Assembly: GCA_013376995.1 (NCBI GenBank)
Contig: JACAAZ010000004.1
Coordinates: 209,052 to 273,051, forward strand
Source of the DNA: Bacteroidota bacterium
Lineage (GTDB): Bacteria > Bacteroidota > Bacteroidia > Bacteroidales > UBA4417
Length of the DNA stretch: 64,000 nt
Reading direction: 5' to 3'
Positions 1 to 64,000 of the stretch are shown here, piece by piece. Each line of letters starts with the position of its first letter. The stretch's first letter is position 1. A program made the position numbers and the translations under genes. A model generated the notes under the pieces. The model ran no database searches. It had not been told where the DNA came from and saw nothing but the letters and a program-made list of their open reading frames with translations.

Positions 1-1410
1 TTCCTTCTGATATTTTACCCCCCATTGCATAAAACTTCTTTCGTGTACCCAGCTATACCGGTTTTCCATGTTCATCACAGTCATATCCAGTTTGTTGCGG
101 GCATGGGTAATATATTCACCATATCCTTTAGCTTCGATCACTTCGATGGAATCCCCTTCGGATGCTTTGTTGCTTAACAGGTTTATCCAATATTGTGCCT
201 GTATATCATAGGATTCCTGCTCAATCGACCTGTAAGCAGAGGTAATCCATTTTACCTGTAGATTCTTGTTGGGTTTGTCGGTCAGCGTAATGGCACTCAT
301 CATGCTTTTATACTTATCAGATTCACGGCCGTCAAAAAACATGGTTAACCTTAAAGGTTCGAAGAGAGTGCCGAAATTGGTTTCCCTTGATTCGGGAATT
401 ACCGTGAATGTGTTACTTGAAAGATAGGTGAGGAGCGAAAGTTCCAGGTGTTCATTCAGGTTATAGGATAAGAGGCTTTGAAGGTCAAGGAAGACAGGTT
501 TGTAGCTTCCCTTTGTTTCCATGCTGTTCAACAGGTATTGTATGGTCTTGTAACGGGCTCCTACGAGGTAGGTGAACCGTGTATCATCGGATGCGCCTTC
601 CACGTGAACATTTGTTCCCAACAGGCTGCCGGTAGCGGAAGCTGCGAACGCTCTCGGATGCTTGTATCGGATATCCAGGGTGCTTGAAAGGCGGTCGCCG
701 TATTTAGCATCAAATCCCCCGGCAGAGAAGAGAATGGATGAAACAAGGTCGGAATTTAGAAAGCTCAGCCCTTCCTGCTGGCTGGCATGAACAAGGAAAG
801 GTTTATATATCTCAATATCATTTACATAGATAAGGTTCTCATCATAATTTCCTCCACGGACTGAGTATTGTGAACTGAGTTCGTTGTTTGATACAACTCC
901 CGGCATGGTTTTAATTAAGGATTCTACGCCACTACCTGCAGAAGGGAGCGCAGATACGACCCTGGGATTAATTCGGTTAAGGTTAGTGGAGCGAAGCTGT
1001 CTGTCTTCAATTACAAGGCTGTTCAATACAACCGCTTTTTGTTTTAGTGTCCTGTCTTTGGTTTCCTTAATTCCAGGCGCAAGGTTTAATAGAAGAGAAT
1101 CAGTTTCATAACCTAAAAGTGTTATAACAATCTTTACCGGCCTGGAGGCAGGGATTTGCAGGGAATATCTTCCGTCAGCGGAGGTAGTTGTTCCTCCGGG
1201 CTGACCGGAAATGGCAATTGTAACCAATTCAAGGGGGCGATTCTGCGAATCGGTGATCCTGCCTGAAACTGTTGCATGCTGTGAAAAAACAGAAAAAGCC
1301 TGAAAGCAGAATATCAGCATTATTAAAAATCCTGCTGGAATCGGAACTATTCGGTTCAGCTTAGGGTAAGATATACTATGTTGATTGATGGAGAGCTTAT
1401 TGAAAATCAT
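1..1410 (-). CDS. TonB-dependent receptor with carboxypeptidase-like N-terminal domain (partial, cut by window start)
   Basis: Reading the minus strand from an ATG at 1410 gives an open frame of 470 codons that runs off base 1, so this is the N-terminal half of an outer-membrane receptor. A signal segment (hydrophobic stretch about residues 24-46 ending in FSQ) is followed by a carboxypeptidase-D-regulatory-like beta-sandwich (about 47-130, TVSGRITD start, LLGYETD end) and a TonB plug domain (about 150-260) with the typical phrases TMPGVVSNNELSSQYSVRGG and FSAGGFDAKYGDRLSS. The start of the 22-strand barrel follows. SusC-like proteins of this type import oligosaccharides, siderophores or peptides using TonB/ExbBD energy. 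No SusD partner lies in the visible part, so the substrate cannot be assigned. The real start could be an internal ATG just before the hydrophobic core. Confidence 0.9.
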   Translation of the reverse strand, partial: MIFNKLSINQHSISYPKLNRIVPIPAGFLIMLIFCFQAFSVFSQHATVSGRITDSQNRPLELVTIAISGQPGGTTTSADGRYSLQIPASRPVKIVITLLGYETDSLLLNLAPGIKETKDRTLKQKAVVLNSLVIEDRQLRSTNLNRINPRVVSALPSAGSGVESLIKTMPGVVSNNELSSQYSVRGGNYDENLIYVNDIEIYKPFLVHASQQEGLSFLNSDLVSSILFSAGGFDAKYGDRLSSTLDIRYKHPRAFAASATGSLLGTNVHVEGASDDTRFTYLVGARYKTIQYLLNSMETKGSYKPVFLDLQSLLSYNLNEHLELSLLTYLSSNTFTVIPESRETNFGTLFEPLRLTMFFDGRESDKYKSMMSAITLTDKPNKNLQVKWITSAYRSIEQESYDIQAQYWINLLSNKASEGDSIEVIEAKGYGEYITHARNKLDMTVMNMENRYSWVHERSFMQWGVKYQKE

Positions 1411-1536
1411 GTAGGAAATGCAAGTTGACAGGGAGAAAACGGCAAAGCGCCAGCTATAGTATATTTCACTGCCACTGTGTTTTATCAGCTGCTAAAATAG
1501 CAAGATAGGATGAAAGAATTGATATTTAGGAGGAAA

Positions 1537-2193
1537 TCAGTACTTCTTTTTGAAGTCACCACGTTTCCAGGCTTTGATGAATTTAGCCCAGGCAATGGGA
1601 TTCAGGAGATTATTGGGTATAGTCTGGCCGGCATAGTACATCCTGTCAACCTGCCTGTCGACATAGTTCCGGTAGTTCTGGGCGCCATTCATTCCAAACC
1701 TTTCCGGGTCATAATTCCTGGGATCCTTATCGCGCATGTCCATTATTTCGAGGTTCCTTTTCGCAATAGCGATATCATCGTCCGGTACCGGGAGTTTAAT
1801 GAATGCCTGGCGGAATTGTTCGCGGGTAGGCCAGGGATAGATAACCGTTTCAGACAACATTATGGTGTCGGACGACATAACCTGGATAAGTGAATACCTG
1901 CTTTCTGAAAGTGTATCCGGGATATGAAAATGTACTTTTCGAAATCCAAGAGCTGAGAAAGTAACCATGTCGTTTTTATGAACTACAATGGAAAAGAAGC
2001 CCCAATAATCCGTCGTGGTTCCCTTTCCTGTCTTTTCGATCATGATACTTGTGAAAGGTACAGGCCGAAGGCTGTCTGCCGTAACTACAACCCCTGAGAA
2101 CTGGACCAGGTCATCATTCAATCTCTGCGAAAAACCGTTTTTCGAAAAGATCAGGGAGAGGAGGAAGATGCAGAATATGATCCTAGCTTTCAT
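1537..2193 (-). CDS. Exported carboxypeptidase-like regulatory-domain protein
   Basis: A 218-residue protein when started at ATG 2193; an upstream TTG at 2202 is possible but less likely. Residues 1-23 form a signal peptide (ARIIFCIFLLSLIFS core, cleavage near GFSQ). A CarboxypepD_reg-like fold follows (FSGVVVTADSLRPVPFTSI, then a hydrophobic core ending FSALGFRKV), the same domain found at the N-terminus of the downstream TonB receptor, but here with a charged, Tyr/Asn/Arg-rich C-terminal tail instead of a barrel. It is transcribed toward the receptor, 126 bases away, so the two could be co-expressed. Bacteroidota carry many such stand-alone proteins and their role is unknown; periplasmic or outer-membrane scaffold is a guess. 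Confidence 0.75.
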   Translation of the reverse strand: MKARIIFCIFLLSLIFSKNGFSQRLNDDLVQFSGVVVTADSLRPVPFTSIMIEKTGKGTTTDYWGFFSIVVHKNDMVTFSALGFRKVHFHIPDTLSESRYSLIQVMSSDTIMLSETVIYPWPTREQFRQAFIKLPVPDDDIAIAKRNLEIMDMRDKDPRNYDPERFGMNGAQNYRNYVDRQVDRMYYAGQTIPNNLLNPIAWAKFIKAWKRGDFKKKY

Positions 2194-2423
2194 TACTAAC
2201 AAAGGTATTCGATTTGTAGATTCCGGGAATAGGCATTCCGGCTAGTTTTCAGAAATTTTGTTAAATGCTTTTCTGATGATCTAACCTTAGGAGAACGGCT
2301 TTTTTATTGCTTTGTTTTGCCTCTTGTCACCCAGGACTTTTTAATGTATCTGATATTTTGACAGAAGATATCCAAAGGATTTTTTTGAGGAGCCGAAGTA
2401 GATTGAATGGAGTTGGGAGAAAT

Positions 2424-2454
2424 AAAAAAAGCTGTTACCGGGTTCGATAACAGC
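2424..2454 (-). terminator. Rho-independent terminator after rpmB
   Basis: A perfect 7-bp stem (GCTGTTA 2431-2437 with TAACAGC 2448-2454) is followed on the minus strand by seven T's (2424-2430). It lies 25 bases beyond the rpmB stop. Confidence 0.8.
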
Positions 2455-2478
2455 CTGATATTATTTTATGACCGGGTA

Positions 2479-2718
2479 CTAGCGGTTGAGGAAACCTTTT
2501 TCCCTGGCTTTTTTAAGACATGCAGTTATGCCATTCTTGCTGATAGTCCGAATAGCTTCTGTGGAAACCTTTAAGGTAATCCAGCTATCAGTTTCAGGAA
2601 TGTAGAAGCGCTTGGTCTGAAGGTTAGGATAGAACTTGCGCTTAGTTTTAATATTGGAGTGGGACACACTATGTCCACACATCAATTTCTTACCGGTAAT
2701 TTCACAAACACGTGCCAT
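2479..2718 (-). CDS. rpmB: 50S ribosomal protein L28
   Basis: A 79-residue protein that begins [20 protein letters not shown], the L28 signature, and continues with [10 protein letters not shown] and a basic C-terminus, the normal length for the family. A longer reading frame extends upstream, but the family start and the promoter inside that extension show that ATG 2718 is the true start. L28 binds 23S rRNA of the large subunit. The gene appears to be monocistronic, with its own -33/-7 promoter and a strong terminator. rpmG, often the partner of rpmB in Bacteroidota, does not follow it here. Confidence 0.97.
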
Positions 2719-2745
2719 AATTGTATTCTTTTCAAAAACGGAGTG

Positions 2746-2775
2746 CAAAGGTCGTAATATTTTTCGAATTAACAA
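2746..2775 (-). promoter_or_regulatory. Promoter of rpmB (Bacteroidota -33/-7 type)
   Basis: On the minus strand, TTG (2773-2775), 19 bases, then GACCTTTG (2746-2753), close to the Bacteroidota primary-sigma consensus TTG-N19-TAnnTTTG. Predicted start of transcription is near 2740, giving a leader of about 20 bases. Confidence 0.6.
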
Positions 2776-2831
2776 AAGAGCAGACAAAAATAATTTAAGA
2801 TAGTCTGTACTATGTTCGTATTGCTTGATTA

Positions 2832-4496
2832 TCAGTAGCTTTGATTGTGCACTGATTTTACCGACCTGCCCGATGGATCATTGAGGTTCTTAAAGGACTC
2901 ATCCCAGGCCAGCGCCTCAGGTGTGCTGCAGGCAACGGATGGGACGGATGGCACGCATAAGGCTGCTGAATCGGAAGGGAAATGTTCGCTGAAGATGCTC
3001 CTGTAATGATATTCTTCCTTCGACATAGGAGGATTGATAGGAAAGCGGTATTTGGCATTTGCCAACTGTTCATCCGAAACAATTTCATTTGCTACCACTT
3101 TCAGCTTATCGATCCAGCCATAGCCAACTCCATCTGAAAATTGCTCTTTCTGCCGCCAGGCAATGCTTTCAGGCAGATAGTCCTCAAAAGCCTTGCGCAA
3201 AATCCATTTTTCAATCCGGCCGTCTTTCGCCATCTTATCTTCGGGATTGATGGTCATTGCAACATCCATAAATTCTTTGTCGAGGAATGGGACTCTTCCT
3301 TCAACACCCCAGGCAGCAAGTGATTTATTGGCTCGCAGGCAGTCGTACAGGTGGAGTTTGCTCAGTTTCCTGACAGTTTCTTCGTGGAAAGCCTGTGCAT
3401 TAGGGGCTTTGTGAAAATAGAGGTAACCTCCGAATATTTCATCTGCCCCCTCTCCTGAAAGTACCATCTTAACGCCCATCGATTTAATTACCCTTGCCAT
3501 CAGGTACATGGGGGTAGACGCGCGAACGGTAGTTACATCGTAAGTTTCCAAATGGTAGATTACATCCCTGATTGCATCCAGGCCTTCCTGAATTGTAAAA
3601 TGGATTTCATGGTGAACACTTCCGATGTGATGTGCTACTGAACGGGCTGCTGCCAGGTCCGGAGACCCTTCAAGACCCACTGCAAATGAGTGGAGTTGCG
3701 GCCACCAGGCTTCTTCCCGGTTACCGGTCTCAACACGCATATGGGAAAATTTCCTTGCAATAGCTGAAATTACAGATGAATCCAGTCCACCGGATAAAAG
3801 AACTCCATAGGGTACATCCGACATCAACTGTCGTTCAACAGCGTCTTCCAGGGCATGCCTTAGTTTGAGAATATCTGTCGACTGATCCCTGACGGTTTCA
3901 AATTTATCCCAATCCCTTTGGTACCATTTCTTTGCTATGCCATCTTTACTATATAGATAGTGTCCGGGAAGGAATTCTTCAATTTTTTTGCAGACTCCTT
4001 CAAGAGCTTTTAATTCGGATGCGACATAGAAATTACCCCAGGAATCCCAACCCATATACAGTGGTATGATCCCAATATGATCGCGGGCTATTAGATAGCA
4101 ATCCTTTTCGGAATCATATAATGCAAAAGCAAATATTCCGCTCAGATCTTCCAGGAAATCAATGCCTTTAGCCTTGTAAAGAGCCAGTATTACCTCGCAG
4201 TCAGATTCGGTAAGGTATTCATAACCTGGTGTGAGATGCTTGCGTATATACCGGTGGTTGTATATTTCTCCGTTCACTGCAAGAACTAATGTGTGGTCCT
4301 TTGAATAAAGGGGCTGTTTCCCGGATTGAGGATCAACGATCGAAAGGCGTTCATGAGCCAATATTGCTTTTTCCCCACAGTAAATCCCAGACCAGTCCGG
4401 GCCCCTGTGCCTTAGCTTTGCTGACATGGAAAGTACTTTTGGCCTTAGGGTTTCGGCACTTACCTTTAAATCAAAAACTCCAACTATACCACACAT
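2832..4496 (-). CDS. asnB: Asparagine synthetase B (glutamine-hydrolysing)
   Basis: A 554-residue enzyme making asparagine from aspartate, ATP and glutamine. The start MCGIVG exposes Cys2, the nucleophile of the class II glutaminase domain (about 1-200, with RHRGPDWSG and NGEIYNH). The synthetase domain follows, with the ATP-pyrophosphatase loop SGGLDSS at residues 235-241 and the later [13 protein letters not shown] and EGRVPFLD motifs. Length matches E. coli AsnB (554). A Ser/Pro-rich stretch near residues 505-540 ([19 protein letters not shown]) resembles other Bacteroidota copies. It is the last gene of a tight minus-strand run with DUF190, crcB and the PPDK regulator, 10 bases after DUF190. 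Confidence 0.97.
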
Positions 4497-4506
4497 AAGA
4501 ATAATA

Positions 4507-4866
4507 TTAAGATTGTTTCTTTTTTCCAGGTTTATACAGGATGATCTCTATTGCATCAATAGTTACAAGGCAACCGTTTTGCAATGATTCCAGGATTGGT
4601 AAGATCTCTTCACGAAAAGTGTTGATTTTATCAATTGCGTCAATTATTTCGATGATGACAGGTACTTTTTCGGTAATTTCCCAGAGTTTATAGGAATGAA
4701 TGACCGAACTGGCACCGTAACCAAGGATACCTTTCGTTACTGTTGCCCCAGCCATTCCTTGATTCCGGGCGAGATTAACCAGGAACTCACTCAAAAGGGT
4801 ATGTTCCACTTTATCTGTTGAGCTCGCGTAAATACGGAGCCGCCTTGCTTCCTTCATCTTTTCCAT
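4507..4866 (-). CDS. DUF190 family protein, partner of CrcB
   Basis: A 119-residue protein of the DUF190 family (PF02641), a small ferredoxin-like alpha/beta fold related to PII-type proteins. Features visible are the RLRIYASSTDK strand, GATVTKGILGYGASSVIHS in the middle and LPVIIEIIDA-type strand (here VPVIIEIIDAIDKINTF), then a basic C-terminal tail KPGKKKQS. DUF190 genes are often adjacent to crcB; here a single base separates the two, which implies translational coupling. A regulatory or accessory role in fluoride export is inferred from that linkage and has no support in the protein sequence itself. Confidence 0.85.
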   Translation of the reverse strand: MEKMKEARRLRIYASSTDKVEHTLLSEFLVNLARNQGMAGATVTKGILGYGASSVIHSYKLWEITEKVPVIIEIIDAIDKINTFREEILPILESLQNGCLVTIDAIEIILYKPGKKKQS

Positions 4867-4867
4867 A

Positions 4868-5245
4868 TCAGATCAGTTTTACCAGTGTTCGTCCAATATA
4901 TACAGATAGTAATCCAAGGAAAAAGCTCATAGAGGTATAAAGGCTGACCTTTAACCATTCCCGCCCTTCGATCAATACAAATGCGTCATTGGTGAGGGAG
5001 GAGAATGTCGTAAACCCACCGCAAATACCTACAGTTAGGAAAAGGCGCAGATCAGCCGGAAGTATGTTCCCTTTTTCAGATAAGCCGAAGAAAACGCCAA
5101 TTAGCAGGCTACCGATAATATTGACGGTAAAGGTTCCCCATGGGAAAAGGCTGACAGTTTGAGACTGGAAATACAAGGAGGTAAGATAGCGTAATACGGA
5201 ACCGATAAATCCTCCAAAGCCTACAATGATAAGCGGACGCAGCAT
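4868..5245 (-). CDS. crcB: Fluoride-specific ion channel CrcB/Fluc
   Basis: A 125-residue, four-helix inner-membrane protein when started at ATG 5245; a TTG two codons earlier gives no extra family sequence. Fluc channels are dual-topology dimers that let toxic fluoride leave the cell. Seen here are GFIGSVLRYL in helix 1, the pore-lining Asn in GTFTVNIIGS (helix 2) and the helix-break GICGGFTTFSS that holds the phenylalanine box and central sodium site. It sits 17 bases after the PPDK regulator gene and 1 base before DUF190. No fluoride riboswitch fits in that gap, so any fluoride control would have to come from further upstream. Confidence 0.93.
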   Translation of the reverse strand: MLRPLIIVGFGGFIGSVLRYLTSLYFQSQTVSLFPWGTFTVNIIGSLLIGVFFGLSEKGNILPADLRLFLTVGICGGFTTFSSLTNDAFVLIEGREWLKVSLYTSMSFFLGLLSVYIGRTLVKLI

Positions 5246-5262
5246 ACTCAAATATTTTTCTT

Positions 5263-6087
5263 TCAGGATTTGTTAAGGTCGGTTACGAATTTATTCTTGA
5301 TCTTCGAAATAATCAGGGAAGCAATTTCTTCGAGGGAGCGGTTGGTAACATCAATGGTGGTCCAACTACGGTGCCTGTCGAAGATAGAATTCGCGTAAAA
5401 GAGTTCTCTCCTTACATAATCCAGGCTTGAATAATTACCTGTTGAAGATTTTAAATAGTCATCGCGGGTCTTGCGAAGGACTGACAGGCGCTCAGGGTTG
5501 GTTGTCAGAGCGAAGACTTTGTAACCGGAAAGTCGGTTCACAATATCCGGAAGTTCAAAGTCAAGGATCAGCGGAATATTCCCTGTAAGCCAGCCAAGGT
5601 TTGCAAGGTAAAAGGTGAGTGGCGTTTTGAAGGTGCGTGATACTCCAATCAGCACAATGTCAGCTTTTTCAAGTTCTTCTGACCTCAGCCCATTATCATG
5701 TTTTATAGCAAATTCTATGGCATCTATCCGTTGGAAATACTCCCTGTTCAGTTCATGGAAAGCGCCTGGTTTTCCAATAGGTTCAATGGAAAGGTGGCTC
5801 GATATCTGTGAAAGAAGTGGCCCCATAAGGTCAATGGTCCGAATGGAGTAGAATTTGCCGAGTTCTACAATCCTGTTCCTTAACTCGTAGGAAACAATTG
5901 TATGGACTACAAAGCATTTGGAATCGAAAATGGAATCAAAGATTGCAACAACCTGTTCTTCAGACCTTACTTCGGAATGTATGATAATTTCCTCATGGAT
6001 ATTCTCAAATTGCACAAGGGCTGCCTGTACAATTTGTTCAGCAGTTTTCCCCGTACCATCCGAAATTATATGAATGTAATACTCCAT
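5263..6087 (-). CDS. ppsR: Pyruvate phosphate dikinase / PEP synthase regulatory protein (bifunctional kinase-phosphorylase)
   Basis: A 274-residue protein of the PF03618 family (formerly DUF299), which uses ADP to phosphorylate, and Pi to dephosphorylate, a threonine next to the catalytic histidine of PPDK or PEP synthase. It begins with the family start YYIHIISDGTGKTAEQI and carries the nucleotide-binding loop IGVSRTFKTPLTFYL near residues 147-161, then LTTNPERLSVLRKTR. Length is normal. It heads the minus-strand run crcB-DUF190-asnB. The window has no complete PPDK or PEP synthase gene. The large protein at 27941 has a PPDK-like ATP-binding domain but no visible phosphohistidine domain, so the target is probably elsewhere. 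Confidence 0.9.
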   Translation of the reverse strand: MEYYIHIISDGTGKTAEQIVQAALVQFENIHEEIIIHSEVRSEEQVVAIFDSIFDSKCFVVHTIVSYELRNRIVELGKFYSIRTIDLMGPLLSQISSHLSIEPIGKPGAFHELNREYFQRIDAIEFAIKHDNGLRSEELEKADIVLIGVSRTFKTPLTFYLANLGWLTGNIPLILDFELPDIVNRLSGYKVFALTTNPERLSVLRKTRDDYLKSSTGNYSSLDYVRRELFYANSIFDRHRSWTTIDVTNRSLEEIASLIISKIKNKFVTDLNKS

Positions 6088-6191
6088 TTACTTAAACTTG
6101 GGTTTTACGCCATCTCAATGCAATTCAAATATACAAATAAATAGATATCAATCCTGCAGCAGGCTGCAGATCCAGTGTTGATAAGTAATGC

Positions 6192-7442
6192 TCAATTGGG
6201 TTTATTGATCTTTATTATCTCTTTCCTTAGCAAGCTTAAAGCAGAAATGGAAGCCCTTTGCATATTTCGTCCCCTGTGCTCTCCAAAGAGGAATTTCCGC
6301 GCTATTGTTCCAGATGGAGAACTTATCGCTATCCAGGTTGTCCCTACTGATTTTTCCAGGGTTCCTCCTGTTGGACCTGCAATGCCGGAAACAGCCACTG
6401 CAAAATCCGTGTTCATCAGTTTCCTGGCTCCGTCTGCCATTTCACTGGCGGTTTCCCCGCTAACTGCTCCAAAGGCCAGGAGGGTTTCAGGTTTTACGCC
6501 CAAAATTTTCTCTTTTATTTCATTGGAGTAAGCCACAACTGATCCCTTGAAATAATCACTGCTGCCTGGTATGCCAGTTATCATATGTGCGATTTGTCCA
6601 CCGGTGCAGCTTTCAGCAGTTGAAAGTGTCATTTTACTTTCCCTGAGAAGATCTCCTATGATTTGAGGAAATGTTTCCTCATCATGGCCATAAATGTATT
6701 CTCCTGCCAGGGGAATCAGTTCTTTTTCCGCTTTCTCAATAGCTTTTTGCAGCAGTGCCCTGTCAGTTCCTGCAGCACTCAGCCGAAGCCTGACCAAACC
6801 TGGTTGAGGCAGGTACGCCAGTTTGATAAAGGCTGGAAGATTATCCTCCCAATTCTCGATTTTGGCTGCAAGGAATGATTCTCCTACACCCTCAGTGAGA
6901 ATAGTCCTGTGCAAGAGAATGAGTTTACTTTTTCCTGAAAGCCTGGGGAGAACCTGTTCAGTAAGTATCGATTTCATTTCAAAGGGCACTCCCGGCATCG
7001 AAACATATATCTTCCCATTCTTTTCAAACCACATACCTGGTGCGGTTCCGTTGGCATTGTTCAGAACAGAGCAAGCCATCGGCACCATAGCCTGCATTCG
7101 GTTCAGTTCAGTTACGGGGATATTCCGTAAAGTGAAAATACGGCTTACGTTGTCGTATGCTTCCTGGTTGAAAACCAACTCTGTATTGAAATAACTGCAG
7201 AGTGTCTGCTTGGTAATGTCATCTTTTGTAGGGCCAAGGCCTCCTGTCATCAGAATAAGGTCTGCCCTTTTTGTAGCCTCATCCAGCGTTTTGAGAATGT
7301 GTTCCCTGCTGTCGGATATACTGGTGATCTGGTGGACTTGTATTCCGTGTGAATTCAGTTGTTCTGCCATCCAGGCTGAGTTGGTGTCGACCACCTGGCC
7401 GATGAGCAGTTCATCTCCAATGGTAATGATTTCTGCAAGCAT
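6192..7442 (-). CDS. cinA: CinA family protein (nicotinamide-nucleotide amidase with MoCF domain)
   Basis: A 416-residue two-domain protein. The N-terminal molybdopterin-binding-like (COG1058) domain, about 1-170, shows ITIGDELLIGQVVDTNSAW and MTGGLGPTKDD. The C-terminal PncC amidase domain, about 255-410, has STAESCTGGQIAHM, where the Ser of AESCTGG is the catalytic residue, plus GVAVSGIAGP-type sequence (here AVSGIAGPTGG). The amidase converts nicotinamide mononucleotide to nicotinic acid mononucleotide in NAD recycling; the N-terminal domain in related proteins has ADP-ribose pyrophosphatase activity. Length and layout are standard for CinA. It is followed 104 bases later by ppsR. Confidence 0.95.
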   Translation of the reverse strand: MLAEIITIGDELLIGQVVDTNSAWMAEQLNSHGIQVHQITSISDSREHILKTLDEATKRADLILMTGGLGPTKDDITKQTLCSYFNTELVFNQEAYDNVSRIFTLRNIPVTELNRMQAMVPMACSVLNNANGTAPGMWFEKNGKIYVSMPGVPFEMKSILTEQVLPRLSGKSKLILLHRTILTEGVGESFLAAKIENWEDNLPAFIKLAYLPQPGLVRLRLSAAGTDRALLQKAIEKAEKELIPLAGEYIYGHDEETFPQIIGDLLRESKMTLSTAESCTGGQIAHMITGIPGSSDYFKGSVVAYSNEIKEKILGVKPETLLAFGAVSGETASEMADGARKLMNTDFAVAVSGIAGPTGGTLEKSVGTTWIAISSPSGTIARKFLFGEHRGRNMQRASISALSLLRKEIIKINKPN

Positions 7443-7494
7443 ACGTTGCGTTTAGTTTTCGGATAGCAGGATGAAAAGAGCTGCTATGCTGAGA

Positions 7495-8370
7495 TTAGGA
7501 AAAGATGGAAGTGAATCCCAGTTCTTTGGGAACAATGGAAAGTACAGGGATATCAGAAAGCCGGAGGAATTCCTGGGCATGTGAACCAACGAAGTATTCA
7601 ACGAACCCAATTTCCTGTTGGGTCATGATTACCAACAAATCGATATCTCCTTGTTGATGTGCATATTCAAGAATTGTAGGAACCAGCGTTTTATCCCCAT
7701 CATGGCTCTCAATGATTTCAGAGGTGCATTCAATCCCGGCATCAGCAATAAAATGGGTAACCTGGTTAAGCTGTTGGTTGAGTTTGGCTACTATGTCATT
7801 GTCTTTTTTTGACCATAAGGCTGAAACAACCTTTATTCCTGAGCCGAAAAGCTTTGCGATTTCGATAGCCAGTGACACCTTTTGCCTTGTTTCTTTACTG
7901 AGGTCAAGAGGAAGGAGTATATTCCGGCAGCCATTGTAATGATGTTTCCCATTAATGGAAATCACCGGGCATTTTGCAGAGCGTATTACCCTTGATGAAT
8001 TGGCTCCGATCCTGGCAGTTTCCTCTTCATCTTCTGTTGAACTGTGTGTGCCAATAAATATATAGTCCGCCTTAATTTCTTTAGCTACATCCAAAACCTT
8101 GGAGTAAATTCGGCCAGTTTCAAGCCTGGTTTTAACCTTTACCCCTGATTCAAGTGCTGTTTTGCTGGCTAGTTCCTGCAATTTCTCCTCAATGCGTGTC
8201 ACTATGCCTTTATTTATATCTGATGTGAAGAAGCCGGAGAAAATACCAGATTGTTCATGCACATAGAGCAAAGTGATTTCAGCTTTTAAAAGCCTGGCAA
8301 GGTTGTAGGATTGTTCGACAGCCATAATTGACTGGCGGTCAAAATCAACCGGAATGAGAATATGCTTCAT
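7495..8370 (-). CDS. Universal stress protein, tandem UspA domains
   Basis: A 291-residue cytoplasmic protein with two UspA folds (about 1-140 and 150-285). The first has the start KHILIPVDFDRQS and an ADYIFIGTHS strand; the second has RNILLPLDLS and IDLLVIMTQQ. ATP-binding Usp proteins end with a G-x2-G-x9-G-S/T motif. The first domain keeps something close to it (RIGANSSRVIRSAKCPV), while the second has FVGSHAQEFLRLSDIPV, so nucleotide binding by the second half is uncertain. Divergent from the nucleoside phosphorylase gene. Tandem UspA proteins are common in Bacteroidota and are induced by starvation and other stress; the exact role is unknown. Confidence 0.9.
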   Translation of the reverse strand: MKHILIPVDFDRQSIMAVEQSYNLARLLKAEITLLYVHEQSGIFSGFFTSDINKGIVTRIEEKLQELASKTALESGVKVKTRLETGRIYSKVLDVAKEIKADYIFIGTHSSTEDEEETARIGANSSRVIRSAKCPVISINGKHHYNGCRNILLPLDLSKETRQKVSLAIEIAKLFGSGIKVVSALWSKKDNDIVAKLNQQLNQVTHFIADAGIECTSEIIESHDGDKTLVPTILEYAHQQGDIDLLVIMTQQEIGFVEYFVGSHAQEFLRLSDIPVLSIVPKELGFTSIFS

Positions 8371-8389
8371 ATTTGCGTACTTTTACGCG

Positions 8390-8397
8390 CAAAAATA
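8390..8397 (-). promoter_or_regulatory. -7 element of the universal stress protein gene
   Basis: TATTTTTG on the minus strand, a full match to TAnnTTTG, 20 bases upstream of the ATG at 8370. No -33 TTG at the usual distance, so the leader would be very short. Confidence 0.4.
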
Positions 8398-8426
8398 CTT
8401 CATTTAATTGGCCAAATTACCATCCT

Positions 8427-9302
8427 ATGTCTCGAATAGCTGAATCAGAATTAATCCTCAACCCCGACGGAAGTATCTATCACCTTCATCTTAAACCGGA
8501 GAATCTTGCTCAGACAATTATTGTAGTTGGTGATCCGGGGAGGGTTGCTGAAATTTCAAGGTATTTTGACCTCGTGGATTTCAAGGTTATGAACCGGGAG
8601 TTATGCACTCATACCGGGTCTATCGGAAATAAGAGACTTACTGTACTTTCAACAGGTATGGGGACTGATAACCTTGACATTGTTATCAATGAACTGGATG
8701 CTGTAGTTAATATTGATCTAAATAAACGTGAAGCCCTGAAAGAACAAACTTCGCTTAATATCATCAGGCTTGGAACTGCAGGAGCTTTGCAGGCTGATAT
8801 CGCCCCGGGTGATTTTGTTGTATCGGATTATGGGATGGGACTCGATGGACTTCTCTATTTTTACAAAGATGGTAAAAGTGTGATGGATGCTGAACTCGCT
8901 AAAGCTTTTGTCCGGCATACAGGATGGGATGGGAATTTGCCAGGCGTATATGCTGTAAAGTCATCTGAACGACTAAAGAATATCCTTGGAAATGGGCTAA
9001 CCGAAGGGATCACACTGACAGCTTCAGGTTTTTATGGTCCCCAGGGCCGCGAATTGAGGCTGCCCCTTGCATTTCCTGAATTGAACCGACTGATTGAGAC
9101 ATTTAATTACCAGGGCAAGCGCATCTCCAATTTCGAAATGGAGACCTCCGCCCTTTATGGCCTGGGTAAGATGCTTGGCCACCAAACCCTTACTATCTGT
9201 ACCATTGTTGCAAACCGTGTTGCCCGGACCTACGCCAAGGATTATCATTCCGATGTTGAACGGCTGATAAAACTGGTGTTGGATAGGGTTGTGGAGTTGT
9301 AG
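8427..9302 (+). CDS. Nucleoside phosphorylase (uridine/purine phosphorylase family)
   Basis: A 291-residue protein started at ATG 8427 (MSRIAESELILNPDGSIYHL); an upstream TTG extension has no family similarity. It belongs to the PNP/UDP family, which splits nucleosides with phosphate into base and ribose-1-phosphate. Seen are the phosphate-binding VVGDPGRV loop (family GDPxR), LSTGMGTDNLDI and FEMETSALYGL with the nucleoside-binding Glu-Met-Glu. It is closest in layout to the Bacteroidota uridine-phosphorylase-like group, but substrate cannot be fixed from sequence alone. The gene diverges from the stress-protein gene with 56 bases between them, and its stop codon is the first unit of a heptanucleotide repeat array. 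Confidence 0.9.
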   Translation: MSRIAESELILNPDGSIYHLHLKPENLAQTIIVVGDPGRVAEISRYFDLVDFKVMNRELCTHTGSIGNKRLTVLSTGMGTDNLDIVINELDAVVNIDLNKREALKEQTSLNIIRLGTAGALQADIAPGDFVVSDYGMGLDGLLYFYKDGKSVMDAELAKAFVRHTGWDGNLPGVYAVKSSERLKNILGNGLTEGITLTASGFYGPQGRELRLPLAFPELNRLIETFNYQGKRISNFEMETSALYGLGKMLGHQTLTICTIVANRVARTYAKDYHSDVERLIKLVLDRVVEL

Positions 9303-9390
9303 GGGAGTAGGTTGCAGGCAGGTGGCCGGAAGCCTGAAGCCGGGAGCCGGAAGTTGGAAGTAAGAAGTAGGAAGTCCGAAGGAGGTGGGC
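9300..9390. repeat. Heptanucleotide degenerate repeat array, GGAAGYN type
   Basis: Thirteen 7-base units in unbroken phase: TAGGGGA, GTAGGTT, GCAGGCA, GGTGGCC, GGAAGCC, TGAAGCC, GGGAGCC, GGAAGTT, GGAAGTA, AGAAGTA, GGAAGTC, CGAAGGA, GGTGGGC. The first unit contains the stop codon of the nucleoside phosphorylase gene. Open frames crossing it on the minus strand are Leu/Pro/Thr-rich by-products of the repeat, not genes. Confidence 0.85.
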
Positions 9391-9652
9391 ATAAGCGACA
9401 GTGATTGAATAATAGAATTCCTGGTAACCGCGTTTTTCCACGCTCGCATCCGCGTAATCCCTGTCTGCCGGCGGGCAGGCGCGTTCCATTTTATACTATC
9501 AACAGATTATACATTTTTCTTTCAAATTATTTGATCAAAGTCGGTGTTTGAATTCACCTCAATTCCTATTCACGATGTTTTGTTGATAATTCTCCGGAAG
9601 AACTTTCTGAGTCATTGAAATGGTAAGTATTTTTAGCTGAACCAAATTTGCT
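9391..9652. other. Intergenic spacer with a GC-rich palindrome
   Basis: No credible gene. At 9465-9478 lies CTGCCGGCGGGCAG, an imperfect palindrome (one mismatch) of the kind often seen dispersed in Bacteroidota genomes. The rest, up to the SirB1-like gene, is AT-rich and shows no terminator or clear promoter that I can support. Confidence 0.5.
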
Positions 9653-10537
9653 ATGGCTTCAAAAAAACTACCTCCTGACCTTGATGCATTGATCAGTTTA
9701 CTGGATGACCCGGATACAGAGGCATTCCGACAGGTAAGTGAGCAGATCACCTCATTGGGCCCTATGGCTGTAGCTCCCCTGGAAGCGGCCTGGGAACAGG
9801 CATTTGATCCTGTAATGCAAAAACGGATTGAGGAACTGGTACACCAAATTCAATACAGTGAACTTTGCAGCCAGCTTACTGAATGGGTAAAATCCGGAGC
9901 CACTGATCTTCTTACTGGGTATATGCTTATAACCCGCTACCAATACCCTGAGTTCAACGAAATGAAGGTCCAGGCGCTACTCGATCATATTGTGAGGGAT
10001 ACATGGCTTGAATTAAATGAGAACCTTACCTCCCTAGAAAAAGTTAAGGTGCTTAATCATCTATTTTACCAGGTGTATAAGTTCGGCGGAACCACAGCAG
10101 AGAATCCAGCTCCAGAAAACTTTTACCTGAATATTCTTCTTGAAAGCAGGATGGGGACTGCGATCTCATTAGGCATACTCTATCTGCTGGTAGCCCGTAA
10201 ATTGGGAATTCCCCTCCAGGGTGTTGATTTGCCTCAACATTTTATACTTGCCCATACAAACCAGGTCACCGAAGAAGGTATTGCCGGAATCGATTCCATT
10301 GAAGTGCAGTTTTACATTAATCCATTCGCCCTGGGATCCGTATTTACAATAAAGGAACTCAACCTGTACCTTAAGAAGATAGAACTTAAGCCGCAGGAGA
10401 AATACTATCTTCCCTGCGGAAACCTTGAAATTATTAACCGTTTGATAGATGAATTGAAGTACTCCTACGAATCAAACGGGAATTCAGATAAAACTGACGA
10501 ACTGTCGAATCTGCAGGAGATATTGGGAATCAGCTGA
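9653..10537 (+). CDS. SirB1-like transglutaminase-fold protein (Transglut_core2)
   Basis: A 294-residue cytoplasmic protein. The first 90 residues look HEAT-like helical (LDDPDTEAFRQVSEQI, PLEAAWEQAFDPVMQKRIEE). Residues about 95-230 match the SirB1/Transglut_core2 family, with FYLNILLESRMGTAISLGIL and GIPLQGVDLPQHFILAH. In related proteins a Cys-His-Asp triad would mark a transglutaminase-like enzyme. Here the position before SLGILYL is Ile within GTAIS, so no nucleophilic Cys is visible and the protein is probably not an active peptidase. The His in the PQHFI motif is kept. Function is unknown. Confidence 0.85.
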   Translation: MASKKLPPDLDALISLLDDPDTEAFRQVSEQITSLGPMAVAPLEAAWEQAFDPVMQKRIEELVHQIQYSELCSQLTEWVKSGATDLLTGYMLITRYQYPEFNEMKVQALLDHIVRDTWLELNENLTSLEKVKVLNHLFYQVYKFGGTTAENPAPENFYLNILLESRMGTAISLGILYLLVARKLGIPLQGVDLPQHFILAHTNQVTEEGIAGIDSIEVQFYINPFALGSVFTIKELNLYLKKIELKPQEKYYLPCGNLEIINRLIDELKYSYESNGNSDKTDELSNLQEILGIS

Positions 10538-10545
10538 TGCTGTTT

Positions 10546-11499
10546 TTAGCGGTAGTAGGCTTCCAGGAAAGCATTGATATTGCCTTCAACCCGTGCCGGC
10601 ACATTGCTGACATCCGAGCGCTGAAACTTTTCCCCGGTTATATTCTCAAAAAGCTCAATATAGCGCTCAGAGATCAGGTTAACGAAGTCATCCGTCATTT
10701 CTGGAACAACTTGTCCGTCTTTTCCGTGGAAACCATTCTCCATCAACCATTCCCTAACGAATTCCTTAGAAAGTTGTTTCTGTGGTTCGCCTTTAGCCTG
10801 CCTTGAATCATAACCTTCTTTATAGAAATACCTGGAAGAATCAGGTGTGTGAATTTCATCGATCAGGTAAATCTCTCCGTCAACTTTCCCAAATTCATAT
10901 TTTGTATCTACCAGGATCAGTCCCATTTTCTCTGCAATCTCAGTACCCCGCTGAAAAATAGCCTGCGTGTATCTTTCAAGAAGTTCATAATCTGCAGCAT
11001 CTACCAGTCCCAAACGGAGAATTTCTTCTTTTGAGATGTCTTCGTCATGACCTACTGCTGCTTTTGTAGTTGGAGTGATAATGGGAACCGGGAATTTGTC
11101 ATTTTCCTTCATGCCTTCGGCCATTTCAATACCGCAGATAGATCTCTTCCCTGATTTATACTCTCTCCAGGCATGGCCGCTTAAGTAACCCCTGATGACC
11201 ATCTCAACCTTGAAAGGTTCGCAACGCCTTCCAACTGTAACCATTGGATCGGGAACAGCAATTTTCCAGTTAGGAAGAATGTCCTCAGTCAAATCAAGGA
11301 ATTTGGCGGCGATCTGGTTCAAAACCTGTCCCTTGTAGGGGATGGCCCTTGGTAGCACTACATCAAAAGCAGATATTCGATCGGATGTAACCATAACCAG
11401 TAGTTCATCCTTTATATTATATACATCCCTGACTTTACCGATATACAAGTCTCTTTGTCCGGGAAAAACGAACTGGGTGCGTGCGATGGCGTTGCTCAT
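10546..11499 (-). CDS. purC: Phosphoribosylaminoimidazole-succinocarboxamide synthase
   Basis: A 317-residue SAICAR synthetase, which joins aspartate to CAIR with ATP in de novo purine synthesis. Motifs seen are [14 protein letters not shown] (ATP and CAIR binding), [29 protein letters not shown] and [15 protein letters not shown]. It is longer than E. coli PurC (237) and similar to the long form of Bacteroidota and eukaryotes. The gene converges on the SirB1-like gene (stops 8 bases apart) and has a 5' leader of about 140 bases holding a hairpin and a heptad repeat. The promoter assignment is given separately. Confidence 0.97.
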
Positions 11500-11509
11500 G
11501 GGGGGTATG

Positions 11510-11551
11510 TTATTGATTATTGGTTATAAGTTGTTGGTTATTAGTTGTATG
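11510..11551. repeat. Heptanucleotide degenerate repeat array, TTATNRG type, in the purC leader
   Basis: Six 7-base units in phase: TTATTGA, TTATTGG, TTATAAG, TTGTTGG, TTATTAG, TTGTATG. It starts 11 bases upstream of the purC ATG. The same unit family recurs at 26029-26077. Confidence 0.75.
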
Positions 11552-11613
11552 ATTTACCAGGTTTTGGCTATTAATAATTATCGCCCTAAAAATATTGCTC
11601 GTTGGCGGCTATG

Positions 11614-11657
11614 GTGAAATAGCAAATCTTGTCAGATTTCACTTTTTTGCAAAGATA
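11614..11657 (-). promoter_or_regulatory. purC promoter with a hairpin at the transcript 5' end
   Basis: TATCTTTG (11650-11657, minus strand) fully matches TAnnTTTG. Transcription would start near 11643, exactly where a hairpin begins: GTGAAAT (11636-11642 on minus) pairs with ATTTCAC (11614-11620). The inner part also has AGATTT/AAATCT complementarity. On the plus strand the same hairpin is followed by six T's, but no plus-strand gene ends here. A 5'-terminal stem may protect the mRNA; the role is inferred. Confidence 0.45.
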
Positions 11658-11708
11658 AAGCCTAATAATATTCCAGGAAACTGTAAGCGGATTTTGTTCT
11701 TCCCTTTC

Positions 11709-12659
11709 TTACTTTTCTTTCTCGTATGCATTGATAATGCTGGTTACCAGCCTGTGCCTGACAACATCGCGGTTGTCGAGCATAATGATCTTTATACCTC
11801 TTACATCTTTCAGCAAACGGGTAGCCTGGACCAGGCCTGATGCCTGGTTGCGGGGAAGGTCAATCTGGGTAATATCACCGGTAATTGCAAACTTGGAAGA
11901 ATTTCCCATACGGGTAAGGAACATCTTAAGCTGACCTTCAGTGGCGTTCTGAGCTTCATCCAGGATGGCAAATGCACCTTCCAGCGTGCGGCCTCTCATG
12001 AATGCCAGTGGCGCTATTTCAATCGTTCCATCTTCAAGGTATCCTACAAGTTTCTGCGTAGGAATCATATCCCTGAGGGCATCATACAGAGGTTGAAGAT
12101 AGGGGTCCAGTTTATCTTTCAGGTCGCCAGGCAGAAAACCAAGATTTTCCCCTGCTTCAACTGCAGGCCGCGTTAGCACAATCCTCCTTACTTCCTTGTT
12201 TTTTAAGGCCCTGACAGCTAGTGCAACTGCAGTATAAGTTTTCCCGGTTCCGGCAGGCCCTATGGCAAAAATCATATCATTGGACGCTATACTTTCCACC
12301 ATCAGTTGCTGATTTGGAGTGCGAGCCCGGATCATCATCCCATTGCGTCCATGCACCAGTACATCGTTGTTGGTTTCCCTGAAGGAGGAAATCAATTCAC
12401 TTGCATTCCCGTTTCCTGTCAATTGCAGAATATCAGCCCCCGTAAGACGTCCGTAATTGTCATAAAACATGAGCATGGAACTGAAGACCTGTGCGAACTG
12501 GTCTATGTCAGAATCTTCGCCCTGCACTTTTAATTGTTCATCACGGGCAACGATCTTGAGTTTGGGAAATTGTTCGCGGAGTATCTCCAGGTTTCGGTCA
12601 TTAACACCGTATATTTCGAGTGGGCTGTAGGATTCAAGGGAATAGCTCTTTTCAGTCAA
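11709..12659 (-). CDS. phoH: PhoH family ATPase
   Basis: A 316-residue PhoH protein, an RecA-like ATPase related to the N-terminal half of RNA helicases and linked to RNA metabolism (it is often next to ybeY). The N-terminal 110 residues are the KH-like PhoH-associated part (LEIYGVNDRNL, FPKLKIVARDEQLKVQGED). Walker A is GPAGTGKT at 134-141 and Walker B FAILDEAQ at 230-237, then TGDITQIDLP and ATRLLKDVRGI. The start must be TTG 12659: a stop codon lies five codons upstream, no ATG lies between, and the conserved N-terminus begins right after the TTG. Weak initiation could keep levels low. Confidence 0.93.
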   Translation of the reverse strand: MTEKSYSLESYSPLEIYGVNDRNLEILREQFPKLKIVARDEQLKVQGEDSDIDQFAQVFSSMLMFYDNYGRLTGADILQLTGNGNASELISSFRETNNDVLVHGRNGMMIRARTPNQQLMVESIASNDMIFAIGPAGTGKTYTAVALAVRALKNKEVRRIVLTRPAVEAGENLGFLPGDLKDKLDPYLQPLYDALRDMIPTQKLVGYLEDGTIEIAPLAFMRGRTLEGAFAILDEAQNATEGQLKMFLTRMGNSSKFAITGDITQIDLPRNQASGLVQATRLLKDVRGIKIIMLDNRDVVRHRLVTSIINAYEKEK

Positions 12660-12856
12660 GTTGGAAGGGGTTTAAGAAGTTGTTCAATTCTGATGATGGC
12701 CTGAATATTAAAGATGAGTTACTGCTTCTGCAAATTTTTAACGGCTAATAAACTGTAAATGAAGTTACGTGATTATTTCTTCATTATTAAGCAATCATAA
12801 AGCAACTTGCAAGGGTATAAAATTACGAAATCATAGCCTGATCTGCTTTAAATTTC

Positions 12857-12864
12857 TACATTTG
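12857..12864 (+). promoter_or_regulatory. -7 element of the SAM hydroxide adenosyltransferase gene
   Basis: TACATTTG, a full match to TAnnTTTG, 49 bases before the ATG at 12913. No TTG is found at the -33 distance. Confidence 0.45.
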
Positions 12865-12912
12865 ATATTAATTTAGCAGTGTCAAAAAATTCCTGATTAT
12901 AGAGATTCACTT

Positions 12913-13695
12913 ATGCCGGTGATTACACTTACCAGCGATTGGGGGATTACCGATCATTATCTTGGAGCCGTAAAGGGAGCTATCCTTAGCAGGCATCCCA
13001 ATGCTGTTATTGTGGATATCTCTCACAAGGTTGACCATTATGATATCAGGCAGGCAGCATTTATTATCCGTAATGCTTTTCCTTCTTTCCCGGAAGGTAC
13101 AATTCATATACTTGCCATTGATTCCATCGAGTCTGACGAACATCCACATATTGTTGTAAAAGCTAAAGGCCATTATTTCATTGGGGCTGATAGCGGTCTT
13201 TTTTCGCTTATACTTGATGAAGAGCCTGAAAAGATCGTTGCATTGAGGGTACTCCAGGATACAGGTTATTTTACCTTTCCTGCCAGGGATCGTTTTGCCA
13301 AAGTAGCATGCATGCTTGCTGAAGGGAACCCTATTGAAGAACTGGGAGAACAGATTCCTTCCCTGGTTGTTAAGTTACCGCTTCTCGCCAGTATAAAGGA
13401 GGATAAAATTGAAGGCAGGGTTATGTACATTGATTCTTATAAGAACGTATACCTCAATATTACCGAGAAGGACTTCAGGAAGACAGTTGGCAACAAGCCT
13501 TTTACTATTCAGCTGAAAAGAACCGGGGACAGTATCGATACCATTGTTAAAGCTTATGGCGATGTTCCTGAGGGTGAAATGTGTGCCTTGTTTTCTTCAT
13601 CAGGTTACCTCGAGATCGCCCTTAACAGGGATAAGGCTTCATCTTTGCTCAACCTGCACATTGATGACACTGTCAGTGTGATTATTGGCGAATAA
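12913..13695 (+). CDS. S-adenosyl-L-methionine hydroxide adenosyltransferase (DUF62 family)
   Basis: A 260-residue protein of the DUF62/SAM-dependent halogenase-like family. Non-halogenating members cut SAM to adenosine and methionine using an activated water/hydroxide. The N-terminal ITLTSDWGITDHYLGAVKG carries the SAM-binding region, followed by VDISHKVDHYDIRQAAFI, and then GADSGLFSL. The C-terminal beta-barrel spans about 170-260. Chlorinases and fluorinases carry special loops that cannot be verified here, so the hydroxide transferase is the safest call. It lies between phoH and gldF, an arrangement I recall from other Bacteroidota. Confidence 0.88.
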   Translation: MPVITLTSDWGITDHYLGAVKGAILSRHPNAVIVDISHKVDHYDIRQAAFIIRNAFPSFPEGTIHILAIDSIESDEHPHIVVKAKGHYFIGADSGLFSLILDEEPEKIVALRVLQDTGYFTFPARDRFAKVACMLAEGNPIEELGEQIPSLVVKLPLLASIKEDKIEGRVMYIDSYKNVYLNITEKDFRKTVGNKPFTIQLKRTGDSIDTIVKAYGDVPEGEMCALFSSSGYLEIALNRDKASSLLNLHIDDTVSVIIGE

Positions 13696-13727
13696 TGTCG
13701 GACCAGATTTTCAATGCTTGAATTCAC

Positions 13728-13735
13728 TAATTTTG
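13728..13735 (+). promoter_or_regulatory. -7 element upstream of gldF
   Basis: TAATTTTG, a full match to TAnnTTTG, 26 bases before the gldF ATG. It would drive gldF-gldG-DUF4340. No TTG at the -33 distance. Confidence 0.45.
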
Positions 13736-13760
13736 CGCTCCGAAACGTAAGAACCTCCGC

Positions 13761-14492
13761 ATGTTCACCCTTCTTCGAAAAGAAATCAATAGCTTCCTGA
13801 GTTCTCTTATCGGTTATGCAGTAATTGTTGTATTCCTGCTGGTCAATGGCCTGTTTCTCTGGGTTTTCCCACTTGAGTTCAATATTCTTGACTATGGATT
13901 CGCCAGTATTGAGAACCTGTTTATGCTTGCACCCTGGGTATTCCTGTTCCTAATCCCCGCAATTACGATGAAATCATTTGCCGAGGAGCAAAAGAGTGGT
14001 ACTATGGAGTTGCTGCTTACAAAACCACTTTCTGACCTTGAGATAATCCTTGCGAAATACCTGGCGGGATTAGTACTGGTGATTTTTTCCCTTTTGCCAA
14101 CACTGATTTACTATGTTACTGTGAGTAAGTTAGGCTTACCTCCTGGTAATATAGATCATGGTGCAACCTGGGGATCCTATATCGGGTTGCTGTTCCTCGG
14201 AGCCGGATTTGTTGCGATCGGGACATTTGCCTCAGCAATTTCAGGTAATCAAATTGTTTCCTTTCTCATTTCCGTGTTGCTCTGCGGTTTCGCCTATATT
14301 GGATTTGAATTCATTTTCAATCTTTCCATCTTTGGTTCGTTCGGGTACATTATCCGGCAACTAGGTATCAATGCTCATTACACAAGCATAAGCAGGGGAG
14401 TGGTTGATAGCCGGGACGTTCTTTATTTTATCAGCCTTATAGCTTTTTTCCTGATGCTCACACGCTTCAGGCTTGAAAGGAGGAAATGGTAA
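13761..14492 (+). CDS. gldF: Gliding-motility ABC transporter permease GldF
   Basis: A 243-residue ABC-2-type permease with about six membrane helices. The family features are the N-terminal LLRKEINSFLSSLIGYAVI, FLIPAITMKSFAEEQKSGTM (the ABC-2 coupling motif with E and GT) and ELLLTKPLSDLEIILAKYLA. With GldA (ATPase) and GldG it forms an ABC complex first described as needed for gliding in Flavobacterium johnsoniae, although many non-gliding Bacteroidota keep it. gldA is not in this window. The stop overlaps the first ATG of gldG by 7 bases. Confidence 0.93.
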   Translation: MFTLLRKEINSFLSSLIGYAVIVVFLLVNGLFLWVFPLEFNILDYGFASIENLFMLAPWVFLFLIPAITMKSFAEEQKSGTMELLLTKPLSDLEIILAKYLAGLVLVIFSLLPTLIYYVTVSKLGLPPGNIDHGATWGSYIGLLFLGAGFVAIGTFASAISGNQIVSFLISVLLCGFAYIGFEFIFNLSIFGSFGYIIRQLGINAHYTSISRGVVDSRDVLYFISLIAFFLMLTRFRLERRKW

Positions 14493-16267
14493 TGGAGGAA
14501 AATAAGATAGCTATGACCAACAATCGGAAAAATATAAAACGCAACAGCCGCATCCAACTTCTACTGGGATTGGCCCTGATCCTATTGCTCAATGTTATTG
14601 GTTCCTTTCTTTTCTACAGGCTTGACCTCACCAGCGAAAAAAGATACTCACTTTCTCCGGCTACACGCGAAATGCTTAGTAAACTGGATGATGTCATATA
14701 TTTCAAGGTATACCTCGAAGGCGACTTTCCAGCAGGTTTCAAGAGGCTTAGGAATGAAACCAAGGAAATGCTTGATGAATTCAATGCCTACAATGATAAT
14801 ATCAGGTATGAATTTATTGATCCATCCGCCGGCAAGGATAAAAAAGCTTCCGATGACCTTTACCGCCAGCTGGTGGAATCCGGGCTTAACCCTACCGATC
14901 TGCAGGTAAGGAACAATGGAGGAACCTCCCGGCAGATCATATTTCCAGGGGCCGTTGTTACCTATAAAAACAAGCAACTGCCACTTGACCTGCTTGCAAC
15001 AAGTATCGGGACACCCGCTGAAGAACAGTTAAATAATTCTGTTCAATCCCTTGAATACAATCTGTCAAATGTTATCCGTAAACTGATTGTCTCCGAAAAG
15101 CCACATATAGCTTTTATTGAGGGGCAAGGTGAGTTGGACAGCCTGCATACAGCGGATATCCAGAATGCACTTTCGGAGTATTACGTAGTTGAAAAAGTCC
15201 GCATTGACGGCCATTTGTCAGCTCTTACCAAGCATATTCAGGGAAAGGATTCGACCAGCATGCATTTTAAGAATAAATACAAGGCTATTATCGTAGCAGG
15301 GCCGGACTCCGCCTTTTCTGAAAAAGATAAGTTCATCATTGACCAGTTCATAATGAGGGGTGGGAAAGCCCTCTGGATGGTTGATCCTGTCTATGCCAAC
15401 ATGGACAGCCTTCAAAAGAAAGATCAGACGATTGGTATTGCGAACGAGGTAAATTTGGCGGATCTGTTCTTTAATTATGGTGTACGTATGAACTCTGACC
15501 TTGTACTGGACTTCACTGCCCTGCCTATCCCTGTCGTTACAGGAAAAATGGGTAATCAGCCAAAAACAGAATTCCTACCCTGGTATTTCTTCCCGGTAAT
15601 AACTCCCACATCACAGAATCCTATCGTCAAGAACCTAAATGCCATTAAGTTAGAGTTTGCCGGTACGCTTGATACCCTGGACACTCCTGGGGTGAAGAAA
15701 ACTATCTTGTTATCAACATCAAAATATTCCAAAGTACTGGATGCACCCGCGCTTATCAGCCTTGACCTTCTGCACCAGGAACCGGATCCATCACAATTTA
15801 ACCAGCCATCACAGGCAGTTGCAGTGCTTCTTGAAGGAAATTTTGTTTCTCTATTCCTTAACCGAGTTCCTCCCGAAATATCAGGTGCTCCTCAAATTGG
15901 CTTCGTTGACAAAAGCAAAAACACACAAATGATAGTAATATCCGATGGTGATATTGCAAAAAACCAACTAAGGCCTGAACAATCAGGAATTTCAGTTCTG
16001 CCTGCCGGGTTTGACAGGTTCACCGGGCAGCAATTTGGTAACAGGGATCTCATATTGAATGCAATGAACTATTTATGTGATGATTCCGGCTTACTATCTG
16101 TCAGATCGAGGGAATTGAAGTTGCGTTTGCTTGATGGTTCAAAAATAAAGGATGAAGAGTTCAAGTGGCAGATGATTAACGTAGTTGCCCCGGTACTATT
16201 GGTAGTACTTTTTGGAATAGGGCAGTTCTACTTTCGAAAAAGACGTTATGCTGTAAATAAGAAGTAA
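14486..16267 (+). CDS. gldG: Gliding-motility ABC transporter auxiliary protein GldG
   Basis: A 593-residue protein with a helix near residues 24-46 (LLLGLALILLLNVIGSFLFY), a large extracytoplasmic region of ABC_transp_aux type, including KRYSLSPATREMLSKLDD, and a C-terminal helix (about 564-584, VVAPVLLVVLFGIGQFYF) followed by a basic tail. The central part contains WMVDPVYANMDSL and YLCDDSGLLSVRSRELKLRLLD, which are GldG hallmarks. Three starts are possible: ATG 14486 overlapping gldF, ATG 14492 and ATG 14513. The ATG at 14486 follows AGGAGGAA (a good Shine-Dalgarno-like run, unusual for Bacteroidota). The protein works with GldF and GldA. Confidence 0.93.
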   Translation: MVMEENKIAMTNNRKNIKRNSRIQLLLGLALILLLNVIGSFLFYRLDLTSEKRYSLSPATREMLSKLDDVIYFKVYLEGDFPAGFKRLRNETKEMLDEFNAYNDNIRYEFIDPSAGKDKKASDDLYRQLVESGLNPTDLQVRNNGGTSRQIIFPGAVVTYKNKQLPLDLLATSIGTPAEEQLNNSVQSLEYNLSNVIRKLIVSEKPHIAFIEGQGELDSLHTADIQNALSEYYVVEKVRIDGHLSALTKHIQGKDSTSMHFKNKYKAIIVAGPDSAFSEKDKFIIDQFIMRGGKALWMVDPVYANMDSLQKKDQTIGIANEVNLADLFFNYGVRMNSDLVLDFTALPIPVVTGKMGNQPKTEFLPWYFFPVITPTSQNPIVKNLNAIKLEFAGTLDTLDTPGVKKTILLSTSKYSKVLDAPALISLDLLHQEPDPSQFNQPSQAVAVLLEGNFVSLFLNRVPPEISGAPQIGFVDKSKNTQMIVISDGDIAKNQLRPEQSGISVLPAGFDRFTGQQFGNRDLILNAMNYLCDDSGLLSVRSRELKLRLLDGSKIKDEEFKWQMINVVAPVLLVVLFGIGQFYFRKRRYAVNKK

Positions 16268-16276
16268 TAGTTGAAT

Positions 16277-17365
16277 ATGATGAAGAAATTCCGGGTTGCT
16301 TTTATAATAACGGCTGTTCTGGCAATAGTTGCAGTTTTTCTTGTTTTGAATAATCACAAGGGGAATATGCATCAACTGAACAATGAGTTTGCAGTGGATG
16401 ATACTGCGAATATCACTAAGATATTTTTGGCCGACAAAGGAAACAGGACAGTAAAGTTAGAGCGCCTCGCAGATGGGGCATGGAAGCTCAACGATAAATA
16501 TGCTGCACATTCAGAATCAGTTGGAATAATGCTGAAAACCCTGATTTCCCTTGATGTTAAATCACCGGTTGCCAAGAAAGCCAGGAACAATATCATCCTG
16601 ATGATGGCTGGAAAATCAGTGAAAGTTGAGATCTACCAAAGAGTTTATACAATACGGATATTTGACTGGATAAAGCTGTTCCCTCATGAAAAGAAGACAA
16701 AGACTTATTATGTGGGCGATGCTACCATGGATAATATGGGGACGTTTATGCTGATGGAAGGAAGCGAAGATCCATATATAGTTTATATTCCAGGATTCAG
16801 GGGATTTGTGTCTTCAAGGTATTCTGCTTTTGAGAATGACTGGCGCGATCATGCAATTTTTAACTCTAAACTTCCGGATATCAAGAAGGTAACCATGGAG
16901 TATCCTGAAACACCTCAGTTTTCGTTTAGTGTTTCAAATGGGAACAACAGGAACTTCACGCTCGAAGCTCTCTCAGACAACAAGGTGATTCAAAATTTTG
17001 ATACCATAAAGGTTATCCAGTTCCTGGGATCATTCCGGAATGTGAATTTTGAAGGCTTCCTTACGGATATGGATAAGAAACAGCAAGACTCCGTCCTGGC
17101 ACTACCGCCAACTGTGAGGATAACTCTTGATGATAATTCCGGGAAAAAATTTGTTTTGAACGCCTGGCATAGAAAAGCCTCATCAGGTGAAGTCGATATT
17201 GAAGGTAATCCCATGGTTTGGGACCGTGATCGGATGTTTGCCAAGGTTGAGGGGACTAACGAACTCGTTTCAATTCAATTCTTTGTTTTCGACCGTATAC
17301 TCAAACCCATTACCTGGTTTACTGATAAGACCCAGTCAGATCGGGGTTTGTATGACCAATTATAA
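16277..17365 (+). CDS. DUF4340 domain-containing membrane-anchored protein
   Basis: A 362-residue protein started at ATG 16277 (MMKKFRVAFII); an in-frame TTG at 16271 is the alternative. Residues 1-26 form an N-terminal anchor helix, and the rest is a periplasmic DUF4340 fold (DTANITKIFLADKGNRTVKL start, GAWKLNDKYAAHSESVGIML). DUF4340 genes often follow ABC-2 permease and GldG-like genes, and here the spacing to gldG is only 9 bases, so an accessory role in the same transporter is likely but unproven. The C-terminal part (residues 220-360) shows repeated beta-strand patterns and no catalytic motif. Confidence 0.82.
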   Translation: MMKKFRVAFIITAVLAIVAVFLVLNNHKGNMHQLNNEFAVDDTANITKIFLADKGNRTVKLERLADGAWKLNDKYAAHSESVGIMLKTLISLDVKSPVAKKARNNIILMMAGKSVKVEIYQRVYTIRIFDWIKLFPHEKKTKTYYVGDATMDNMGTFMLMEGSEDPYIVYIPGFRGFVSSRYSAFENDWRDHAIFNSKLPDIKKVTMEYPETPQFSFSVSNGNNRNFTLEALSDNKVIQNFDTIKVIQFLGSFRNVNFEGFLTDMDKKQQDSVLALPPTVRITLDDNSGKKFVLNAWHRKASSGEVDIEGNPMVWDRDRMFAKVEGTNELVSIQFFVFDRILKPITWFTDKTQSDRGLYDQL

Positions 17366-17420
17366 AGTCTTTTTGCATCGAAGCTGATTATGATTCAACC
17401 TTAATTATTCGTTATTGAAA

Positions 17421-18407
17421 ATGGAAAAACTAATAAGTAATACAAGGGTGTTGGTTACCGGGGGAGCTGGATTCATTGGATCGAACCTGATTGAAGCCTT
17501 GCTGCTACAGGACAATGAGGTTGTTTGCCTGGATAACTTTGCCACAGGGAGCCGCAAGAACCTCCTGCCATTTCTTGATAACAGGAAATTTAAGCTTATA
17601 GAAGGCGATCTTCGTAATGAGGCCGATTGCAGGAAAAGTGTTGAGGGAATACAGTATGTTCTGCAACAGGCTGCCCTGGGTTCCGTACCCAGGTCAATCA
17701 AAGATCCGGTAACTACCAATGCAGTTAATGTTTCAGGTTTTCTTAATATGCTTGTCGCAGCCAGGGATGCCGGTGTTAAAAGGTTTGTTTACGCAAGCAG
17801 TTCATCCGTTTACGGAGATCACCCCGGACTTCCCAAAATAGAGGAAGAGACCGGAAACCCATTGTCTCCGTATGCAATTACGAAGAAAGTTAATGAATTA
17901 TACGCCGGCGTTTTTGCAAACCTTTATGGGATGGAAGTTGTCGGTCTAAGATATTTCAACGTTTTCGGGAAACAGCAGGATCCTGATGGTGAATACGCAG
18001 CCGTCATACCCCGATTCATCAAAGCATTGATAAGGCATGAGCGGCCAGGGATTTTTGGTAACGGAGAGCAGTCAAGGGATTTTACCTATGTTCAGAATGT
18101 AGTTCATGCGAACCAGGCTGCAGCACTTGCCGATGACCCCGAGGCTTTGAATTCTGCTTACAACATTGCTTATGGTGAGAGAATAACGTTGAACCAACTT
18201 TACAATTTGTTAAGGGAATACCTTTCTGAATTTGATCCTGCAATTGCCACCATCGAACCCTTGTATCTTGCCGATCGTGCAGGTGATATTCCTCATTCGC
18301 TGGCTTCCATAGATAAAGCCAGGAGATTATTGGGGTATGAACCCATGTATTCTGTTAAGGTTGGATTAAAGAAAGCTATTTCCTGGTATTGGGAGAATTT
18401 GAAGTGA
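17421..18407 (+). CDS. NAD-dependent UDP-sugar epimerase (UDP-GlcNAc 4-epimerase, WbpP/TviC-like)
   Basis: A 328-residue short-chain dehydrogenase of the extended type started at ATG 17421 (an in-frame TTG lies two codons earlier). The NAD-binding loop is VTGGAGFIGSNLIE, followed by YVLQQAALGSVPRSI, the catalytic triad phrase YASSSSVYGDH with Ser, Tyr in YAITKKVNE (Y-x3-K), and GLRYFNVFGKQQDP. The AALGSVPRS and SSSSVYGD phrases favour the WbpP/TviC group that interconverts UDP-GlcNAc and UDP-GalNAc or their uronic acids. It would supply sugar donors for surface polysaccharide, but no polysaccharide cluster surrounds it. Specificity is inferred. Confidence 0.85.
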   Translation: MEKLISNTRVLVTGGAGFIGSNLIEALLLQDNEVVCLDNFATGSRKNLLPFLDNRKFKLIEGDLRNEADCRKSVEGIQYVLQQAALGSVPRSIKDPVTTNAVNVSGFLNMLVAARDAGVKRFVYASSSSVYGDHPGLPKIEEETGNPLSPYAITKKVNELYAGVFANLYGMEVVGLRYFNVFGKQQDPDGEYAAVIPRFIKALIRHERPGIFGNGEQSRDFTYVQNVVHANQAAALADDPEALNSAYNIAYGERITLNQLYNLLREYLSEFDPAIATIEPLYLADRAGDIPHSLASIDKARRLLGYEPMYSVKVGLKKAISWYWENLK

Positions 18408-18420
18408 GGATATTGAAATT

Positions 18421-18460
18421 CAAATAGCAAATAGCAAAGAGCAAATAGCAAATTGCAAAT
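18421..18460. repeat. Heptanucleotide repeat array, AAATAGC type
   Basis: Five full 7-base units and a partial one in phase: AAATAGC, AAATAGC, AAAGAGC, AAATAGC, AAATTGC, AAAT. It starts 13 bases after the epimerase stop. CAAATTGCAAA (18449-18459) is exactly inverted at 18550-18560. Confidence 0.85.
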
Positions 18461-18549
18461 CTGTCAGTTGATGGAAAAATGCAAAATGCGTTGCCCGTAG
18501 GCACACTAATTGAAATTTAGCTCTGTTTTCTGAAAATTAATCTGAGTGT

Positions 18550-18661
18550 TTTGCAATTTGATATTTTTCAATTTGCATTTTGCCCTGCACTCTCGCATCG
18601 CGCTCAGCCCTCAACCCTTCGCCCTTCATCCTCTGCGCCCTGCGCTATGCCCTCAAACCTT
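18550..18661. repeat. Heptanucleotide degenerate repeat array running into the rubredoxin gene end
   Basis: Sixteen 7-base units can be read without a phase break, drifting from TTTGCAA, TTTGATA, ATTTGCA at the left to CGCCCTT, CATCCTC, TGCGCCC, TGCGCTA, TGCCCTC, AAACCTT at the right. The right edge overlaps the last codons and stop (18653-18655) of the minus-strand rubredoxin gene. It is inverted relative to 18421-18460. Confidence 0.65.
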
Positions 18662-19357
18662 CACCTCAAACATATCCTTTGTCGCACCGCAGACCGGGCA
18701 CACCCAATCATCAGGTATATCTTCAAAAGCTGTCCCCGGTGGGATTCCTCCTTCAGGGTCGCCGACTTCCGGATCATAAATGTAACTGCATGCCAGGCAT
18801 TGGTACATTTGATCTGGCGTTTCATTCCCTTTTTCCTTTACGCGTTTTGCCGGATCAATATAGGTTGGTGAATTTTTGGGAGAGAAGGCTTTCTTAACTT
18901 CCCGGTACCAGGCATATGTGAGAGGTTTGTTCGATTCATCCATCAATTCACAATCCATTACCTGCCCTATGAAGAGGATATGCGTTCCAAGGTCTACCTG
19001 CTGAACCAGGTCGCAATCAAACCATGCAATTGTATCCTGTGTTACAATGGGAATACCGGTTTTCCCTTTGATGTGCTTTGTCCTGGCAAATTTGTCCTCT
19101 TCACGTCCGCTCCTGTACCCAAAGAGTGAGATTAAGGCGGAATCTGCATTTTGCTGAAGAACAGAAACTGAAAACTTTCGGCTTTTAGCTATAAGCCCGG
19201 TTGACAGGTTGTCCTTATGACAACTGACTGCTAACTGTGGTGGGTCTGAGGTAACCTGGAAAACGGAATTAGCTACATAACCGTTTGCTTGCTCGTTATG
19301 AGAAGTACTGATTATATACATTCCATAAGTGAACCGGAAAAAAGCTTCTATATTCAT
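18653..19357 (-). CDS. hrb: High-molecular-weight rubredoxin (flavin reductase domain fused to rubredoxin)
   Basis: A 234-residue fusion. Residues 1-150 are a flavin-reductase-like FMN-binding domain ([38 protein letters not shown]). A linker leads to a C-terminal rubredoxin (about 185-234) with the iron ligands Cys187, Cys190 (CLAC), Cys220 and Cys223 (CPVC). Such Hrb proteins pass electrons from NAD(P)H through FMN to rubredoxin, and on to flavodiiron proteins that detoxify O2 or NO in anaerobes. No flavodiiron gene is present nearby. The start ATG 19357 gives the standard N-terminus. Its stop codon lies inside a heptad repeat. Confidence 0.92.
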
Positions 19358-19442
19358 GCTGTTATTGGTCTTAGGAAGTTGCGTAATTAATCATCTCCTT
19401 TTAGCATAGTTGCCATGGACGATTGATTTAATCTCAAAGGTA

Positions 19443-20207
19443 TTAATTTGAAACAGAGGAAAATTCAATTTTACCTCGAAAGGATACAAGGCTGTTTTTC
19501 TTGTTCATTCCTTCAAAGGAGAAAACTGTCAGGTTGTCTTTCCTGCAGGCGATGGAAATATTGCTGCCCAGCTGGGTTTCTTTCATATAGTTTATAGAGA
19601 TCTGGCAAGGATACCAGGCCCGGTTAAATTCCACCGGTAGGGCATCCATCATCCAATCCAGGTATCGGGTTGAAGTAACATGCCTGTTCAGGTCGATATC
19701 AAAATAAGTAACCAGCCTCTCAGAAATAACTTCGGAATCAACGGCTTTAAGTTTTTCAGGATGTTCTTCAATCGCATGACTCGATTTTAAGCGATCGAGT
19801 ATTAAACCATCTATCCCTTCAATTTTTCCAGGGCGTTTTGTCTCCCAATTTACCGCAAGCCAGCCGGAAGTAGCAACTGCTACAATCTCATTGTTCTTAT
19901 CCCTGATAATAAAATCTCTTAGGTACATCAATCCATCTACATCTTTAGGCCATGTTTCTACAGTTATATTTTCATACCATTTAAGAGGCCTCATTATCCG
20001 GATTGTCATCCTGCTAAGAACCCAGAAAAGCTTTTCTCCCCGCAGACTTCCGAATCCGAACCCCAATGAATCTGCCGATTGGATTGCTGATTGAATTAAG
20101 AAGTTCAGCAGCGCTCCCGGGCGTAAACGGGATTCCATATCGGTATCGGCAGAGGTGATATTAAATGTTGCAAATAAAATCGGGTCCTTTGAGCTTTGTA
20201 AATCCAT
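19443..20207 (-). CDS. Acyl-ACP thioesterase
   Basis: A 254-residue double-hotdog protein of the bacterial Acyl-ACP_TE family (PF01643), which hydrolyses acyl-ACP to free fatty acid. Hotdog 1 (about 10-140) has LLNFLIQSAIQSADSLGFG and WVLSRMTIRIMRPLKWYENI. Hotdog 2 carries the catalytic phrase DIDLNRHVTSTRYLDWMMD with the Asn-His pair (Asp/Asn/His type). It faces the YtxH cluster divergently. It is likely to control fatty acid release or turnover in the envelope; chain-length preference is not visible. Confidence 0.88.
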   Translation of the reverse strand: MDLQSSKDPILFATFNITSADTDMESRLRPGALLNFLIQSAIQSADSLGFGFGSLRGEKLFWVLSRMTIRIMRPLKWYENITVETWPKDVDGLMYLRDFIIRDKNNEIVAVATSGWLAVNWETKRPGKIEGIDGLILDRLKSSHAIEEHPEKLKAVDSEVISERLVTYFDIDLNRHVTSTRYLDWMMDALPVEFNRAWYPCQISINYMKETQLGSNISIACRKDNLTVFSFEGMNKKNSLVSFRGKIEFSSVSN

Positions 20208-20399
20208 AGTGTGTTTTTCTTCGCCACTGTTCCAAAGATCGATTTTCTCTCAGGGCAGGGGCGGAGGTTGTTAAAGTGCGTTAAATATAAGGGAAAACCG
20301 CAATATGTTCGTAAATTTACTAGTTACATATTCAGATGTCAAAACAACGTATTCGCATCTGAATTGTTTATTAATTTGTGTAATCTAATACTGAAAGCC

Positions 20400-20690
20400 A
20401 TGAAAGATTCAACTGGGAAAGTAATTGCTGGTTTCCTTATAGGTGCAGCAGTTGGTGCAGTAGCAGGAATCCTGTTAGCCCCTGACAAAGGGTCGGTAAC
20501 CAGGAAGAAAATAGCTGATAAAGCTTCTGAAACAGGTGAAGCGGTTAAAGATACTATTTCTGAAAAGTTTGATGATCTTAAGGAATATGTAGCATCAAAG
20601 TTCGATAAGGTTAAGAATAAGATGGATGAGTTTGAGGAAACCGTCCGCGATACGGAGACTGCCACAACTGAAGGTGAGCAGGTGAGTTAA
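20400..20690 (+). CDS. YtxH domain protein (small membrane stress protein)
   Basis: A 96-residue protein started at ATG 20400 (MKDSTGKVIAGFLIGAAVGA); the long upstream extension has no family support. One glycine/alanine-rich N-terminal helix (about 7-29) ends in LAPDKGS, followed by an amphipathic, charged helix (KKIADKASETGEAVKDTISE). This is the YtxH/YqjD layout, membrane-anchored proteins induced by general stress. First gene of a three-gene cluster with 18 bases to the next. Function unknown. Confidence 0.85.
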   Translation: MKDSTGKVIAGFLIGAAVGAVAGILLAPDKGSVTRKKIADKASETGEAVKDTISEKFDDLKEYVASKFDKVKNKMDEFEETVRDTETATTEGEQVS

Positions 20691-20708
20691 ACATATATAG
20701 CCGGTTCC

Positions 20709-21083
20709 ATGGAAAAATCATATCTGGAAGAAAACGTAACAGAAGCTGTTGATGCTACCAGGAAGTATGTGGAAGCTTATATAAAGCTATTCAAGTTGGA
20801 ATTGCTCGAAAGGTTATCCCGGGTTGTATCCCTGGTAATCACCAATACGCTGATTTTAATGGTGGCTGCACTTTTTGTGTTGTTCCTGTCGCTCTCAGCA
20901 GCTATTTTTATCGGCCACCTGATGCATAGCATGGAATTGGGATTCCTTATCATGTCTGCTTTGTTCCTGATGCTGATAGCTGTTATCTGGGTCTTCAGGG
21001 GAAAGCTGTTGCTAAATCCGGTAATTAAAAGTTTAAATTCTATCCTTTTCAGCGAAGATGAAAAAGCAGACGATGAAGACTAA
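20709..21083 (+). CDS. Holin-X / YqjE-like membrane protein
   Basis: A 124-residue protein with an N-terminal amphipathic region (YLEENVTEAVDATRKYVEAY) and two membrane helices (about 40-66 and 74-98), ending in an acidic tail (SEDEKADDED). It fits the phage-holin-family/Holin-X (YqjE) group, which despite the name is chromosomal and stress-linked in Bacteroidota, not phage. It overlaps the next gene by 26 bases. Confidence 0.75.
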   Translation: MEKSYLEENVTEAVDATRKYVEAYIKLFKLELLERLSRVVSLVITNTLILMVAALFVLFLSLSAAIFIGHLMHSMELGFLIMSALFLMLIAVIWVFRGKLLLNPVIKSLNSILFSEDEKADDED

Positions 21084-21345
21084 CATACAGTCATTGGACG
21101 ACTTAAAAAGGGAGAAAGAAAAAGCCAGGAAACAGATTGCGGTCCAGGAATATGCTATCAGGATGCAGACGAAGGAGATAAAGCATAAATTATCATTTGC
21201 TTCCTTGTCTGCTATTGCAATTGATTCGATCAAAAGTAAACTTGTATCATTAGCACCGGGAATGACAGCCGGCCTTGTCAGTAGTTTAGTATCTCGTTTT
21301 CGGTCAATGCGTAAGAAGAGGACGAGGAGGAAAGGTAATTCCTGA
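21058..21345 (+). CDS. Small basic protein, third member of the YtxH/holin cluster
   Basis: A 95-residue protein, with ATG 21073 (MKTNIQSLDDLKREKEKA) as an equally likely start that shortens the overlap to 11 bases. The first half is a coiled-coil-like charged helix (KREKEKARKQIAVQEYAI), the middle is weakly hydrophobic, and the C-terminus is very basic (RSMRKKRTRRKGNS). I recognise no named family. Its position after YtxH and YqjE-like genes mirrors the yqjD-yqjE-yqjK order of E. coli, so a shared membrane-stress complex is plausible. It is followed by a strong terminator. Confidence 0.65.
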   Translation: MKKQTMKTNIQSLDDLKREKEKARKQIAVQEYAIRMQTKEIKHKLSFASLSAIAIDSIKSKLVSLAPGMTAGLVSSLVSRFRSMRKKRTRRKGNS

Positions 21346-21374
21346 TTCAGTGCTTTCTTAATCCGGAAACAAAT

Positions 21375-21400
21375 AAAAAGGAGCCTTTTGGCTCCTTTTT
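21375..21400 (+). terminator. Bidirectional rho-independent terminator
   Basis: AAAAAGGAGCC (21375-21385), loop TTTT, GGCTCCTTTTT (21390-21400). The stem is perfect and gives a T-run on both strands, separating the plus-strand trio from the minus-strand barrel gene. Confidence 0.9.
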
Positions 21401-21462
21401 ATTTCACCGCATTTGTCCTCACTTATTAACCACTCAGATTTTAACAGAGTATTTTAAAACGA

Positions 21463-22092
21463 TCAGAATTGAATTCCGACAGACAGGCTTAATCCTTTTG
21501 TACGATAATTGTCAGGTTGGTTGTCCAGTTTATTCAAACCCATATCATAGCGCAGGTCAAGCATCATTTGATACTTACTGACCGGGACCAATACGCCGCC
21601 TCCCAGTACTAAACCAAAATCAAATGTCTTACCATTTTTGTCGTCGATGGCGGAGGGCGTTTCGCTGTTGGCAGTGATTGTTCTGTCGGATTTTAACATC
21701 AATGCAGAGTAGGGCCCTGCATTCAGGTACATTTTATAATTACCGCTTTCAGAGATTGAAGTTGAGTATCTTGCCATGACAGGTAGCTGTAAATAATGGC
21801 AATTTACTGTTGTAACAGATCCTGTGCCTACAATGTCCTTTTCATCTGTTCTCCCTTTGCGGAGGTAATTGAGTTCCGGCACTACGGACAGGGAATTGTT
21901 CAGAGGTACGGAAGCGAAAATTCCACCGGTATATGAATATGTAAAATGATCATTATCATAAAGATCACCTGCTTTGGAGAAGGTGCTGAGTGTAAGGCCA
22001 TGACGGGTTCCAAAGGATACCTGGGCGTTTGCAAGAACTGGCAGTAAAATAGCCATTACCATTGCTGTTTTGAAGATGTTTGTCGTTTTCAT
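21463..22092 (-). CDS. Outer-membrane beta-barrel protein (porin family)
   Basis: A 209-residue exported protein with a signal peptide (about 1-23, FKTAMVMAILLPVLANA) and a small OmpX/OmpA-like barrel of alternating strands (SFGTRHGLTLSTFSKAGDL, LDLRYDMGLNKLD) ending in the C-terminal signature GLSLSVGIQF, with Phe as last residue, as BAM substrates show. It belongs to the PF13568-type Bacteroidota barrels. The intergenic region upstream holds a perfect inverted repeat (22169-22193) next to a TetR gene, so TetR control is inferred. Confidence 0.85.
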   Translation of the reverse strand: MKTTNIFKTAMVMAILLPVLANAQVSFGTRHGLTLSTFSKAGDLYDNDHFTYSYTGGIFASVPLNNSLSVVPELNYLRKGRTDEKDIVGTGSVTTVNCHYLQLPVMARYSTSISESGNYKMYLNAGPYSALMLKSDRTITANSETPSAIDDKNGKTFDFGLVLGGGVLVPVSKYQMMLDLRYDMGLNKLDNQPDNYRTKGLSLSVGIQF

Positions 22093-22168
22093 GATGTTTG
22101 ATTTTATCTGCCCTGGGGCATGTTAAGTAATTGTTTGTGAATTATTCATTGTTAGACTCTCCGATAAA

Positions 22169-22193
22169 TCGACTAAAACAATTAAATAGTCGA
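22169..22193. promoter_or_regulatory. Candidate TetR operator upstream of the barrel gene
   Basis: TCGACTA (22169-22175), 11 bases, TAGTCGA (22187-22193): a perfect 7-bp inverted repeat located between the barrel gene and the TetR gene. The half-site GTCGAAAAT recurs in the TetR promoter region. Confidence 0.45.
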
Positions 22194-22210
22194 AAATGGA
22201 AGAAAAAAAA

Positions 22211-22795
22211 TCACCGTTTAATTATACCATAGAACAGAAAATTGATCAGGCTGTCAAGGCGCTGCTCTATTCCTTCTTCTGCATCTTTTTCCCAGAACAT
22301 GGGGATTTCCATTCCCTTTAGTGCCGTAACAATGGCAATAGCAGCAAGGGAGGTGTCCTCGATACAGAATTCATTGTTTTCGACTCCTTTCCTGAGAATA
22401 TCCTCTACGACCTGGATCTCATTCTTGTCGTATTTCATGCGGATCTGATCGATAAACTCCAGGTGGCTGAGGTATTCGCTCTTAATGGCATTGTAGAAAT
22501 TAGCAAGTTCGCTTATGGTCCTCATCCTGACAAGCACATAGGATTTCAGCTTTTCGCGTGGGTCATCAGCTTCTGAAATTGCTTTCATCAAGGCCGAATT
22601 CAGTAAAGCCGCTTCTTTCTCAACCACAGCCTGGAAAATATCTTCCTTGCTGGAGAAATAGTAGTAGATGGAACTCTTTCCCTTCCTTACCGCCTGGGCG
22701 ATTTCATCCATAGTTGTTTTACGGAAGCCAAACTTGCAAAAGATCTGCCGTGCTACCCCTATTATGGAATCTTTGACTTCGTCCTTGTCGATCAC
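22211..22795 (-). CDS. TetR/AcrR family transcriptional regulator
   Basis: A 194-residue regulator. The N-terminal helix-turn-helix is standard: ARQIFCKFGFRKTTMDEIAQ, then KGKSSIYYYFSSKEDIFQAV (about residues 14-55). The C-terminal helical part (60-190) would bind an unknown ligand and form the dimer. The start is GTG 22795. A good -33/-7 promoter lies 28 bases upstream, with TCGAA boxes just beyond it, suggesting autoregulation and control of the adjacent barrel gene. Confidence 0.92.
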   Translation of the reverse strand: MIDKDEVKDSIIGVARQIFCKFGFRKTTMDEIAQAVRKGKSSIYYYFSSKEDIFQAVVEKEAALLNSALMKAISEADDPREKLKSYVLVRMRTISELANFYNAIKSEYLSHLEFIDQIRMKYDKNEIQVVEDILRKGVENNEFCIEDTSLAAIAIVTALKGMEIPMFWEKDAEEGIEQRLDSLINFLFYGIIKR

Positions 22796-22822
22796 AATCT
22801 ATTCAATTATAGTTTGAGGCGA

Positions 22823-22853
22823 CAAAAGTAATACAGGATAAATAGTGATGCAA
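22823..22853 (-). promoter_or_regulatory. TetR gene promoter
   Basis: TTG (22851-22853), 20 bases, TACTTTTG (22823-22830) on the minus strand, matching the Bacteroidota -33/-7 consensus. Confidence 0.65.
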
Positions 22854-22859
22854 GTTTTT

Positions 22860-22888
22860 TTCGAATTATTTGGTCGAATGGTCGAAAA
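22860..22888. promoter_or_regulatory. TCGAA box cluster upstream of the TetR gene
   Basis: Contains TTCGAA (22860-22865) and a tandem 8-mer TGGTCGAA (22871-22878 and 22879-22886). TTCGA and TCGAA form a 5-bp inverted repeat around ATTATTTGG. The cluster begins seven bases upstream of the -33 element. Confidence 0.45.
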
Positions 22889-22987
22889 TAGTTTAAGCCA
22901 TATTCATATTGATCAGTAAATCAACATGGTATGCTTTTATAAAATGAAGAATTATTTCATTCAAATTTAAGAAAATCTTTCAAAGCC

Positions 22988-23350
22988 TTATTCATCCCTA
23001 TGGACTATATCAGGAGAAAAAGCAGGCAAGCAGATCGCAATATATTCTGCTCCACCTCCAAAGGGTGTACTATACTGAACCCATTCATCTTTTTTTGTCA
23101 GGATAGCAGATCCTTCTTCAACTAGGTACATTTCATGTTTTGTCCTTACCTCCAGGGTTCCCTTCAATACGATGGTATACTCGTTAAATTCAGGGCACTG
23201 CCCTGGTTCCACCCAGCCCTGAGGGCTTTTCATCCTGGCAATACTGACTTCATCAGTCTGGCTGTTTACCTTGCCGAAAAATTCCTGGATAATCTTTTCT
23301 TTTGTCCCGGCGGCTTTGATAATAGAAGGTGATTTGATAATCTGAGGCAT
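22988..23350 (-). CDS. Cupin-domain protein
   Basis: A 120-residue single cupin barrel. Cupin motif 1 is reduced (CPEFNEYTIVLKGTLEVRTK, with Glu but lacking the usual paired His), and motif 2 is VEEGSAILTKKDEWVQYSTP. This is like EutQ/ethanolamine-utilisation-type cupins, which are often poor metal binders. No neighbouring pathway gene explains it. The function is unknown. Confidence 0.75.
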   Translation of the reverse strand: MPQIIKSPSIIKAAGTKEKIIQEFFGKVNSQTDEVSIARMKSPQGWVEPGQCPEFNEYTIVLKGTLEVRTKHEMYLVEEGSAILTKKDEWVQYSTPFGGGAEYIAICLPAFSPDIVHRDE

Positions 23351-23514
23351 TGGATTGTTGTTAGGTGTTGTAAATGAACTATGTGAGAATATGTTGTTTT
23401 TTGATAGCTTCTTAAGTTTTGGTAATGCTGATTTCTTTCAGTGCGAACCCTGGATATAATCAGGTTTTCCAGCAATAAAAGATGGTCCTTTACGGATATA
23501 TCTGATGTTGGCTT

Positions 23515-24246
23515 TCATTTCTTTGAACTGATCTGGTATTTTTCGATCCTGAATCGTTTTGTTTCTTCTTCATTCATGTTTTCAGTTGCAGATTGAAATA
23601 TGAAGCCCGGAGATTTATTTTTCCATTTCATGAGGAATTCTTCAGTAATGGATTCATTCACTTTCCATGCTTCACCCAGGAACCAGCCAAGTCCTTGCTG
23701 TACTTCCTTTTCCTTATCCAACATCAAAGCTGACAGGAAATCTAAGTAAGGACTGATTTCTTTATTCGCTTTCATAGGTTTGATAAGCCCGACAGCAACG
23801 GCCCTTCTCTGGAATTTATTGGAAGCTGATTTCCAATCCTCTAGTTCCTTTAATCCAATCATATTGTTTTGAAATAACGGGAAAATGAGTTCAGTACTGA
23901 TTACGTCTGCATGAGCCCAGTTAGTAATTCCAAAAGTGAACCAGAACTCAAGTTCATGGATTGTTTTGGATGAGAAGTCTTTTTCGAATGCTTTTGTGAG
24001 GAGAATTGCGAAGCTGGTTTCTTCGTATTTAGGACTTCTGACCAGTATCCTGCAAGTTTGCTGAATGAGTTTATAACCCGCACCAGCGTCGAGGATTTCC
24101 ATCACAGTTTCCTCGATCTGCTCCAGTTTAAGGCCATAGGCATCATAACCATCCTGGAAATACTTAGAATATTTGGCAACAATTGCCGGGTCGGTATTCT
24201 CCCTGCATATCTCCCTGATCTCTTCAACTAATTCGCTTGGTGACAT
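23515..24246 (-). CDS. DNA alkylation repair protein (AlkD-like, HEAT repeats)
   Basis: A 243-residue all-helical protein of PF08713. The sequence LEFWFTFGITNWAHADVIST matches the AlkD 'nxWDxVD'-like region, with NWAHADV in place of WDLVDL. Other matches are FQRRAVAVGLIKPM and LGWFLGEAWKVN. AlkD glycosylases remove 3- and 7-alkylpurines through a base-flip-free mechanism. Because the catalytic Asp is the D of AHADV here, activity is plausible. The remainder (about 210-243) ends in a basic tail. Confidence 0.82.
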   Translation of the reverse strand: MSPSELVEEIREICRENTDPAIVAKYSKYFQDGYDAYGLKLEQIEETVMEILDAGAGYKLIQQTCRILVRSPKYEETSFAILLTKAFEKDFSSKTIHELEFWFTFGITNWAHADVISTELIFPLFQNNMIGLKELEDWKSASNKFQRRAVAVGLIKPMKANKEISPYLDFLSALMLDKEKEVQQGLGWFLGEAWKVNESITEEFLMKWKNKSPGFIFQSATENMNEEETKRFRIEKYQISSKK

Positions 24247-24370
24247 GTCAATTTTTTGATTTGAACTCCTTCAATTTTGGGCTATTAAATATATACAAAC
24301 TAAATATGACCGGGCTGGTTATTCTATTGTCTTTTCTTACTCATAATCTTGCTCTGCCGATAAGTTCCCA

Positions 24371-25909
24371 TTATTGCTTAACCAGAATTTTTGATTGCTG
24401 ATGATCATTAGAAAGAAGTTTCAGAACATAATTGCCTGCTGGTAATTTTTGCAGGGAGATATTTGCTTCACCTTTTTTTAATTTTCCCCTAAGCCATTTC
24501 CTGCCTTGAATATCAGATAATTCATAACGAATTTCATCCACGTTTAAAGTAGAATAGATCGTAATTCTGTCTGAAGCAGGATTTGGCCAGACAGAAAACC
24601 CGGTATTAGCGTCGGATTCTGAAATGGATTGTGGGTGAAGCTGTTCCAATATCTTGGATCTCCTAAGGAGAAGAAATGGTTTTATGCCATAAGGAGTGTG
24701 TTGGTCAATAGTTTGATCGTAGCCATTGTAAAAATCTGAAACGGAATATCCCCAGTCCAGTGTTCTATAGGTATCTGCTTCGGCGGCCGATGAAATTAAA
24801 TTGCGAAGGCTGTCAATATGGGGGAAAATGGAATCGGGCAGTGTAAATCTTCGGACAATGGTGTCAAGATACTGCTCATATTTAGCTTTAAGAGCAGGTA
24901 CATTCAATAATCCGGTAGCAAGTGGCCTGGGTTCTGAAAGCATTAGCCATTGCTTGCAATCCCTGGTTGCCCAGTCCTCATTCATCCAATCAACTCCAAA
25001 TGTGTTGTCGGTATCATAGGTAATGTATTCAAATTTCCCGGTGGCTAGGTTGTGATAAAGGAAATAATTGTTCTTGTTGTACATATAGTCATCCCAATTT
25101 CCGGTTGCTACGTCCAGTGCAAAGGCTTTAAGAGTTTCGTCAATATCGAGCAGGTTTGATAACTGGGAGACAAATGCAGGGTTTTCGGGATGGTCAAGCA
25201 AGGTGATAAGCGCAACCAGGTCGCTGTAATCGTCTGTTGTTTCATTTGTTTGCAGTTCATATACCCTTCCACCTGTAGCAGTTGTATTCAGGAGGTCTTT
25301 ATACGATTGCTGGTTATCATTAATGTATTCCAATGTTGCCGGGTATGTGCATTTATAGAGGTTGCCGCTATTTTCGGGATATACACGTTGCAGCCAGTCT
25401 TTGTCGAATTCTTCAAGGTTTGTGTAGAGACCGTAATAGGAATTATTTATATATAGCCTGACGAAGTTGGTTCGCCTTTCTGCCATTCCCAAATTTTTCC
25501 ATGTATCATAGAAAAGCTTTTCCCTTATGAGTGTAGGGTCGTTATGCTGTCCATTCAGGTTTATTTTCTTGACGCCCTGGTACTTTCTACCTTGAGCGTA
25601 TTCATTAAAACTCAGTTTAAAGGATTTTTTCTGCGAAAACCTTGATGTGTTTCCCCTCAGCCTGAAACCAATGTTTTCGAGTGTATCCCTGCCCGAACTG
25701 TAATCAAAAATGAACCTTGCTTTTACATAGTGATCTGACAACACATTATCCATGATCCAATTGAGCGAATCAGGAGGTATTTCGATATATACGGTATTTA
25801 CCTGTGAATCATCGAAAAGTGAATTTTGAGCGGAAGCTTTCAGGCTTACCAAACCCAGGGCTAGAACCAGGAATGGAAAGAAATAAGGATGAGAGGGAAG
25901 TGATTTCAT
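24371..25909 (-). CDS. Secreted CotH kinase family protein with T9SS type A tail
   Basis: A 512-residue protein with a signal peptide (about 1-27), the CotH kinase domain (about 35-420) and a type A T9SS sorting domain (about 440-512, NTGFSVWPNPASDRITIYST to ILVKQ). CotH proteins are secreted atypical kinases first known from Bacillus spore coats. Seen are FRLRGNTSRFSQKKSFKLSF, the NLNGQHNDPTLIREKLFYD region and the metal-site phrase YDTDNTFGVDW. In Bacteroidota such proteins are exported through the T9SS, but their substrates are unknown. The N-terminal anchor-like stretch LLDDSQ precedes the kinase lobe directly. Confidence 0.9.
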   Translation of the reverse strand: MKSLPSHPYFFPFLVLALGLVSLKASAQNSLFDDSQVNTVYIEIPPDSLNWIMDNVLSDHYVKARFIFDYSSGRDTLENIGFRLRGNTSRFSQKKSFKLSFNEYAQGRKYQGVKKINLNGQHNDPTLIREKLFYDTWKNLGMAERRTNFVRLYINNSYYGLYTNLEEFDKDWLQRVYPENSGNLYKCTYPATLEYINDNQQSYKDLLNTTATGGRVYELQTNETTDDYSDLVALITLLDHPENPAFVSQLSNLLDIDETLKAFALDVATGNWDDYMYNKNNYFLYHNLATGKFEYITYDTDNTFGVDWMNEDWATRDCKQWLMLSEPRPLATGLLNVPALKAKYEQYLDTIVRRFTLPDSIFPHIDSLRNLISSAAEADTYRTLDWGYSVSDFYNGYDQTIDQHTPYGIKPFLLLRRSKILEQLHPQSISESDANTGFSVWPNPASDRITIYSTLNVDEIRYELSDIQGRKWLRGKLKKGEANISLQKLPAGNYVLKLLSNDHQQSKILVKQ

Positions 25910-25940
25910 TAAGAAATTGCAGCTGGTGAGGTTCGAAGTT

Positions 25941-25948
25941 CAAAGATA
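25941..25948 (-). promoter_or_regulatory. -7 element of the cotH-like gene
   Basis: TATCTTTG on the minus strand, full TAnnTTTG match, 31 bases upstream of the ATG at 25909. Confidence 0.45.
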
Positions 25949-25991
25949 CATCCAATGTTTTTAAAGGATAGGAATAATTTCAGCCTGCAAT

Positions 25992-26022
25992 AAAAAAAGA
26001 GCCCCGGAAACCGGAGCCCTCT
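25992..26022 (-). terminator. Rho-independent terminator beyond gdhA
   Basis: On the minus strand, an AGAG...CTCT-closed hairpin with a CCGG-TTT-CCGG core (one mismatch, small bulge) is followed by seven T's (25992-25998). It lies 130 bases after the gdhA stop; the two heptad arrays lie between, so they would be part of the gdhA mRNA. Confidence 0.65.
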
Positions 26023-26028
26023 TTGGAG

Positions 26029-26077
26029 TTATAAGTTATAAGTTATTGGTTATAAGTTATAGGTTATTGGTTGATTT
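26029..26077. repeat. Heptanucleotide repeat array, TTATNRG type (left arm)
   Basis: Seven 7-base units in phase: TTATAAG, TTATAAG, TTATTGG, TTATAAG, TTATAGG, TTATTGG, TTGATTT. Same unit family as 11510-11551. Inverted relative to the next array. Confidence 0.85.
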
Positions 26078-26106
26078 TGTATTACATTGAATCAAGTCCA
26101 ATAGCA

Positions 26107-26148
26107 CTAATAACTAATTTCTAGTAACTATTAACTAATCACCATTAG
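26107..26148. repeat. Heptanucleotide repeat array, CTAATAA type (right arm)
   Basis: Six 7-base units in phase: CTAATAA, CTAATTT, CTAGTAA, CTATTAA, CTAATCA, CCATTAG. The first unit is the reverse complement of TTATTAG, a form of the TTATNRG unit. It ends three bases before the gdhA stop codon. Confidence 0.8.
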
Positions 26149-26151
26149 CTT

Positions 26152-27576
<1,425 letters not shown>

Positions 27577-27940
27577 TGTTTTTTTGGTTTTTTCTGTTAT
27601 TTCAGTAACAACTGTAATTTGAAGAAAAACAAGTAGTTGCAGACGTTTTTTTATGATTAAGAAAATTTCTTACTAAATTCAGTAAATTACTTAATTTGCA
27701 AAAGTCAAAATACCTCTTTCTGTTGAATGTATTGACACTCTCGATACAGCAATTACGGATTGATGAAAAGTTAAGCCAGAGAATATGTAAATAGGCTTAT
27801 TTTATGATTTGAGGCTGAATGAACTTATCGGTAGGAACTACCCAAGAGCATCATACAAGCCTAAAGAATATACTGTAGTTGTTGAGGATTTCAGTACTTT
27901 TAATTTTTGAACTACCGAACTATTTTTATTGCTAAATTCT
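27577..27940. other. Intergenic region upstream of the REC/ATP-grasp gene
   Basis: About 360 AT-rich bases between divergent genes. I see no gene, no RNA structure and no clear TAnnTTTG element for the plus-strand gene. Confidence 0.5.
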
Positions 27941-30900
27941 ATGACCGGAGAAGAAGAACTCAATCAACCCCGTGAGATTCAGCGCCTGCTCTTTGAACGT
28001 TCAGAACGTCTTAAAGAGCTTGCTGCCATAAACCAAACTACAGATATATTAAAAGAAGGGAAACCACTCGACGAAACGCTGCAGCAACTGGCAAAGCTTT
28101 TCCCTTCAGCCTGGCAATACCCGGAATACACGGTTTGTTGCATTACGTTTGGCGCTAAGGAGTACCAGTCACCCGGTTTTGCCCGTACCCGATGGTTGCA
28201 GCGTCAATCTTTCGATGTAATTGATGGCCGCACAGGATACATTGATATTTATTACCTCAAAGACTTCATACTTTCCGATGAGGGGCCCTTTCTGAAAGAA
28301 GAACGTCATCTCATTATCAATCTTGCCAATGCCATCACCGGTTATCTGAATAGTATTTCAGCCAGGGAATTACTTAAGAAATCACGGCTTGACGAATCCT
28401 TTCAGCCTCCCTCAGTGCCGGTAAGGGAATCAAGTATGCCAGGCAGGCAACTGCTGCAACGATTTCTCAATAAAAATAATTACAACAGGGATATCTACCA
28501 TGACCTCATGCCTTTTAAGGTGAAGGAGATACTGCTTGTTGCAAACTTATACGATGCTTACTCGATTGAACGGGAAGGGAGATTTTCTGAATATGTACTG
28601 GGTGAATATCACCAGCTTAGTTTGACATCCGTTCCCCGTATAACAGGCGTTTCATCTGCTGAAGAGGCTTTCGAGCAGCTGAATTCAAAGCATTACGACC
28701 TGGTCATTTTTATGGTTGGGGTTGATAAAGTTATGCCTGTTGCCCTTTCTAAAGGAATCAAGCAGGCTTTTCCATATGTTCCTGTTTACATGCTGCTCAA
28801 CAATAATACAGATGTTGAATTTTTTGTGAATGAGAAAAGGAAATTCGGTGCCATCGACCGCATCTTTGTTTGGAACGGGGAAAGCAAGGTGTTTTTTGCA
28901 ATGATCAAATTGCTTGAAGATGAGATCAATGTAGAAAATGATACACGAATAGGCCTGGTAAGGGTCATTCTTCTGGTGGAAGACAGCCCGCAGTATTATT
29001 CCCGCTACCTGCCGCTTTTGTATGGCATTGTAATGGATCAGACCCGGAGGATCATCGATGATGTTAGTACAGATGAACTCTACAAGGTGCTCAGGCTTCG
29101 CGCAAGGTCGAAAATCCTGCTAGCTGCCAATTATGAAGAAGCAATGGGGATTATTAATGATTATAAGGATTACCTGCTATGCCTCGTTACAGATGTGAAG
29201 TTTGAAAGGGGCGGTGTTTTGGATGACGCTGCCGGTTTTAAACTCGTGGAATATGTTAGGCAGAATCTTCGCGACCTGCCTACCATCATTCAGTCATCCG
29301 ATCTTGAAAATGCAACAACTGCCTATGAGTTGAGAGCAACCTTCATAGATAAGAACTCTGAAAGCCTCTCACAGGATTTCAAGAGTTTTATAATGCACTA
29401 CCTTGGTTTCGGCAATTTCATTTATCGCGACAAGGATGGACACCAGATAGCAATTGCCAAATCCCTTCGTGAATTTGAAAACCAGCTCAGGACAATACCT
29501 GATGAATCTCTTATCTACCATGCCCGGAAGGATCACTTTTCTCTTTGGTTGATGGCCAGGGGCGAAATTCAGGTCGCCCGAATCATTAATCCACAGAAAG
29601 TTACTGATTTTGAGAGCCCCAGAGAACTGAGAGCATACCTGCTGGATGTTATTCAACAGTTCAGGAATGAACAAAACAAAGGCAAGATCATTCCTTTTGA
29701 AGAATCTGCAATTACGGATGAGCACAATGTTGTAAGCCTGGTTCCCGGTCTGTTGGGTGGAAAAGGGCGTGGATTGGCCTTCATCAATTCACTCATCTAC
29801 AACTATGATTTTAATTTCCATGTTCCAAATATAAACATACGCTCACCTAAAACTTCCATTATTGGAACGGATGAGTTTGAGTACTTTATGGAACGGAACA
29901 AAATTTATGATAAGCTCAATAATGCGGAAAGTTATGATGAGATCAAGAAGACCTTTGTAGAAGGCGTTTTATCTGATACCATTATCAGGCGTTTACGGGT
30001 TGTCCTGAAACTCATCGAAAAACCGCTTGCCGTTCGATCCTCGGGCCTATTTGAGGATTCGCTTTCCAGGCCTTTTGCAGGGATCTTTGAGACCTACCTG
30101 CTCCCCAACAACCACCCGGATATCAATGTGCGGTTGCAACAACTTATGACTGCTATTAAGCTGGTTTATGCCTCCGTTTTCTCACCAGAAGCCAAGGGTT
30201 ATATCGAAGCTATCAACTATAAGCTGGAAGAGGAGAAGATGGCTATTGTGATACAGGAAGTTGTAGGAAATCAATATGAAGAAGTTTATTATCCCCATAT
30301 TAGCGGGGTTGCCCAATCTTACAATTATTATCCTTTTGGACATATGAAACCGGAGGAAGGATTCGCTATAGCAGCTCTTGGATTGGGGAAGTTTGTAGTG
30401 GACGGAGGAAGTGCATACCGCTTCTCTCCTAAATATCCGGCGACCGAAAATTTCAGTCCCAAGGACCTTTTCAAGAACTCACAGACCAAGTTTATTGCCG
30501 TTGACCTTGCCAAGAAAGAATTCAATCTGCTTGAAGGCGAAATGGCCGGGCTTTGTGAGCTAGATATCGATGAATCTGAACGCCATGGGACGTTGAAGCA
30601 CCTGGCTTCAGTTTACGATCCCGACAATCAGAGGATCATCCCAGGCATTACGTCTGCCGGCCCCAGGATCATCAATTTTTCGAATATCCTGAAATATGAT
30701 TATATGCCCATGGCCAGGACCATCGAAACAGTCCTGGATATTGTGAAGGAAGCTATGGGAACCCCTGTAGAGATCGAATTTGCTATCGACCTTAACCGGG
30801 ACGAAAACTATAAGACCACATTCTACCTGCTTCAAATCAAACCGCTAATTGGAACAGAGCAGGATTTCAGCGTTGATCTGTCTGAAATTCAGAAAGAGTC

Positions 30901-31408
30901 GATGATCATGTTATCAAATAAAGGAATGGGTAACGGGTTGATCTCTGATATTACAGATGTTATATTTGTGGATACTGTTACTTTTGATAAAAGTAAGACC
31001 GAAGAGATGGTAAAGGAGATCGAGGAATTAAACAGCAAGATGAGGAAGGAAGGCAGGAAATATGTGCTGATTGGACCTGGACGCTGGGGTACTCGTGACC
31101 GTTGGATTGGGATTCCAGTAAACTGGCCCCAGATAAGCAATGCCAAGGTAATTGTTGAAACCAGCCTGGAAGCCTATCCGTTGGATGCATCCTCCGGCTC
31201 ACACTTCTTTCATAATGTTACTTCGATGAATGTAGGTTACTTCTCAGTGCAGCCTGAATTAGGGAACAGTTTTGTTGATTATGAATTCCTAAAGCGGCAG
31301 GAATTGATAGAAAGCACCAAATTCTTCAGGCATGTTCGTTTTCCATCTCCAATAAGCATTAAGATGGATGGGAGAAAGAGGCTGGCTGTCATTACCTGGA
31401 ATGAATGA
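27941..31408 (+). CDS. Hybrid GAF/REC/REC/PEP-pyruvate-binding (PPDK N-terminal ATP-grasp) protein
   Basis: A 1155-residue protein started at ATG 27941. Residues about 1-145 look GAF-like (LAAINQTTDILKEGKPLDET, then FILSDEGPFLKEERHLIINL). Two receiver-like folds follow: about 190-320 (VKEILLVANLYDAY) lacks the acidic pair and acceptor Asp, while about 335-475 keeps them (LLVEDSP, Asp418 in VTDVKFERG, a Ser after IIQS, Lys in FIDKN). From about 595 on comes a PPDK_N-type ATP-binding domain, with LVPGLLGGKGRGLAF (V601) and LAVRSSGLFEDSLSRPFAGI (Arg699). The C-terminus (from about 1040) has IGPGRWGTRDRWIGIPVNW. Neither a GGxTSHAAI swivelling domain nor a PEP TIM barrel is visible, so annotation as PEP synthase would be wrong. 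It is likely to be a two-component-regulated ATP-dependent enzyme of unknown product. Confidence 0.8.
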   Translation: MTGEEELNQPREIQRLLFERSERLKELAAINQTTDILKEGKPLDETLQQLAKLFPSAWQYPEYTVCCITFGAKEYQSPGFARTRWLQRQSFDVIDGRTGYIDIYYLKDFILSDEGPFLKEERHLIINLANAITGYLNSISARELLKKSRLDESFQPPSVPVRESSMPGRQLLQRFLNKNNYNRDIYHDLMPFKVKEILLVANLYDAYSIEREGRFSEYVLGEYHQLSLTSVPRITGVSSAEEAFEQLNSKHYDLVIFMVGVDKVMPVALSKGIKQAFPYVPVYMLLNNNTDVEFFVNEKRKFGAIDRIFVWNGESKVFFAMIKLLEDEINVENDTRIGLVRVILLVEDSPQYYSRYLPLLYGIVMDQTRRIIDDVSTDELYKVLRLRARSKILLAANYEEAMGIINDYKDYLLCLVTDVKFERGGVLDDAAGFKLVEYVRQNLRDLPTIIQSSDLENATTAYELRATFIDKNSESLSQDFKSFIMHYLGFGNFIYRDKDGHQIAIAKSLREFENQLRTIPDESLIYHARKDHFSLWLMARGEIQVARIINPQKVTDFESPRELRAYLLDVIQQFRNEQNKGKIIPFEESAITDEHNVVSLVPGLLGGKGRGLAFINSLIYNYDFNFHVPNINIRSPKTSIIGTDEFEYFMERNKIYDKLNNAESYDEIKKTFVEGVLSDTIIRRLRVVLKLIEKPLAVRSSGLFEDSLSRPFAGIFETYLLPNNHPDINVRLQQLMTAIKLVYASVFSPEAKGYIEAINYKLEEEKMAIVIQEVVGNQYEEVYYPHISGVAQSYNYYPFGHMKPEEGFAIAALGLGKFVVDGGSAYRFSPKYPATENFSPKDLFKNSQTKFIAVDLAKKEFNLLEGEMAGLCELDIDESERHGTLKHLASVYDPDNQRIIPGITSAGPRIINFSNILKYDYMPMARTIETVLDIVKEAMGTPVEIEFAIDLNRDENYKTTFYLLQIKPLIGTEQDFSVDLSEIQKESMIMLSNKGMGNGLISDITDVIFVDTVTFDKSKTEEMVKEIEELNSKMRKEGRKYVLIGPGRWGTRDRWIGIPVNWPQISNAKVIVETSLEAYPLDASSGSHFFHNVTSMNVGYFSVQPELGNSFVDYEFLKRQELIESTKFFRHVRFPSPISIKMDGRKRLAVITWNE

Positions 31409-31413
31409 AAAGA

Positions 31414-31455
31414 GGCAGATCATGCAGCCGATTTACCAGGCTGCAATGGTCTGCC
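31414..31455 (+). terminator. Long stem-loop after the REC/ATP-grasp gene
   Basis: GGCAGA (31414-31419) pairs with TCTGCC (31450-31455), and TGCAGCC (31423-31429) with GGCTGCA (31439-31445), around a 9-base loop. There is no T-run, so it may be a weak terminator or a 3' stability element. Confidence 0.45.
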
Positions 31456-31513
31456 ATTTCTAAGACAATTTATTCTAATCACTACATCTTCCTGGTAATT
31501 AATTAAGAGAGGA

Positions 31514-32878
31514 TTACTTGATGCTCTCAAATTCTTTTGTTTTCGCAATGAAAATATCGGAATTCCCCTGGTTAATAAGTTCTTGTTTTCCAAACCGGCA
31601 GTCTTTCTCATAAACGCCTGTTAAGTATACATTGCTATCCTTATCGATGCTAATAGCTATAGGTCGGTCATATCCTTTACCGCCAGCCTGGTTGGTGCCG
31701 AGTACATTTCCTTTTTCGTCGTATTTTACAACAAATATATCCCAATCGCCCTCGCTGGGATGAGTGGGAGACACCGCAAATGAAGCATTGAATTCGCCTG
31801 CAACATAAATATTACCAGATGAATCCAGCTTGATGGCACGGCCTTTTTCACTGTTCTTGCCTCCGGATTGTTTCACCCAGGCTACTGTTCCATCTGGGCC
31901 GTATTTGGCTACAAAACAATCATCTGTCCCAATACTTTTTAAAGTATTATGACCAAATGTTGCTGCTCCATCAAAAGATCCTGTGACAAATGCATTTCCC
32001 TCTGCATCTGTCGTAATTCCAAATGAGCGGTCCACTCCCTTGAATCCGCCGGCCTGTCTTGCCCATAACTCAACCCCTTTCGAGTCGTATTTGGCGACGA
32101 ATATGTCATCATCTCCATTACTTGTCATTTGTGTCCTTCCAAAATTTACAATTCCTGAAAACCAGCCGGTAACATAGGCATTACCATTTCCATCAGTAGC
32201 TAAAGCTGTTGCTTCATCACGTCCACCTCCACCTACGCTTTTTATCCACCTAAGGTCGCCATCGTCTGAATAGTCAGCAATGAAGATGTCTTCCTTACCA
32301 TTGCTGTTAAGGGTGAAATTCTTGAAATTTGACGTTGAAGTCAGGATACCTGTAACAAATACGTTTCCTTTATTATCTGCAGCGACAGCTTTCCCAAATT
32401 CAGCAAGTTTACCACCACCTGATTTCACCCATTCAAAATTTCCATCAGAGTTGAGTTTAGCCAGGAAGAAATCCTTATCTCCATTGCTTTTAAGCTGGTT
32501 TTTTCCAAACGATGCCGTACTGGTAAAATAACCTGTAACATAGATGTTATTCTTTTCATCTATTGCAATGCCATTAGCTTCATCTCCGTCAGGACCACCC
32601 GCCTGGGTTACCCAGACAAGTTTTCCATCAGCTGTAAATTTTGCAATAAAAATGTCATAATACCCCAAACTTGTAAGTCGCTTTTCACCAAATGAAGCAG
32701 TCCCATAAAAGCTTCCAGCTACAAATACATTCCCGTAAGAGTCATTTACAATACCGGTGGCAAAATCTACTTCCTGCCCACCGGCCGATAGAGCCCATTC
32801 CCAGTTTTGTGCGTCAGAATTACTGGCGTACAATGTGCAAAGCACAAAAGCAATTGCTGATTGGATGATCGTTTTCAT
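31514..32878 (-). CDS. SBBP-repeat beta-propeller protein, exported
   Basis: A 454-residue exported protein: signal peptide (about 1-23, IIQSAIAFVLCTLYASNSDA) followed by about nine repeats of 45-50 residues, each with phrases like DGNGNAYVTGWFSG and DDIFVAKYDSKG. This is the SBBP (seven-bladed-type propeller) repeat common in secreted Bacteroidota proteins. There is no recognisable T9SS tail; it ends IFIAKTKEFESIK. It may be periplasmic or held by another protein. Function is unknown. Repeat copies are similar at protein level but have drifted in DNA. Confidence 0.88.
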   Translation of the reverse strand: MKTIIQSAIAFVLCTLYASNSDAQNWEWALSAGGQEVDFATGIVNDSYGNVFVAGSFYGTASFGEKRLTSLGYYDIFIAKFTADGKLVWVTQAGGPDGDEANGIAIDEKNNIYVTGYFTSTASFGKNQLKSNGDKDFFLAKLNSDGNFEWVKSGGGKLAEFGKAVAADNKGNVFVTGILTSTSNFKNFTLNSNGKEDIFIADYSDDGDLRWIKSVGGGGRDEATALATDGNGNAYVTGWFSGIVNFGRTQMTSNGDDDIFVAKYDSKGVELWARQAGGFKGVDRSFGITTDAEGNAFVTGSFDGAATFGHNTLKSIGTDDCFVAKYGPDGTVAWVKQSGGKNSEKGRAIKLDSSGNIYVAGEFNASFAVSPTHPSEGDWDIFVVKYDEKGNVLGTNQAGGKGYDRPIAISIDKDSNVYLTGVYEKDCRFGKQELINQGNSDIFIAKTKEFESIK

Positions 32879-33106
32879 TGTTGTTATAGTTTATTATTTC
32901 TAAACTTATTTACATGGAAAAAGATTGTTAAGCCCCCTCGTTTTTCACAATATTTAAGAATAGCAGCTTTTTAGAAGTTTCCTCTATCGAGAATCGTGGC
33001 TGATGACTCGATCACAATAAAAAAATAATCAGTACCGTATTACGTTTATTCATTTTACGGATTCAGTATAGCTAATAAAGCTAACACTTACCTATATATC
33101 GGCCCT

Positions 33107-33565
33107 ATGATGAACCCTTCCTCCGGCTTCCCTTCTGTTCCCGGAAAACTTTGGCAATTGACCAATACCCTGGTTGAAATATATGATCAAGGCATTGATG
33201 AGATAATTGCAAGCAGGGATGATGAACCGGTTCACAGATCGGTATACAATATTTTGGATGAAGTCGATGAATTTCGTCTTCCGGAACACCGGATTACAGG
33301 CCGAACCCACCCCTTTGATGCAACAATGATCAGTTTTGACAGGAGTAGCCTGAAACTTACTTTCCTGATCAGTTTAGTTAAGCCAATGCGCGTAATCGGA
33401 GAGGTTTATGGAGAAGATGGCAAATTTACAAAGCATCTTTTTGACAAGGTGCTGAAAAGAGGATTGACCGAAATCACCGGAGTGGGCTGTAAAAATCAAC
33501 ACGGGGCATTTGTTATCCTGCTTCATTCGAATGAAGGAATGAAAAGTTTCAGGATCAGAGATTAA
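33107..33565 (+). CDS. Unknown cytoplasmic protein
   Basis: A 152-residue reading frame starting with two ATG codons (33107, 33110). It has no signal peptide or membrane helix. The middle shows EIIASRDDEPVHRSVYNILD and LPEHRITGRTHPFDATMISF; the C-terminal half has LKLTFLISLVKPMRVIGEVY and ends in a basic FRIRD. I recognise no family. Support for it being real: it fills a gap between convergently arranged neighbours, the codon use resembles that of nearby genes, and no longer competing frame exists. A minus-strand 72-codon frame overlaps its start and is likely a shadow. Confidence 0.55.
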   Translation: MMNPSSGFPSVPGKLWQLTNTLVEIYDQGIDEIIASRDDEPVHRSVYNILDEVDEFRLPEHRITGRTHPFDATMISFDRSSLKLTFLISLVKPMRVIGEVYGEDGKFTKHLFDKVLKRGLTEITGVGCKNQHGAFVILLHSNEGMKSFRIRD

Positions 33566-33668
33566 ACTGGATTACCGCCTGTTTTTGCCAGGATTGCAAT
33601 TCTGAATGATTTCCAATCTAAACATTCTGGTTTAATTATCGTTATATTTAGCTTATCAATATTTCCGT

Positions 33669-34457
33669 ATGGATTTTTCTAACAATGCAGTCCAAAACAG
33701 GAAGAATACCCTGTACGTTGTGCTTTCATGCCTTTTTATTACCAATGCGATCATAGCAGAATTTGGCGGAGTCAAGATCTTTTCTGCGGAACAAATGCTT
33801 GGCCTTAAGCCAGCCCATCTGCATCTCTTTGGTTCTGTACTGGACTTTAATATGAGTGTTGGCGTGCTGATCTGGCCATTTGTATTTATCCTTTCCGACA
33901 TCATGAATGAATTCTTCGGAAAGTCCGGGGTGAGAAGGATCAGCTACATCACTGCCATCATGATTGCCTATGGATTTATGGTTATACTTGCCTGGACGAA
34001 AATGCCAGCTGCAGAATTCTGGCTTCAACTGAATGGACAGGATTCCCAGGGCAGGCCCTTTGATGTCAACTTTGCTTATTCGACAATTTTCAGGCAGGGC
34101 CTGGGAATTATTATTGGCTCTCTTACGGCTTTCCTGGTCAGCCAATTTGTCGATGTATACTCATTCCATTATTTCAGAAAGATTACCGGGCACCGTTATC
34201 TATGGCTGCGTGCAACTGGGTCTACAGTAATCTCGCAGCTTATTGATAGTTTCCTGATCCTTATTATTGCGTTTTACTTTTTTGGAAACTGGAGTATCGG
34301 TCAGGTTCTTAAGGTCGGGCTGGTGCAATATTGCTATAAAGTGCTACTGGCCATAGGATTAACTCCCCTGGTTTACCTGGCACATTTTATCATTGACCGG
34401 TACCTCGGCAAAGAAGTATCTGTGCAGATGGTAGAAGAAACCAACGAAAACTGGTAA
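33669..34457 (+). CDS. Queuosine-precursor transporter (YhhQ/VUT family)
   Basis: A 262-residue inner-membrane protein with about six helices. Family phrases are FVFILSDIMNEFFGKSGVRR, and FLVSQFVDVYSFHYFRKITG with the Gln-Asp pair, then ATGSTVISQLIDSFLILIIA. YhhQ proteins import 7-cyano- or 7-aminomethyl-7-deazaguanine for tRNA queuosine. The Asp/Asn and Gln residues in helices 3-5 match the VUT signature. No queuosine synthesis genes are near, so a salvage role is likely. Confidence 0.9.
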   Translation: MDFSNNAVQNRKNTLYVVLSCLFITNAIIAEFGGVKIFSAEQMLGLKPAHLHLFGSVLDFNMSVGVLIWPFVFILSDIMNEFFGKSGVRRISYITAIMIAYGFMVILAWTKMPAAEFWLQLNGQDSQGRPFDVNFAYSTIFRQGLGIIIGSLTAFLVSQFVDVYSFHYFRKITGHRYLWLRATGSTVISQLIDSFLILIIAFYFFGNWSIGQVLKVGLVQYCYKVLLAIGLTPLVYLAHFIIDRYLGKEVSVQMVEETNENW

Positions 34458-34460
34458 TTC

Positions 34461-35531
34461 TCAGCCGGGGATGAATCGAACCGCTGAGGCTTTGAAGTGA
34501 ATAAAACAGGACTGGCCTTCTTTCAGTCCCATGTTTTGAAGAGATTCTTGCGTAATAACTGAATAAATCGGGATACCAATATCTGCTACTATTTCAATTC
34601 CTGAGCGCGTAGGTACAATTTCCAGGATAACTCCCTTGAAGTTATTGACGGCACTCGTTTCTACAGGATCTTTTGAAAGAAAGATGTCCTCGCTCCTGAC
34701 CAATATAAAACCATCCCTGTTTCCTTCGGATGCAGGTAGTTTAATAAGGATGGTTTCATTAATCAAAGCTTCATTCCCTTCGTCACTGCGTTTAACTCTG
34801 TAGAAATTCCTTGCACCTGTAAAATGGGCAACAAACTGGGATTTTGGGTGTGAGAATACTTCAGATGGAGTCCCTGATTGCAAAATTTCCCCTTTATGCA
34901 TCACCGCTATGATATTCCCAAGTGATATTGCTTCTTCATAGTCATGGGTAACATGGATGATTGTTTGACCCCAACGGTTTAATTGCCTTAGCAGGCTTCT
35001 CAGTTCTGATTTCAGTAAGCTGTCGAGGGAAGCCAAAGGCTCATCCAGCAATAGAATCTCAGGCTTTTGTACTAAAGCCCTTGCCAGGGAAACACGTTGC
35101 AATTCACCGCCTGAGAGTCTTGAGGGTTTTCTGTCCAATAGTCCGGTTATGCCTAGTTTTGATGCAATATCAGAGATAATTTCCTTCTTTTCCTTCGCGT
35201 TTTTAACTAGTCCATGTAAAGGGTAGGCAATGTTTTCATACACTGTCATATGTGGAAATATGGCGTGATCCTGGAAAACGAGGCCAATCTTCCTGTGTTG
35301 GATTTTCGTATGAGTGATGTCATTACCGCCAAGCTGTATTGTGCCAGAATCGGGTGTTACCAGGCCGGCAATTATCTCCAGGAGAACGGATTTTCCTGCG
35401 CCGGAAACACCCAGGAGCATGAAATAATCACTGCGGTTAATTGAAAAACAGATATCTTTTAGCCCAAAGGTTGAAAACTTCCTGGAAATCTTATCCAGGC
35501 GCAGCAGTGGTGTAGGGCTAAGGTTATTCAT
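34461..35531 (-). CDS. wtpC: ABC transporter ATP-binding protein, tungstate/molybdate type (WtpC/ModC)
   Basis: A 356-residue ATPase. The nucleotide-binding domain (about 10-240) has Walker A GVSGAGKS, the Q-loop in FQDHAIFPHMTV, the signature LSGGELQRVSLARAL and Walker B ILLLDEPLASLDS, with His in VTHDYEEA. The C-terminal region (about 255-356) is a TOBE-like domain of the molybdate/tungstate group. The neighbouring permease overlaps by 8 bases. Which oxyanion is bound is set by the binding protein; tungstate is inferred from WtpA similarity. Confidence 0.88.
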   Translation of the reverse strand: MNNLSPTPLLRLDKISRKFSTFGLKDICFSINRSDYFMLLGVSGAGKSVLLEIIAGLVTPDSGTIQLGGNDITHTKIQHRKIGLVFQDHAIFPHMTVYENIAYPLHGLVKNAKEKKEIISDIASKLGITGLLDRKPSRLSGGELQRVSLARALVQKPEILLLDEPLASLDSLLKSELRSLLRQLNRWGQTIIHVTHDYEEAISLGNIIAVMHKGEILQSGTPSEVFSHPKSQFVAHFTGARNFYRVKRSDEGNEALINETILIKLPASEGNRDGFILVRSEDIFLSKDPVETSAVNNFKGVILEIVPTRSGIEIVADIGIPIYSVITQESLQNMGLKEGQSCFIHFKASAVRFIPG

Positions 35532-36321
35532 CGTTATCAGAATTTTTTTCTTTAGCCAGTGCCCTTAATAAAATGAAGACTGCCAGGGTGATCAGGATGA
35601 AAAGGACAGATACAGGCCTTGCATATTTCAGCCCGAAAGAACCAAACCTTTCATAGATAAGCACCGGAGTGACCATAGGATGGTAGGCTACAACGATAAC
35701 AGCGCCAAATTCACTCATTCCCCTGGCAAACATCAGGATCAGGCCGGAAAGAATGTTTCTCCATGCAAGAGGAAGGGAAATGGTGAAAAATACACGCATA
35801 GGAGAGGCTCCAAGCGTTAAGGCAGCTTTTTCGAGCCTGAGGGGGACTGCTGAAAAGCCGTCCCTTGCAGCATTTATTAAGTAAGGCAGGCTGACAAAAG
35901 CCATTGCGATTATAATACCTGCCGGGTTTCCAACGAAATTCAATCCAACGGCTGAGCCCAGCTTACCAAGAACAGAGTTGCGTGAGATAAATCCCAGCAA
36001 GGCAATCCCTGCAGCTGAATGTGGTATTACAACCGGGATATCAATAATGCCGGTTACAACCCGTTTGAGGGGGAATTTTCTTCTTGCAAGGAGGTAGGCA
36101 AATGGAACTGCGGCAATTGCAAAAAGCAGGGTTGCTGCCATGGAAGTCCATAAGGTAAGCCAGATGCTGTCTCTTACTTCACTTTCCTTAGCAGTTTCAA
36201 ACAGTCCCTGAGGGGTGGTGTTGAGAATCATCCCTAATAAAGGCGCTAAAATAAAGAGCAGGATGATAGCCCCAAGGAAAAGGAAAATGGAATGAATGGG
36301 AGGATTGCTCTTTGATGCCAT
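35524..36321 (-). CDS. wtpB: ABC transporter permease, tungstate/molybdate type
   Basis: A 265-residue inner-membrane permease (BPD_transp_1) with about six helices. Family phrases are FAIAAVPFAYLLARRKFPLK, DIPVVIPHSAAGIALL and the EAA loop EKAALTLGASPMRVFFTISLP, with GLILMFARGMSEFGAVIVVAY near the C-terminus. This is the ModB/WtpB/CysT type. It overlaps wtpC by 8 bases and follows wtpA by 97 bases, indicating one operon. Confidence 0.9.
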   Translation of the reverse strand: MASKSNPPIHSIFLFLGAIILLFILAPLLGMILNTTPQGLFETAKESEVRDSIWLTLWTSMAATLLFAIAAVPFAYLLARRKFPLKRVVTGIIDIPVVIPHSAAGIALLGFISRNSVLGKLGSAVGLNFVGNPAGIIIAMAFVSLPYLINAARDGFSAVPLRLEKAALTLGASPMRVFFTISLPLAWRNILSGLILMFARGMSEFGAVIVVAYHPMVTPVLIYERFGSFGLKYARPVSVLFILITLAVFILLRALAKEKNSDNDE

Positions 36322-36418
36322 TTTTAATCACGAATTTCCTTAACGCCATTCGGTTTGTGATGACTCGAAGAAACTGGTGACTACAAAAATAGGAGCATTA
36401 TCTTAAAAAATCGCTGAA

Positions 36419-37387
36419 TTAGAGCCCTGGAATTGCAAATTGTTTCAATTCCTTAGGAAGTTTATCATAATTCTTCGTTGGCAGAGGGATTACAGAAGGC
36501 TGGCCATCTTTAAGCAATATCTTGATGCCCTGATCCCGGTTGAGCATGAATTTGACAAATGCCAATGCTGCAGCTTTATTGGGAGCATTTTTAAGGATAG
36601 TTACTCCATATACCATCGGTTCTCCCTTGACCATATCCTTGGATCCTGGTTCTTTACCGCTGATCTCTGTACAGGCAGTAGCATAATACTTGGCAAATGC
36701 CGGGTTTTTCAGGTTGATCTGGTCCGGAAGGGTTACAATCCCAAGTTGATGCTGAATTGCAACGGATTTATAAATAAAGATATAATCAACACTTCCTGAT
36801 TCAAGTAAAGCAACCAGGTCAACTTCCTTTGGGCGCATGTAATTCTGGTCCTTTGCAAGGAATTTAGCTGAAAGCCCTGGTTTCTTGTAAAATTTCTCAG
36901 CAAGCTGCAATGCAAGAACTGTGCGGTATCCACAGGGATCAGAATTAGGATCTGCTCTTGCAAACACAACATCATCTTTCAGCAATAAATCCATCCAGTT
37001 CTTGTCATTTACCTGGGAAGCATATTTCGATTTGGGTGTATAAACGATGGATAATTCATTGCTGACAAATTTGATATTCCAGTCGGCATATTTTGGAATC
37101 AGCATATTGTCAATCACTGAATAGTCGGCAGAGGCCATGATATCGCAGGGTTTATTGAGATCGGTGATCTTCCTGGCTGAGGCTACACTGCCGGCTGATT
37201 CCATAAGAACTTTTACATTCGGGTAGACTTTATTAAATGCTGCGGCTATATCTTTCATGGGTACTGCAAGACTACCGGCATGAAATATTACCAGGTCGCC
37301 GGAAACAATACTTTTTTGGGGCTGTGCCCAGCAATAGTTAACAGCAGAGTAAAATGCCAGCAGCAGGCATATGATCTTAACATTCAT
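36419..37387 (-). CDS. wtpA: Tungstate/molybdate ABC transporter substrate-binding protein (WtpA-like)
   Basis: A 322-residue exported protein started at ATG 37387 (MNVKIICLLLAFYSAVNYCW); the longer frame to 37504 is dismissed because it crosses the promoter. Signal peptide about 1-22, with a Cys near it (NYCWAQ) that is not a convincing lipobox. Matches to WtpA include GDLVIFHAGSLAVPMKDIA, PNVKVLMESAGSVASARKI, the DIMASADYSVI oxyanion region, and FARADPNSDPCGYRTVLALQ. WtpA of archaea binds tungstate more tightly than molybdate, so tungstate is favoured. Confidence 0.88.
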   Translation of the reverse strand: MNVKIICLLLAFYSAVNYCWAQPQKSIVSGDLVIFHAGSLAVPMKDIAAAFNKVYPNVKVLMESAGSVASARKITDLNKPCDIMASADYSVIDNMLIPKYADWNIKFVSNELSIVYTPKSKYASQVNDKNWMDLLLKDDVVFARADPNSDPCGYRTVLALQLAEKFYKKPGLSAKFLAKDQNYMRPKEVDLVALLESGSVDYIFIYKSVAIQHQLGIVTLPDQINLKNPAFAKYYATACTEISGKEPGSKDMVKGEPMVYGVTILKNAPNKAAALAFVKFMLNRDQGIKILLKDGQPSVIPLPTKNYDKLPKELKQFAIPGL

Positions 37388-37420
37388 GAGCAAAAGAATT
37401 TCGTGGAATTCAATAGTTCC

Positions 37421-37449
37421 CGGGCTCCGGGATTTGCACCGCAAATATA
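37421..37449 (-). promoter_or_regulatory. wtpA -7 element and 5' leader hairpin
   Basis: TATATTTG (37442-37449, minus) matches TAnnTTTG. It is followed in the leader by a CCCGG-AGC-CCGGG stem-loop (about 37421-37433), a good candidate for control of the transporter operon. Confidence 0.45.
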
Positions 37450-37557
37450 CAATTCGCAATGCCTTGTTGTTAGCAACAAATCTGCCTGAATTCTTAAAGT
37501 TCATTAAAATCCTGCTGAATCAGCAAGAAAGAATCCTTTTTGAATCAGGATAATCAA

Positions 37558-40500
37558 TCAACGTACAAGGTTAACTACTCCCCTGATTGGAACGGATTGT
37601 GAGAAAGTATTTCCAACGGGTTTGTCGAAAGTGATGATATAAGTATAAACTCCTGCCGGGCAATCTGCTCCTTTGAATTTTCCATCCCAGGCTGAATCCA
37701 CGTTATTTCCTTCAAAAACAAGCTGTCCCCAGCGGTTATAGATATATATTTTGTAATTATTGAGCGCACTTCCTTCGCTGTATAAAGCCTTAAAGGTATC
37801 GTTGTAGGTATCGTTGTTGGGCGAAAATGCTGAGGGGATAAACAGGGCAGCAGGGCAAGTTACAAGTTCAACCTTGGCGGTATCTTTACACCCATATTTA
37901 TCAGCTGCAACAACCCAATATTTCCCAACCCCGGTGTTTGGAATACTCTCATCTTTACTATCATTCTGCCATAGATATGATGAATATCCTGTTCCAGGAC
38001 TTAGTGTAGGTGTTTGCTCCACACAAAGCTTATCGGTATTTGCAAGTTTAACATCAGGCAGCTGGTGAATCTCGATCTTAATACTATCCTTGCTCGAACA
38101 AAGCTTTGAATTGATCGATTCCAGGAAATAATAGCCACTATCGGCAAGTAGGGCATCTGGATGGTAGTATGTTAAAGCTGTATTCTTTGTGCCATCCGGA
38201 AGAGTCCACACGTTTGTGTTCACAGTTTCACTTGCCTGCAGGTCAATAGCTTCGCCCACACAAACGTCCTTATTCCCAATTATGGTATCATTTGGTGCCT
38301 GCGAAAATGTCAGTTGCCCGGAAGGTGAAACTACATTCAGTGCTAACCCGGTCTGATCAGTTATACCACATCCAGGCTTTAGTAATTTATCATAGGTCAA
38401 CAATCCAACCCCGGAACTAAGCCCCAAGAATGTTACGCTAAATAAAGGATCTCCATCAGGGATGTTGATCGAAGGAGTTGTAATATCATTAAAATAAATT
38501 TCTCCTAAGGTTGAATGATCTTCCAGGTAATTCAGGAACTGCGGGTTGACATTGGTAATAGCTATACATTTTGCCAACAGCTTATCATATTTCAGGCACA
38601 ACCTGACGTTTTTTACATTTGCAAACCCTTTTGCTGTAAGCCCTATGTTTATTGTATTCCCAGGACAGGCGGTGCTACTGTCGGCTGCCAGGAACACTGA
38701 ACCGGCAACAATGGTATTGTTAATGACAAACAGTTGTTTGGTATAGCAGTAATTATCTTTCACCCATAAATAAGTAGGGGTGTTGGACTGACTAAGGTTG
38801 TTGAAGTCCCCGCTTGAACTCCAGCTTATGCTGTCAATTGAATATTGAATTTGGGTTCCCGATAAGCTGGTTCCAATTGCATGCAAGGTCCCATCTCCCT
38901 GCCCGTTTATCTCATCTGTAGTAATTAATGTGGGAATAGATACAGCATTGATGTAAATCTTCAGATCCTGGCTGTTTCCTGAAGTACAGCCCGATATTTT
39001 ACAGGTTGCCGTATAAGTAGTATCTATTGACGGGCTCACGTGAATGGTATCCCCGGTCATATTGTTGTTCCATTTGATAATTCCGCCTGTGCATCCACTT
39101 GCAAACAGGTCAATGGTTTTACCAGGGCATATCCATTGTGAACTGGAGTTAACTGCAGGCGGTGTGGGGTTTGAGGGGGATGAAATCAAAGCAGATTTAG
39201 CAGGATCCGAGGTGCATCCATTGGCGTTGGTTACAGTGATGCCTGTTACAGAACCTGAAAACTGTGAGCCGATTGAAATTTCCCCGTTGACATCGGCTTG
39301 CTGGTTGGTTAGAGTAATCGGGACCAGGTCCTTGTTTATATAATGGACGGTATATGTGGCTCCCGCTACAAGTCCCTGTATGGTAAAACTTCCGTTTGGA
39401 ATTGTACAGGATGTAGCCGCCATGGTATCAACATTTGTAATTACCGGCAGTGGTGAAACATCAATAAATTGTTTTGCAGTATCAGAACTGCAGCCGTTTA
39501 ATGTGCTGATCAGCCAATAGGTTGCAGGGGACGATGGTTTTACAGTTATTGATGTTGAATCGACACCCGTACTCCAGGCAAGTGTACCTGAATATCCCTG
39601 TGCACTCAGTACAGTTGCTTTTCCGGAACAAACAGAAGTGGATTGTGCACTTATTCCAGGAGTATTTGGTTTCGGTTTAACGACCACTGAAATAGTATCG
39701 CTGTATGGGGAAGTGCATCCAAGTGCACTACAGTAAGCATAATAAGAAAAGGAAGCTCCGGGAGTAGGAGAATAGGGCGTTCCTTGCCCACCATCACTCC
39801 AGTATATAGTTCCTGTGCAATTTTGCGCAATTAGTGTTACAGATTTACCCAGGCATATTATAGTATCTGATAAAGCCTGTATTAAAGGTGCTTGTCCGCC
39901 ACCGGGACTGCTTATCGTTACTGGCAGTGACGGATCTGAAGAGCATCCGGTCGCAGGGTCAGTTACTGTAATATTAACATAGGTCCCGGCCGGCCTGTTA
40001 TTGTCAACTACAGTATCATTTACGCTCAGAATATTTTTTTGAACAGGAGTTCCATTGAAAGTGTAGTTAACCTGGTAGGTATAATTTGACTGTGAGACAG
40101 GTATTTTCAGCTTGCCATCATCCAGTCCGCATTGCGAGCAATTTACAGCGATGACAGTACCCATGATCGGCCTGGCATTTACTGTAAATTGAATGGTATC
40201 GCTGTGACCGGATTGACAATTATTACCAGATAAACAGGTGGCCCAGTATTGTGCTCCAGGTGTTGGATTGACCTGGTAACTGCTTCCTGTGTATGCTCCT
40301 CCCATCCAGGTAACAGTTCCGTTGCAGTTAGTAGCATTAAGAGTAATTACATCCCCGCTGCAAATTGTACTACTTGCAGGTGCTGCTATATTTATTAACG
40401 GAGCCGAAGGACCTAAAGGAGGATTAAGGAGATAAGGGCCCTTAGGTAGAGACTGGCATGCTCCTATGGCAGCAATAATGTTGCTGTAAGTTCCAACCCC

Positions 40501-42168
40501 AAGGTGGAGGATGTTCAGAGTGCCAGTCGGGCTGCTAAGGATGTTTACGGGTGTAATGGGTGTTAAATCCTTGGAGTAGGAAACCGTGTACCAGGTGTTT
40601 GGAACAAGATTGCTGAGAGTCAGGTAACCATTATCCACACCACAGGTATCAGGGTTGTGTGGTGTTACAAAAGGATCTGGAGGGGTGATTGCCCTTACGG
40701 TCAAAGTGTCAAACATGTTTGAGGCACAACCCGGATATGCCGCAAAGTTGGCAGTTGCCCTTAAGTGGCAGGGGCCGTTGCCATTAAGAAGAATTGAACC
40801 AAATGAAATGGACTGTCCTGCTATACCGCTGATCGTGTCAAGCAGGGTATTTGGAACCGGGCAGTCAGAATACAATTTATAGGTAACACCTGCTTCGGAA
40901 CTTGAAAGGTTGATCTGTGCACCTCCTGAGGTAGTGCAATAAACAGTGTCGCCGGTAAGTACCTGCTGAACAGGAGCAGAAGGGATAACAAGGTTGAAAA
41001 CTCCTACGGAATCCACATTCGTCTGATAGGCTCTGCCTCTCCCAAAATTGTATCCATTCGGGTTTATTTCATCTGCTGTGAACCTGTAAGCAAACACCCT
41101 GTAAAAAACAGAGATTCCGCAGCCGGTTACATATGGGTCTATGTAGAAGTTCTGACTACCGGGGATCATAGCCAGAACAGTTCCTCCGGGAGCAGGCAGG
41201 GTATTGCCTGCAGAGTAAGTCCAACCATCGGCTGGAACACCAAAAGAGTTGGTAGTATTCCGAACAACCATATAGCCAGTGGTGTTATCAGCAGGTACCG
41301 GGTCTATTACTCCGGGACTCCAGTCCAGTCGTACCTGTGAGTTGGAGACCTGTGGTACGATCGTCATGGTGGTTGGTTTCCACTTCGGCTCCCTGGTTCT
41401 TTGCCAGAAGGTGCAGTTGCCGAGAGGGTAAGTTCGGCCAGCGACACCATCCGAATTAGGGATGCCCCTTGATATCCCTGCATTGGGATAGGCTCCTCCT
41501 GCTACACCGGTTCCTGTATATGTCGAACCGGATTGTGGTGCTGTAAAGCCGTATTTTGTTGTATCTGTGCCTGGTATTACAAAACAGGAGTTATTATTAG
41601 CAAGTGAAAGTGTGCTGTGATTTAATTTAGGAAGAGGAAGGTTGATCCAGCATGTATCAGGATTATTCTTATGTCCAAGAGCATGAATGTGTTTATTTGA
41701 AGAATTTCTTAACTGAAGGATATCAGCTGATGCTGATATGTTTAAGGTGGTATTACCCGTAAAATCACCTCCATTAAAATAGGCTGGATCATTAGCAGCA
41801 ACCTCTAGAAAACCATCAGCTGGGGAAGCATCAGGGGTGCGGTTCACCCCGGTTGAACTAATTTTCCTGTGCCAGATCACAATTATAGTTCCAGCCCGAA
41901 CATTACTCCAGAGTGGAATATTATTGAATGTGATAGGTGGCATCCAGGCTTGCTGGGTAGAATTGTTATCCCTGAGGGTCCATCCTCTCATATCCAGGTT
42001 ATCCTGAAGAACCAATATCTCTGTCCACTCATCTGCATAACTGTTGGCCTGGAAATACTCACTCACCACAGCTTGTTGTGCATAGGTGCGGAGAAGCAAT
42101 AGGGAAAATATTCCTGCCAATATCCATCGCAGAAAATGCGAAGAATTATGTTGCTTGAGAGGGTTCAA
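37558..42168 (-). CDS. Giant lamin-tail-domain adhesin-like protein with T9SS type B tail
   Basis: A 1536-residue secreted protein. Start is TTG 42168, as a stop lies eight codons upstream and no ATG precedes the signal peptide (about 12-31, RWILAGIFSLLLLRTYA). Next comes a lamin-tail-like domain (about 32-170, VVSEYFQANSYADEWTEILV, TLRDNNSTQQAW). Then about eight Ig/PKD-like modules of 80-100 residues, each with a cysteine-bearing ICxGxxxxLxA phrase, and a cohesin-like domain (about 1140-1290). The C-terminal about 95 residues, with FIPSAFSPNNDTYNDTFKAL and IYNRWGQLVFEG, form the gliding-motility-associated C-terminal (type B) sorting domain. No PorP/SprF gene, its usual partner, is adjacent. 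A secreted surface adhesin is likely. Confidence 0.88.
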   Translation of the reverse strand: MNPLKQHNSSHFLRWILAGIFSLLLLRTYAQQAVVSEYFQANSYADEWTEILVLQDNLDMRGWTLRDNNSTQQAWMPPITFNNIPLWSNVRAGTIIVIWHRKISSTGVNRTPDASPADGFLEVAANDPAYFNGGDFTGNTTLNISASADILQLRNSSNKHIHALGHKNNPDTCWINLPLPKLNHSTLSLANNNSCFVIPGTDTTKYGFTAPQSGSTYTGTGVAGGAYPNAGISRGIPNSDGVAGRTYPLGNCTFWQRTREPKWKPTTMTIVPQVSNSQVRLDWSPGVIDPVPADNTTGYMVVRNTTNSFGVPADGWTYSAGNTLPAPGGTVLAMIPGSQNFYIDPYVTGCGISVFYRVFAYRFTADEINPNGYNFGRGRAYQTNVDSVGVFNLVIPSAPVQQVLTGDTVYCTTSGGAQINLSSSEAGVTYKLYSDCPVPNTLLDTISGIAGQSISFGSILLNGNGPCHLRATANFAAYPGCASNMFDTLTVRAITPPDPFVTPHNPDTCGVDNGYLTLSNLVPNTWYTVSYSKDLTPITPVNILSSPTGTLNILHLGVGTYSNIIAAIGACQSLPKGPYLLNPPLGPSAPLINIAAPASSTICSGDVITLNATNCNGTVTWMGGAYTGSSYQVNPTPGAQYWATCLSGNNCQSGHSDTIQFTVNARPIMGTVIAVNCSQCGLDDGKLKIPVSQSNYTYQVNYTFNGTPVQKNILSVNDTVVDNNRPAGTYVNITVTDPATGCSSDPSLPVTISSPGGGQAPLIQALSDTIICLGKSVTLIAQNCTGTIYWSDGGQGTPYSPTPGASFSYYAYCSALGCTSPYSDTISVVVKPKPNTPGISAQSTSVCSGKATVLSAQGYSGTLAWSTGVDSTSITVKPSSPATYWLISTLNGCSSDTAKQFIDVSPLPVITNVDTMAATSCTIPNGSFTIQGLVAGATYTVHYINKDLVPITLTNQQADVNGEISIGSQFSGSVTGITVTNANGCTSDPAKSALISSPSNPTPPAVNSSSQWICPGKTIDLFASGCTGGIIKWNNNMTGDTIHVSPSIDTTYTATCKISGCTSGNSQDLKIYINAVSIPTLITTDEINGQGDGTLHAIGTSLSGTQIQYSIDSISWSSSGDFNNLSQSNTPTYLWVKDNYCYTKQLFVINNTIVAGSVFLAADSSTACPGNTINIGLTAKGFANVKNVRLCLKYDKLLAKCIAITNVNPQFLNYLEDHSTLGEIYFNDITTPSINIPDGDPLFSVTFLGLSSGVGLLTYDKLLKPGCGITDQTGLALNVVSPSGQLTFSQAPNDTIIGNKDVCVGEAIDLQASETVNTNVWTLPDGTKNTALTYYHPDALLADSGYYFLESINSKLCSSKDSIKIEIHQLPDVKLANTDKLCVEQTPTLSPGTGYSSYLWQNDSKDESIPNTGVGKYWVVAADKYGCKDTAKVELVTCPAALFIPSAFSPNNDTYNDTFKALYSEGSALNNYKIYIYNRWGQLVFEGNNVDSAWDGKFKGADCPAGVYTYIITFDKPVGNTFSQSVPIRGVVNLVR

Positions 42169-42350
42169 GTTGGTAAAAGTGGTTCTAGTTAATTAAGATT
42201 CAGGTTTTTGGGGTTTCGAAGATACTAAAAAAATGATCTTGTATGCAGATAGGCCACATTTTTTCAAAAACAAGGGGGAAATCCCAATGCTAATACCAAG
42301 GCCAGTTATGGCCATTTAGAAAATTTTGTAAAGAAAAGGAGTTAAACGGA

Positions 42351-45300
42351 CTATCTGACGAGCGTTACTATTCCCCGTATTGGCGACTCCTGGGCGAAAG
42401 TCTTGCCAATAGGCTTGTCAAAACTGATCATATAGGTGTAAACGCCTACAGGGCATTCCGCACCTTTAAATTTGCCATCCCAGGCTGCACCCAGGCTATT
42501 TCCTTCAAAAACAAGTTGTCCCCAGCGGTTATAGATATACATCTTAAAGTTGTCAAGCCCTGTGCTTTGATCAGTATAAACAGCCTTGAACGTATCGTTG
42601 TAAGTATCGTTGTTGGGCGAAAATGCATTAGGGATATATAAGGCAGTAGGGCAACTTACCAATGTCAAGGAATCAAGGCCCTTGCATCCATAGTTGTCAG
42701 TAACAATAACCAGGTATTTGCCTTCACCCTGGTTTGGCATGATTGCAACCGTACTACTATCCTGCCAGGTATAGGTTGTATAGTTGCTTCCCGGGGTCAT
42801 GGATGGAACACTCTCAACACATAATATTTTGGAAGGACTGCTTGGCTGGATGGAAACAACAGGAAGAGGGTGGATAACTAAGGTAACACTATCCTTAGAG
42901 GTACAAGTGAAACTATTAGTAACTTCCAGTACATATTTTCCTGAATTGGCATTGGTAGCTGCTGCTGCTGTATAGCCTGGCTGAGTTAGTGTTGAGCCGT
43001 CAGGCAGTGTCCATACATTGGTTGCTGTATTGTCTTTTGCAGTTAAAGCAATCGGGGCTCCAAGACAAACATCTGTCTTGCCGTTAATTGCCGGATCAGG
43101 CGAAGCCAAAAAGTTTAATGTTCCCTGGTTTTGCATCTGTACATTCAGGGAATTGCCATTTATATCCTTTACCCCACATAAAGTTGGCTTGAAATTCTCA
43201 AGGGTCAGGTGTTGAGTGCCGGATATTAAACCAAGGAACCGGATACTGAAAAGTGTGTCCCCATCCTGGATGGTTATGGGGTTTGTGATATTGTCAAAGA
43301 AATCAATTTTCCCTAAAACAGAATTATCGACCTGGTAATTGGCAAATTGAGGAGCTACATTGATAACATCAACATATTCTGCAAGCTGATCATCATATGA
43401 AATACAAATATGTACACCCTGGACTGAATTGAAACTAGTGCCGATCATGTTTAGGGTGATTATGTCGCCCGGGCAGGCGGCACTTGAATCGGCGGAAAGA
43501 AAAACAGAGGATGCAGGGATAAAATTGATCTGGTAAGAGGTTGAGTCAACACAACCATTCTGATCTTTAACCTTAATATAATGGGTGCCGCTGGTCAAAC
43601 CCGTATGACTCGAATCAGACAATATCCAACTGCCGGGATTGTCCCATGAATAAGATAACGGACGGAACCCGGAATTAACAATGGAAATGACAGCACTGCC
43701 GTTTTGCCCGTTGATAGCCCCGGTTGTATCTATGGATATGATTGCTGGCAATGGTTTGACATCAAGAATAAAATCATCACTTTTCGGGGATTTACAACCC
43801 GTGGCATCCGTACACTGTGTAAAGTACGTTGTAGTGTCATTGGGAGATACGTCAATAAAACTTCCTGTTTGAAAGGTGGGGCTCCATGTAATTGTGCCAC
43901 CAGCACAACCACTTGCAGTTAATCGTATAGTCTCACCAAGACAAATGGAGTGCGATGCTGCGTTGATTGCAGGTTTAGCAGGTGGATTTGGGTCACTAAT
44001 AGAAGTTGCGGATGAGATTGAACTACAGCCTCCCTGACTGACTGTGATATTGTTATAGGTGCCTGCCGGCAGGTTCTGTACGATAAGCTGATTTGAGCCA
44101 TTTGTTCGAATAGAATCATGTACCGGGTTGCCATTGATATCCGTGTAATCAATTGAATAATAGGTAAAAGCAGCTGGCAGATTCTCAATGGTAAAGTACC
44201 CCGTACTACTTCCACAGCTAGTTGTTTCGTGGGGTGTAATAACAGTGAAAGTCGGAGAGGGTTTAACCGTTATTGCCTGGTAAACAGTATCCGAGTTGCA
44301 GTTGTCCGATGATTTGCATGCAACCCAGTACGTAGTGTTTGTGGATGGTGTGACAGTAATGGAGGGGGTGGCACTATTTGTACTCCAGACAGGAGTGCCT
44401 GCACACCCACCAATGGTAAGGGTATCGGCTAGGCCGCTGCATATTGTGGTTGCGTAGGTGCTTATTGTCGGAGTTGCCGGTTTTGGATTAACGATTACCG
44501 TATCCTGGGCACTGGAAACAGAAGAGCAATTTCCTACCTTACAGGTAGCTGAGTAATAATGAGTCCCCGCAGATGGATACGTTATGACTAATGAAGTGGA
44601 ATCTCCATTACTCCAGTGTATCATGCCATTTGGATCAGAACAGCTAGCAGAGAGTGTCAGAGGCTGGCCTTCACAGATAACCAGTGGAGAAACCGTGATT
44701 GTCGGAGAATTTGGCCCTCCCGGTGCAAACAAGTTGGTTGCCTGTGTCATAGATGTGCATCCATCGAGGGTAATGGTAATCCCTGTATAATTACCTCCCC
44801 CCAAGTTGGATATTGTGAGCTGGTTTCCGATTGCCGGTATTGTTTGTTGAGGCTGAGGTACACCATCAATAGAGAAATTAACAAGGTAGGTTGAATTTGC
44901 CGGGTTGACTGTCAGTACAATGGATCCGTCATTTACCCCGCAGGTGCTTGGGGGAAATGCATTGATGCCTGTGATCGCCGGTAATGGTTTAACAGTAACC
45001 GTTAGGGTATCAGAATATTCGGACAAACATCCTGCTGCCGAACTGCATCTTGCCCAATAACTAGTAGTCATTGTCGGGTTGATGATAAATGGCGATGATG
45101 TTTGTATCGATCCTGTATTCCAGTACCAGGTGAGATTTCCCGTACAACCTGTGGCTGTAAGGGTATCAGCCTCCCCGCTGCAAACCAGGGGTGACGAAAT
45201 TGTCACTGCTGGAATCGCAATAATGGGTAAAGCGTTGAGCGTAACTGGATAGGTTAAAGAGGTGCACCCGTTTAGCGTGACAGAAATATTGTTATACGTA

Positions 45301-46943
45301 CCCGGTGCCAGGGGGCCAATAGTTATGATGCCTGAGGTGCCACTATTCTGCCCGGGCAGGGCTACAGCTGTGCCGGACGGATCGTTATAGTTGACATCAT
45401 AAACTGTATTTGGAGTAAGTAAACTCAGGGTGATTGAACCTACATTATTAGGGCAAACAGGTTGCACGCCGGCAACAGTAACGGTAGGGGTAGGGATTAC
45501 AGTAACAACAAGCGAATCATTCATGGTCGCCTGGCAGGTTGTATGAGTTGTATCTGTTGCAATTACTTTGTATGTGCAACTTGTAGCTGCTCCTGGAAGT
45601 AACTGGTTCCCGAACGTTATAGTACTACCTGTTCCGAGTATGGGAGTGCCGACTGGAGTATTCGGAACCGGGCAGTTAATGGTAAGTTGGTACCTTACAC
45701 CGGTTTGGGTATTTTGCATTCCAATCGGGATGCCGGTCACATTTGATGAGCAGTAGGAAGTTGGCCCTGACATCAGGAATTGGGATGGTACTGTTCCTGC
45801 TGTAGTAAAGGAAAGAGGGTTTCCGGTCCCTGCCAGCGCATTGTTATACTTTGAATTAGCACCGGAGCAATTGTATTCATAAACCTTGAACCAGTAAGTA
45901 AGGCAGGGAAGGAGGCCAGTTACATTTACAGAATTGGTAGGCCCGGAACCATTGTAAACTACCTGTTCGCCTGAGCCTGAATATACAGGATTGGCAGTCT
46001 GGGTACTTCCATCAGCAGGATCCGTAAAGTTGTTCACCGTATTGATCTTGACTATCCTTCCTGAACCGCTACCATTAACCCAGTTTAGGGTAATATTGTT
46101 TAACCCGCTGGCAGAAGAGGAAAGTACTGAAGCCTGGGTAACAGGAGGTGCACAGACAACCCAACTGATAACCACACTGTCTGACGACATGCCGTCGTCA
46201 GTTGCTCCACTCCACTTTGGATCATCCCACTTCATCATCAGGTAATCATTGTTGCTCATTGTTATAGCAGGAATAGCACTGGAAAGCACAAGTGAATAAG
46301 CCGGGAGATTACCATTCAGGGGGCCAGCGGTCGAAGTATTGCTCTGAACTGGGAAATTCAGAGCGGCAACAGTGGTCCAGGTTGTATTGACGGAAGGATT
46401 AAGATTGGTAATTAATGCGGCAGCTTTCTTGTACGCAAAGGTGATTTTCTGCAGCGAAACTACTCCGCCATCTCTCCACTGCTCACCTCGATAGGCCACT
46501 TTGAAATCCGAAACATTATAACCAGTTGTGTTTTGAAACTGTATTCCCCAGGCATAGTTTCCAGATGCTGCGTTATTTGACCCAACTGAGCCCAATGCTC
46601 TATCCGTCGATCCTGTTGTTCCATAGTTATAGGCACTTCCAGTATTATTGCTTCCATTGTCGGCAGTTACCGTAATTGGGAAAGGACCGGTTCCCCCTGC
46701 TACAGGCACCCTCTGCATCCACCAGTTGGGTATGGTGACATTGTCAGTCCAGGCAATTGAGCCAGCCGAAGGAAGTACCGGCGTGTCAAAATTCTGGTAA
46801 ATACTATTTGTTGAGGGTGTGACAGGAATTACGAATTGGGCAGATACCGGTTTCCAGCAGAAACTTAGAATAAATACAGGAAAAGCCACTAAAAAGCGGA
46901 AAATTACAGAAGAGGATGATATGTAATTATACCTGGAATGCAA
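42351..46943 (-). CDS. Giant Ig-like-repeat protein with T9SS type B tail (tandem paralogue)
   Basis: A 1530-residue secreted protein, related to its downstream neighbour. Start is TTG 46943, since TGA sits directly upstream. The signal peptide is about 12-35. The N-terminus differs from the paralogue (residues 36-260 are a beta-rich anchor-like domain, then a fibronectin-III-type domain containing LPCLTYWFKVYEYNCSG). After that come about nine Ig/PKD-like modules (SYWARCSSAAGCLSEYSDTL type), a cohesin-like domain (about 1155-1290) and a nearly identical type B CTD (YIPNAFSPNNDTYNDTFKAV). The two genes share the last 480 or so residues and probably arose by duplication plus module exchange. 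Confidence 0.87.
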   Translation of the reverse strand: MHSRYNYISSSSVIFRFLVAFPVFILSFCWKPVSAQFVIPVTPSTNSIYQNFDTPVLPSAGSIAWTDNVTIPNWWMQRVPVAGGTGPFPITVTADNGSNNTGSAYNYGTTGSTDRALGSVGSNNAASGNYAWGIQFQNTTGYNVSDFKVAYRGEQWRDGGVVSLQKITFAYKKAAALITNLNPSVNTTWTTVAALNFPVQSNTSTAGPLNGNLPAYSLVLSSAIPAITMSNNDYLMMKWDDPKWSGATDDGMSSDSVVISWVVCAPPVTQASVLSSSASGLNNITLNWVNGSGSGRIVKINTVNNFTDPADGSTQTANPVYSGSGEQVVYNGSGPTNSVNVTGLLPCLTYWFKVYEYNCSGANSKYNNALAGTGNPLSFTTAGTVPSQFLMSGPTSYCSSNVTGIPIGMQNTQTGVRYQLTINCPVPNTPVGTPILGTGSTITFGNQLLPGAATSCTYKVIATDTTHTTCQATMNDSLVVTVIPTPTVTVAGVQPVCPNNVGSITLSLLTPNTVYDVNYNDPSGTAVALPGQNSGTSGIITIGPLAPGTYNNISVTLNGCTSLTYPVTLNALPIIAIPAVTISSPLVCSGEADTLTATGCTGNLTWYWNTGSIQTSSPFIINPTMTTSYWARCSSAAGCLSEYSDTLTVTVKPLPAITGINAFPPSTCGVNDGSIVLTVNPANSTYLVNFSIDGVPQPQQTIPAIGNQLTISNLGGGNYTGITITLDGCTSMTQATNLFAPGGPNSPTITVSPLVICEGQPLTLSASCSDPNGMIHWSNGDSTSLVITYPSAGTHYYSATCKVGNCSSVSSAQDTVIVNPKPATPTISTYATTICSGLADTLTIGGCAGTPVWSTNSATPSITVTPSTNTTYWVACKSSDNCNSDTVYQAITVKPSPTFTVITPHETTSCGSSTGYFTIENLPAAFTYYSIDYTDINGNPVHDSIRTNGSNQLIVQNLPAGTYNNITVSQGGCSSISSATSISDPNPPAKPAINAASHSICLGETIRLTASGCAGGTITWSPTFQTGSFIDVSPNDTTTYFTQCTDATGCKSPKSDDFILDVKPLPAIISIDTTGAINGQNGSAVISIVNSGFRPLSYSWDNPGSWILSDSSHTGLTSGTHYIKVKDQNGCVDSTSYQINFIPASSVFLSADSSAACPGDIITLNMIGTSFNSVQGVHICISYDDQLAEYVDVINVAPQFANYQVDNSVLGKIDFFDNITNPITIQDGDTLFSIRFLGLISGTQHLTLENFKPTLCGVKDINGNSLNVQMQNQGTLNFLASPDPAINGKTDVCLGAPIALTAKDNTATNVWTLPDGSTLTQPGYTAAAATNANSGKYVLEVTNSFTCTSKDSVTLVIHPLPVVSIQPSSPSKILCVESVPSMTPGSNYTTYTWQDSSTVAIMPNQGEGKYLVIVTDNYGCKGLDSLTLVSCPTALYIPNAFSPNNDTYNDTFKAVYTDQSTGLDNFKMYIYNRWGQLVFEGNSLGAAWDGKFKGAECPVGVYTYMISFDKPIGKTFAQESPIRGIVTLVR

Positions 46944-47270
46944 TCAGTACGAGTATTTCTGGTCTTTGAGGATGAAATTATTTCAAGATACGAAAATAAA
47001 TGTTTTCGGGGGATTTTAGCCATTACATCTCTATTAATAACACTTTTTTAATTCAAAAATTATGAACAATCCTTAAAAACTAAATTTCGATCAATTCTTT
47101 TTGACTTTAGGCTAAACAGCATTATTAAAGACTGTAACATAGACACATGGTGCTTTTCTTTGTTCTTAAGGAAGTAAATTATCGTATTTGAAACAAAAGA
47201 GCTGCCAGGTTGTTCTTATTTAGTGTCATTGTGCATTCTGTACATTTCACTTACACTAATCAACGTCTAA
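46944..47270. other. Intergenic region between divergent genes
   Basis: 327 AT-rich bases. No gene or strong terminator. The weak -7-like elements TATCTTGA (minus, about 46985) and TACATTTC (plus, about 47240) each differ from TAnnTTTG and I do not support them as promoters. Confidence 0.45.
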
Positions 47271-48809
47271 ATGCCCTATTTTCATTACCAGGAGGCAAAT
47301 CAACCCAATCACTTACATTTTGAAGACGAATCTTTCCACCAGTTGCTGGAAGCATTCAAAGCAAGTATGAGAAGGGCTTTCCACGGAGAGGACAAAATCG
47401 ATCAGTTTTGCAGCACAAGGGGTGTGCCAGCTGCGGTCATGCAGGAATTGATGTCAGGAAACCCCCTTGCACTTTGTATTCCGGGAAAATATGGAGGTTT
47501 TGGAGGAGGGGTAAAGGAGAACATTGCATTCCTTTCTGCAGCAGCATATGAGTCGCTTGCCCTCTCACTCACATTGGGTATCAATAATGCCTTATTCATT
47601 CAGCCTGTGGCCAAATATGGGCAGGAAGATGCCAAAGCCTATTATTTTGATCAATTCCTGAAGAAAAGTTGCATGGGAGGATTGATGATTACGGAACCCC
47701 GGTTTGGAAGTGACGCTCTGAGCATGCATACTTCTTTTTCGGAAAAGGGAGGGTCGTTCCATATTAAAGGGAAGAAACACTGGGCCGGCCTGACAGGTAT
47801 GGCAGATTTCTGGCTTCTCACAGCCCGCCGGCAAACAGAAAACGGCAGCCTCATGAGGGATATTGATATGTTCATATGCGATGTAAATGCCCCCGGACAG
47901 AATATTATAGTTGAAGAATATTTTGAGAACCTCGGTCTTTACCAGATCCCATATGGAAGGAATAAGATTGATGTATTTATTCCGGTCGGACAAAAGCTCG
48001 TTCCGACTACTACAGGAATCCAGATGTTACTCGATCTCCTTCACAGGAGCCGGTTCCAATTCCCTGGAATGGGACTTGGTTTTATCAAGCGTATTCTTGA
48101 TGAAGCAATTCATCACACAACATCAAGACTGGTAGGAAATATCAATTTATTTGAATACGACCAGGTACAGAGCCGGCTATCCCGATTGCAGGCTAATTAC
48201 ACAATCTGCTCTTCCTTTTGCGTTAAATCTTCTGAAATAGCTGATATAGATAAGGATTTATCATCAAGTGGCCTTGAAGCAAACATTATTAAAAGCGTGA
48301 CATCCGATATTATGCACGAATCGGCCCAGTCATTGCTTCAGCTTGTGGGTGCCAAAGGGTATCAATTAAACCACATTGCCGGCCGGTCTGTGGTGGATAG
48401 CCGGCCATTCCAGATTTTTGAAGGGTCAAATGATATCCTTTATCACCAAATTACAGAATCTGTTCTCAAAATGATGAAAGCGGCAAAAGAAAGGAGCTTG
48501 TTCCAGTTCCTGAAAGGGTTTGCCCTTCGCGCAGCAGACAGGATCAGGGAGTTGGTGAATTTTGAACTGGATTTAGGTATTTCCCAGCGGAAACGTGTTG
48601 AGTTTGGACAGTTGATGAGCAGGATAGTCTCCATGGACCTTGTTTTGCGCCTTGAAGAAAAAGGTTTTCGCAAAGACCTGATTGATAATGCAGTGATCAT
48701 TTTGAAACAAGAGATAGCCTCACTTTTGAGGACATTTCATTATATTAACGATACTAAAGTAGTGGTTGATTACCAGGAAGACAGTTACTGGCTGGACTTT
48801 TCAGTATAG
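47271..48809 (+). CDS. Acyl-CoA dehydrogenase family protein
   Basis: A 512-residue flavoprotein. The FAD-binding segments are LMITEPRFGSDALSMHT (MTEPxxGSD) and IKGKKHWAGLTGMADFWLLT. The C-terminal domain has LVGAKGYQLNHIAGRSV and FEGSNDILYHQI, where Glu384 corresponds to the catalytic base of medium-chain enzymes. It is about 130 residues longer than typical, with an extra C-terminal helical domain (about 400-512) seen in the larger two-domain family members. It stands alone with no beta-oxidation or ETF genes nearby, so the substrate is uncertain. Confidence 0.88.
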   Translation: MPYFHYQEANQPNHLHFEDESFHQLLEAFKASMRRAFHGEDKIDQFCSTRGVPAAVMQELMSGNPLALCIPGKYGGFGGGVKENIAFLSAAAYESLALSLTLGINNALFIQPVAKYGQEDAKAYYFDQFLKKSCMGGLMITEPRFGSDALSMHTSFSEKGGSFHIKGKKHWAGLTGMADFWLLTARRQTENGSLMRDIDMFICDVNAPGQNIIVEEYFENLGLYQIPYGRNKIDVFIPVGQKLVPTTTGIQMLLDLLHRSRFQFPGMGLGFIKRILDEAIHHTTSRLVGNINLFEYDQVQSRLSRLQANYTICSSFCVKSSEIADIDKDLSSSGLEANIIKSVTSDIMHESAQSLLQLVGAKGYQLNHIAGRSVVDSRPFQIFEGSNDILYHQITESVLKMMKAAKERSLFQFLKGFALRAADRIRELVNFELDLGISQRKRVEFGQLMSRIVSMDLVLRLEEKGFRKDLIDNAVIILKQEIASLLRTFHYINDTKVVVDYQEDSYWLDFSV

Positions 48810-48915
48810 ATGGAATTGTAATTTCCGGAGTATTAACTTTATGATTCTGACCCTTGCTTTGTGTTTATTTGTTGATGTTCCTGGGTGTGAAGAGGCTAAA
48901 GTTTGAGTGAAGCCT

Positions 48916-48936
48916 GAACTGACTTTACGTCAGTTC
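48916..48936 (+). terminator. Terminator-like hairpin after the acyl-CoA dehydrogenase
   Basis: GAACTGAC (48916-48923), loop TTTAC, GTCAGTTC (48929-48936). Perfect 8-bp stem but no clear T-run. Confidence 0.4.
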
Positions 48937-48960
48937 CATTCATTTAGAATAAGGTTGGGC

Positions 48961-48997
48961 ACAAATAATAAAGCCTCCCGGAATGTCCCGGGAGGCT
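48961..48997 (-). terminator. Rho-independent terminator of the pnt operon
   Basis: AGCCTCCCGG (48972-48981), loop of 6, CCGGGAGGCT (48988-48997): a perfect 10-bp GC-rich stem. On the minus strand it is followed by TTTATTATTTG. It lies 19 bases past the pntB stop. Confidence 0.8.
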
Positions 48998-49015
48998 CAA
49001 TACAATCAAATTAAT

Positions 49016-50455
49016 TTACAGGCTCTTGATCTCAGCAACGAGCTTCTGCAGGGTAGCCTTAGCATCACCAAAGAGCATCCTGTTTTTAGGATGATAGAAC
49101 AGGTTATTTGGAATAGCAGCATAACCAGCGGCCATACTACGTTTCATAACAATGATATTCTTGGCATCCAGGGCTTTAATGATCGGCATTCCGTAGATCG
49201 GGCTGCTTGGATCATCTTCAGCCGCAGGGTTAACAACGTCGTTTGCACCGATAACCATCACAACATCCGTATTGGACATTTCATTGTTGGCATCTTCCAT
49301 TTCAACCAGTTTCTCATAAGGAACATCGGCTTCGGCAAGAAGTACGTTCATATGGCCAGGCATACGTCCGGCAACCGGGTGGATGGCATATTTAACTTCA
49401 ACACCCTTGCTGGCAAGCAGGTTGTCGAGTTCATGGCAAAGATGCTGTGCCTGGGCAACAGCGAGGCCGTATCCGGGAACGATATATACCTTCTGTGAAT
49501 AGCTGAGAAGAACTGCAGCATCGGAAAGGGAAATTTCCTTAACGGTTTTATCAGCTGCTTCAGTTCCGCCTGCACCGGCAACACCGAAGGCTCCGATGAT
49601 TACATTCATGAGTGAACGGTTCATCGCCTTACACATGAGGATTGTGAGGATTGTACCTGAAGAACCTACGAGGATACCTCCTGTGAGCATGGCCTGGTTA
49701 CCGTAGAGGAAACCGCCCATGGCTGCCGCAACACCGGTAAAGGAGTTTAGCAGGGATATAACAACCGGCATATCAGCACCGCCAATTGGCATAACGAAGG
49801 TTACGCCATAAACCAGGGCAGCAAATGTGAACAGGTAGATAGGCAGGTTATTGTCGGCTACAGGAGCCATGAATAGGATGAATACCAGGGCGACCAGTAA
49901 AAGTACGAGGAATGAAAGGTTTACAATCCGGAGGATAGGATGCTTAATGTCGCCAATACGTCCATCGAGTTTTCCAAAAGCGATCATGGAACCGGCAAAG
50001 GAAACACCCCCGATCATGAGACCGAGAAGGATAGCAATGCCTTCACCACCAAGCATATGGGCTGCACCCTGCGCAGCAAGCATGTTCTGCATTTTTGGGA
50101 ATTCCATAAGAGAAATCAAGGCAGCACAGGCACCACCCATACCATTGAAGATGGAAACCATCTGGGGCATGGCGGTCATTTTTACCTTTTTGGATGCATA
50201 CCATCCAATAACGCTTCCAATAGCTAGGGCAATAATTATCCATGGAATATTTCCAATTGGCTGACCATCTTTTTTATGGAAAAGAATGGTAAAAAGGATA
50301 GCGGCACCCATTCCGGCTGCAGCCCAAAGGTTCCCTGCACGTGCTGTGGCTGGGTGACTTAGTTTCTTCAGCCCAAGAATAAAGAGGATTGAAGCGATGA
50401 GATACGAAATTTCAAGGACTGAAAGTTCGGAGGTTAAATTGCTAAAGATTTCCAT
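49016..50455 (-). CDS. pntB: NAD(P) transhydrogenase subunit beta
   Basis: A 479-residue membrane protein with about nine helices (residues 1-265) and a C-terminal NADP-binding Rossmann domain (about 300-479) with KVYIVPGYGLAVAQAQH, HPVAGRMPGHMNVLLAEADV and DVVMVIGANDVVNPAAEDDP. The enzyme transfers hydride between NADH and NADP+, driven by the proton gradient. This type keeps alpha as two proteins (pntA1, pntA2), as in many Bacteroidota. It is the last gene of the operon, 12 bases after pntA2. Confidence 0.95.
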   Translation of the reverse strand: MEIFSNLTSELSVLEISYLIASILFILGLKKLSHPATARAGNLWAAAGMGAAILFTILFHKKDGQPIGNIPWIIIALAIGSVIGWYASKKVKMTAMPQMVSIFNGMGGACAALISLMEFPKMQNMLAAQGAAHMLGGEGIAILLGLMIGGVSFAGSMIAFGKLDGRIGDIKHPILRIVNLSFLVLLLVALVFILFMAPVADNNLPIYLFTFAALVYGVTFVMPIGGADMPVVISLLNSFTGVAAAMGGFLYGNQAMLTGGILVGSSGTILTILMCKAMNRSLMNVIIGAFGVAGAGGTEAADKTVKEISLSDAAVLLSYSQKVYIVPGYGLAVAQAQHLCHELDNLLASKGVEVKYAIHPVAGRMPGHMNVLLAEADVPYEKLVEMEDANNEMSNTDVVMVIGANDVVNPAAEDDPSSPIYGMPIIKALDAKNIIVMKRSMAAGYAAIPNNLFYHPKNRMLFGDAKATLQKLVAEIKSL

Positions 50456-50467
50456 GTTTGTATCCCC

Positions 50468-50773
50468 CTATTTTTTCTTTTTCTTAAACATTTCCAACAT
50501 ACGGTCAGTTACAACGAACCCCCCAACAACGTTGAGAGTACCTAATATAACGGCGATAAAACCGAGAATAAGGGAAAGGGTGTTTTCGGCATGACCCATC
50601 ACGATGATAGCGCCAATGATAACAACTCCGTGTATGGCGTTGCTGCCTGACATAAGCGGCGTATGCAGAACTGCCGGAACGTGAGAAATTACTTCGATCC
50701 CAAGAAAGATAGAGAGGACGATAACAAATATCATCTCTTTATATTCCAGGAAAAATTTCAATACTTCTTCCAT
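50468..50773 (-). CDS. pntA2: NAD(P) transhydrogenase subunit alpha, membrane part
   Basis: A 101-residue protein with three membrane helices (about 11-29, 39-57, 64-83), containing GIEVISHVPAVLHTPLMSGSNAIHGVV, the His-rich part of the alpha membrane domain. It ends in a very basic tail (MFKKKKK). It is the split-off second half of the alpha subunit, between pntA1 (11 bases) and pntB (12 bases). Confidence 0.93.
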   Translation of the reverse strand: MEEVLKFFLEYKEMIFVIVLSIFLGIEVISHVPAVLHTPLMSGSNAIHGVVIIGAIIVMGHAENTLSLILGFIAVILGTLNVVGGFVVTDRMLEMFKKKKK

Positions 50774-50784
50774 GATTATAAAGG

Positions 50785-51912
50785 TTATTGAGTGATTACT
50801 GATTTAACTCTTTCATGTACTATTTCCTTACCGTGAGTAACTGCGGTTCCCTTAACGATATCATCTTCCCAGTTGAGGTTAAGAGCGCCTTCTTTGGTTA
50901 TGATGAGTTTGAGGAAGTTGATCATGTTCTTTCCATACATGCGGCTTGCATCTGTCGGCATGTCAGTAGGCAGGTATGAATTGCCAATGATCTTTACACC
51001 ATTGATGATCACAGTTTCATTGTTTTTGCAACCTTCACAGTTTCCACCGGTGGAAGCAGCCAGATCGATGATCACGGAACCAGGGTTCATAGCAGCTACG
51101 GTTTCTTTCTTAATAAGGACCGGCGCGCGTTTCCCGGGGATTTGTGCAGTACAGATGATAACATCTGATTTCACAGCCTGGTCGTGGATTGCCTGTGCCT
51201 GGCGAGCCTTGAATTCATCTGTCTGTTCAACAGCATAGCCTCCGGCAGCCTTATCATCGATAGCCCCTTCAACTTCAACAAACTTTCCGCCAAGGCCCAT
51301 AACCTCTTCTTTCACTGCAGCGCGTACATCAAATACATAGACTACAGCTCCGAGTTTACGGGAAGTAGCAATTGCTTGCAATCCGGCAACTCCGGCACCC
51401 AGGATCAACATATTGGCAGGCTTAATGGTTCCTGCAGCAGTCATGAACATGGGAAAGAACTTTGGAAGCGTGTTAGCAGCAGTCAATACTGCTTTGTAAC
51501 CGGCAACTGTAGCCATGGACGATAGAATATCCATTGCTTGTGCCCGGGTTGTCCTTGGAACAACATCCATGCTGAAACTGGTTATGTTCTTAGCTTGGAG
51601 TTCCTTTACCAGGTCGGCATTGAAATAAGGGTTTAACACAGCCATGAAAACTTGTCCGTCTTTCAGAAGGGCAGTTTCTTCCTTTTCAGGGGCGTTGATT
51701 TTTATTACCAGGTCAGAGCCGGCAATTACATTGGCTTTTGTTTCAATTTTTGCACCAGCTTGCTCATAATCCTTGTCGAAGGCAAAAGCTTTTGCCCCGG
51801 CATCTTTTTCAACAAGCACGGTAACATTCATTTTAACCAATGTGGCGACACTTTCAGGCAGCAATGCAACCCTGTTTTCGCCTTCAAATTCTTTGAGTAT
51901 TCCTATTGTCAT
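50785..51912 (-). CDS. pntA1: NAD(P) transhydrogenase subunit alpha, NAD-binding part
   Basis: A 375-residue soluble subunit that binds NAD(H). Start MTIGILKEFEGENRVALLPE is the family N-terminus. The alanine-dehydrogenase-like Rossmann fold has ILGAGVAGLQAIATSRKLGA, then VYVFDVRAAVKEEVMGLGGKF and the RQAQAI loop. It leads the pnt operon from a clear -33/-7 promoter. Confidence 0.95.
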   Translation of the reverse strand: MTIGILKEFEGENRVALLPESVATLVKMNVTVLVEKDAGAKAFAFDKDYEQAGAKIETKANVIAGSDLVIKINAPEKEETALLKDGQVFMAVLNPYFNADLVKELQAKNITSFSMDVVPRTTRAQAMDILSSMATVAGYKAVLTAANTLPKFFPMFMTAAGTIKPANMLILGAGVAGLQAIATSRKLGAVVYVFDVRAAVKEEVMGLGGKFVEVEGAIDDKAAGGYAVEQTDEFKARQAQAIHDQAVKSDVIICTAQIPGKRAPVLIKKETVAAMNPGSVIIDLAASTGGNCEGCKNNETVIINGVKIIGNSYLPTDMPTDASRMYGKNMINFLKLIITKEGALNLNWEDDIVKGTAVTHGKEIVHERVKSVITQ

Positions 51913-51944
51913 AACAGTAGGGGATTTTTAGGATTTTATGCGGG

Positions 51945-51976
51945 CAAATGTAAACTAATTTAAAGGAATCTATCAA
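51945..51976 (-). promoter_or_regulatory. pnt operon promoter
   Basis: TTG (51974-51976), 21 bases, TACATTTG (51945-51952) on the minus strand, a full TAnnTTTG match. Leader about 25 bases. Confidence 0.6.
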
Positions 51977-52338
51977 ATTATTGGGAGAAGGAATTGAGAT
52001 AATTCAGTAAATCACTTAAAGAAAAATGAATCATCTGTGAATCGATTAACAAATCACTGATTTTTTCAACGACTTTTAAACCAATAGATAGAGAAATATC
52101 TATATGAGTCCTTTAAGTCCGTACATTCGAGTTGCAGTAGATTATAAGCGGATTTGGATTGCGGATTTCATGAATTCTGTTTTCTATATTCAGTCTAAAT
52201 AAATAATGTTTGCAATATTTGTATAAATTAGTATATTATATAATTATGCCTCGCTTTATAAAAGGAAGTTGATAAACCTGTTTTTGATTGTCATATCTTT
52301 ACAGGTAATTATCAGAGTTTGGCGAATAATTGTTTGCT
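51977..52338. other. Intergenic region upstream of the first M6 protease
   Basis: About 360 AT-rich bases. TATCTTTA near 52294 resembles a -7 element. No gene or terminator could be supported. Confidence 0.4.
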
Positions 52339-55300
52339 ATGAAGGCTTGGCTCCTTTTAAGTATTAGTGTTATTATTTTGGTTTCTTCACCTCTGAAAGC
52401 AGCCTGGATCGATAATCAGCCATTGGATATCAGGCAGCCGGACGGTAGAATTATACATTGTTTCGTTTCTGGTGATGAATATTACAACTGGCTGCATGAT
52501 GCTGATGGTTATACCATCATTCAGGGAAGTGATGGATACTTTTATTACGGTATTATTTCAGGGGATGATGTTGTACCCTCATGCTGGAAGGCAGGATTGA
52601 TAAACCCTGATGTTATAGGCCTGGCCAGGTGGTCAAAGATTTCAGGAGATGAATACCAGAAAAGAAAGGCTTTGTATGGCAACCGCCCCGGAAAATCTGT
52701 AAATACACCCCATTCCGGGGTATTGAATAACCTGGTGATCTTTATTCGTTTTTCAGATGACGCTGAATTTACAGATTCAAGATCGTTCTATGAAACTAAA
52801 TTCAATCTTGATCCGGGGATATCCTTACAAAATTATTATGAAGAGGTATCTTACGGAAAACTATCTATCCAGTCTACATCCTATCCGGCTTGTATTCCTT
52901 CGGTTAACCTTTCGTACCAGGATTCTCACCCCAGGAGTTATTTCCTTCCCTATAATGCCACTGCCAATCCAAACGGGTATGTGGAAGGGAATGACCGTAC
53001 CTTGCGGGAGCATGCGCTTCTCAGGGATGCCGTTAATTGGATCAATTCACATTCCCCTGTACCCACTAGCCTGAATATTGATAAGGATAATGATGGACTC
53101 GTTGACAATATTACGTTTCTCGTAAGAGGCGGAACCGGTGGATGGTCTTCCTTACTCTGGGCCCACAGTTGGTCATTGTTTTCCTATACAGTCAATATTA
53201 ATGGTAAGCAAGTCTTTAATTATACCTTCCATCCCGAAACGCAAACAGATGTCGGTACTATTTGTCATGAGATGTTTCACAGCCTCGGGGCACCGGATCT
53301 ATACCATTATGTTAACTCATCCTTACAACCTGTTCAATCCTGGGACCTGATGGACAATGGTTTTGGACATATGGGGGCATATATGAAATGGAAATATAGT
53401 TCTCATACCTGGATAGATTCAATTCCTGCCATTACCGCTTCCGGTACATACTCATTGAACCCACTGGAAACAGCAACTGGCAATTGTTATAAGATCAATT
53501 CACTCAACTCTTCATACCAGTATTATGTGCTTGAGTACAGGAAAAAAACCGGTATGTATGAAAGCAATGTACCTGGTTCCGGATTGCTCATTTATCGGAT
53601 AAATCCTTACTATTCCGGCAATAGTACCGGTCCGCCTGATGAAGTTTATATTTATCGCCCGGGAGGAACCGTTTCATTGAATGGTGATCCCTCCTTTGCT
53701 TACTATACATCAGAGGAGGGAAGGGATAGCTTGTCAGACGGAACAACTCCGTCAGGCTTCCTGGATGATGGTTTGCCTGGGGGACTTATTATTTCGAATG
53801 TTTCCAGTGCCGGGACAACTATCCACTTTGATGTTACATTGAGCAATACAATCAAACCACTCAGCTTCTCAGCAGATGCAATAAGTACCTCCCAGATCAA
53901 CCTGATGTGGACAAAGAATCCCTATGATGATCCGGTCTTGCTTGCATACAGCACCACACCCTTTGCAGGAAATCCTAATGTATTGGAGTCCTATTCTGCG
54001 GGTGATATTTTGCCTGGCGGGGGTATTGTACTTTACCAGGGGCCTGCCAGCGGGTTCTCTCACACAGGTTTACAATCTTCTACACATTATTACTACCGGC
54101 TATGGTCTGTTGGATCCGGTCTTCTGTATTCTGCAGGTATTGACCTTGATGGAATGACTAAGTGTATTCTAAACAGCTATCCCTATGCTCAATATTTTAA
54201 TGAAGGAAATATCCCAGATTGCTGGACAACCCAAACCAATATCAATAATCTTGAGGCCTGGAGAGTGACTCCAACTTCTGCTGCCGGAGGATCTCCCTAT
54301 GAGTTAACCTATGATCCTTATGTTTTCGCCACCGGTTATTCCAGGATAATTATGGTTCCCTTCAATACCGTGGGAATAACCAAGCTTAATGTTTCATTCA
54401 GATTGCTTAATGGTTACTTTTATTCTGGCGCTACATTAAAATTGCAGTCAAGTACAGATATGATAAACTGGTCGGATGAAAGCTGGGCTGAGACTTCTAA
54501 CAACAATCCAACCTACATACAGGAGTTTGTACAAACCACGGTTGAACATAGCCTTAATAGCCCTGTCACCTATCTTGCCATCTCAGTGATTGGAAACCTG
54601 GAAGCCCAGGGGAATGTGCACATGGATAATTTCGATGTTTCCATCGCCGAATGTAATTTCTTTATTGTCAATGCCGCAGCCAGCCCACAGGAAGGAGGGA
54701 TTGTTTCAGGAGCCGGGAACTACTACCCGGGCCAGGTTGCAACTTTAAGTGCAACTGCGTATGATGAATGGAATTTCCTCTACTGGACGGTAAATGATAC
54801 CATTGTATCCTATCAGCCAGACTATTCTTTTGTTGTGGAAAGAGATCGTAATGTTGTCGCAGTTTTTAGCCAGACCAGGATTAGCATTTTATTGGAAACC
54901 CAACCTCCGGGTTCTGGCGAACTGAGTGGCAATGGGATTTATCTGTTATACCAGCCCGTTGACATCAGCACTGTCGCAAATGAAGGATATGAATTCACCG
55001 GGTGGACTGAATCCGGGACATCCATAGCAACTACCCCGGATTACTCTTTTTCAGCTCTTGGAAGTCGAGATCTTGTAGCAAATTATGAGCATTTGCAGGT
55101 GACTATGGAGGTTGTGATACATCCCGGCCCTGCTGGATCTGCTTCAGGCCAGGGTATCCATAATTATGGAGATACGGTTCAACTCAATGCTTTGCCAAAT
55201 GAGGGATACCAATTTGTTGGCTGGTTTGAAGATGGTAACCTGGTTTCTTCCCTGGCGGATTATTCATTAATCATGAAGGCTGACATGCAGATGGAAGCGA

Positions 55301-56025
55301 GGTTCATTTGCCCGGTATGCAGTGTAATTGTGGCTGCTGAACCAGCAGATGCAGGATTGGTAAATGGGGGGGGGAGTTACCCTTCAGGCGGAAATGTAAC
55401 AGTAGAAGCAAGTCCGAAAGATGGTTGGTTATTTGATGCTTGGAAAGAAACGGGAACAACTCTGTCATCCAACCCTGTTTATAGTTTCATTGTTGACCAT
55501 AATCGCAACCTGGTTGCCAGGTTTTTGCAACTTTATACCATTACTGCTGAAGTTATTCCGACCAATTCTGGTGAAGTGATCGGTTCAGGACCATTCATTA
55601 CCGGGGGACATTGCACCTTACTGGCAATACCAGACAGTGGATATAGTTTCAATTTCTGGTCAGAGAACGGTGATTCCATAAGTTCTGAAAACATTCTTGA
55701 TTTTACAGTTTCAGCAAATCGTTTGCTTCAGGCGCATTTTAAATACACTAATGGGATCAATCAGTTGAATGATGATCCCATCCTTGTTTATCCCAACCCG
55801 GCGGATGAGGTATTAACGGTTGAATTCCCATCTATCAGACCCATATTCCCCAATCGTATTGAAATATATGATTCGCAGGGCAAGCTGGTTCGAATGCAGC
55901 AGATTAACAGCCTTGACAGAAGTGTCAAGGTTAATCTTAGCAAATGCATCAATGGGTATTATACCCTGAAGTTCTGCTTGGGAGGGACTAAGTTGTTCTC
56001 TCGCAAAGTATTGATTATGAAATAA
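52339..56025 (+). CDS. Secreted M6 family metalloprotease with InlB-type repeats and T9SS tail (copy 1)
   Basis: A 1228-residue protein started at ATG 52339 (MKAWLLLSISVIILV). Signal peptide about 1-21. The N-terminal propeptide-like part (about 25-130) leads to an M6-type zinc peptidase domain (about 130-480) with HEMFHSLGAPD, where His310, Glu311 and His314 form the HExxH site and the Asp of GAPD lies near the third ligand. A Met-turn-like WDLMDNGFGHMG follows. Residues about 510-620 are fibronectin-like; 625-775 form a MAM/anchor-J-like domain with a WTTQTN start. Then five Divergent InlB-B-like repeats (about 70 residues each, GYxFxGWxxxG), and a type A T9SS CTD (1150-1228, ILVYPNPADEVLTVEF). 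Confidence 0.9.
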   Translation: MKAWLLLSISVIILVSSPLKAAWIDNQPLDIRQPDGRIIHCFVSGDEYYNWLHDADGYTIIQGSDGYFYYGIISGDDVVPSCWKAGLINPDVIGLARWSKISGDEYQKRKALYGNRPGKSVNTPHSGVLNNLVIFIRFSDDAEFTDSRSFYETKFNLDPGISLQNYYEEVSYGKLSIQSTSYPACIPSVNLSYQDSHPRSYFLPYNATANPNGYVEGNDRTLREHALLRDAVNWINSHSPVPTSLNIDKDNDGLVDNITFLVRGGTGGWSSLLWAHSWSLFSYTVNINGKQVFNYTFHPETQTDVGTICHEMFHSLGAPDLYHYVNSSLQPVQSWDLMDNGFGHMGAYMKWKYSSHTWIDSIPAITASGTYSLNPLETATGNCYKINSLNSSYQYYVLEYRKKTGMYESNVPGSGLLIYRINPYYSGNSTGPPDEVYIYRPGGTVSLNGDPSFAYYTSEEGRDSLSDGTTPSGFLDDGLPGGLIISNVSSAGTTIHFDVTLSNTIKPLSFSADAISTSQINLMWTKNPYDDPVLLAYSTTPFAGNPNVLESYSAGDILPGGGIVLYQGPASGFSHTGLQSSTHYYYRLWSVGSGLLYSAGIDLDGMTKCILNSYPYAQYFNEGNIPDCWTTQTNINNLEAWRVTPTSAAGGSPYELTYDPYVFATGYSRIIMVPFNTVGITKLNVSFRLLNGYFYSGATLKLQSSTDMINWSDESWAETSNNNPTYIQEFVQTTVEHSLNSPVTYLAISVIGNLEAQGNVHMDNFDVSIAECNFFIVNAAASPQEGGIVSGAGNYYPGQVATLSATAYDEWNFLYWTVNDTIVSYQPDYSFVVERDRNVVAVFSQTRISILLETQPPGSGELSGNGIYLLYQPVDISTVANEGYEFTGWTESGTSIATTPDYSFSALGSRDLVANYEHLQVTMEVVIHPGPAGSASGQGIHNYGDTVQLNALPNEGYQFVGWFEDGNLVSSLADYSLIMKADMQMEARFICPVCSVIVAAEPADAGLVNGGGSYPSGGNVTVEASPKDGWLFDAWKETGTTLSSNPVYSFIVDHNRNLVARFLQLYTITAEVIPTNSGEVIGSGPFITGGHCTLLAIPDSGYSFNFWSENGDSISSENILDFTVSANRLLQAHFKYTNGINQLNDDPILVYPNPADEVLTVEFPSIRPIFPNRIEIYDSQGKLVRMQQINSLDRSVKVNLSKCINGYYTLKFCLGGTKLFSRKVLIMK

Positions 56026-56408
56026 TTACATTTCCATTATTCAGAATAGCCTGTTCACATCTCTGTTCAAAACTTGAACCGGCATTAGTTTGCATCGAAC
56101 TCGTTCATATATATATTTGATTGCCATCTATTATTTTTCTCATCAATACCTATTGCCTGGAAAATTATTCTATCATTTGTCAATCGATCATTCTAAAGGT
56201 TTTCCTTGTATTGCGCCCAGGTAGTTTTTCCCGTGACTTATTTCGTATTACCCTATAGTTGGTATCAGGCTTTTAAACAGTTGTATTCTTATTAATAAGG
56301 CAGTTACTTTTTGCCCGGAAGTTGATAGATTATTGAGGATTTCCGGCTAACACCCGGGATACTCAACTTGGAAAACTCACCCGGCTCAGGCTGAAGTAAC
56401 TCGTTGAC
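56026..56408. other. Intergenic region between the two M6 genes
   Basis: 383 AT-rich bases with no gene, terminator or full TAnnTTTG element. It separates tandem paralogues, so the second copy must have its own promoter here or be read from upstream. Confidence 0.45.
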
Positions 56409-59400
56409 ATGATGAAAATGTTTTACAGAGAAAAACATTACATCTTATTTATTTTCATTACCCTGCTGCTGGCTGCTGATCTGCATGCTGCATATTATTC
56501 ATCTCTTCCTTATAAAGTTGTACAGCCTGATAAGTCTGAAATTTCATGCTATCTATCAGGGGATGAATATTTTAATTGGATCCATGACAGGGACGGTTTT
56601 ACACTCATACAGGCTTCTGACGGATATTATTACTATGCTGAAGCCAGCGCGGGGAAGCTGATTCCAGGTCAGTACCGTGCCGGGAAAGTGAATCCGGTTC
56701 TTGCCGGGCTGACTCCATGGCTCAAGATACCCGAGCAGGATTACCAGGCGAAGCGCAACGCCTTCCAAACAGTGTCAGGGCCTGTAGCAACCACACCTGG
56801 AACCGGTACCCTGCATAACCTGGTCATATATATCCGTTTCTCGGATGACAATGAATTTACTACTAGCCGGCAATTCTACGATGATCTTTTCAACCAGGAA
56901 ACTGCCGCATCGCTGCATTCCTATTATTCTGAGGTTTCGTACAACCAGCTGGACATCAGTTCCTCCGGTTATCCTGCCTGCTCGCCCTCAACTAATTTGT
57001 CTTATCGAAGCATCCATCCAAGGAGCTATTTTGAACCTTTCAATGCCACTGCAAACCCTGGTGGATACAGCAATGATGGTGAAAGGATCAACCGTGAGCA
57101 TACATTGCTGAAAAATGCTGTTGAATGGATAAGCATAAATTCTCCTGTTTCTTCCGGGCTCAACATTGACCAGGATGGTGATGGGAATGTGGATAATATC
57201 AGTTTTATTATCCGGGGGAATTGCAGCGCATGGGCGCAATTATTGTGGGCCCATAACTGGCAGTTGTTTTCTTTTAACGTCATGATAAATGGGAAGCGGG
57301 TCTGGCAGTATACATTTACACCCGAAAATCAATCAGATCTGAAGACCCTCTGCCATGAAACCTTTCATTCCCTGGGTGGGCCCGACCTGTATCATTATTC
57401 TGCCGATGGTGTGGAACCTGTGGGTGCCTGGGACATCATGGAATTTGGCTCCGGCCATATGGGAGCCTGGATGAAATACCGTTATTCAAATCATACCTGG
57501 ATATCTTCCATCCCGGTAATAACGAATTCCGGAACATATTCGCTTAACCCGCTTTCCCAGGGTACAAACAACTGCTACAGGATTGCATCACCCAATTCAA
57601 CTCATGAATTTTTCTTACTTGAATACAGGAAGGCCGATGGATTGTTTGAGGGTACTCTCCCTGGTTCGGGTTTGCTCGTATACAGGATCGATAGCCTGGA
57701 AAGCGGAAATACCCTCGGTCCTCCGGATGAAGTATATATTTACCGTCCCAATGGAACCCGGGCGATGAATGGAAGCCCTTCGAATGCTTATTTTACTTTG
57801 GAATCAGGCAGGACATCCATCAACGATGCAACCAATCCCGGATGTTTCCTGCAGGGAGGGGAAGAAGGTGGCCTGCAGATATACAATGTCGGAACCCCCG
57901 GAGCTACTATAAGTTTTTCCATTTACATCAACGAGGTACCGATGCCAACTTTATTTGGTGCTGCTGCTTCAGGTCCTAGAGAGGTTACTCTCAACTGGCA
58001 AAAGAACCAGGACAACAACCAGGTAATGCTGGTTTACAATACGTCCAATACATTTGGAAACCCATTAAACGGTGTAACTTATGGAATCGGGACTGTGCTA
58101 AACGGAGGAGGTACCGTGATTTATTCCGGAGCCGCTCAGTCATTTATTCATAAGAACCTCAATAATAACACACAATATTATTACAGGATTTTCTCCTTTA
58201 CTATCGGCGACGATTATTCCTATGCTGCAGAGGCTAATTCAACAACGCTTTGCGGTGGTTACAACCTGCCTTTTGCTGAAAGCTTTAATTCCGGTAGTTT
58301 GCCTGATTGCTGGACTACCCAGCATTCGGACGGAAGCAGGGATAATTGGGATATAAGCTCATCACAGGTAGCCGGAGGAAGTGGTTCTGAACTACGATCC
58401 ACTTTCCAGGAAGTGAGTTCCGGGATTACCCGTATTGTAAGCCCGATGATCAATACAAGCGGTATGGCAACCCTTGACCTGTCCTTTAGAAGTACACTGG
58501 ACGATTGGGCTCCTGGTGCAACATTGCGGGTTCAATCGAGCACTGACGGGGTCAACTGGACAAATGAAGCCTGGTCATTGAGTACTTCTTCAAATACCAT
58601 GGTTGGCCCGGTCCTGGTTCATACCAGCATCCAGCATAACCTGAATTCACAGCACACCTACCTTGCTTTTACAATCGAGGGAAACCTTTATAAATATGAT
58701 TTCTGGTATATTGATGATATACAGCTAAAAGCCAATACTGTTCTGCCTGTTCAGATAACATTGGCAGCAAATCCAGCAGAGGGTGGCCAGGTTCAGGGTG
58801 GTGGCACTTACCCATTTGGGCAGCTGGTTGGAATATCTGCCATACCCAATTCCGGTTGGGAGTTTATCCAATGGACAAGGGAAGGAGAAGTTATCTCCAA
58901 TGATGCGCAGTTTGAGATGACTGCTGAACAAGGCAGTCTTACAGCTGTGTTCAGTGTTACTGAGGCCAATGTGGTCCTGGAAAGCTCGCCTGTTGTGGGT
59001 GGCTCTGTTTCAGGTGGTGGAATCTATGCCAAAGGATCTGTAGCATCCATCCATGCAATTCCAAACCCAGGATATGTTTTTAAAGGCTGGGAAAACCATG
59101 GGGTTATTATTTCGGACCAAGCCAGGTATGATTTTATGGTTTCCTCGGGGACCCATCTAATAGCGGAATTTGAAGCCATTCAAATACAGTCCTATTTCGT
59201 TTCACTGGCTGCATCTCCTCAAATTGGCGGAATTACTGGAGGTGGCGGACATTTCAATGAAGGATCAATTTGCACCGTAAGCGCAAATCCATTTGCCGGC
59301 TGGATTTTTGAAGCCTGGGAAAGCAATGGGGAAATCGTTTCTTACAGGCCGGTCTATAGTTTCCAGGTTGGAGAAGATCAAAGCCTCACAGCTGTTTTCA

Positions 59401-59897
59401 GGCAGGAAATTGAAATACTGACGTCGGTAAATCCTCCTGAAGCCGGACAGGCGTATGGCGGTGGAAGCTATTTCTCAGGAGATACTATCAGTTGTAAGGC
59501 CCAGGGTAATTTGGGCTGGAAGTTTGATAAATGGCTTTTGAATGGAGCGGTTGTTTCGACGGATTCTGCCTATTCTTTTGTTGCAACTTCTGCTTGTAAC
59601 CTGAAAGCTGAATTTATTTCCGGAGTTGGTATGAAAGAGGTTGATCCTGGTTCATTCAATTTGTACCCTAACCCGGCAAGCAGTTATCTAAAAGTCAGTT
59701 ATTCCGGGATTGAGAAGATAAAAGAAATTAATATTGTTAGTGTTGAAGGGGACATCCTGAGTACATCCATTCCAAATCCGGATGGTTCTGTTATCTCTCT
59801 TGATGTGTCATCAATTAAGCCTGGTTTGTATGTTGCCACACTTTTAACCGGGAAGGGTGAGTTGCTCAGGCATTCTTTTATTGTTGCCGGTAGGTGA
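56409..59897 (+). CDS. Secreted M6 family metalloprotease with InlB-type repeats and T9SS tail (copy 2)
   Basis: A 1162-residue paralogue of copy 1 with the same domain order. Signal peptide about 1-27. The protease domain carries HETFHSLGGPDLYHY (His316, Glu317, His320) and WDIMEFGSGHMGAWMKYRY. After a fibronectin-like and a MAM-like domain (CGGYNLPFAESFNSGSLPDCW) come four InlB-type repeats with GWEFIQWTREG and GYVFKGWENHG, and a type A CTD (about 1085-1162, FNLYPNPASSYLKVSYSG). Start is ATG 56409 or ATG 56412. The pair likely arose by tandem duplication. Ends at a strong terminator. Confidence 0.9.
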   Translation: MMKMFYREKHYILFIFITLLLAADLHAAYYSSLPYKVVQPDKSEISCYLSGDEYFNWIHDRDGFTLIQASDGYYYYAEASAGKLIPGQYRAGKVNPVLAGLTPWLKIPEQDYQAKRNAFQTVSGPVATTPGTGTLHNLVIYIRFSDDNEFTTSRQFYDDLFNQETAASLHSYYSEVSYNQLDISSSGYPACSPSTNLSYRSIHPRSYFEPFNATANPGGYSNDGERINREHTLLKNAVEWISINSPVSSGLNIDQDGDGNVDNISFIIRGNCSAWAQLLWAHNWQLFSFNVMINGKRVWQYTFTPENQSDLKTLCHETFHSLGGPDLYHYSADGVEPVGAWDIMEFGSGHMGAWMKYRYSNHTWISSIPVITNSGTYSLNPLSQGTNNCYRIASPNSTHEFFLLEYRKADGLFEGTLPGSGLLVYRIDSLESGNTLGPPDEVYIYRPNGTRAMNGSPSNAYFTLESGRTSINDATNPGCFLQGGEEGGLQIYNVGTPGATISFSIYINEVPMPTLFGAAASGPREVTLNWQKNQDNNQVMLVYNTSNTFGNPLNGVTYGIGTVLNGGGTVIYSGAAQSFIHKNLNNNTQYYYRIFSFTIGDDYSYAAEANSTTLCGGYNLPFAESFNSGSLPDCWTTQHSDGSRDNWDISSSQVAGGSGSELRSTFQEVSSGITRIVSPMINTSGMATLDLSFRSTLDDWAPGATLRVQSSTDGVNWTNEAWSLSTSSNTMVGPVLVHTSIQHNLNSQHTYLAFTIEGNLYKYDFWYIDDIQLKANTVLPVQITLAANPAEGGQVQGGGTYPFGQLVGISAIPNSGWEFIQWTREGEVISNDAQFEMTAEQGSLTAVFSVTEANVVLESSPVVGGSVSGGGIYAKGSVASIHAIPNPGYVFKGWENHGVIISDQARYDFMVSSGTHLIAEFEAIQIQSYFVSLAASPQIGGITGGGGHFNEGSICTVSANPFAGWIFEAWESNGEIVSYRPVYSFQVGEDQSLTAVFRQEIEILTSVNPPEAGQAYGGGSYFSGDTISCKAQGNLGWKFDKWLLNGAVVSTDSAYSFVATSACNLKAEFISGVGMKEVDPGSFNLYPNPASSYLKVSYSGIEKIKEINIVSVEGDILSTSIPNPDGSVISLDVSSIKPGLYVATLLTGKGELLRHSFIVAGR

Positions 59898-59900
59898 TGC

Positions 59901-59925
59901 AATAAACCTGTCAGGTTTATTTTTT
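59901..59925 (+). terminator. Rho-independent terminator after the second M6 gene
   Basis: AATAAACC (59901-59908), loop TGTCA, GGTTTATT (59914-59921) then TTTT. It overlaps the last bases of the minus-strand DUF4252 gene. Confidence 0.75.
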
Positions 59926-60429
59926 ATCGATCTTTTCAATAGCATCCATTTCCTTAATATCCAGTGTTTTGGAAAGTTTTGAAATGGTTTTGAGGTCAAT
60001 GTTTCCCGTTATGGCGATCATCACGTTGTCATCACCTCCCCCGATCATGAGGAATTCCGTTATCACGCTCCCTTTTTTCCTGATAAGCATTTTGAAAACC
60101 TGGTTCTTTTCCCTGGTTGACATGAGTTCTTCATAGTCTTTCAAAGGCAGGTTTTTAGTTATCTCCTTGTAGAAATTGATATCACCCTTAGGATAGGTAT
60201 CATCGAGGGATAGGATGCGAATGGATTCAAGCCCCTTGATCGCCTTGTTGAATTCATCCTTGCTCTCATTTTCATTTGCAAAGAGGCTGAACATGGCTTT
60301 GGAAATCGAAACTGACGTAAATCCTTCCTTGTCGGAATATTTTGCAAATAATTTGTCAATTGCGGAGTTTTGCCCTTGTGCAAATAGTGCAAAGGCAATT
60401 ATGCCAATGGAAAGTGCTAGTTTTTTCAT
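59917..60429 (-). CDS. DUF4252 exported protein
   Basis: A 170-residue DUF4252 protein. The signal peptide is about 1-19 (LSIGIIAFALFAQG) without a lipobox Cys. The mature part has two similar alpha/beta halves (NSAIDKLFAKYSDKEGFTSV, LESIRILSLDD; NLPLKDYEELMSTREKNQVF, then VITEFLMIGGGDDNVMIAIT). DUF4252 genes in Bacteroidota are commonly found next to ECF sigma operons. Last gene of the operon, 3 bases after the anti-sigma gene. Confidence 0.82.
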   Translation of the reverse strand: MKKLALSIGIIAFALFAQGQNSAIDKLFAKYSDKEGFTSVSISKAMFSLFANENESKDEFNKAIKGLESIRILSLDDTYPKGDINFYKEITKNLPLKDYEELMSTREKNQVFKMLIRKKGSVITEFLMIGGGDDNVMIAITGNIDLKTISKLSKTLDIKEMDAIEKIDKK

Positions 60430-60432
60430 CTG

Positions 60433-60954
60433 TTATTGAGTCTTAACGGTATACAGAACTTCGTTGATTTTATTAAGTTTGCCTGCCTTTTGGAAGGATT
60501 CATCTATTTTCTCCAGGTACTTCAGCTTTGCGTTGTGCCGGTTCATCACGAGCGAGACCTTGAGCAGAGCTCTTTTTGCTTCCATATAGGCAAGTTTGGG
60601 ATCTGAAAAGGTATCCTTAACGGGTGCCGGTTTATTAAGGAAGAATAATGCTGTTAGGGCTATTATCAAAACTGCTGCAGCACTTCCAGAGAGAAGGAGA
60701 AGCTTTCTGAACCTGGTTTTATTCTCTTTTTGCCATTCATTTTCAACCAGGGTGTTGAGCTGAGCTGTTAGGTCGAAATCAGGATAGGTTTCCTGCGTTC
60801 TTTCGGCGAAATAACTAAACATCTCCTTAAAGCCTCGGAATTCAACGGGCAGATTTTCTGCGAGGAGAAATTCCCGAAGGTATTTTTCTTCCTCTAGGGA
60901 AAGATTTCCTTCAAGGTATGCGTTCAGCAATCTATCAATTTCCTGGTATTCCAT
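60433..60954 (-). CDS. Putative anti-sigma factor (single-pass membrane)
   Basis: A 173-residue protein. Residues 1-80 are cytoplasmic and charged (DRLLNAYLEGNLSLEEEKYL), one membrane helix follows (about 86-107, LLLLSGSAAAVLIIALTALF), and a periplasmic tail ends the protein. No zinc-binding anti-sigma motif (HxxxCxxC) is present, so the call rests on topology and on the 20-base overlap with the sigma-factor gene. The hairpin-like DERTQETYPDF segment is acidic, as in Bacteroidota anti-sigma regulators. Confidence 0.7.
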   Translation of the reverse strand: MEYQEIDRLLNAYLEGNLSLEEEKYLREFLLAENLPVEFRGFKEMFSYFAERTQETYPDFDLTAQLNTLVENEWQKENKTRFRKLLLLSGSAAAVLIIALTALFFLNKPAPVKDTFSDPKLAYMEAKRALLKVSLVMNRHNAKLKYLEKIDESFQKAGKLNKINEVLYTVKTQ

Positions 60955-61441
60955 AGTTGTATACTTTCAAAAGTTGTTCCCTGACATTCCTGCGTGCCGC
61001 CGACAATTGCACCCGAATATTATTTTCCGTTGTTTCAAGCACCTGGGCAATTTCTTCGAAGGAGTAATTGTCAATGTCACGCATCTGTATGATCAGGCGC
61101 TGTTTTTCGGGCAGTGATTCAATAGCCTTGCCAACTTCCATCATTCCTTCTGTTTTGTCCATTTGTTCGTGGCTGTTGTCATCAAGTGATGCAAGTTGAT
61201 AAACATCCACCGTCGTTTTTTTGAGCCGGATCTTGTCAAGGCATTTGTTCTTCAGGATGGTGCATGCATAAGCTTCAATGTTTGAAACTTCCCGGAGTTC
61301 ATGCCTTTTTTCCCAGAGTTTCAGGTACAGTTCCTGGAGCATGTCCCTTGCAGCTTCCTTGTCCTCAAGTAAGCGAAATGCAAGCCTGTACATTTTTTCC
61401 CCCAGGGGGATGATTTTATCCTGGAACTCCTCTTTATTCAT
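60935..61441 (-). CDS. ECF-type RNA polymerase sigma factor
   Basis: A 168-residue ECF sigma factor. Region 2 is MYRLAFRLLEDKEAARDMLQ to LYLKLWEKRHEL, and region 4 is LPEKQRLIIQMRDIDNYSFE, followed by EEIAQVLETTENNIRVQLSA. It overlaps the putative anti-sigma gene by 20 bases, showing translational coupling. No N- or C-terminal extension. It probably directs its own operon, which includes two DUF4252 genes. Confidence 0.93.
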   Translation of the reverse strand: MNKEEFQDKIIPLGEKMYRLAFRLLEDKEAARDMLQELYLKLWEKRHELREVSNIEAYACTILKNKCLDKIRLKKTTVDVYQLASLDDNSHEQMDKTEGMMEVGKAIESLPEKQRLIIQMRDIDNYSFEEIAQVLETTENNIRVQLSAARRNVREQLLKVYNYGIPGN

Positions 61442-61548
61442 AAACTATGGCAACCGCCCGTTATGCCTTGAATTCAAATGTACTGAATCTTAAGATGAAT
61501 CCTGACTGCCTGGATTTTCTAAAAACGTTCAATATGATCTTCCTGGTA

Positions 61549-62040
61549 TTATTTGTCTCCGGATTCATCATCGTCGTTATTGTTGGACAGCTTGCTGGTA
61601 ATTTTCTCAGCCTGGGCAAGCGACATTTTCCCATTTAATTCTATCATAACATTATTAGTTCCTCCTGAAACAAAAAGAACATCAGTTACAACCTTGTTAT
61701 GCTTCTTGCATAACAGTATTGACTTGTCGTTCTTATTGCTGACCGACAAGAGTTCTTCATATCCGGACCTGTTTAGTTGAGGTACGATTTCTCTATAGAA
61801 ATTGATCTTTGCATTGAGCGCATCATCTTTTACAGTCAGAATCCGAAGGGAAGAGATTGTGAAATCACTATCGTTATCTCCATCACTTAAAAGTCCCGGG
61901 GGCGGATTCGAGAGTTTAACTGTTACAAAACCATCGCGGTCAGCATAACGATCAAAAACAGTATTGAAGGTCCTGTTTTGCGAGGAGCAACTCATAGAAA
62001 CGAGCAGAAGTAACAGGCTTGATAAGAGCAGGTTTTTCAT
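61549..62040 (-). CDS. DUF4252 lipoprotein
   Basis: A 163-residue DUF4252 protein started at ATG 62040 (MKNLLLSSLLLLLVSMSCSS). The lipobox VSMSC makes the Cys at about residue 18 the lipidation site, so it is likely to be anchored to the inner or outer membrane. Mature part: RYADRDGFVTVKL, LRILTVKDDALNAKINFYRE and SGYEELLSVSNKNDKSILLC, ending in acidic DDDESGDK. It is upstream of the sigma gene by 107 bases and may be the first gene of the operon. Confidence 0.8.
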   Translation of the reverse strand: MKNLLLSSLLLLLVSMSCSSQNRTFNTVFDRYADRDGFVTVKLSNPPPGLLSDGDNDSDFTISSLRILTVKDDALNAKINFYREIVPQLNRSGYEELLSVSNKNDKSILLCKKHNKVVTDVLFVSGGTNNVMIELNGKMSLAQAEKITSKLSNNNDDDESGDK

Positions 62041-62254
62041 GGGATTGGTTTTTGGATTAATTACTTTTGTTTGGTAGACGAATGGCATACGGTTTTGTTA
62101 ATGCAAATGTGTTCATATATCCATTCGAATAGTTTACATCCAATTTTAACTATTAGATTAATAAGTGATTACATGTATTATTCCTTACAAAAAAGGCTAA
62201 AAAATACCTGCCTTTCTCCGATAAATTTTACTACTATTCCGGGTTGATTTCTAC

Positions 62255-62262
62255 TACATTTG
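62255..62262 (+). promoter_or_regulatory. -7 element of the last gene
   Basis: TACATTTG fully matches TAnnTTTG. With a start near 62269 it supports ATG 62296 and not ATG 62269 as the first codon. Confidence 0.5.
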
Positions 62263-62295
62263 TTCGCAATGTCTGCTAAAGGAAAATTTCACAAC

Positions 62296-64000
62296 ATGAA
62301 TGGTAAAGGCAAATCCCTGGTTGCCTTATTCATCCTGCTATTGGCTTTACAAACAAAAGCTCAGACTATTCATCTTCCCCTGCCTTCTGTTCTCAGGAAT
62401 GAGTATCGCCCGATTGGGTATGTTAATCATTCAGGATACCGATTCCCGTTAAAGCAGGCGAATCCGCTTACTGAATTCAGCTGGCCGGCTGACATTCAGG
62501 TAGGGAGTACATTTTATGATCTTCAATCCAAATGTTCTTCCCCTCAGTCAAGGATGGTTATTTTCCTGGATGGAACTTACAGCACGGTTTGGACCTATGG
62601 AATGGATACTGTTGCCTTTACGGACCAGGGCACGGCATACTCATATTTCGATGGTTCTGTCTGGACACCCTATCCCTTATCCAGGGTTGAAGGTATTCGC
62701 ACGATCAGTCCATGCATTGCCATGCTTGGTAGCGGGGAGGTTATTGTTTCATCCCGACCGACAGGAGGTCAGTTGCACATGTGCAAGCGAACTGAAAAAG
62801 GGACTGGCACCTGGGAAGAATCCGACCTTACTCTGCCCGTCGGCTGTGATAAATTGTCCTATTCCACTATGGTAACCGGTGGGCTTGGGCATACTGTTCT
62901 GCATATACTTTCGCTCACTACACCAGTAACCGAAGGAGGTTCAACCTATCATGGGCAGGATGGTGCAATTGTTTACCAACGCTCCCCGGATGGAGGGTCA
63001 AGCTGGCAGATAAATGGCTTCGTGTCTTCAGAAATGGACAGTTCTCATTACAATGGTTTTTCGCCGGGTACCTTCGCCCTTGCTGAACCCCAGGGAGACA
63101 AACTTGCTTTTGTGGTCGGGGATCCCTGGTCAGACCTGTTCCTGATGAAATCTACCGATAATGGGAACACCTGGGAAAAGACCCTGATATGGGAGCATCC
63201 TTACCCGCATTGGAACGGGGAAGCAACAGATAGTATATATTGTCCTGACGGTGCTGTTCACCTGGCTTTTGATGAAACAGGTAAAGTACATGTGGTTTTC
63301 GGACTGACCCGTTTGTTTTCTGACGGATCACAGGTATACAGGTTTCCGTATATCGGAGGAATAGCACACTGGGCTGAGGGGATGCCGGTATGGACAGGTG
63401 GTGACCAGCTAAACTGCCTGAATCCTGATTCACTTGATGCTGAGGGTTGCCTTGCCTGTCCTTTTGCCATTGACTGGAATGGGAATGGAACTCTTGACCT
63501 GCTCGGGAACTTTGGAGATTACAACTGTGGCCCGACCAGTTTCCCTCAAATTGCTTTTGATGAATATGGCACAGGTTTGCTTGTAATGTCATCAGTCACT
63601 GAAATGTTCAATAACGGGAACCGGGATTTCAGGCATATATGGTATAAGTACCTTTACCAGGGCCAACTGGGTGGGATTGTATTTGATTACAACCAGGATT
63701 TACACGCTTTTCGTGAAAACGTTTATCCTTCCCTGGCAACCCATTCGCCGGATCTGTTTGCATGGCCATTCCTTTACCAGCAGGATAGCTTACCTGGAAT
63801 TGCTATGTTTGGGAATGATCAGCCTTACACTTTTAACTGCATGAATAAGGGGGAAATGGTTTATATGCTTCCCCCGCCATTTGTGACCATTTCACTGTTT
63901 GCAGATCCTCTTGAGGGCGGCACAGTAGAAGGCGCAGGGCCGGCTTTCAACGGGGATTATATCACCATTGCAGCTCATGTGCTTCCCGGCTATGAATTTG
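62296..64000 (+). CDS. Exported beta-propeller-like protein with an InlB-type repeat (partial, cut by window end)
   Basis: An open frame of 568 codons to the end. The ATG at 62296 gives the signal peptide MNGKGKSLVALFILLLALQT (cut near TKAQ); the earlier ATG 62269 would overlap the predicted transcription start. The mature part has sialidase-like Asp-box-type turns (SPDGGSSWQING, STDNGNTWEKT) spaced through residues 200-310, and a WNGNGTLDL phrase. From about residue 535 an InlB-type repeat begins (ISLFADPLEGGTVEGAGPAF), the same family as in the M6 proteases. A sialidase-like or glycan-binding role is a guess. A T9SS tail is expected beyond the window. Confidence 0.75.
   Translation, partial: MNGKGKSLVALFILLLALQTKAQTIHLPLPSVLRNEYRPIGYVNHSGYRFPLKQANPLTEFSWPADIQVGSTFYDLQSKCSSPQSRMVIFLDGTYSTVWTYGMDTVAFTDQGTAYSYFDGSVWTPYPLSRVEGIRTISPCIAMLGSGEVIVSSRPTGGQLHMCKRTEKGTGTWEESDLTLPVGCDKLSYSTMVTGGLGHTVLHILSLTTPVTEGGSTYHGQDGAIVYQRSPDGGSSWQINGFVSSEMDSSHYNGFSPGTFALAEPQGDKLAFVVGDPWSDLFLMKSTDNGNTWEKTLIWEHPYPHWNGEATDSIYCPDGAVHLAFDETGKVHVVFGLTRLFSDGSQVYRFPYIGGIAHWAEGMPVWTGGDQLNCLNPDSLDAEGCLACPFAIDWNGNGTLDLLGNFGDYNCGPTSFPQIAFDEYGTGLLVMSSVTEMFNNGNRDFRHIWYKYLYQGQLGGIVFDYNQDLHAFRENVYPSLATHSPDLFAWPFLYQQDSLPGIAMFGNDQPYTFNCMNKGEMVYMLPPPFVTISLFADPLEGGTVEGAGPAFNGDYITIAAHVLPGYEF

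Follow-up and report, generated by a model that had tools for sequence, protein, structure and literature searches.

The two heptad arrays that face each other downstream of gdhA, the glutamate dehydrogenase gene, are best read as one gap's share of a genus-wide population of intergenic heptad arrays, as judged from the three genomes sampled in the genus. Most of these arrays, which come in several sequence flavours, obey one polarity whichever way the nearest gene points. We assign a probability of roughly 0.6 to the reading that a polar expansion of heptads built the gdhA pair and that the hairpin it may form is possibly a retained by-product. The window, by which we mean the whole stretch of DNA analysed, is 64,000 nucleotides long, and the features around the pair are collected in Table 1.

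Table 1. Position and character of the features at the 3′ end of gdhA (window coordinates)
Feature	Position	Strand	Description
gdhA, glutamate dehydrogenase	26152..27498	minus	ORF of 448 aa when started at the ATG at 27498; ends with the stop codon 26152-26154
Forward heptad arm	26106..26147	minus	Starts a few bases past the gdhA stop; about 6 degenerate units, of GTTANTA type when read in the gdhA sense
Spacer	26073..26105		33 bases; prolongs the inverted repeat (TTGATT / AATCAA)
Reverse heptad arm	26028..26072	plus	GTTATNR × 6.4 on the plus strand; resembles AACNNATAAC when read in the gdhA sense
Terminator-like stem	25994..26024	minus	Uninterrupted helix of 14 pairs, three of them G-U, with a loop of 3 nt and a T run; −20.1 kcal/mol for 35 nt
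Gene next downstream of gdhA, outside the finding	24371..25909	minus	ORF

Both arrays are versions of one heptad, GTTATTR, carried on opposite strands. Read along the minus strand, the order is gdhA stop codon, array 26147 to 26106, spacer, array 26072 to 26028 and stem. On the plus strand the array next to the stop codon reads as ACTAATA, and it is more degenerate than the GTTATNR array. GGG is absent from either arm, which leaves no G-tracts able to form G-quadruplexes. The ORF list gives gdhA from a TTG at 27549. The initial annotation had described two arrays facing each other between the gdhA stop and its terminator, and the coordinates bear this out. Some of its counts needed revision: the array described as seven TTATNRG units is present, with 6.4 copies according to TRF; the six CTAATAA units of the other array agree with a count of about six by eye, TRF giving 4.9 copies at 74% matches; and the arrays are separated by 33 bases, not 29. 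A simple terminator scan of 25700-27700 listed no terminator, the stem at 25994-26024 included. We nevertheless took this stem as the terminator because of its own fold and because a GC-rich stem with a T run also follows the gdhA stop in same-genus loci; its three G-U pairs were counted by reading the sequence.

Folding of the arrays as RNA resulted in a predicted energy of −21.8 kcal/mol (z −2.65), and the arrays together with the terminator gave a z of −2.84. In both cases 1 of 200 shuffled sequences folded equally well; energies no better than those of shuffled sequence, the outcome that had been set against the hairpin beforehand, did not occur. The long imperfect hairpin claimed for the pair held in part. 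The arms can pair, but a three-hairpin fold of a nearly identical stretch (−21.9 kcal/mol) is isoenergetic with the long hairpin, which rules out the latter as the sole fold, and folding of the arrays as DNA gave a z of −1.70. The frequency of the best fold was 0.0009 for the arrays with the terminator and 0.023 for the arrays, and the piece common to the computed RNA folds is the inner inverted repeat in the spacer. Taken alone, the two arms form a predicted duplex of −11.8 kcal/mol, and the terminator folds at −20.1 kcal/mol. These data support that the arrays are situated where the gdhA transcript would include them and are able to pair. The predicted long hairpin is possible, being neither a unique fold nor obviously needed for protection, and protection of the mRNA by it looks redundant beside the terminator stem.

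gdhA orthologues with at least 90% identity were present in 13 of the 16 genomes of the genus (own genome included), and the closest named loci belong to uncultured Bacteroidales assemblies (90-91% gdhA identity). The interval between stop and terminator was compared over 122 gdhA loci, 6 of them without a gdhA ORF and 26 without a terminator; once identical intervals had been merged, 85 were available, 22 of which were long enough to fold. The interval measured 78-134 nt in 11 same-genus loci, and in 74 other loci (L138 onward) it had a median of 29 nt, 63 of the 74 being at 50 nt or less; the terminators are unverified calls of our own finder. Two of the 13 same-genus loci, L055 and L057, are absent from this set. 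By eye, the sequence downstream differs between the same-genus loci, so that the long interval seems to go with gdhA. Several of these intervals contain heptad-like runs whose polarity points away from the gene. Their sequence drifts: L050 has a run of GTTATTA, L053 carries GTTAATG in its two arms and L056 carries GGTTCAG in its two halves, and the intervals of L052 and L058 show little heptad signal.

The fold z was negative in all 12 same-genus gdhA 3′ UTRs considered, L055 being included here with its terminator placed by eye. The mean was −2.2, whereas other 3′ flanks averaged −0.86 when array-free (120 flanks) and −0.70 when array-bearing (74 flanks; bootstrap P 0.014 and 0.004, respectively). 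These flank pools served as the control because a strict finder yielded just 16 stop-to-terminator control intervals (mean z −0.73), two of which were gdhA itself. Furthermore, the two halves of the gdhA interval matched each other better within species than between species in 11 same-genus loci (23.0 versus 18.1, P 0.003), an excess that was never reached in 300 draws from array-free and 300 draws from array-bearing 3′ flanks. This test was prompted by the copy in the window, a locus picked because the pair had been seen there; without that copy (L049) P was 0.012, and with L053 left out as well it was 0.054. The own partner arm ranked first in 4 of 12 species. Comparison of these sequences provides fair but not decisive support that pairing of the arms may have been kept in part of the genus, and template switching between the arms would equally give halves that match within species.

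Arrays of the same period are dispersed well beyond gdhA. At a threshold of 23 of 35 matches, the 64 kb window contains 7 islands of period 7, and among periods 2-24 the other islands came solely from the multiples 14 and 21. A systematic 400 kb sample of the own genome (G000) contained 21 period-7 islands, against 0 to 6 for the non-multiples of 7 among periods 2 to 30. When this sample, a further 400 kb and the window were put together (864 kb), 31 period-7 islands were counted versus 0-10 for non-multiples (periods 4 to 16). Two other genomes of the genus gave 19 islands in 383 kb (G002; non-multiples 0-9) and 19 islands in 311 kb (G011; non-multiples 0-7), and 383.5 kb of stretches drawn from other families of the order (four genomes) held 2. 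The flavours include GTTATTR, GGAAG-, GACAAAA-, GGCAG-, GCAAA- and TTTGAA-types. The arrays are mostly intergenic: 130 of 166 islands lie between called genes, 24 within called ORFs and 12 at stretch edges. Gene calls were simple ORF calls, and terminators were again those of our own finder. Of the nineteen stretches L009-L027, every one except L023 was picked for matches to the 141-bp gdhA 3′ region, and these are either counted apart or named as included; L028, which overlaps L023, was left out of the counts. The loci of a second gdh paralogue (L062-L074) were also scanned for islands.

Several side observations concern the same stretches. Further period-7 islands of various flavours are found in the window at 9306-9391, 11505-11553, 17401-17442, 18406-18474 and 18590-18645. 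Three G000 contigs start inside a heptad array (L035, L039 and L044, position 1), so that arrays may break assemblies. In one genome from another family of the order (G087, stretches L254-L258), 83.5 kb contained no period-7 island and 8 islands of period 10. A dispersed palindrome, CCGYCAGCTGRCGG, occurs at 69 places in G000, for instance at about 2155 of L035 and about 14840 of L079, with 0 matches for the backward control; in the counted G000 stretches, 13 of its 14 copies are outside called ORFs and 6 of the 14 have a heptad island no more than 200 bp away. The heptad gaps at L046 11438-11702, L079 4758-5136 and L079 14768-15463 also carry repeats with periods of 16 bp and 11 bp. The idea that one shared core lies between the brackets of the gaps was rejected: there were 115 cross-matches among the masked gaps, and the four gaps inspected hold the 16 and 11 bp repeats instead.

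The G-rich strand pointed away from the nearest gene in 109 of the 130 islands flanked by called genes, a count that includes the stretches chosen for GTTATTR hits. This was the case both for islands adjacent to a stop codon (66/81) and for those adjacent to a start codon (43/49). In the stretches not chosen for arrays, which take in the window itself and the stretches round gdhA loci, 35/46 islands of G000, 19/21 of G002 and 20/26 of G011 pointed away, resulting in 74 of 93 when pooled (binomial P 8e-9). The polarity was also recovered with GC skew alone. Scoring by purines only was weak in the chosen stretches (27/51), which are dominated by the GTTATTR type, a heptad not rich in purines. 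Given this polarity, gaps are often bracketed by convergent arrays, as is observed after gdhA. Pairs of islands within the same gap were convergent in 31 of 45 cases in G000 and in 12 of 18 in G002, with 0 divergent pairs in either genome and several pairs coming from one gap; the 2 pairs of G011 were both other than convergent. The fraction of gaps in which the left half is more G-polar than the right was 0.82, 0.88 and 0.89 for gaps with arrays (G000, G002 and G011, respectively), versus 0.58, 0.58 and 0.51 for gaps without arrays, which are nearly symmetrical. Array-free gaps between divergent genes of G000 lean likewise (0.68). Inward arrangement of gaps between divergent genes was found in 7/7 cases in G002, 1/4 in the unchosen G000 stretches and 0/1 in G011.

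Complementarity between the arms is not a general property of such gaps. Arms from the same gap of G000 were less complementary than arms from different gaps (8.9 versus 17.2, 31 pairs), and the two values did not differ in G002 (10.25 versus 10.65), which shows that the gdhA pair is not typical. Two-sided gaps with a common flavour amounted to 5/13 in G000, or 5/19, 6/19 and 7/16 at other thresholds, the flavour call being loose and the chosen stretches included. Same-flavour pairs like that of gdhA are thus a minority, which argues against pairing as the general purpose of the arrangement. Flavour also appeared to divide by gene edge in G000 with the chosen stretches included: arrays of GTTATTR type were 22 at starts and 8 at stops, and the others 16 and 53 (Fisher P 4e-6). 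The GTTATTR flavour, however, prefers the start side solely when the chosen stretches are counted (29 start versus 12 stop in G000); the unchosen stretches of G000 lack this preference (4 start, 6 stop), and G011 shows the opposite one (2 start, 10 stop). Such a division may be one reason for the low complementarity of same-gap arms. Because the arrays are dispersed, ruled by polarity and, in G000, less complementary within a gap than shuffled pairs, a gdhA-specific device does not explain them.

The inward arrangement would most simply result from an oriented expansion that coding sequence holds in check. Arrays would arise by local, error-prone copying of the neighbouring 7-nt unit, always with one strand polarity, and any that extended into coding sequence would be lost, leaving the inward arrangement. 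At gdhA, the shared flavour of both arms would give a 3′ UTR able to fold back, and the complementarity of the arms would then have been kept in part of the genus, either by template switching between them or by weak selection for a 3′-UTR stem. The similarity between units declines with distance: adjacent units score 0.722 (75 arrays) and units eight apart score 0.577 (35 arrays), as local copying with errors would give. Directional growth was looked for as a gradient of homogeneity along the arrays and none was seen, the two halves being alike (0.722 versus 0.719, P 0.39, 75 arrays); homogeneity thus lends directional growth no support.

The pair might instead be a functional RNA stem-loop of the gdhA 3′ UTR, under selection for mRNA protection or regulation or as the source of a small RNA derived from the 3′ UTR, with the heptads as its building material. 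We consider this possible but rather unlikely. It would account for the placement between stop and terminator, for the fold z of −2.65, for the negative z of the 12 same-genus 3′ UTRs relative to other flanks, for the matching of halves within species and for a longer interval retained across species whose downstream sequences, by eye, are not alike. However, the predicted helix is a weak AU one next to a much stronger stem, it competes with isoenergetic alternative folds and the best fold is rarely populated. The partner ranking (first in just 4/12 species) and the P of 0.054 without L049 and L053 also argue against it, and a search of Rfam with 25500-26500 returned 3 matches, all far below their gathering scores. 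Insertion of a mobile palindromic element (MITE or REP-like) after gdhA, to which the inverted arms and the longer interval in the genus would point, is very improbable. With 40 of the 75 candidates scored, the 141-bp region had 23 matches in the own genome, of which the locus itself is the only one matching the whole; the other 22 cover one arm and extend at most 17 bases into the spacer. Moreover, the interval sequence differs between species, and no shared mobile core was seen there.

The polarity itself could be read as the trace of G-strand heptads added to 3′ ends at breaks, by a telomerase-like activity or one driven by a reverse transcriptase, with head-to-head joining afterwards. Extension on both sides of a break would be expected to give such a polarity, but the arms are set apart by spacers, and no RVT_1 match at E 0.001 was obtained in G002 or G011 (97% and 99% complete), both of which have arrays. 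An RVT_1 reverse transcriptase is therefore not needed for the arrays; the sole G000 match (E 0.001; L244 994-2310) reads like the reverse transcriptase of a group II intron. This origin appears improbable. Slightly better placed, if still unlikely, is the conjecture that the gaps record repeated directional extension of 3′ ends in 7-nt steps from both sides, a telomere-like head-to-head arrangement produced by a non-RVT_1 enzyme or a mode of a polymerase that would be shared with Xanthomonas, Nostoc and Beggiatoaceae. The least credible proposal is insulation by stop codons. Since 7 is coprime with 3, an array of heptads that contain TAG or TAA places stops in every reading frame, and the forward arm of gdhA is rich in both; yet stops in all three frames were found in 27/88 stop-side arrays on the sense strand versus 18/88 on the antisense strand, and the flavour GACAAAA is without any stop codon.

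Heptad repeats have also been described in other bacteria. Mrazek et al. 2007, as cited in PMC4692102 and PMC4679880, found 7-mers to be over-represented among prokaryotic simple sequence repeats, and PMC4692102 credits them with the idea of slippage over the polymerase footprint. The preference of bacterial simple repeats for 7 bp still awaits an explanation, as PMC4692102 states for its own repeats. Among the matches listed in our literature search, the polarity rule in Bacteroidales was not the subject of any paper. Orthologous loci such as gdhA let the gain of arrays, their drift and the pairing of their arms be followed.

The heptads GGGAATC of Xanthomonas and GGGGA(T/C)T of Nostoc are described in PMC4692102 as repeats of period 7, mostly intergenic and dispersed. 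They have the same polarity as the arrays of the genus, and Xanthomonas also shows many convergent pairs: repeat sites that are convergent and close together number 70 cases in Xcc and 75 in Xac (PMC4692102). As described there, these heptads belong to one G-tract motif family capable of forming G-quadruplexes, whereas several flavours coexist in one genome here and the gdhA pair is AT-rich and devoid of GGG. TAACTGA heptads, reported from Beggiatoaceae, Cyanobacteria and five Bacteroidetes, lie in forward orientation just upstream of start codons, and in one of the Bacteroidetes one set is reversed just after the stop (PMC4679880). Their period of 7 and their polarity are the same as those of the genus arrays. 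The reverse complement of GTTATTR is one or two mismatches away from TAACTGA, and tandem TAACTGA was found 0 times in the G000 stretches counted. In the accounts of PMC4679880, the TAACTGA arrays stand a few nucleotides before a start codon, whereas the gdhA pair stands after a stop and before a terminator. The published systems, as described in PMC4692102 and PMC4679880, follow single motif families, whereas the rule is obeyed here by several flavours within a single genome. Genomes of this kind, with many flavours and mostly one polarity, separate the traits that are fixed, namely the period and the strand direction relative to the gene, from the one that is free, the sequence.
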